Virus record (IMG/VR): IMGVR_UViG_3300010157_000250
Span: 1 to 23,922 of that record
Direction: 5' to 3' (one strand)
Origin: a virus
DNA: 23,922 nucleotides
Below, piece by piece: positions 1-23,922 of this stretch. The position numbers and the translations under genes are program-made. Positions within the stretch are counted from its first letter, which is position 1. Every line of letters begins with the position of its first letter. Under the pieces are notes generated by a model that saw only the letters and a program-made list of their open reading frames with translations, was not told the DNA's origin and ran no database searches.

Positions 1-102
1 ACTAATTACTTCGTCTTGACCATCTAACCTAGTAAGTATACTGTTTAAAGTTTTGCTTACATAATCAAATTGGCTCATTCCTTTTATTTCATGCTGTTCC
101 AT
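1..102 (-). CDS. partial gene cut by the window edge
   Basis: The first 34 codons of a minus-strand gene starting at ATG 102, three bases after the holin-like stop. The visible peptide MEQHEIKGMSQFDYVSKTLN then continues to about LDGQDEVIS with no stop before the edge. It looks soluble and helical with no recognisable motif. An earlier ATG at 106 runs into a stop after four codons. Function cannot be told from this fragment. Confidence 0.6.
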   Translation of the reverse strand, partial: MEQHEIKGMSQFDYVSKTLNSILTRLDGQDEVIS

Positions 103-105
103 ACA

Positions 106-339
106 TTATTTCACTTCTTTGCCACCAATAGTTCCGTCAGAATTAGTGATAAAATTCTTACCTAAATAAGCCACCAATGAAGAAAGCGCAAGCAATCCTA
201 TGCTTTTCCATTCAGCACCCGTAGGTACATGACCGCTTGATAAAGAAGTTCCAAGTGTGCCTAGCACCGCAGTTACTACACTTACCAATGCGCCTTTGGC
301 AAAATCCTGCCATCCAAGTTTAAATAATCCTGTATTCAT
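106..339 (-). CDS. holin-like small membrane protein
   Basis: A 77-residue protein with two membrane segments, about 13-35 (FAKGALVSVVTAVLGTLGTS) and 44-64 (WKSIGLLALSSLVAYLGKNF), separated by a short loop with SSGHVPTGAE. The C-terminus is hydrophilic with lysines. Size and two-segment topology match phage holins, which open the inner membrane for the lysin at the end of infection. It follows the fibre region, where lysis genes are common, and an endolysin could lie beyond the window edge. No lysis enzyme is seen here, so the role is inferred. Confidence 0.65.
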   Translation of the reverse strand: MNTGLFKLGWQDFAKGALVSVVTAVLGTLGTSLSSGHVPTGAEWKSIGLLALSSLVAYLGKNFITNSDGTIGGKEVK

Positions 340-344
340 TTTTT

Positions 345-641
345 TTAAATTATAGTTACTAAATATCCTCCAAGTTCGAGTTCCTTTTTTACTAAATTGT
401 GCGCTACTGATACGCTGCCTTCCTTGCCTGCCGGTATATCAAATTTACCAAAGTGCATAAGGTCAGGTATGTTTAATGCCGTCATATCTGTCAATGACTG
501 ATACGGATAGCCTGACACTTCAATAACGGTATTCTCTTTGTTGATACCAATTTCAAGCAAGACGGTAATTTCTGATAAGTTTGCCGTGCTGCCTTCAATC
601 TGAATAGATTGTGTTCCTGATGGTTTTACTAATAGTGCCAT
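345..641 (-). CDS. hypothetical protein after the fibre
   Basis: A 98-residue protein. I use the ATG at 641 (MALLVKPSG), ten bases after the fibre stop; the longer frame reaches back into the fibre gene. It is a soluble beta-rich protein (QSIQIEGSTANLSEITVLLE), with a short helix (TDMTALNIPDLMHFG) and a hydrophobic C-terminus (GGYLVTII). I know no family. Its place between fibre and holin suggests a fibre-associated or accessory role. Tight spacing (5 nt to the next gene) supports it. Confidence 0.7.
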   Translation of the reverse strand: MALLVKPSGTQSIQIEGSTANLSEITVLLEIGINKENTVIEVSGYPYQSLTDMTALNIPDLMHFGKFDIPAGKEGSVSVAHNLVKKELELGGYLVTII

Positions 642-651
642 GATTTTATTT

Positions 652-2814
652 TTAATATGCGAATGCCCAACCGCCTGATTTGTAAACGTACACACCCTCT
701 ACAACGTCCGTTTGATAAACATGAAGCCCAACTGCAGGAGAACTAATAGCAAGCCTTTGTGTTGATGTCATACGTGGGAAAGGGTTACTACCTTGTGTTG
801 TACTGTTTACATCTAACTTAGAAGATGCGTTAGGTGTTGAGGTTCCAATACCCACATTACATGAAGAGCCAAGTATAACGGAGTTGCTTTGACTTACCAC
901 TACGTTCGCACCTATACCCGTTGCATTGGCGATGCCCGTTGCTGCGCTCACATCACCAAAAGCCCCTACAATCGTAATATCTCTGCCTGTGGTGTTGGTA
1001 GAACAGGCATTCCTTCCAATAAAAACATTCTCGTATCCTGTGGTATTATTTTGACCGGCCGACCTGCCTATCATGGCATTGTCATCACCGGTTGAGCTAT
1101 ATCCTGAGCGATAGCCCACATACACCGCATTAGATGTTGTACCTCCCGAAGCGTTGGATACGCATTCCGCACCTATTAAAGTGGTCTGTGCGCCCGTTGT
1201 TATATTAATTCCTGAACTTGTACCGATGGCAATATTGTTACTACCCGTTGTTACTGATGATAGCGCATTGTATCCGATAGCACTATTATTACTCCCTGTA
1301 TTTGTTGTTACCACACCCGCACCTGCCGAGCGACCTATATACATATTAGAGGATCCTAAAGAATAGTTGCCCGCCCTGTATCCAATGAAACATGAATTAT
1401 CAGCTGCGCTATTATATCCCGCCTCTGCCCCAATGAATACATTTTGAGCCTTAGTTGCTATACTTGCATTTGCTTGCGCAGCAAAAGCACCTATATAGGT
1501 GTTATTTCCTGCTGTGGTATTTTGATACCCCGCACCCCATCCAATCATTACATTTTCATCGCCTGACGTTGTGCTATATCCTGCATTTCGACCTACATAA
1601 GTTCCTAGCGTACTGTTAGTGTTAATTGCTTGCCCTGCATTATATCCCCATGTGGTATTGCCCAATCCTTGTGAGTGCAAAGAAAATAATGTGCCGGCAT
1701 AATATTCATCACCGTTACCCCGGAATGAATAAAGGTCGGCATTGTCAGCACTGTTTCTCATGGTTAGCCCTATTGAACTACTTAATGCACCGGGCATTTT
1801 TACCGTTACCGTTCCCGTTGGGCTTGATGTTCCACCTACGCTTAATCTTGTGTTGCTGTTATCCCATATTAAGTTAGCCGAACCCGCAAATGCACTTGAT
1901 GAGTTGTATTGAATTTGTGTAGTTGAACCGCCCGGTGTTCCACCACCGCCACCCGAAGTATTCAGCGTGTCATTTGAAAATGAAAGCCCTGTACCTAGTT
2001 TTATTTCCTGCGCTACGCCGGTAGTGCCGCTATATCTTCCTAAAATTCTAGTACCTGATATCGAGGTGCTCAAAGTCTTTGTTGTTCCGGTATAAGTCAA
2101 AGGGGACGTAGCAGTAAGAGAAGTACTATCTAATTTCCGGTTAAAGGTGTTCCAGTCCGAGGTGCTTATATACCCGGGTTGAGAAGATGTTGCCACCTGA
2201 ATAGAAAAAGCCCCGGTTCCGCTATTATATGAAAGTGGGGACGAAGCGGATAAGGACGAAAGCCCAATTCCGCCAAGTCCTGATAATGTGTAAGTAGGAA
2301 TATTAAGGTTTGGCTTTGAGTATGTGGCCGATCCGCTCGACCCTGTTGTGGTTAGGTGAATTGAATCTACTTTAGCGTCGAACCTTATCCAGTCTGCGGA
2401 AGTTAAAGCCCCTCTTTTGCTTCCCCCGGCATCAGGGATATTGAAAGTATGAGTAGTCCCGCTTGATGAGATATTGAAGTTTGTTCCTGAATTGCCCGTT
2501 GCAAAGGTCTGTGTTGAACCGGTCAGCCCGTTTAGCGAAGTAATACCCGCACCGGGAATCTTCCATGTGCTATCTACGGGGTGAAAAACGTACAGTCTTA
2601 GATTGCAGCTATCCCAATACATTGCTGCCATCTTTGTTTTACCTGCGTGCCTTAATGAAGCAACGCCCGAAGGTGTGCCGCATCCCGTAGGAATAAACAA
2701 AGCACTATCAAATGAAGCCCATTGATTATCGTACCGGCCACTTATCTTAGTCCACGATTGTCCAAAAGAACTAAGTGTGAAAAGTAAAAGTAATATTGAA
2801 AGGTATTTTTTCAT
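652..2814 (-). CDS. large fibre/adhesin with Sec signal peptide and YadA-head-like repeats
   Basis: A 720-residue protein. It begins with a Sec signal peptide (MKK, core LSILLLLFTLS, SFGQ with cleavage near residue 19). Residues 90-300 contain two versions of a fibre module ending in a DW...F..K motif (about 141-148 and 220-227), then a Gly-rich linker near 287-297. About 16 repeats with a (V/I)G core follow from 385 to 655 (for example YVGRNAGYSTTSGDENVMIG), with a mostly 19-28-residue period, as in the left-handed beta-roll head of trimeric autotransporters. The C-terminus has GIGTSTP, a KLDV motif and a GVYVYKSGGW tip seen in Bacteroidota surface and fibre proteins. It is probably the main receptor-binding fibre, though the signal peptide is unexplained. 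Confidence 0.85.
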   Translation of the reverse strand: MKKYLSILLLLFTLSSFGQSWTKISGRYDNQWASFDSALFIPTGCGTPSGVASLRHAGKTKMAAMYWDSCNLRLYVFHPVDSTWKIPGAGITSLNGLTGSTQTFATGNSGTNFNISSSGTTHTFNIPDAGGSKRGALTSADWIRFDAKVDSIHLTTTGSSGSATYSKPNLNIPTYTLSGLGGIGLSSLSASSPLSYNSGTGAFSIQVATSSQPGYISTSDWNTFNRKLDSTSLTATSPLTYTGTTKTLSTSISGTRILGRYSGTTGVAQEIKLGTGLSFSNDTLNTSGGGGGTPGGSTTQIQYNSSSAFAGSANLIWDNSNTRLSVGGTSSPTGTVTVKMPGALSSSIGLTMRNSADNADLYSFRGNGDEYYAGTLFSLHSQGLGNTTWGYNAGQAINTNSTLGTYVGRNAGYSTTSGDENVMIGWGAGYQNTTAGNNTYIGAFAAQANASIATKAQNVFIGAEAGYNSAADNSCFIGYRAGNYSLGSSNMYIGRSAGAGVVTTNTGSNNSAIGYNALSSVTTGSNNIAIGTSSGINITTGAQTTLIGAECVSNASGGTTSNAVYVGYRSGYSSTGDDNAMIGRSAGQNNTTGYENVFIGRNACSTNTTGRDITIVGAFGDVSAATGIANATGIGANVVVSQSNSVILGSSCNVGIGTSTPNASSKLDVNSTTQGSNPFPRMTSTQRLAISSPAVGLHVYQTDVVEGVYVYKSGGWAFAY

Positions 2815-3107
2815 TAGTAGGTTACGGTGATTTTGTATAGGATGAATAAGGTCTGACCTGCGTCCGCTGTTGTTCCGATTAAGGTCAATAGACCTGACGA
2901 TGCGTTAAATGAATACTCGGAAGATAAAAGACACTTAATTTCTTTCTCTATCTGAATAATCTCCTTACCAATAAGAGCAGGAAGGCTTATAGATGTTTCG
3001 CCATCCGCTCCTGCGGTGTACTGATATTCTAAAACATCTTTATATTGCCCCACTTCTCTCTTTTTTGATCGGGTTGCAAATTTTCGGCTTGAAAGTATTG
3101 TTATCAT
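2814..3107 (-). CDS. hypothetical protein before the large fibre
   Basis: A 97-residue protein that I do not recognise. The N-terminal 20 residues are basic (SRKFATRSKKRE), and the rest is beta-rich with a GADGETSISLPALIGKEIIQ segment and strands ending in TLFILYKITVTY. The C-terminal pattern resembles small fibre-tip or fibre-adaptor domains. It ends in a TAATG overlap with the large fibre, which suggests it is translated with it and may attach or fold it. No membrane segment is clear. Confidence 0.65.
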   Translation of the reverse strand: MITILSSRKFATRSKKREVGQYKDVLEYQYTAGADGETSISLPALIGKEIIQIEKEIKCLLSSEYSFNASSGLLTLIGTTADAGQTLFILYKITVTY

Positions 3108-3313
3108 TTGGTCGCATATTTCACTTTATAGTTTTTCGTTTGAAGATTTTTGACAAGCGTTTCATCAAAAGTAAAAACAGTGCCAGCATTAATAGTGTCA
3201 TTTACTCCGTTTATTCCGTTATCCGTCATCAACTTCACAAGCAAATTTAGCGTTTGATAAGTATTTAAACAAACATCATATATTGTCGCTCCGTCAGGTG
3301 CTATAAAAGTCAT
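3104..3313 (-). CDS. tail protein X-like small protein
   Basis: A 69-residue protein resembling phage tail protein X, a LysM-type peptide involved in the hub or in peptidoglycan contact. Visible features are TIYDVCLNTYQTLNLLVKLM, the DNGINGVNDTI segment, and the F-rich TVFTFDETLVKN. In P2 gpX is at the start of the tail operon, so its place here after gp25 is unusual. It overlaps its neighbours by 4 nt each. Short length keeps the call moderate. Confidence 0.6.
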   Translation of the reverse strand: MTFIAPDGATIYDVCLNTYQTLNLLVKLMTDNGINGVNDTINAGTVFTFDETLVKNLQTKNYKVKYATK

Positions 3314-3609
3314 AAGTTAGTCGCTTTAATAGTTACTGTATAAGTGCCATTTATCGCTGCATTTACAATAGGATTGACTCTGTACCCATCGCTTTGCAAT
3401 TGCAGCTTTGCCGTACGTTGTATATCCTGCTCTTCGCCCGTACTGTTCTCATACGAAACAATATCCACCCCATCATTAGGGTATTCCTTCCAATATCCGG
3501 GCGTTGCGTTTATGGTGTCCTCGATGTGCTGCATATCACTTTCCCCTACAACAAAATCGCTGTCTTTAATAAGTAGGTCATCGCCATCAAGTAATAAATC
3601 TACTCTCAT
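3310..3609 (-). CDS. gp25/gpW-like baseplate wedge protein
   Basis: A 99-residue protein resembling the gp25-like lysozyme-related baseplate family (P2 gpW, Mu gp46). Recognisable parts are the DLLIKDSDFVVGESDMQHIE start, the conserved TPGYWKEYPNDGVDIVSYEN core, and the RTAKLQLQSDGYRV helix leading to the C-terminal strand. It is a wedge component with no enzyme activity expected. In Mu and P2 the next gene is J; here the J gene lies elsewhere and a gpX-like gene follows. ATGA overlaps join it to both neighbours. Confidence 0.85.
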   Translation of the reverse strand: MRVDLLLDGDDLLIKDSDFVVGESDMQHIEDTINATPGYWKEYPNDGVDIVSYENSTGEEQDIQRTAKLQLQSDGYRVNPIVNAAINGTYTVTIKATNL

Positions 3610-4124
3610 CCTTGCGTTATTTTAGTATTCTCAATATCGCTTGCTTGCGTATCAGTCAATCTTTGCCCCGCCCATGATGCCGAAGCTGCTTTAAGTGCTG
3701 CGCCTCCGTCATTAGGTACGGGTGTCCATCCTGTAAATGCTGTTTTGATTGAATTGATATCGTCCTCAATTTTATTAAGCCTATCCACCAACTTATCTAA
3801 AACTACAAGCCCTTTCAAATCACCACCTCTCATTACAATCTCGTCCACCTCGCTATACTGAATAACTGTAAATTCAACAAATGTTGAACCGATAACGGTT
3901 ACCTGACTGCCTACCGTTGGGACAACTAAAAACCCGTCATCTACAACCGTCATCAAGTGAACGTTGGTAATCTCAAAACTTTCCTTTCCGGTGAGCGCCC
4001 CTACTACACAAGTTCTAGTGTTCTTATCAACTGACTTTACTTCGCCCTTTATCAAGCGCACATCATCCTTACCAAGCGTACCTGATATTCTTTGAACGGC
4101 ATCCTGTATTTTCCTTGCGCTCAT
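3606..4124 (-). CDS. baseplate spike protein (gpV / gp45-like)
   Basis: A 172-residue protein. Residues about 22-95 form an OB-fold-like set of strands (LIKGEVKSVDKNTRTCVVGA through VVPTVGSQVTVIGS), as in P2 gpV and Mu gp45, which form the membrane-piercing needle. The following VMRGGDLKGLVVLDKLVDRL contains a short beta turn and then a coiled coil (DRLNKIEDDINSIK). The long HxH iron-binding tip of some spikes is not visible, so this is a small or partial needle, or a tip may be supplied elsewhere. It overlaps both neighbours by 4 nt. Confidence 0.75.
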   Translation of the reverse strand: MSARKIQDAVQRISGTLGKDDVRLIKGEVKSVDKNTRTCVVGALTGKESFEITNVHLMTVVDDGFLVVPTVGSQVTVIGSTFVEFTVIQYSEVDEIVMRGGDLKGLVVLDKLVDRLNKIEDDINSIKTAFTGWTPVPNDGGAALKAASASWAGQRLTDTQASDIENTKITQG

Positions 4125-5323
4125 AATAGTTTCATGTGTAGTGATATGGTCTGCCTTAATCCCCCTACTCCCCCTTCGTAATCAACTTTCTTTACCCGGT
4201 ACTTTCCATTCCTTTCAGGTAAAATATTATCCACCAACTCCACACTATCGCCTTGTTTTACGTAAGGTAACCCAAAAGTAGTGAAACTTCCCGTCAATCC
4301 GTCATAATAAAGTAGCCTTAATTTCTTTTCTGCCAACTTCCCCAACTCGGATATGTTTTGCGCACCCGGGAAAAACATTTTTGTTCTTTGACCTTCTGTA
4401 TTTTCAGGAACGCTATCACCTGACTTAATTTCTTTGAATGTGGCTACGTTATTTTTCAGCGTAACCAACACTTGAAGCTGCGTTTTTTTGGTTTTATTTT
4501 GGCCATCTTTGGTCTGCTTGCCGGTATCCTCTACGATAGTATTAGTAGCCAAAGCGCTCAACACTAAATCATCTTTGCGCTGATATTCTAATTCATCCTC
4601 AATGATGTTTTTTTGAAAAGTGAACTTATGATTTGCAGCTTCGTTGGCCAAGTAAACCTCTAAGCCTATTCGCAATTCATTGCCTTTAAAATAAGCCTCT
4701 AACCCGTAATCTTTTCGAAACCTAGCAAGTATCTGCATGACCGTTTCCCCCTGTGTGAGAAACTGCCCCACCGTTGTTTTAGTAAGTGCGTTCACCGTTA
4801 ATTTACTTACCGCATCCTTATACTGTGGCGGGCATACTTTTGAATCTATGACCTCCCTTAATAAATCTTCAACTGTTGTTGTGGATGGAAAACATTTGGT
4901 AGGAGCCGGTATCTGTTTTAGCAGCCACATATTATCTTCCATCTCTAATTCAATAGGCGTACCACTTCCTACATTTGAAATGTAACCTGTAAAAATCTTA
5001 TTGCTTTGCAACCTTTCGTTGCCGTTCCCATCCCTATATTTATACCCGGTAATTATATCCACTTTATCCCCTTTAAGGAATAAAGGGTCGGAATCAAATC
5101 CCCCAATATTTACGTTTACCCCTTTTAGATTATCATGGATTCCGTATTCCCCTGCGTATCTTAATGCTTTAGGTAATGTAATTTTTGCGTTATTCGTGAA
5201 ATCTTCCCAACTATCCTCAGCTTCAATCTTATGGCAAAAGTTTATATTAAACCGCCTATTATGCTTGGGGTTGGCTACGCTTGGAAGCTGTGTAAACTGT
5301 AATTGACTATATACGTCAAGCAT
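4121..5323 (-). CDS. baseplate hub protein (gpD / gp27-like)
   Basis: A 400-residue protein with the layout of hub proteins. An N-terminal beta domain (DSWEDFTNNAKITLPKALRY) is followed by GDKVDIITGYKYRDGNG and FTGYISNVGSGTPIELEMED, then TVEDLLREVI and a middle domain with FLTQGETVMQILARFRKDYG. The C-terminal YVKQGDSVELVDNILPERNG then VKKVDYEGGVGGLRQTISL is typical of gpD-type hubs. The trimer forms a ring on which the spike sits. The spike gene follows with an ATGA overlap. Assignment rests on the domain pattern and order. Confidence 0.78.
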   Translation of the reverse strand: MLDVYSQLQFTQLPSVANPKHNRRFNINFCHKIEAEDSWEDFTNNAKITLPKALRYAGEYGIHDNLKGVNVNIGGFDSDPLFLKGDKVDIITGYKYRDGNGNERLQSNKIFTGYISNVGSGTPIELEMEDNMWLLKQIPAPTKCFPSTTTVEDLLREVIDSKVCPPQYKDAVSKLTVNALTKTTVGQFLTQGETVMQILARFRKDYGLEAYFKGNELRIGLEVYLANEAANHKFTFQKNIIEDELEYQRKDDLVLSALATNTIVEDTGKQTKDGQNKTKKTQLQVLVTLKNNVATFKEIKSGDSVPENTEGQRTKMFFPGAQNISELGKLAEKKLRLLYYDGLTGSFTTFGLPYVKQGDSVELVDNILPERNGKYRVKKVDYEGGVGGLRQTISLHMKLL

Positions 5324-5795
5324 TGATAAAGTCTATTTCTGTTGGGGTGTCCGAAATACAATTTAAAGTAAATGCCTGTTGGGATATGCGCCCCGCCTCT
5401 TGTGGAAGTGATGCGCTCTCAATAACTAGATTATATATCCCCATCGAATTAGAATTAAGGAACTCGCACACTACGGGGATAGGCACTCTTGCCTGAATCA
5501 TGTTGTTTAGCTTCGTCACATCTTCGGAAGGGTATTCGCCATTGCTACCTGTGATGACACCGTTAATTGATACCTGAGCATCATCTTGACCTATATACTC
5601 TTTAATGGATCCGTCCGAACCTTGAATCTGCGTTTTAATAATAATCTTTGGAATCGTAACGCTGATAAGTACGGTTATATAGGTCTGTTTTTCGGTGTTA
5701 TACACTTTCCCATCAGGCGCAGTATATGTAACTGCCTTGAACGTAATATCCGCATATACCGGTGTTCCGATTGGTGATTTATACAGTTCCTTCAT
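5316..5795 (-). CDS. baseplate / tail adaptor protein (DUF6046-like)
   Basis: A 159-residue beta-rich protein right after the tape measure, the place of Mu gpN or small hub adaptors. It has repeated strands (YITVLISVTIPKIIIKTQI), a segment EYIGQDDAQVSINGVITG and PIPVVCEFLNSNSMGIYNLV. The pattern resembles the DUF6046 proteins of Bacteroidota phages, but I recall this only as a pattern. It probably joins the tube end to the hub. It overlaps the next gene by 8 nt. Confidence 0.55.
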   Translation of the reverse strand: MKELYKSPIGTPVYADITFKAVTYTAPDGKVYNTEKQTYITVLISVTIPKIIIKTQIQGSDGSIKEYIGQDDAQVSINGVITGSNGEYPSEDVTKLNNMIQARVPIPVVCEFLNSNSMGIYNLVIESASLPQEAGRISQQAFTLNCISDTPTEIDFINA

Positions 5796-7405
5796 TAGTG
5801 TCCAATTAAGATTTGAGAATCATTGACCGCCTCTGCTAACATATTACTAATCATGTTTTTCACCTGAGCTGTTCCTTCCTTTAAATTCGTGGTTTGGATG
5901 GTGATTTCTTTACCCAAATTCTCGATGGTAATATTTATAGTGGTGGCTTTTGTTCCCGTTGCCTTGCTTCCCGTTGCCATAGGTGCTATGTCCTTACCCA
6001 ATCCATCCACCGCAGGAACCTTCGCCCCGCCTTCGCCAAGCAATCCATCAAGCCAGCTTTTTTCTTGCTTGCCCTCCTCTTTATTGACCGTTACTGTTGT
6101 ATCTGTTCCCGCTAATTTACTAAGCCAATCGCCTGCCTCTTTTAATCCTGCAATCATAGGCTGTATAACATTCTCATACGTCCATTGGAAAGCTTGTGTA
6201 AGCAAATTCCAAGCATCTTTTATCACAGCCGTAATTCCAACGAAGTCAGATACTTTCTTGATGATGTGAAGCCACCACCCATAAAATTGAACTGCATAAC
6301 TTATGGCCGTGATAATAGCATCAGATATAAAAAACATTGTTTCCACCAAATAACCTACGACTTTTCCGAGTATGGAGAATATGTTTATACCGCTTCCCCC
6401 GAAACTTTTTAAAGTGTCAAATACCCTTTTCACCGCCGCATAAACAGTGTGGAAGTGAGCAAAGATAACCTGCGCAATAGGAGAGATAAAGGCCAAAACA
6501 GCACCAACCGCCTTTTGCATATACACAAGCGCAACAGGTAGCTTTTCTTTTAGCAATTCCTCTACCCTTTCAAAGGTGATGCCGTAATTTTTACTTAGGA
6601 ATGTTTCGACAGCCTTCGCCCCGAACACTTGCATACTTACTACGCCTTCGCCGATAACCTCCTTAATATTTTGGAACCTGTGCTGCATTACTATGAGCGC
6701 ACCTGTTCCTGCCTCTGCTGCTGCCTTAGCTGAACCGCCAAACTCTGTTTGCAATTCCTTTAAGATAATAGCTTGCGCCTCGGCTAGGTGGCCGGTTTCC
6801 TGCAGCCTTTTGATTACTACCTTTTGATCATCGCTAAACGATACCCCTACACGCCTAAGCGCATTCATACCTTGTATTGGGTCATTCAAAGCCTTGCCAA
6901 TCTGAACCGTTGCCCCTTGCAAATCGCCTCCCATCTTAGTAGCTAAATCCGTGATGGCAGGAATAGCATCCATATAAACCTTGTCTTTAATAGATGTGAA
7001 CGTACCTAGTACGGATTGCGCCCGGGTGATATCATCATCGTCAAATAAAGTAGTTCGCATCAATGCTGCCGACTGAGCATCTAATGCCTCCCTGTTTAGG
7101 TTGGCTATGTTTTTAGTAGCCGACATGGTGGCGTTTAACTGTGCGCTTGCCTGTGCCGATTCGTTGTATGCTTCTTTGGATGAGGATAAAAATTCACTTA
7201 ACAGATGTACCCCTTCGGCAACTGCTGCCAACTCCATGAAGCCCGTAACCATTTCTTTTATGCCGCCACTTGCCGCCTCTCCCGCATGATTATTCACTCC
7301 CTTCAATTTGTCATCTAACCCTTGTACGTGCTTATGAACATCGGCCAATTTGCCCGACATTTCATCCTTTAATAGTAGTACATATTCTAGGGTCTTATCG
7401 TCCAT
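5795..7405 (-). CDS. tail tape measure protein
   Basis: A 536-residue protein. The N-terminal half is Ala/Lys/Glu-rich helix (LKDEMSGKLADVHKHVQGLD), followed by a TP901-like tape measure core (MGGDLQGATVQIGKALNDPI, then GMNALRRVGVSFSDDQKVV, QAIILKELQTEFGG). The centre has hydrophobic segments (LVYMQKAVGAVLAFISPIAQ, LVETMFFISDAIITAIS) as in proteins that form a channel during ejection. Length sets tail length; with the usual 0.15 nm per residue this predicts a tail of about 80 nm. It follows the chaperone with a TAATG overlap and ends the same way into the next gene. Confidence 0.92.
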   Translation of the reverse strand: MDDKTLEYVLLLKDEMSGKLADVHKHVQGLDDKLKGVNNHAGEAASGGIKEMVTGFMELAAVAEGVHLLSEFLSSSKEAYNESAQASAQLNATMSATKNIANLNREALDAQSAALMRTTLFDDDDITRAQSVLGTFTSIKDKVYMDAIPAITDLATKMGGDLQGATVQIGKALNDPIQGMNALRRVGVSFSDDQKVVIKRLQETGHLAEAQAIILKELQTEFGGSAKAAAEAGTGALIVMQHRFQNIKEVIGEGVVSMQVFGAKAVETFLSKNYGITFERVEELLKEKLPVALVYMQKAVGAVLAFISPIAQVIFAHFHTVYAAVKRVFDTLKSFGGSGINIFSILGKVVGYLVETMFFISDAIITAISYAVQFYGWWLHIIKKVSDFVGITAVIKDAWNLLTQAFQWTYENVIQPMIAGLKEAGDWLSKLAGTDTTVTVNKEEGKQEKSWLDGLLGEGGAKVPAVDGLGKDIAPMATGSKATGTKATTINITIENLGKEITIQTTNLKEGTAQVKNMISNMLAEAVNDSQILIGH

Positions 7406-7949
7406 TATTCAAACTTTACGTTACTCGCTACACTTAAATAAAACTTCACTTGCGCCCAAGCCTCATGCCATTCATCAGAATCCAATTCACTAGGGTTCAA
7501 ACGCAAAACGCACCTTATAAGTGCGTTCATACGTTTTATACTATCTACTGAATCAATTGAATCAATTTCAAATTCAGCTATTTTTTTTTAAACTCCGCAC
7601 TATACATTTCCAATAATGAAACACAAGCAACTGCCAATCCTAATCTGTAAGGCTCGCTTGCCGCATCGTTGCCACTCATTAACGGGTGTGAATCCTTTGC
7701 TAAGATATTCTGCTCGGCTAACTTATTACCGGCCATGATAGCCCCTTTACCGGTAATCTCATCCAAGAATACCAACTTACCTAAGTACGGAGGGTCTTTA
7801 ACGTAAGCAACAATCGGTTCGCCCGTTGTGTGATGTGGGGTAACAAAGTAATGCACTTTTCTTTTCTCCCTTTCCGTAAGTTCATCAGCTTTCGCTTGAA
7901 TAGCCGCTAATTGTTCTTCGGTAAAGGTGGTGTTTTCTGTTTGTTCCAT
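7405..7949 (-). CDS. tail assembly chaperone, -1 frameshift form (G-T type fusion, 181 residues)
   Basis: Slipping back one base on the A run at 7589-7581 takes the ribosome past the TAG into an open frame of 58 more residues, beginning IAEFEIDSIDSVDSIKRMN and ending VKFE. Its TAA (7407-7405) overlaps the tape measure ATG as TAATG. The extension fills exactly the otherwise empty 170 nt between the two genes and contains Trp-rich helices (DEWHEAWAQVKFYL). Such -1 shifts between the same two genes are conserved in many tailed phages. Open frame, slippery heptamer and fit to the gap are seen directly; efficiency is unknown. Confidence 0.85.
7578..7949 (-). CDS. tail assembly chaperone, short (zero-frame) form
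   Basis: A 123-residue protein between tube and tape measure. I use the ATG at 7949 (MEQTENTTF), one base after the tube stop; the longer frame starting inside the tube gene is less likely. The N-terminus is a charged helix (TEEQLAAIQAKADELTE), the middle is YVKDPPYLGKLVFLDEITG, and the end is a helix (GLAVACVSLLEMYSAEF) followed by three lysines encoded by AAA AAA AAA and a TAG stop. Like lambda gpG, it would coat the tape measure during assembly. The A9 run right before the stop is the slippery site for the longer product. Confidence 0.88.
   Translation of the reverse strand: MEQTENTTFTEEQLAAIQAKADELTEREKRKVHYFVTPHHTTGEPIVAYVKDPPYLGKLVFLDEITGKGAIMAGNKLAEQNILAKDSHPLMSGNDAASEPYRLGLAVACVSLLEMYSAEFKKK
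7581..7589 (-). promoter_or_regulatory. -1 programmed frameshift slippery site
   Basis: Nine consecutive A residues on the minus strand, read TTT AAA AAA AAA TAG in the zero frame. The last seven give the heptamer A_AAA_AAA in the correct phase for simultaneous slippage of two Lys-tRNAs. The zero-frame stop follows at once. A hairpin at 7507-7527 (AACGCAC / GTGCGTT) lies more than 50 nt downstream, probably too far to stimulate slippage. Confidence 0.85.
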
Positions 7950-7950
7950 T

Positions 7951-8370
7951 TTATCTTGATATACCGGCGTACACAAATGGTACTTTAACCATGATTTTTG
8001 TATCGCCTTGTTTGGTGCTCATGTTGTTTTCTGTGAACTCGCACATAAGAAGTACGTCTTTTTTGATGGCACTTGCGCTATTCCCAAATGTTACTGCAAT
8101 AGTAAAAGGTGGCTCAAGCAACGGATTACCTGCAGGTGAATCAGCAATAAATTTCTTCCACTCCTCTAAGTAAAGTTCCATTTCCCCGCCATCGTATTCA
8201 ACAGCGCCATAGCCTCTACTTACAGGTTCAGCGCCCGTACCGTAGTTATTCTCTTTTTTCTGCTTTACATTGTATGTAATAGCCGTGATGCCTATAAGTA
8301 TTCGACCATTAGCCGTTACCGTTACATCATTCCATGCGCCATTAATACCGTTTATGAGTGGAGTTGCCAT
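7951..8370 (-). CDS. tail tube protein
   Basis: A 139-residue beta-rich protein directly after the sheath. The start MATPLINGINGAWNDVTVT, the central AEPVSRGYGAVEYDGGEMEL and the FTIAVTFGN strand fit the small tail tube family that stacks as hexamers inside the sheath. The order sheath, tube, chaperone, tape measure is strictly conserved in contractile phages and supports the call. The next start lies one base after its stop. Confidence 0.88.
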   Translation of the reverse strand: MATPLINGINGAWNDVTVTANGRILIGITAITYNVKQKKENNYGTGAEPVSRGYGAVEYDGGEMELYLEEWKKFIADSPAGNPLLEPPFTIAVTFGNSASAIKKDVLLMCEFTENNMSTKQGDTKIMVKVPFVYAGISR

Positions 8371-8373
8371 AGT

Positions 8374-9924
8374 TTAAATTGATCGAGTGAATGAAATTGG
8401 AACCACAATCTGCCTTGCCACGCCATTAGGTAAAATCTTAACGCCCACTACTAATGTTCCAGTAGTAAGTACATCTTGATTTGGATTGACCGTTACTGAA
8501 TAAGCTGAAATCTCGCCATCTCTCACCATTTGGTCTAAAGACGTACTCGCATCGCTTTCAAAGATTGATTGTTGAGGTGCTGTCAAATAGCCATTACCTT
8601 GCAAGTCAATCTCCCCGTTAAGGTCATTCAGTAACTTACCTGCATACAGTAATCGGATAGCCTTATCAATAGTCCGGTTATCTCTAATATAGGCATAGTC
8701 GGAACTTGGCGCAATAGCCGTGTGGTCGCTGTTAAAGTATGAACCGTTTTTGCCTCTGAACTTACGAGCGAAGATATATCGCTTAGTATCAAGTGCCGTT
8801 TGTAAGGCAATCAGTCCACTTATAGAAGCGTAAGACTGCCCATTACTGAACGCTAATACTTCATTCTCGTAACCGTCCGACAAATTAAACCCTCCAACCC
8901 ATCCGATACATTCAGATACTTTTGCCGCAGCAACCGCACCCAATGCACAACCAAGTTGAGAGATACTAATGCCCGTAGTTAAGTATAGGTAGTTGCCTTG
9001 TCCTGCGCCATCCTGACCAATGATAAAGGAAACTTTATTTGCAGTCAAAGTAGCAAGTGAAGGCAGGTCTACATTCAAGTCACCACCTACTATATTGCTT
9101 GTCACCAATGCGCTTAAAGGAGCATGGTCAGTTGCATTTGCCTCACATACTGTATTGATAACAGTAAACTCTGAAGTATCGCTAAAGTAATCATTCTTAA
9201 AGATACCAATCTGACGAAGTTTACCGTCTGCAAAATCCTGCATAGTGGTAATCTCGGTATAGGTGTAAGGTTCAGGAAACGCAAAGAATCCAAAAAACAA
9301 AATACCACTTGGTGATTGACGAAAAAACTCGGCAATATGATAATGCCATATAGCAAGTTTACTGTAAGTACCTGTGATATAATCTCCGGGCTGAGAAAGA
9401 ATTAAGAATATTGTCCCGGTGATTGTAGTTACGATTGGGCTTCCTGTGTTCGGGTAGATACCCAAACGCTTAGGAAATGATAAATTGATAGTGCCGGTAG
9501 TTGATACCGCAGAATAACCGTGAGTGATAGTCCCTGCGTTAATCAGAACGGCCATAGCGTCAGATACTTGATTCTCGTTAGTTTCTGTCGATGCCTTAAT
9601 GTAAGTACAAAGTACCACAGTACGAGTAACGCCACTAGGACTTATTTCTACCACACTTACAACGGCTTTATCGCCATTGGAGCCAATAGTATCTACCACT
9701 ATCTGACCTTGTGCAGCCGTAGCGTCTGAATAGTCGTTTAAAATCCCTGCATTTTCAGCATCTGTTATACTATAAAATTGCTTGATGCGATTAGTAGTGG
9801 TAAAGCCCGAAGGTAAATCACCATTATTAATGTATGTCAAGAATCCGCTAATATAATCTTCGCCGGGTAATGGTCTGCCTAATGCACCTTGTCCAAGCTG
9901 AAAGTTAATATCTGAAAGTGCCAT
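8374..9924 (-). CDS. tail sheath protein (DUF2586-like)
   Basis: A 516-residue sheath protein. The C-terminal third is typical: SSDYAYIRDNRTIDKAIRLL (about 408-427), the short strand-turn QGNGYLTAPQQSIFESD, then YSVTVNPNQDVLTTGTLVVG and a final PISF strand. That conserved C-terminus forms the interlocking arms of the contractile sheath. The N-terminal two-thirds is variable, as usual. The protein contracts around the tube gene product encoded 3 nt downstream. Its presence makes this a myovirus-type particle. Similarity to DUF2586 sheaths of Bacteroidota is from memory of the pattern. Confidence 0.88.
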   Translation of the reverse strand: MALSDINFQLGQGALGRPLPGEDYISGFLTYINNGDLPSGFTTTNRIKQFYSITDAENAGILNDYSDATAAQGQIVVDTIGSNGDKAVVSVVEISPSGVTRTVVLCTYIKASTETNENQVSDAMAVLINAGTITHGYSAVSTTGTINLSFPKRLGIYPNTGSPIVTTITGTIFLILSQPGDYITGTYSKLAIWHYHIAEFFRQSPSGILFFGFFAFPEPYTYTEITTMQDFADGKLRQIGIFKNDYFSDTSEFTVINTVCEANATDHAPLSALVTSNIVGGDLNVDLPSLATLTANKVSFIIGQDGAGQGNYLYLTTGISISQLGCALGAVAAAKVSECIGWVGGFNLSDGYENEVLAFSNGQSYASISGLIALQTALDTKRYIFARKFRGKNGSYFNSDHTAIAPSSDYAYIRDNRTIDKAIRLLYAGKLLNDLNGEIDLQGNGYLTAPQQSIFESDASTSLDQMVRDGEISAYSVTVNPNQDVLTTGTLVVGVKILPNGVARQIVVPISFTRSI

Positions 9925-9934
9925 AGTATGTTTT

Positions 9935-10213
9935 TTATTTGCCGTCTGCCGCTTCCAATAAAGCGATAAATTCCTTCTTAGTCGTAGCCGTTCCTACTTC
10001 AATTTTACGGTCATCAATCAACGCTTTTAATGCGTCAATCTTCAAGCTGCCATACTTCACATCGCTGCTGCCATCGTCTTCGCCCAATATTTCTTCCCTC
10101 GTTACGTGCTTAGGAAAGTGATTGTTTGCGCTTAGGCAAAACTTATTGTGTCCATTTAACCACAGCTCCTTAATTTCAGGATGCGCAGTTAGGTATTTTT
10201 TCAAATCTTCCAT
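9935..10213 (-). CDS. small head protein with LEM/HeH-like C-terminus
   Basis: A 92-residue protein. I use the ATG at 10213 (MEDLKKYLTAHPEI), five bases after the previous stop; a longer frame starting inside that gene is unlikely. The C-terminal 36 residues (SLKIDALKALIDDRKIEVGT ending in EFIALLEAADGK) resemble the HeH/LEM-like helical domain seen in small phage head or head-tail proteins. The N-terminal half is unknown (WLNGHNKFCLSANNHFPKHV). Its position between capsid and sheath suggests a head completion or connector role, which is inference. Confidence 0.65.
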   Translation of the reverse strand: MEDLKKYLTAHPEIKELWLNGHNKFCLSANNHFPKHVTREEILGEDDGSSDVKYGSLKIDALKALIDDRKIEVGTATTKKEFIALLEAADGK

Positions 10214-10218
10214 ACGTG

Positions 10219-10650
10219 TTATTGGGTTACTCGTGATGCCTCCGTCCACTTAGCACCGTCAAATAGAAGTGTAATTATGCTTCTGCCATTGGTGGATAAA
10301 GTAGCCGTACCTGCGTTCAAAGTATTAGTAGTGATGAACTTTACTTTTGTTCCGCTTGATCCGGATATAATAAAGTAAAGAATATCCCCTGCATAACTTC
10401 CCGTTACTGAACTGAACTTAAGCGTAACGCTATCAGTTAGTGAAGCACGGTAGTAATTACAATACTTTGCGGGGGCAATAGAAATTGTATCATTACCGGC
10501 CACATCTGCAATAGCAGTATAGCCCAAGTTCAATACTCGGTAAGTATTATCCTGTTTTGATGTTGTACCAAAACGTGGAGTTGTGGATTGAGCCGATGCC
10601 GTTGCAATAAAAGCAAAAGCTAAAAGCAATATGGTTAGAATCTTTTTCAT
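10219..10650 (-). CDS. signal-peptide-bearing small beta protein after the capsid gene
   Basis: A 143-residue protein starting one base after the capsid stop, a place often held by decoration proteins. It begins with a textbook Sec signal peptide: MKK, a hydrophobic core ILTILLLAFAFIAT, and ASA before Gln21 as the cleavage site, with no lipobox Cys. The rest is a Ser/Thr/Gly-rich beta domain (DSVTLKFSSVTGSYAGDILY, then LLFDGAKWTEASRV), similar to domains at the ends of phage fibres and spikes. A signal peptide is strange for a capsid decoration protein, which assembles in the cytoplasm. The product may instead be secreted by the infected or lysogenised cell, or the leader may serve another purpose. 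Confidence 0.75.
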   Translation of the reverse strand: MKKILTILLLAFAFIATASAQSTTPRFGTTSKQDNTYRVLNLGYTAIADVAGNDTISIAPAKYCNYYRASLTDSVTLKFSSVTGSYAGDILYFIISGSSGTKVKFITTNTLNAGTATLSTNGRSIITLLFDGAKWTEASRVTQ

Positions 10651-10651
10651 G

Positions 10652-11665
10652 TTATGCGTTAAATGTTGCCGCTGTAAGCGTGGTGAATAAGAAAATTTCA
10701 GAACTGTTTTTGTAGTTCACACACATCTTCATTAATCCTTTCACAAAGAATAATTCAGAGTTGTTTTGTACACGGTTCAATGTAACGGTGTTATCGTCCA
10801 TTGTGTTTACCCCTACGTGCAATGCCCCGTCCGGCTCCATAATCGCCTCACAGAATAAGATTGTGTTATCAGCTATACCCGCAGCTACAACAATCTCATA
10901 ACCCAAGTATTTATTAATCCCCTTGTCGGTTGTGTTGTTGTTCTTAAAAGTGGTGCTGTTTGCAAGGTAGTTTTGGTAAATCTGCTCGGTAGCAATACTT
11001 ACGATAAACTTCATTCTCTCATAGCGGGTAGGCTTAGAAAGCAATGCTTTTTTGTTTGCTGCTGCTAAGTCAATAAGACCTTGTAAAGCATCAACGATGT
11101 TCGTATGCGAGCCATCTGTTACACCTACTGTCAATGTCTTAGGCGAAGCAAATTGATTAATTGCAGCATCCGCAATCATCTGCTTTAGGAACCCATCGAA
11201 AAATACTAACTGACCATTGCCCGCAGTACCCGGTGTGGCTGTGTAGGTTGTTGAACCCATCCAGATGTTTGTTTCCAAACCTTCACCTGCACGACTTAAA
11301 ATCATTGCAGTCATGTATGTTTCAACTTCCATCGGCAATGTTTCATCAAGCAACTTACGGCTTAACTGCTCACTTAACCAATGCGCTTCAAAGTCCGCAG
11401 GGTTAAATTCGGAGTAAATCATAATGTCTTTAGCATCAAGATAACGCTCACCGATAGTTGTTCCGCTTGTATTTGGAGCAGGAGTAGCAACCCTTGTTTG
11501 CAAAGGATTAGAAAAATCCAAAGTTCCAATAACCTCACGATACTTGATACCATCGTGAATGCTTACAAGTCCTTTGTTGATTGTATCCATGCCGAACACG
11601 GCAGGAAGCCACATATAACTAGCGTAATTACCAGCGTATGTATTTGGGTTGATAGTAATTGCCAT
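10652..11665 (-). CDS. major capsid protein
   Basis: A 337-residue protein directly after the protease/scaffold gene, the usual place for the major capsid protein. The N-terminus (NYASYMWLPAVFGMDTI) and the IHDGIKYREVIGTLDF segment, then the E-rich helix FEAHWLSEQLSRKLL and VETYMTAMIL, have the HK97-fold look of Bacteroidota phage capsids. The C-terminal region (FFVKGLMKMCVNYKNSSEIF) ends in a strand and the protein finishes in ATFNA. There is no long N-terminal delta domain, which agrees with a separate scaffold fused to the protease. The strongest support is the gene context. Confidence 0.85.
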   Translation of the reverse strand: MAITINPNTYAGNYASYMWLPAVFGMDTINKGLVSIHDGIKYREVIGTLDFSNPLQTRVATPAPNTSGTTIGERYLDAKDIMIYSEFNPADFEAHWLSEQLSRKLLDETLPMEVETYMTAMILSRAGEGLETNIWMGSTTYTATPGTAGNGQLVFFDGFLKQMIADAAINQFASPKTLTVGVTDGSHTNIVDALQGLIDLAAANKKALLSKPTRYERMKFIVSIATEQIYQNYLANSTTFKNNNTTDKGINKYLGYEIVVAAGIADNTILFCEAIMEPDGALHVGVNTMDDNTVTLNRVQNNSELFFVKGLMKMCVNYKNSSEIFLFTTLTAATFNA

Positions 11666-11667
11666 CT

Positions 11668-12168
11668 TTATTTAGCGTTTTGTTTGTTACGTAATTTAGC
11701 CATGTATGTAGCCACGTTTGCAGGCTTAGAAAGATCACCGCCTAAATTATTGTCCACAGTTTCCGGGATGATTACACCCGCTTTATTCAAAGGCAATTCT
11801 TTAATAAGAACTTCTGTGCCTTCAAAATCATTCTTTGCAAGTGCAACCCACTTATCAATAACTGCAGCTTCATTTTTGATACGACCTGCCTTAGCATAGA
11901 CCTTCACCATGTTTGAACACTTTTCGGCATTCAAAGCATCTTCAGCTTCATCCATATCGTTTTTCATCTTGTCGTACTCTGCTTTCATTTTATTGTAAGC
12001 ATCTTCCGCATCATCAAGTTTTTTCTTCAAGGCTTCTTTTTCTGCCTTAGTTGCATTTACCACCTCGTTAGCTGAATTTAGCTTGTTGGTGATGTCTGTA
12101 ATAGCCGATACGATAGCATCTTCATTGCTACCGTCAGTTAATTTCAGAATGTTTGTTACTTTGTTCAT
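11668..12168 (-). CDS. possible nested scaffold product from an internal start
   Basis: Met205 of the protease/scaffold gene (ATG at 12168) follows an A-rich stretch (gataaaaaaccgaac), the kind of sequence seen upstream of real starts in this window. It would yield a 166-residue protein comprising the coiled coil and C-terminus alone, in frame with the protease, like lambda Nu3 inside gene C. It is supported only by position and context. Confidence 0.3.
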   Translation of the reverse strand: MNKVTNILKLTDGSNEDAIVSAITDITNKLNSANEVVNATKAEKEALKKKLDDAEDAYNKMKAEYDKMKNDMDEAEDALNAEKCSNMVKVYAKAGRIKNEAAVIDKWVALAKNDFEGTEVLIKELPLNKAGVIIPETVDNNLGGDLSKPANVATYMAKLRNKQNAK

Positions 12169-12780
12169 GTTCGGTTTTTTATCGAAAATTGAATTTACAA
12201 TCGTGCTGTATTCCTTCCACCTTGCCTTAGCTTCACTTGGCTTAGGTGCGTGTTTTTTGTTTTGATCGGATGTTACTTCTATCTGTGTGGCTATCCCCGC
12301 TGCTAAACATTCTTGCGCATCCATCCATGTTGTAGCGTCCATTATCTCGCTGACCTTACTTTCATCTAATCTGCAATTTGCGCTTACTAACTTCACTAAG
12401 CTGTCTTTAACTGATTGTAGGAAATTTTCATCATCACATCCGTTTGGATTGTGAGCCATGAAGATGGAATAATCGGCTGCATATCTTTTTCTACCCATTA
12501 GGAAAATGACTCCTGCTATGCTTGCTGCCATTCCTACATTGTAAGTATCTACCGGTGTTTTGGTTTTCAATATTGCATTGCAAATATTGTAGCCTTCCAA
12601 AACTGAACCTCCAACGCTGTTAATATACACCTCGATGCGAGCCTTGCCCATAGAATCAAGTCGTAGTAACTCCTCCTGAAACAAAGAACCGCTAATGCCC
12701 TGCCCTTCTTCTTCATCGAATCCTATATGCTTATTGATAAGCATGATTGGGATTTCGGCTGATGGGTCTATGCAGTACAT
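11668..12780 (-). CDS. ClpP-type prohead protease fused to a scaffold domain
   Basis: A 370-residue head maturation protease with a scaffold. Residues 1-170 show the ClpP fold: the oxyanion strand YINSVGGSV (52-60), the nucleophile Ser87 in GMAASIAG, the base His110 in FMAHNP, and a likely acid near Asp148 in MDATTWMDAQE. Residues about 225-290 form a Lys/Glu/Asp-rich coiled coil (KAEKEALKKKLDDAEDAYNK), typical of scaffolding, and a C-terminal region follows. It would guide capsid assembly and then cleave itself and the scaffold out. I start at ATG 12780; a TTG three codons earlier is less likely. An internal ATG at 12168 could give scaffold alone. The capsid gene follows after 2 nt. Confidence 0.88.
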   Translation of the reverse strand: MYCIDPSAEIPIMLINKHIGFDEEEGQGISGSLFQEELLRLDSMGKARIEVYINSVGGSVLEGYNICNAILKTKTPVDTYNVGMAASIAGVIFLMGRKRYAADYSIFMAHNPNGCDDENFLQSVKDSLVKLVSANCRLDESKVSEIMDATTWMDAQECLAAGIATQIEVTSDQNKKHAPKPSEAKARWKEYSTIVNSIFDKKPNMNKVTNILKLTDGSNEDAIVSAITDITNKLNSANEVVNATKAEKEALKKKLDDAEDAYNKMKAEYDKMKNDMDEAEDALNAEKCSNMVKVYAKAGRIKNEAAVIDKWVALAKNDFEGTEVLIKELPLNKAGVIIPETVDNNLGGDLSKPANVATYMAKLRNKQNAK

Positions 12781-12782
12781 TT

Positions 12783-12846
12783 GATACAAAGTTCATAAGA
12801 AGGGGAAAGGAACTATTGAAAGTGAGTTACTTTTATTTTAGGCAAC
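12783..12846 (-). promoter_or_regulatory. candidate promoter region for the capsid block
   Basis: These 64 nt between the terminator and the protease ATG should hold a promoter if the terminator is efficient. The best minus-strand match to the Bacteroidota -7 box is GAACTTTG just before the start codon, which lacks the leading T, with no convincing -33 TTTG at the right distance. It would also leave almost no leader. The logic for a promoter is better than the motif. Confidence 0.25.
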
Positions 12847-12875
12847 AAAAAAGCCCGTGCAATAAATGCACGAGC
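12847..12875 (-). terminator. rho-independent terminator after the RHH gene
   Basis: The minus-strand RNA would form a 9-bp stem, GCUCGUGCA pairing with UGCACGGGC around a UUUAU loop, followed by six U residues. One pair is a U-G wobble, which works on the minus strand but would be an A/C mismatch on the plus strand, so the orientation is clear. It ends the operon coming from the portal side and stands 67 nt before the protease start. Confidence 0.9.
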
Positions 12876-12899
12876 CTCACCTATGAAAATGAAAACACC

Positions 12900-13046
12900 C
12901 TATTTTTTTTCTGCTAATAATTTTTCAACTGCCTGAACTAAAACCTTCGACTTACTCACCTCCATTTGCTTGGCATAGTTTTCTAACTTAGCACTTAGGC
13001 TAGGCTTAAGATATACAATAGCTTTATGTTGGTGCGATGAACTCAT
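12900..13046 (-). CDS. small ribbon-helix-helix (CopG/Arc-type) DNA-binding protein
   Basis: A 48-residue reading frame. Translation gives a beta strand (HKAIVYLKPSL), a helix (SAKLENYAKQM), a turn (EVSKS) and a second helix (KVLVQAVEKLLAEKK), which is the ribbon-helix-helix layout. Such proteins bind DNA as dimers through the strand. It starts one base after the fibre stop and ends 25 nt before an intrinsic terminator, so it is the last gene of the first late block. Autoregulation or control of one of the late promoters is a natural guess, but no operator was identified. Confidence 0.8.
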   Translation of the reverse strand: MSSSHQHKAIVYLKPSLSAKLENYAKQMEVSKSKVLVQAVEKLLAEKK

Positions 13047-13047
13047 A

Positions 13048-13863
13048 CTAGATATTAAAAATTACCTGAAATGGAAGATATACGTTTGAATATGTAAAAC
13101 CGTCATGCCCTAAAACAACATCTCCGTTTGTCTTAACCGTGCCACTGACTATTAATGGCGGGCTACCAAATAAATATGTGGTAAACGCTTGCTCTAATAT
13201 TGGACGATATCCCACAGGCAAGGTAAATACAGTCGTATTTGTAGTGTCAGGATATGCCACAACTTTTATTGTGCCGGTTATCATCACCGTTTTATTTCTA
13301 TTATCCCTTTGAAATTTTAATGTGGCGTATGTGCCTCCCGGATCATTTCCAACATTTGAAGGGCTAGTAAATGCAGGCGCACCCGTTCCCCCAACTTCGA
13401 CAGCATCCTCTACGTTTAAAACTCTCACCAAATCATTGAAATTAAAGATGCCTGAGCCTACCGCACCCGCTACCCATTCAATGGTTTCAATCACATGGAC
13501 ATTGTGAATCGCCCCATCTGTGAAGGTGGTAGGGTCTGCCGTAGTATCCGTGTAGTAAGATGTTACGATTTGTGCAACCGCAGTTTGTACGCCTGTCGCT
13601 GTAAAAAATCCCGTTGAACTTGAATACATCTTACCGTTATACCATATAGCACCGGGCGCAATATCGTAATTTGTGGCATCGCCCCTGTTTAAGTTACCCC
13701 AAACAGCATAACCCACCCCATCACTCGGCTCACCTCCTGCCCCCTGCGCCACAAACTCTTGCATACCTTCCCAATAAGCCTCTTGTAAGTGTTTCCAAGT
13801 TCCCTTTTTGAAAGGCATTCCGCTTGTGCCACTAATGAAACTGTAATCTATTCTTTTTCCCAT
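13048..13863 (-). CDS. short tail fibre / receptor-binding-like protein
   Basis: A 271-residue protein. The N-terminus (GMPFKKGTWKHLQEAYWEGM) looks like a helical baseplate-attachment region, and the middle is a Gly/Thr-rich beta region (GAIWYNGKMYSSSTGFF). The last 90 residues (KTVMITGTIKVVAYPDTTNT, then LPVGYRPILEQAFTTYL and GTVKTNGDVVL) resemble the beta-sandwich heads common at the tips of phage fibres. No signal peptide is present, unlike the large fibre at 652-2814. Its place after J and the gpI-like gene supports a fibre role. It is separated from the RHH gene by one base. Confidence 0.6.
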   Translation of the reverse strand: MGKRIDYSFISGTSGMPFKKGTWKHLQEAYWEGMQEFVAQGAGGEPSDGVGYAVWGNLNRGDATNYDIAPGAIWYNGKMYSSSTGFFTATGVQTAVAQIVTSYYTDTTADPTTFTDGAIHNVHVIETIEWVAGAVGSGIFNFNDLVRVLNVEDAVEVGGTGAPAFTSPSNVGNDPGGTYATLKFQRDNRNKTVMITGTIKVVAYPDTTNTTVFTLPVGYRPILEQAFTTYLFGSPPLIVSGTVKTNGDVVLGHDGFTYSNVYLPFQVIFNI

Positions 13864-13870
13864 GATGTTT

Positions 13871-14542
13871 TTAATATGGTGCTATTGTATAATAAACTCC
13901 TGCTATAACGTACTTATCGACAAAATTACGAACTATTTGTGTTCGTGTGGTATCATCACTAGCCAATGCAATATAAACAGCACTCGGAATATTTACCTTG
14001 AAATTTGCCGCTTGTGTGATGAATTGGTCTACCCCTACATACTCGCTTGAATCAGTAGCATAAACTGCGCTACTATCATATAATCCCGTGCCTGTGATAA
14101 AGTACCCAATTTCAGCGTGCTTTGTTTCAATATTAATATCAGCCACCGCAGGGTCTTGTCTATAGGTTGTATGGAACCATTTATTTAAAGCATATTCCAA
14201 CTCAATCTTACTGCCATTATATAATTGCCTTTCAGATACCCCTATAAAATTAGTCTGAATCAGCCGCCAGTCAGTTAAGTTGCTTGGGTCTGTCGTGGTG
14301 GAAGTTACTACACATTCAAATACTTGATTCAAAAATGTAACTTGGTCATACTTATAATACGTTCCCGCTGCCCAATCGAGTGGTACTGTGCCATCCTTCC
14401 ATCCGTACCATATTGAATTAACTAACCAAGCTAAAGGTTTTAGAATTGCCTTAGCAAAAGCGAGAAACTTAACACCCCTCTTGTCCGGGGGCATCAAATC
14501 ATCTGCCTGTTGGTCGGTATCTATTTCGAATATTGTCGGCAC
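13871..14542 (-). CDS. baseplate protein in the gpI position, with CBM5/12-like segment
   Basis: A 223-residue protein starting at GTG (TAGTG overlap with the J gene). In P2 and Mu the gene after J is gpI/gp48, a baseplate component linking fibres, and this position suggests a similar role. I see no clear gpI motif. Residues about 56-96 (WAAGTYYKYDQVTFLNQVFE ending in TDWRLI) look like a CBM5/12-type carbohydrate-binding module with the usual Tyr/Trp spacing. The C-terminal half is beta-rich with a helix (TRTQIVRNFVDKYV). A short fibre gene follows after 7 nt. Confidence 0.5.
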   Translation of the reverse strand: MPTIFEIDTDQQADDLMPPDKRGVKFLAFAKAILKPLAWLVNSIWYGWKDGTVPLDWAAGTYYKYDQVTFLNQVFECVVTSTTTDPSNLTDWRLIQTNFIGVSERQLYNGSKIELEYALNKWFHTTYRQDPAVADINIETKHAEIGYFITGTGLYDSSAVYATDSSEYVGVDQFITQAANFKVNIPSAVYIALASDDTTRTQIVRNFVDKYVIAGVYYTIAPY

Positions 14543-15414
14543 TATTCAGCATTAAAGGTTAGTGAATCAGCCAATGTATGCCCTGTATCATCCTCTGAAA
14601 TCATATAACCTGCAATAGTTGCCCATTGTCTGTTTATCCATTGTTGCGTTACTACAATGCCCGTACCGTCCACAAATGCCGTTGTAGCCGCTCTGCCGTT
14701 TACGTTGTTCAATATTACATCATTCACGCCCGGCACATCTTTTATCGCTCGTATCAAATCAGTCAATTCAATATTGCCGTTAAAATTTACCACCCCTTGA
14801 TTTGCAAGGAAAGCATTGATAGCAGATATAACGTCCGCTTGAATAGTACTTGCGTAAAGCCCTTTGTAGTAAATGTTTGCATCAATATAAAGTCGGTCAG
14901 GGTCGGCACTCGATACCGTGTAATAGATACCCGCATCACCGGTGAGATTAATAAATCCCTGCGCTGCGCTCACCATACTACCGTCTAAAGCAGCCAATGA
15001 ACCGCTCACCATTTGCGCACACTTAATATAAACTCGTCCGCTTAATCCTGTTGTAACCGAGCAAGCCGCAATGATATGCAGTGTTGGGTCTATAATAGGA
15101 TAGGAATATACCCCTGCTGAAATGATAAGATACTGCGGAACCGTTGCCGAGTACTGAAAAAAGTTTATCATTTGGTACTGAATCCATGCGGCACTTGCCC
15201 CATGACTTACTAGCTGGATAGCTTCGACTTGTTGAATGAACAAATCTTGCAACTGCTCAAAGTAGTTTTGCGCTATGGCGAACACCCATAAAAAGTTACG
15301 CATATAGTTGCGCTTACTCCATGTGGTAGTATCAATAGTAATGCCCACAGATGCAAACTGTGCAACTAATTGCACTTTCAAATAATCGTTTATTTCTTCG
15401 ACTGACCTAGCCAT
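14542..15414 (-). CDS. baseplate J-like protein
   Basis: A 290-residue protein with the C-terminal signature of the baseplate J family (P2 gpJ / Mu gp47). That signature is VISAINAFLANQGVVNFNG followed by IELTDLIRAIKDVPGVNDVIL. The N-terminal half is helical (MARSVEEINDYLKVQLVAQF, then a WVFAIAQNYFEQLQDLF helix), and the middle is beta-rich. J proteins form the baseplate wedge. In Mu and P2 this gene follows the gp25-like gene; here it is more than 10 kb away from it and lies among head genes. It begins at an ATG overlapping the previous stop and ends as TAGTG with the next gene. Confidence 0.75.
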   Translation of the reverse strand: MARSVEEINDYLKVQLVAQFASVGITIDTTTWSKRNYMRNFLWVFAIAQNYFEQLQDLFIQQVEAIQLVSHGASAAWIQYQMINFFQYSATVPQYLIISAGVYSYPIIDPTLHIIAACSVTTGLSGRVYIKCAQMVSGSLAALDGSMVSAAQGFINLTGDAGIYYTVSSADPDRLYIDANIYYKGLYASTIQADVISAINAFLANQGVVNFNGNIELTDLIRAIKDVPGVNDVILNNVNGRAATTAFVDGTGIVVTQQWINRQWATIAGYMISEDDTGHTLADSLTFNAE

Positions 15415-15953
15415 TAGTGTTGTTTTTCTACCGTTAAATCTAAATCAGTTGGCGGCTCTTTTACAATAAACGAACCGCTACTACCTGTATTGGCAAAGAT
15501 ACTGCTTTCAATAACATGCGCTTTAAAATCTATAATGTAGTGGTAAAGGTTATCGTGGGCGTAGTCCTGCTCCTCGTTTACCGGAACCATCCGCCCGCAT
15601 CCGTCTGCCTTGTATAATGAAAAAAACTGCAATAACCTTTTGCGCAAATCAAATACATTCATGTTTTGATCTTGAGTGCCGTCCATAGCGTCAAATTCCT
15701 GATGAATCAAATGCACTCTGAATGTAACATCTGCGGCTAAGTATGTTCTGCCCAAAGTTTCCCATTGTTGCGGCAACACCTCTAAGTAAGCACAAGGATA
15801 ACGTGGCAAAGTAAGCTCACCCGCTTTCACCCTGTTTAGTTGGTCGTTCCACATTACGGACTTCATATCTACCACCTCGCCATCACCGGTAGTAATGAAC
15901 ATGGAGCCTATCTCATCTCGTAACTCAATGATTATATCTTTAAGTAGTGGCAC
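15414..15953 (-). CDS. probable tail terminator / neck protein (Mu gp37-like position)
   Basis: A 179-residue protein. The layout fits the tail-terminator class: an N-terminal helix (LLKDIIIELRDEIG), a central PRYPCAYLEVLP strand, then AADVTFRVHLIHQEF and a helix (NMNVFDLRKRLLQFFSLY), with further strands (YHYIIDFKAHVIES) and a disordered tail. Similar small alpha/beta proteins cap the tail tube and contact the neck. The identification is by fold-like pattern and position next to gpG, not by a diagnostic motif. The stop overlaps the J start as TAATG. Confidence 0.5.
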   Translation of the reverse strand: MPLLKDIIIELRDEIGSMFITTGDGEVVDMKSVMWNDQLNRVKAGELTLPRYPCAYLEVLPQQWETLGRTYLAADVTFRVHLIHQEFDAMDGTQDQNMNVFDLRKRLLQFFSLYKADGCGRMVPVNEEQDYAHDNLYHYIIDFKAHVIESSIFANTGSSGSFIVKEPPTDLDLTVEKQH

Positions 15954-16413
15954 TTAGGGCTTGTTTTATTCTTTGGTTCACTTTATCGTCTAATTTCTGT
16001 ATCAGTTCTTTTGAAAAGCCCATAAATGGACGGGCAGGAATCTTATCTGTTCCATCATTTTGCGCCTTAGCATAAGGCAAGTCCACACTCCAAACTACCC
16101 TGCTTAAACTCGTTTCTTTGGTGCTTCCGTTAACCGCCCTGCGCAACGTACCGCCTCTTTTTCTATATCCTGCACCTATCAGTATTGGCGTTGTTCTTCT
16201 TTGTAGCCCTTTTGTTTTAGGATACTTATACGCCTTAGTACCGGGTGTTCGTCTCTGTACTTCCTTCCACGGTGCGCCACTATACCCCTGTTTAGTAAAA
16301 TTGCCCACAAATTCCCGCACGCCAATAGCCCCCAATTCAATAGGAAGCGTTCTAGATAATTCCTTTAACGCTTTACTGTTGGCAGCAAATTTAGCAGCGT
16401 TGTTGTTTTCCAT
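15940..16413 (-). CDS. phage virion morphogenesis protein (gpG / tail completion family)
   Basis: A 157-residue basic protein resembling the Mu gpG / P2 gpS virion morphogenesis family. Characteristic features are a GVREFVGNF segment, then GAPWKEVQRR, a Lys/Arg-rich loop through KGLQRRTTPILI, GGTLRRAV, the VVWSVDLPYAKAQNDGT segment and IPARPFMGFS near the C-terminus. A short helix (KLDDKVNQRIKQAL) ends it. Such proteins act at the head-tail junction or in tail completion. It starts in a TAATG overlap with the previous gene and overlaps the next by 14 nt. In Mu, G also follows gp30, which agrees with this position. Confidence 0.82.
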   Translation of the reverse strand: MENNNAAKFAANSKALKELSRTLPIELGAIGVREFVGNFTKQGYSGAPWKEVQRRTPGTKAYKYPKTKGLQRRTTPILIGAGYRKRGGTLRRAVNGSTKETSLSRVVWSVDLPYAKAQNDGTDKIPARPFMGFSKELIQKLDDKVNQRIKQALSATT

Positions 16414-16688
16414 TACGCAAGTGCAGGTTTTTTAGCCTCCAATAAATCGTATTCCAATTTCTCTTTTTGAAACGCATGGCCTTCAATAATAACTACCCCG
16501 TGCAAGATAATGCCCTCGTCTTTATTGAACTTGTAATCAGGAGCCGTTCTCTTGGTGTACTCGGAAAACTCATACCACCATGAATGACAAAGACGGATAG
16601 TTTTGATTCTTTTGTTAAACCTTCTGCAATGAAGCATACAGGCGATAACAGCGTCTATGCTTATGTACCCCGTGCTTTTATTCATCAT
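16413..16688 (-). CDS. hypothetical protein
   Basis: A 91-residue protein of unknown role. It starts within the last codons of the MuF-like gene (ATGATG at 16688/16685) and ends in a TAATG overlap with the next gene, so it belongs to the operon. Residues 9-50 are rich in Cys, His and aromatic residues (ACMLHCRRF, RLCHSWWYEF), and a beta-rich segment follows (GIILHGVVIIEGHAF). The two Cys/His pairs could bind a metal, but the spacing matches no finger I know. Tight packing is the main support for its being real. Confidence 0.65.
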   Translation of the reverse strand: MMNKSTGYISIDAVIACMLHCRRFNKRIKTIRLCHSWWYEFSEYTKRTAPDYKFNKDEGIILHGVVIIEGHAFQKEKLEYDLLEAKKPALA

Positions 16689-17445
16689 CCTTAGGTATTG
16701 GTAGATTAAAGTTTTCCTTCGCTAAATTATGGTATTCTTTTGGAATATCGAAATAAGGATGCGCCTTGTCATAGATATCGCCCGTCTTGCCTACGTTGCT
16801 TTTGAACACGTCCTGCATTTTTTCGCTTACGTCATCAACTATATCTTGATTCCCTTCCGTTGGCTGAACGTCCGCATCTTCCTGTATGACAATGCACCTG
16901 CAGTTGTAATGATTTTCAGGCATGATAGTATCCCATATATCATCATCCACCGGGGCTACAATTCCGTCCAATGGCTGACAAATAGCGCAAGCATCACCAA
17001 TAGCTGAATACCTAAGCATAGGTAACACATCTTTGTTTGCTTCTATATCATTCCACTTAGCTGCATTTTGTGCTTGTGCTATGGCTGTATTGTACTCCGT
17101 CAATGCCCAATCCACATTAAACAGGTCGTAGGTTTCCTGTGCCGCATTCCGGAACTCCTTAAACGAAATAAGCCCGCCTGTATCAGTCAGAAGTGCCTTA
17201 TAAGCCTCGACCTGCTGAAAGGTTTTAGCCCCTGAAAAGAGGTACACATTTTCACGTAGGCTTTTGAGCATCTTTAAATCATGCCCATCAAAGTCGGCCA
17301 ATGTGCCACCGTAACCATTATATAAGCCTTTTTTCAGATACTCAGCAATATCAAGGTACAAATCCTTAGGCAGATTATTGTAGTCAATAGAGCCGTCAAA
17401 GACACCATTCATTAAATCATCTATCTGCTTTTTGGATAATTTCAT
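16678..17445 (-). CDS. MuF-like minor head protein (Mu gp30 / SPP1 gp7 type)
   Basis: A 255-residue protein. The C-terminal signature is a CAIC pair (Cys153, Cys156) in GDACAICQPLDG, followed by ENHYNCRC (177-184) with His179, Cys182 and Cys184. This CxxC/HxxCxC pattern is diagnostic of the phage Mu protein F family. The N-terminal two-thirds is helical. Members are minor capsid proteins bound to the portal and often ejected or needed for DNA injection. No toxin-like extension is fused here: the protein ends about 70 residues after the motif. I use the ATG at 17445, which overlaps the previous stop as TAATG; an upstream ATG would add four residues. Confidence 0.88.
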   Translation of the reverse strand: MKLSKKQIDDLMNGVFDGSIDYNNLPKDLYLDIAEYLKKGLYNGYGGTLADFDGHDLKMLKSLRENVYLFSGAKTFQQVEAYKALLTDTGGLISFKEFRNAAQETYDLFNVDWALTEYNTAIAQAQNAAKWNDIEANKDVLPMLRYSAIGDACAICQPLDGIVAPVDDDIWDTIMPENHYNCRCIVIQEDADVQPTEGNQDIVDDVSEKMQDVFKSNVGKTGDIYDKAHPYFDIPKEYHNLAKENFNLPIPKDDE

Positions 17446-17711
17446 TATGGCAAACACATCATTTTACGTGCAGTATCTTCGCACCCTCTTTCGTAGTCGC
17501 TTTGCTTTGCATCTTCCAAAACAACCATAGGTTCGATGCCTGAACTTGCTATCCAAAACAATTCTCCAAGATGATTTTTTAATTTTACAAATCTTTCATC
17601 ATGTGTATGCTCTACAACTTTAAACTCAAAAATATCCTGTGTTGAAATGATGTTTGGTCGCATATTTGCGCCAGTAATAAAGCGCATTCCTACCTTTGGT
17701 GTAAAGATCAT
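17445..17711 (-). CDS. hypothetical protein between portal and MuF-like gene
   Basis: An 88-residue protein with no family I recognise. The first 60 residues look like a small beta domain (GMRFITGANMRPN, FEFKVVEHTHDERFVKLKN, LGELFWIA). The C-terminus is helical and ends KMMCLP. No membrane segment or signal peptide is present. Its stop overlaps the next start as TAATG, and the gene lies 11 nt after the portal, so it is very likely translated with its neighbours. A non-structural accessory or assembly role is possible, but nothing in the sequence shows one. Confidence 0.7.
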   Translation of the reverse strand: MIFTPKVGMRFITGANMRPNIISTQDIFEFKVVEHTHDERFVKLKNHLGELFWIASSGIEPMVVLEDAKQSDYERGCEDTARKMMCLP

Positions 17712-17722
17712 GAGTGTTAGTG

Positions 17723-19060
17723 TTAGTTTTTATAAATATTCGATACTTTTTTCTTTAGATTATCCGTCATGTCAGGATTGGGAGCCACAGTAGGCGCAAT
17801 ACTTACAGGTATGCCCGTCCTTTCTTCAATATATTTCGGATCAACTGTAAAGCCCGCCTGTTTTAACTGATAAATATTGGATACGGTTACTGCATTGTTT
17901 TTATCTTCATTCTCTCGCAGTTCCATCTTTTCCTTGTCATTCTCCAATTTCCAAGTAAGGCCGTCAGGAATATTGAATCCTAAGTTGCGCATACGTGGGA
18001 TAAGAAGATTGTTCACATTATTCTCAACTGATCTGCCATCCGTTGTAGCCTTTTCATCCAAAGCATTGCTCACAGGATTATCTTCGTTTCCTTGCTGTGA
18101 ACCAAGTTTACCGGGCGTACTATCCATAGCGTCCGAGTGGCCAAGTATAATTTTGCTGATTTTCTTTTCAAGCCTAACTTCAAAATTATCATAGGACTTG
18201 TAACCCGTTCCACCTAATGCCGTTTCCAAAAACTCAATCTCATCTTGCAAGTCAATAACAGTAAATCCACTACTCCCCATATCTCGGATAGCATCATACA
18301 ATTCTTGACGTTCCTTGCCTGACTTGCTCGACTTGCCTACTCTGAAGGGTTGTGCAAACAATTCTACAAAATCACCATTAAAGCCTAATAAGTTTCTAAG
18401 GAATATCTCATAAAGAGCAACTGAATAAAGATAACCGTACCCCGTTGGACTGCTGCCGTTATCGCTTGGCGTATCGCAGTAAACGTGCCAATCTCTGTAC
18501 GGCTCCTCTAAAAACTTATAACCTCCCGGCATGTTTTGAAAAGTCAAAACCTCGTATCTGTCCGGGCTGACGTTCCAACGCTTGATGCTTTTTATGTTCG
18601 GGAAAGCATCGCCTTCTATATCACCCAATGAAATTAGACTGTACCCGTATGCCTCTTTTTCGAGTACATAGGTCAAGTATTTCTCAAACCACTCACTTTT
18701 GAATATCGCCTCTAAAGCCTCGTCCTCAACCTTTGTTTCTCCGTTGTAAAAACTCCACGTTCTTAATAAGGTCATGTTGTTACGCTTACCCATGCACGCC
18801 TTTACATGACCGTTTAAAATCGTGTCAATATAAAGTATCTGCTGCTTTGTTCGCCACGGATAGAACGCTGATTCCGCTTGTCTAGCCGCATCCCTCCAAG
18901 TGCTTACGTCCTGCCTTATCCTTTGAACTTGCGTAGGGAATATGGCATTGCTCAAATCCTTTTTTAGCAGATTAACGTCCGTGCTTACATTGGTAGATAA
19001 GGGCGTGCCTATCGTGGTAGGGGATATGAAGTTAGACAGTCTTTGTATGAGTGAAGCCAT
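17723..19060 (-). CDS. portal protein, Mu gp29-like (DUF935)
   Basis: A 445-residue protein resembling the Mu gp29 portal family. Typical stretches are the N-terminal FYPWRTKQQILYIDTILNGH, the core FEKYLTYVLEKEAYGYSLI, the SPDRYEVLTF region, and FAQPFRVGKSSKSGKERQEL. Later come ISKIILGHSDAMDST and a C-terminal ELRENEDKNNAV followed by helices. It would form the dodecameric ring through which TerL packages DNA. It starts at an ATG overlapping the previous stop (TAATG) and is followed after 11 nt by a small gene. Length fits the family. Confidence 0.85.
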   Translation of the reverse strand: MASLIQRLSNFISPTTIGTPLSTNVSTDVNLLKKDLSNAIFPTQVQRIRQDVSTWRDAARQAESAFYPWRTKQQILYIDTILNGHVKACMGKRNNMTLLRTWSFYNGETKVEDEALEAIFKSEWFEKYLTYVLEKEAYGYSLISLGDIEGDAFPNIKSIKRWNVSPDRYEVLTFQNMPGGYKFLEEPYRDWHVYCDTPSDNGSSPTGYGYLYSVALYEIFLRNLLGFNGDFVELFAQPFRVGKSSKSGKERQELYDAIRDMGSSGFTVIDLQDEIEFLETALGGTGYKSYDNFEVRLEKKISKIILGHSDAMDSTPGKLGSQQGNEDNPVSNALDEKATTDGRSVENNVNNLLIPRMRNLGFNIPDGLTWKLENDKEKMELRENEDKNNAVTVSNIYQLKQAGFTVDPKYIEERTGIPVSIAPTVAPNPDMTDNLKKKVSNIYKN

Positions 19061-19995
19061 TAGTAGCTATTTATTTTTTTTACCCCGCCACCAAAACGAA
19101 TCCTCATGCCTTGATCGGGTTGTAATAACGGAAGCGAAGGCGTTACATTGCCCCTTTCAACTGCCTGTAAGTATCCGAGTGCGCAGGTAATTGGGTAGAT
19201 AAAACCCTTATCCCCCGCTATTCTCTCCTCCTCCGCTCCTTTGGCACGTTCCATTCTTACTTTTGGTATGTTGGCAGGTGCTAGGCGTGCATTGAGTTCG
19301 TACAAGGCAATGTCTATACAGGCGGTTTTTATTCTCAAATCCCTGTTATCCCCGCAAATATAGTAGTCGGTTTCGTCAGGAGCGATACTAGCCATTACAT
19401 AGTAGGTTGTTCCTGCGCCCCAATAACTTAGCCCATTAGTCGCATCGTCCGGGAACACATTACCAATCGGTATATTTTCCACGTTCCTATACTGCAGGTC
19501 GCTTGCATGATTTTCTACTACCGTTGGTTTTAGTGCTGTGTAAACCTTATCAGCCCACCATACCATATCGCCAATTTTATAAACAGCCTTATAATCAAAT
19601 ACCGGATGAGGGTACTTAGCATAGTAAAGCTTATACCTTTTATTTATCTTGCGCCAATCGCCCGAAGCAAATGTCCCTGTTGTTTCGCTTACAATACAAA
19701 TATAAAAATCCGTGCCTTGAATGCAGGGCATAGAATAGTAGTAAGTATCTGATTCTTGATATACGGGCGCATCTAAGTAATAACGCTCCCCGGCGTAGTA
19801 ACTTCGCCCTAAATCCCATGCTAATGTTTCTCTAAATTCTGTGTTTATATCAAAACGAGGTCTAAGCATTGACTTAGCCAATTCGCACGCTGCGTTTATC
19901 TCCTCATCAAGTATATCTAAGTTGCTGCCTATAATCTGATTAAGGGCATCTGTTTGAATTAAACGTGTGAAGTCCTGACGGAATAGATAAGGCAT
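19060..19995 (-). CDS. Mu gp36-like head-tail connector with a beta-rich insert
   Basis: A 311-residue protein. Residues about 5-58 (LFRQDFTRLIQTDALNQII, then helices ending in LRPRFDI) and about 218-290 (LRIKTACIDIALYELNARL, ending in GYLQAVERGNVTPSLP) resemble the two ends of the Mu gp36 family (DUF1320). That family is about 140 residues long and acts at the head-tail junction. Between them lies an insert of roughly 150 residues rich in Tyr and Trp. It has a segment AVYKIGDMVWWADKVYTAL (137-155) that looks like a small carbohydrate-binding (CBM5/12-like) module, and a second weaker one near 84-116. In Mu this gene lies after the capsid gene; here it precedes the portal. The gene ends in a TAATG overlap with the portal start. 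Confidence 0.65.
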   Translation of the reverse strand: MPYLFRQDFTRLIQTDALNQIIGSNLDILDEEINAACELAKSMLRPRFDINTEFRETLAWDLGRSYYAGERYYLDAPVYQESDTYYYSMPCIQGTDFYICIVSETTGTFASGDWRKINKRYKLYYAKYPHPVFDYKAVYKIGDMVWWADKVYTALKPTVVENHASDLQYRNVENIPIGNVFPDDATNGLSYWGAGTTYYVMASIAPDETDYYICGDNRDLRIKTACIDIALYELNARLAPANIPKVRMERAKGAEEERIAGDKGFIYPITCALGYLQAVERGNVTPSLPLLQPDQGMRIRFGGGVKKINSY

Positions 19996-20143
19996 TTTGG
20001 CACTTTGGCTACAAATATAGGGAAATTATTTCAATGCCAATTATTCCTTACAAACAAGTGCATTATCTGTTTTGTTTTACAAGGCGAGCAATTTAGACTA
20101 AACTATTGATAATTAAACTACGTGCAAATAATCAACATATAAA
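19996..20143. other. intergenic region between terL and the gp36-like gene
   Basis: This AT-rich 148-bp gap holds no reading frame I can support. It contains the promoter at its downstream end and an imperfect AT-rich inverted repeat, 20106-20114 against 20127-20135 (8 of 9 pairs, 12-nt spacer), just after the terL stop. The inverted repeat has no T-tract behind it, so it is a poor terminator; it could be an operator. Confidence 0.5.
20012..20040 (-). promoter_or_regulatory. Bacteroidota-type promoter for the first late block
   Basis: On the minus strand a TTG (20040-20038) is followed after 18 nt by TATATTTG (20019-20012). This matches the -33 TTTG / -7 TAnnTTTG promoter pattern of Bacteroidota. 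Transcription would start about 10 nt before the ATG of the gp36-like gene at 19995. The site lies in the 148-bp gap after terL, where a promoter for the downstream operon is expected. Only the sequence match supports it. Confidence 0.65.
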
Positions 20144-21526
20144 CTAATAACCATGTTTTGATACATTTTTCCCTGTCATTGGGTTAGTTACTATACCGCC
20201 TCGCTGATATTCCGCATATTCTTGGGCGAAAGCAAAGCAAAACAGATAATCGGTCAAATCTGTAAAGTGGCCATACTTTTGATACCGCACCCCGTTCACC
20301 GTTTCCATTTCCTTGTTTTTCGTGCCGTCTGCCGCCTCTTTTAGATTGATGAAATCATTGATGGCCTTCTTACACGAATCATTTATCATAAATGTTATAC
20401 CGCCCCTTCCCGTTTCTAAAAAGGTGTTAATCCACATACCCCTTGCCACCACACTAGGGTTAGATGAAGCCACCCTGCGCTGTGGTAAAAACTCTCTCAA
20501 TTCTTCCATCACAAGCCTAAAAAAATCGTACCCCTTCTCAATCTTGGTATCATCCTTTTGCGCTGTACTATCACCATAGACGAACATTCCTGATTTATGC
20601 CCCATATACTTGCGCTTGATTTCCGAACAAACCGCCTTGATAGTGTTGTTTGGATTCACCCCGGCTATCTCATCAATCATGCGAACCGCTTTCCCCTCGA
20701 TCTGAAATATGCCTACCGGTAAGTATGGATTGACGTTATCGTCCCAACTGATATGTAATGGCAATTCAGGATTGTATTCGCAATGCCCTACGTGCTTATC
20801 CAATTCAAAGCATTTATAAAACTCGCCGCCTGTTTTTAGGCTTATATCCCATTCACCTTCAACAAACACCTTGTACTGATACTTGGGAAGCATCTTAAGG
20901 CTTTCAATGTATTCTTGGGGGATATGTGGGTTATCTTCTATTCGTGCCTGTAAGTAGGCCACGCCCTTAGGCAAGGTTCCTGCTTTCCACCTGTCATAAA
21001 ATCGATCCTTTGTCCATCCCTGATTAGGGTTACAACTCATTAATATCTTTGTTGGGCAACCGGGCGAACCGAACCACGAACCGGCACGCTCGATAATCTT
21101 ATTAAAGGTTTCTTCGTTAATCTCATTCACCTCATCCACAAAAGCCCCGTTTATCTCCAAGCCCCGGAACCTATTTAACTCTTTATCCGTGTCGTAACTT
21201 TCGGCCATAAATATAATCTCGCTGCCGTTGTTCCAAGTAATTGTTTGCGTTTGCTGATTAAAATGCCTGACGTAGGCTTGAAGCCCTTTGCCTAAAAAGT
21301 ACTCGTTAAAAGTTTTTAGTAAGGTGCGCTTTAAGGTTGGCATACTTTCCCGAAGCATTAACCAACGGCTATTAGGATATTGAAAGCAGAATGTAACTAT
21401 CTCTAGGCATCCCCAATAAGACTTAGCACCTCGAATAGCGCCACCATAAAGCACGATATTGTTTTCTTTTAGTAACCGGTGTGCCTCCCGCTGCTTTGGT
21501 GTTGGGGTGAATTTAAGCTGTTCCAT
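20144..21526 (-). CDS. terL: terminase large subunit
   Basis: A 460-residue packaging motor with ATPase and nuclease halves. The Walker A-like motif is GGAIRGAKS (28-36), Walker B is AFVDEVNE (128-135), and the coupling motif is SCNPN (164-168). In the nuclease half, acidic residues expected of an RNase H-like fold appear in SWDDN (260-264) and YGDS (317-320), with further aspartates near the C-terminus (FTDLTDYL). Length and motif order fit TerL of Mu-like and PBSX-like phages. It acts at the portal, pumping and cutting DNA. It overlaps the small terminase by 14 nt and is followed by the only sizeable gap in the packaging region. Confidence 0.95.
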   Translation of the reverse strand: MEQLKFTPTPKQREAHRLLKENNIVLYGGAIRGAKSYWGCLEIVTFCFQYPNSRWLMLRESMPTLKRTLLKTFNEYFLGKGLQAYVRHFNQQTQTITWNNGSEIIFMAESYDTDKELNRFRGLEINGAFVDEVNEINEETFNKIIERAGSWFGSPGCPTKILMSCNPNQGWTKDRFYDRWKAGTLPKGVAYLQARIEDNPHIPQEYIESLKMLPKYQYKVFVEGEWDISLKTGGEFYKCFELDKHVGHCEYNPELPLHISWDDNVNPYLPVGIFQIEGKAVRMIDEIAGVNPNNTIKAVCSEIKRKYMGHKSGMFVYGDSTAQKDDTKIEKGYDFFRLVMEELREFLPQRRVASSNPSVVARGMWINTFLETGRGGITFMINDSCKKAINDFINLKEAADGTKNKEMETVNGVRYQKYGHFTDLTDYLFCFAFAQEYAEYQRGGIVTNPMTGKNVSKHGY

Positions 21527-22049
21527 TCCAGTCTATAATGACGGGCTTGTCTATTGTGATTTCTTGCTTTGACTTAACCGGCGCATAATCCCCGTCCATT
21601 TTATTTAGTTCGGCGTAAAGGTCTTTCATGGTTTTTCGCAGGTAGGCTTTGGTTTCTGCATTCATAATCTTATTAACCACCTGCAATTTACCCCCCAATA
21701 CCACATAATCCTCTACTATTGCCCTGTCAAGGTCGGCTTGGATGCCATTAATTTGGTCTTGTATGTGCCGCTTTTTTTCAATTTTCGATTTTAAGCCTGT
21801 TTTAAGCTGTTCTATTGTGTTCGCCTCCACTTGTTCACTAGTACTCTTCTCCTTCATTTCTTGCCACTCTACGATAGCCTTATCGTAGGCTTTCAAGCAT
21901 CGTTCCTTCATAATGCTTTTTGAGGTTCGCAAAAGTTCGTATAAGTTCGTTTTGCCCGTGTTGCCTTTTTCAAACATGGCAATAAGCCAATTATGGAGTT
22001 GAGCGTCGCTAATAGGTGTTTTCGCTGTTAACTTACTTGCTTTGGGCAT
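21513..22049 (-). CDS. terS: terminase small subunit (probable)
   Basis: A 178-residue protein directly upstream of the large terminase and overlapping it by 14 nt. This is the standard place for the small subunit, which binds the packaging site and delivers DNA to TerL. The N-terminal part (ISDAQLHNWLIAMFEKGNTGKTNLYELL) looks like a helical DNA-binding region. A long charged helix follows (KSKIEKKRHIQDQINGIQADLD), as in the oligomerisation domain of small terminases. The C-terminus ends in DWNGTA. I chose the ATG at 22049. A GTG at 22085 adds 12 residues and overlaps the methyltransferase stop as TAGTG, but it lies inside the tandem repeat. Assignment rests mostly on position, since small subunits diverge strongly. 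Confidence 0.75.
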   Translation of the reverse strand: MPKASKLTAKTPISDAQLHNWLIAMFEKGNTGKTNLYELLRTSKSIMKERCLKAYDKAIVEWQEMKEKSTSEQVEANTIEQLKTGLKSKIEKKRHIQDQINGIQADLDRAIVEDYVVLGGKLQVVNKIMNAETKAYLRKTMKDLYAELNKMDGDYAPVKSKQEITIDKPVIIDWNGTA

Positions 22050-22080
22050 CGGTGTTTTGGATATACTTGTCAATTTCTTT

Positions 22081-22160
22081 ATCACTAAGCTGCTGCCCGT
22101 TTCTCTTTATCACTAAGCTGCTGCCCGTTTCTCTTTATCACTAAGCTGCTGCCCGTTTCT
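22081..22160. repeat. 28-bp tandem repeat, 2.9 copies, at the methyltransferase / small terminase junction
   Basis: Three direct copies start at 22081, 22109 and 22137. The first two are identical over all 28 bases, and the third matches for 24 before it diverges. Each copy contains ctaagctgctgcccgttt. Because 28 is not a multiple of 3, each copy is read in a different frame by the methyltransferase gene on the minus strand. The end of the first copy also supplies the TAGTG that forms the methyltransferase stop and a GTG start candidate for the small terminase. Confidence 0.97.
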
Positions 22161-23308
22161 TTTCTATGTTTTATAAATCGAGCAACTATTACATCACAGT
22201 ACTTGGGGTCGAACTCGACTAAATATGCTTTCCTGCCCATTTGATCACACGCAATCATTGTGGTGCCACTACCACCAAAACCATCTGCCACAATATCTCC
22301 TTGTTTGCTGCTGTTCCCTATTTGGTAGGCAAATAGCCGGATGGGCTTCATTGTTGGGTGTTCAGCATTTCTGCTTGGTCTGTCAAAATTTAAAATAGTT
22401 GTTTGTTTTCTATCTGAATACCATCCGTGAGCCGCTCCCTCTTTCCAACCATATAAGCAAGGTTCGTGTTTCCATTGGTAATCCTGTCTTCCCAATACCA
22501 TTGAATTTTTTACCCAAATCAAACATTGCTTAACCATAATACCGGCATCTTTCATCGCTTGGCGAAAATTAGCACCTTCCGAATCGGCGTGCCAAACATA
22601 CCAAGCACCGCCTGCTTTTGTATAGCTTCCAAGTGCTGTGTAAAAATCATATAAAAACTGATAAAATGATTTATCGTCCATATTGTCGTTTGCAATCTTT
22701 AGTTTTTCTTTTGTGCCTCCCTCATAAGCAACATTATAAGGTGGGTCTGTAACCACTAAATCTGCTAAATGTTCCCCAAACAATGTTTTAAAAGTATCTG
22801 TTTGAGTACTATCACCACATAAAAGTTTATGGTCGTTTATTTCGTACAAATCACCTAATACAGTAATAGGTTCTTTTGGTGCAACACCGTTAAAATCATC
22901 TTCGATGGCTTCTGGTTCTTGCTCGGCTACTTCCACACCCCACTCAACACAAACAGCTGCACCAACTTCCGCCTCAATTAACTCGGCATCAAATACAATG
23001 TTGGCTTTAGCTGTTGCATTATCGGCCAAAGCCATTTCTCTACCTTCGGGAGAATCTAAATCTATATCTGTTCGTTTGACGGCGATAATTTTAGTACCGT
23101 CTGATTCAATTATCTGCACGTCCTCCATTCCGATTGCCGCAGCATTTTCCACGGACTTATTCCCTGCGATGATTCGATTATTTTTGTCTATCAAAATGGA
23201 ACGTCCCGCCCCAAATTTCCTAAATGATTTTTCAATCAATGAATTACCAAACTCTGAACCCTTGTTAAAGTTCTTGTCATCCGGTATTAAGTCTTTTAGC
23301 TTTGCCAT
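22085..23308 (-). CDS. ParB-like domain / beta-class DNA adenine methyltransferase fusion
   Basis: A 407-residue DNA methyltransferase. The N-terminal part (about 1-130) resembles the ParB-like nuclease fold often fused to phage methylases (RSILIDKNNRIIAGNKSVENA, about 36-56, then LADNATAKANI). The catalytic domain carries motif IV as TDPPYN (187-192) and the SAM-binding motif I as FGGSGTT (344-350), preceded by HPTMKP. Motif IV before motif I marks the beta class, and DPPY suggests adenine-N6 methylation. No restriction enzyme is beside it, so it is probably an orphan methylase, perhaps protecting phage DNA or marking it for packaging. The last 20 or so residues are encoded by three tandem copies of a 28-bp repeat read in three different frames (ETGSSLVIK, RNGQQLSDK, EKRAAA). 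The observed C-terminus is therefore set by repeat copy number. The TAG stop overlaps a possible GTG start of the next gene. Confidence 0.9.
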   Translation of the reverse strand: MAKLKDLIPDDKNFNKGSEFGNSLIEKSFRKFGAGRSILIDKNNRIIAGNKSVENAAAIGMEDVQIIESDGTKIIAVKRTDIDLDSPEGREMALADNATAKANIVFDAELIEAEVGAAVCVEWGVEVAEQEPEAIEDDFNGVAPKEPITVLGDLYEINDHKLLCGDSTQTDTFKTLFGEHLADLVVTDPPYNVAYEGGTKEKLKIANDNMDDKSFYQFLYDFYTALGSYTKAGGAWYVWHADSEGANFRQAMKDAGIMVKQCLIWVKNSMVLGRQDYQWKHEPCLYGWKEGAAHGWYSDRKQTTILNFDRPSRNAEHPTMKPIRLFAYQIGNSSKQGDIVADGFGGSGTTMIACDQMGRKAYLVEFDPKYCDVIVARFIKHRKETGSSLVIKRNGQQLSDKEKRAAA

Positions 23309-23317
23309 TTTACAAAG

Positions 23318-23623
23318 TTAGTTGAATTTTACCTTATATTTCCCCTCTGCATATATTCTTAACTCGTTGTATAGTTCTTCATACGGTGCAAGTGGGTCTG
23401 ATTCTATTGCGCTTTTTACCCCTTCAGCCTTTGCCTTTTTAAAATCGTTTGACGATTGAACAATGCCGGGATGTTCAATGCAAAGGTACTCTGATAGTTG
23501 CTTTTCGTCCATATATTTACCAATCCGAAAATCTAAAATTATCCTATCGTGAAGAATTAAAGCTGTGGCTCCCCATTTCTCAATAAATACTGATTCTCTG
23601 ATTGTTTCAAAAGTGTTTTTCAT
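23318..23623 (-). CDS. hypothetical protein
   Basis: A 101-residue soluble, charged protein that I do not recognise. It has no signal peptide, membrane segment or obvious metal motif. The C-terminal half (ESDPLAPYEELYNELRIYAEG) looks helical. It begins 13 nt after the HNH gene and ends 9 nt before the methyltransferase, so it is probably cotranscribed with both. The ATG at 23623 is preceded by an A-rich stretch, typical of starts in this window. The reading frame is supported by its tight fit between two recognisable genes. Confidence 0.65.
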   Translation of the reverse strand: MKNTFETIRESVFIEKWGATALILHDRIILDFRIGKYMDEKQLSEYLCIEHPGIVQSSNDFKKAKAEGVKSAIESDPLAPYEELYNELRIYAEGKYKVKFN

Positions 23624-23636
23624 TTTTTTGGTGTTT

Positions 23637-23912
23637 TTATTTATGAATTCTACTTAAACTAAATCCTCGTTCCTTTGCCTCCTTTGGGTGTAATTCAATC
23701 CAAACATGGCAATTCCAACACACGGCTAAAAAGTACTCGCTATTGCAAAGCAAATCATTTGTCCTGCCTTTTTTATGGTGAATCTCGTCTGCCACTTTTA
23801 AACATTCCTGTAAATTCGCCTCACATACCGGGTGCGCTTCCAAGTATTCCAACCTTACTTTGGAGTAGTCCCTATTCTGCTGCGCTCTTTTCTTGCTTAC
23901 CTTGCGAATCAT
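23637..23912 (-). CDS. HNH endonuclease
   Basis: This 91-residue protein looks like a small phage HNH nuclease. Cys30 is followed by the core EIHHKKGR (residues 43-50), with His45/His46 as the probable metal-binding and catalytic histidines. Asn57 follows in a CNSEY stretch, and a second half CWNCHVWIELHP (65-76) contains a CxxCH pair and a final histidine. The N-terminus is basic (KKRAQQNR). In many cos-type phages an HNH protein beside the terminase genes takes part in packaging-site cleavage; here the terminase genes lie about 1.5 kb downstream, so that role is plausible but inferred. The ATG sits 10 nt from the window edge and the protein looks complete. It could instead be a free-standing homing-type nuclease. 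Confidence 0.8.
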   Translation of the reverse strand: MIRKVSKKRAQQNRDYSKVRLEYLEAHPVCEANLQECLKVADEIHHKKGRTNDLLCNSEYFLAVCWNCHVWIELHPKEAKERGFSLSRIHK

Positions 23913-23922
23913 AGCCCTAACT

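Follow-up and report, generated by a model that had tools for sequence, protein, structure and literature searches.

A 28-bp tandem repeat read in successive frames at a phage methyltransferase–terminase junction occurs in two or three copies

Repeat-driven changes of reading frame in bacterial methyltransferases are well known. The specificity gene hsdS of EcoR124, a type I system, reportedly occurs with two or three copies of a short repeat, which lies in frame and alters DNA specificity. Direct repeats also occur near terminase genes, at cosB and pac. In bacterial phasevarions, slippage of repeats in type I and type III methyltransferases shifts the reading frame and turns expression on or off (PMC12707154). 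The hsdM and hsdS genes of EcoKI overlap and are translationally coupled, and removal of the frameshift between them, in an engineered construct, gives a functional fusion (PMC3510504). A search of the literature found no repeat-driven frame change at a phage methyltransferase–terminase junction.

The DNA analysed here (the window, 23,922 nucleotides) is itself an IMG/VR virus record, IMGVR_UViG_3300010157_000250. On its minus strand a methyltransferase gene is followed by terS and then by the large terminase gene (Table 1). Like hsdS of EcoR124, the methyltransferase gene is a DNA-modification gene with natural two-copy and three-copy repeat forms, but its repeat is 28 bp long and frame-shifting, and its effect is confined to the C-terminal tail of the protein. 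As in the phasevarion methyltransferases, a frame-shifting repeat lies inside the gene; unlike those, the gene belongs to a phage, none of the observed forms leaves the core enzyme incomplete, and switching is only a candidate. As in EcoKI, the methyltransferase gene overlaps the next gene in another frame, so that a frame change could fuse or uncouple the two, but the partner here is a terminase rather than a specificity subunit, and no repeat is described for EcoKI. As at cosB and pac, direct repeats lie beside terS, but the array goes with the methyltransferase and not with one kind of TerS, and any site is putative only.

Table 1. Features at the methyltransferase–terS junction, in window coordinates
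Feature	Position	Strand	Description
DNA methyltransferase gene, three-copy form (407 aa)	22085..23308	-	N6_N4_Mtase core, ParB-like N-terminus; PF01555 E 1.5e-23; phrog_498 E 1.2e-126
Fringe AGAAAC	22155..22160	-	just ahead of copy 1; matches the 3' end of the unit
Repeat copy 1, first read	22127..22154	-	frame a; encodes ...GSSLVIKRN
Repeat copy 2	22099..22126	-	frame b; encodes GQQLSDKEK; supplies the nearly invariant G of K-x-N-G (K392, N394, G395)
Repeat copy 3 (23/28 nt)	22076..22098	-	frame c; encodes RAAA, then TAG-TGA-TAA
Two-copy-frame tail DNA (EIDKYIQNTDAQSK + stop)	22033..22075	-	overlaps the terS start; in the three-copy form not translated with the methyltransferase
terS, likely small terminase, from ATG	21513..22049	-	ahead of the large terminase gene (20144-21526); related to the lineage B protein (31%)

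The methyltransferase is of the N6/N4 DNA type – D188-PPY191 and G346-SGTT350 (the DPPY and FGGSGTT motifs) are invariant in the alignment. The protein encoded downstream in lineage B, described below, matches the phrog_51 small terminase. Elsewhere in the window, a 91-aa ORF at 23637–23912 (minus strand) has a C...IHHKKGR...CWNCH pattern and looks HNH-nuclease-like by eye, with no Pfam match; a 720-aa ORF at 652–2814 (minus strand), with many IGxxAGxxN-type repeats like those of trimeric adhesin heads, is probably a tail-fibre protein, also judged by eye.

Three tandem copies of a 28-bp unit at the 3' end of the methyltransferase gene had been noted in the initial annotation, and Tandem Repeats Finder confirmed them at 22076–22160 (period 28, 3.04 copies, 100% matches, score 170). 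This is the sole strong tandem repeat of the window, all other arrays scoring at most 38, and 0 matches to its two whole units on the minus strand are expected by chance (100 shuffles). The copies are perfect. Since 28 is 1 modulo 3, each unit shifts the reading frame. In frame a, copy 1 encodes residues that match the SLVIKRNG-type end of homologues without the repeat. The fringe ahead of copy 1 is longer in lineages B and C (AAGAGAAAC and AAAGCGGAAC).

The frames read earlier for one, two and three copies were all correct on translation. With three copies, the methyltransferase ends ...SDKEKRAAA at a TAG, 35 nt ahead of the terS ATG at 22049; with two, it ends ...SDKEIDKYIQNTDAQSK, with its stop 17 nt inside terS; with one, it reads into terS in frame. 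A single copy would do the same in all four lineages and would lose RNG (lineages A, C and D) or NG (lineage B). Four, five or six copies give the same protein as three, because the third copy is always read in frame with TAG-TGA-TAA. The array therefore has three states (one, two, and three or more) and no cycle of three, and a modulo-3 switch was rejected, since three, four, five and six copies share one end. A third copy replaces the last 10–18 residues by 5 and moves the stop 35–47 nt from terS, and copies beyond the third would merely widen the gap between the two genes. In the observed forms copy number alters only the tail and the position of the stop – none of them disturbs the catalytic core or the conserved K-x-N-G end.

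When IMG/VR was scanned by pattern, ten further contigs proved to carry the array and nothing else did; in all of them it sits at the 3' terminus of a methyltransferase gene of this kind and comprises at least two copies. The array-bearing contigs fall into four diverged lineages. Lineage A consists of the window and L099, with three copies; L099 shares 10,979 bases with the window at 100% identity and on that basis is the same or nearly the same virus. Lineage B (L100; methyltransferase 84% identical to A in amino acids) has three copies. Lineage C (60% to A) has three copies in L101, L103 and L104 and two in L096, L097 and L102, and lineage D (L105; 70% to C) has two, the second decayed at its 3' side; in these four two-copy contigs it is copy 3 that is missing. 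The three-copy and two-copy strains of lineage C are ca. 94% identical over the shared methyltransferase–terS region, and within each strain overlapping contig sequences share at least 99.9% identity and copy number is the same. Comparison of relatives at the junction thus shows that copy number varies in nature, being two or three even between strains this close, and that the C-termini differ. One contig, L098, begins inside the array; its positions 1–60 comprise two copies and a further 10 bases assignable to flank or unit alike, which leaves its copy number undecidable, and it is otherwise 100% identical to the lineage C three-copy strain.

A fused methyltransferase–terS state had also been proposed, but the one-copy form that would produce it was not found in the IMG/VR scans. 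No IMG/VR contig carries the 17-base core in single copy, and GSSLVIKRNG in any codons (AGY serines) is confined there to the same ten contigs. An exact-pattern scan of 84,980 cellular genomes gave 0 matches, with no one-copy form either.

A single origin of the array with purely vertical descent of the methyltransferase was rejected, because grouping the repeat-bearing cores into a single clade fails the AU test (p 0.017). Downstream, two unrelated kinds of gene occur, a small-terminase type in lineages A and B and DUF5681 in C and D. Given both observations, either the array and the 3' end were exchanged between methyltransferases or gene bodies were swapped around the array. On the sequences compared, the array belongs to the methyltransferase end and not to one kind of TerS. 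A recent transfer of the 3' end was rejected as the reason why the repeat is invariant – divergence in the 35 codons immediately preceding it mostly equals that of the rest of the gene (B and D are closer). The L168, L169 and L170 proteins are 85% identical to the lineage C methyltransferase over the first 136 residues only, and beyond that part the L168 ORF reads as something unrelated, a module exchanged downstream of the ParB-like N-terminus. In the lineage C three-copy strain, a 235-aa ORF with an HNH-like end (HIDHIIPLSS...; L103, 6540–7247) lies after terS.

The initial annotation took two copies to be the most natural ancestral state, and several features of the sequences support the two-copy form as native. 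Residues K392, N394 and G395, an end that requires copies 1 and 2, are at least 90% conserved over 40 relatives, most of them without the repeat. The two-copy tail is homologous across the lineages (EIDKYIQNT, EINKYIENT, E(A/V)EAFIENT and SDTQKFTENT). Between A and B, both of which have three copies, it diverges like coding DNA – 7 of the 9 differences are at codon position 3 of the two-copy frame and 6 of the 9 codons differ silently (p 0.008, in a short, post hoc test over nine codons; p ~0.025 after allowing for three frames). A longer TerS starting from the GTG at 22085 is not supported, because these third-position differences would be second-position differences, always coding changes, in the GTG frame. 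The two-copy form also spaces the genes as repeat-less relatives do: the distance from methyltransferase stop to terS is -17, -32, +4 and +4 nt, inside the range of 97 such relatives, 95 of which lie between -34 and +34 and only two of which reach +35. With three copies it is +35 or +47 nt. AlphaFold models show a pair of strands and then a helix at the C-terminal end, and confidence is good for both forms; the predicted helix covers residues 400–406 of the window protein and 399–409 of a two-copy protein (L110).

Copies match one another within each lineage (those of lineage D being partly decayed), and each lineage has its own unit – an A to C change is present in 3/3 copies of B, and a change of AGA to CGG in 3/3 and 2/2 copies of C. 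Five base changes distinguish the lineages, and every one is silent in the frame of copy 1, compared with 23% of random changes (p 0.0006). Because the copies match within a lineage and differ between lineages only at sites silent in copy 1, the array is homogenised, most likely by slippage. The first six codons of copy 1 (TGSSLV) are identical in the four lineages, against 27 of 165 (16%) comparable flank columns (p ~2e-5, assuming independent columns), and NGQQLSD of copy 2 is likewise identical. Variation in the copy-1 codons is limited to the stretch after SD, where residues of the second frame are unconstrained. The core of the repeat is invariant in all copies of the four lineages, while the flanks are 65–77% identical. 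Homogenisation together with two-frame coding can account for this invariant island, because every core position, as derived by hand from the sequence, is non-silent in at least one of the two. The second-frame constraint is drawn from the four lineages alone, since QQLSD is not conserved outside repeat-bearing genes.

The array is probably a tolerated, slipping, homogenised minisatellite with a floor of two copies, a reading favoured here over a selected toggle or a DNA-level site. Copy 1, read as GSSLVIKRN, and copy 2, read in the next frame as GQQLSDKE, jointly encode the conserved SLVIKRNG-type end of the family. Copies would be gained and lost by replication slippage or by recombination between perfect copies. 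The one-copy form would be purged by selection, because its K-x-N-G end is broken and the gene runs into terS; a third copy would be tolerated, because it changes only a dispensable tail and the tightness of translational coupling between methyltransferase and terS. Gain and loss between two and three copies would keep the copies identical, so that the DNA would be constrained in two frames at once and stay nearly unchanged while its flanks diverge. Against mere tolerance, two-copy forms are no more common than three-copy forms, which look fixed in their strains, and tolerance by itself need not lead to such fixation.

Alternatively, the array could be selected as a contingency (phase-variation) locus. 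One DNA word in two successive frames would still build the methyltransferase end, but slippage between two copies and three or more would toggle the tail and the coupling of the methylation and packaging genes – a long-tailed methyltransferase coupled tightly to terS, or a short-tailed one set apart. Both forms are present in close relatives, and four lineages have retained the array. In the three-copy state the gene ends at a distinct stop, which in lineages A and C is a run of three stop codons, and the spacing to terS falls outside that of nearly all relatives; moreover, the tail has been kept as coding sequence although A and B lack it in their three-copy form. The initial annotation had proposed a copy-number switch between separate, overlapping and fused proteins. 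The part of it that stands is that two and three copies exist and that tail and stop change with them; the IMG/VR scans revealed no fused form, and the core enzyme is the same in both states. Copy number is also constant among identical contigs of each strain (three of the lineage C three-copy strain, three of its two-copy strain and two of lineage A), some of which may be re-assemblies of the same libraries and so not independent samples, and ca. 240 other methyltransferase 3' ends examined do without the array. A regulated switch is thus possible but unproven, since the assemblies show a stable copy number within strains and no function is known to change with it, and a selected toggle is considered rather unlikely.

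A site acting at the level of DNA is less likely still. The 20-base core ACGGGCAGCAGCTTAGTGAT, at 28 bp spacing, would be bound by a protein, in terminase recognition of cos/pac type or in autoregulation by the methyltransferase, and its sequence would be fixed for that reason. The core adjoins terS and occurs only there in the records searched. However, dual-frame coding accounts for its invariance equally well, and the data do not separate the two. The same repeat also precedes two unrelated downstream genes rather than one kind of TerS, and it is missing from close relatives in which the genes are ordered alike.

Programmed ribosomal frameshifting in the three-copy form, by which the conserved tail would be reached in a frame that this form does not read, is very improbable – RNA structure is not beyond chance (z -0.17 in A and -0.31 in B), there is no Rfam match, and two-copy relatives make the tail without it. 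Least credible is the suggestion that the third copy is an assembly error, already nearly refuted: tandem arrays can mis-assemble and L098 starts inside the array, but three lineages, each with its own unit, have the three-copy array, as do several contigs assembled separately (though some records may be re-assemblies of the same libraries), and 85 bp is short relative to usual sequencing reads.

The array offers a clean example from nature of a single DNA word kept constant by two-frame reading and by homogenisation. Such an array bears on whether phages use slipping loci as switches.
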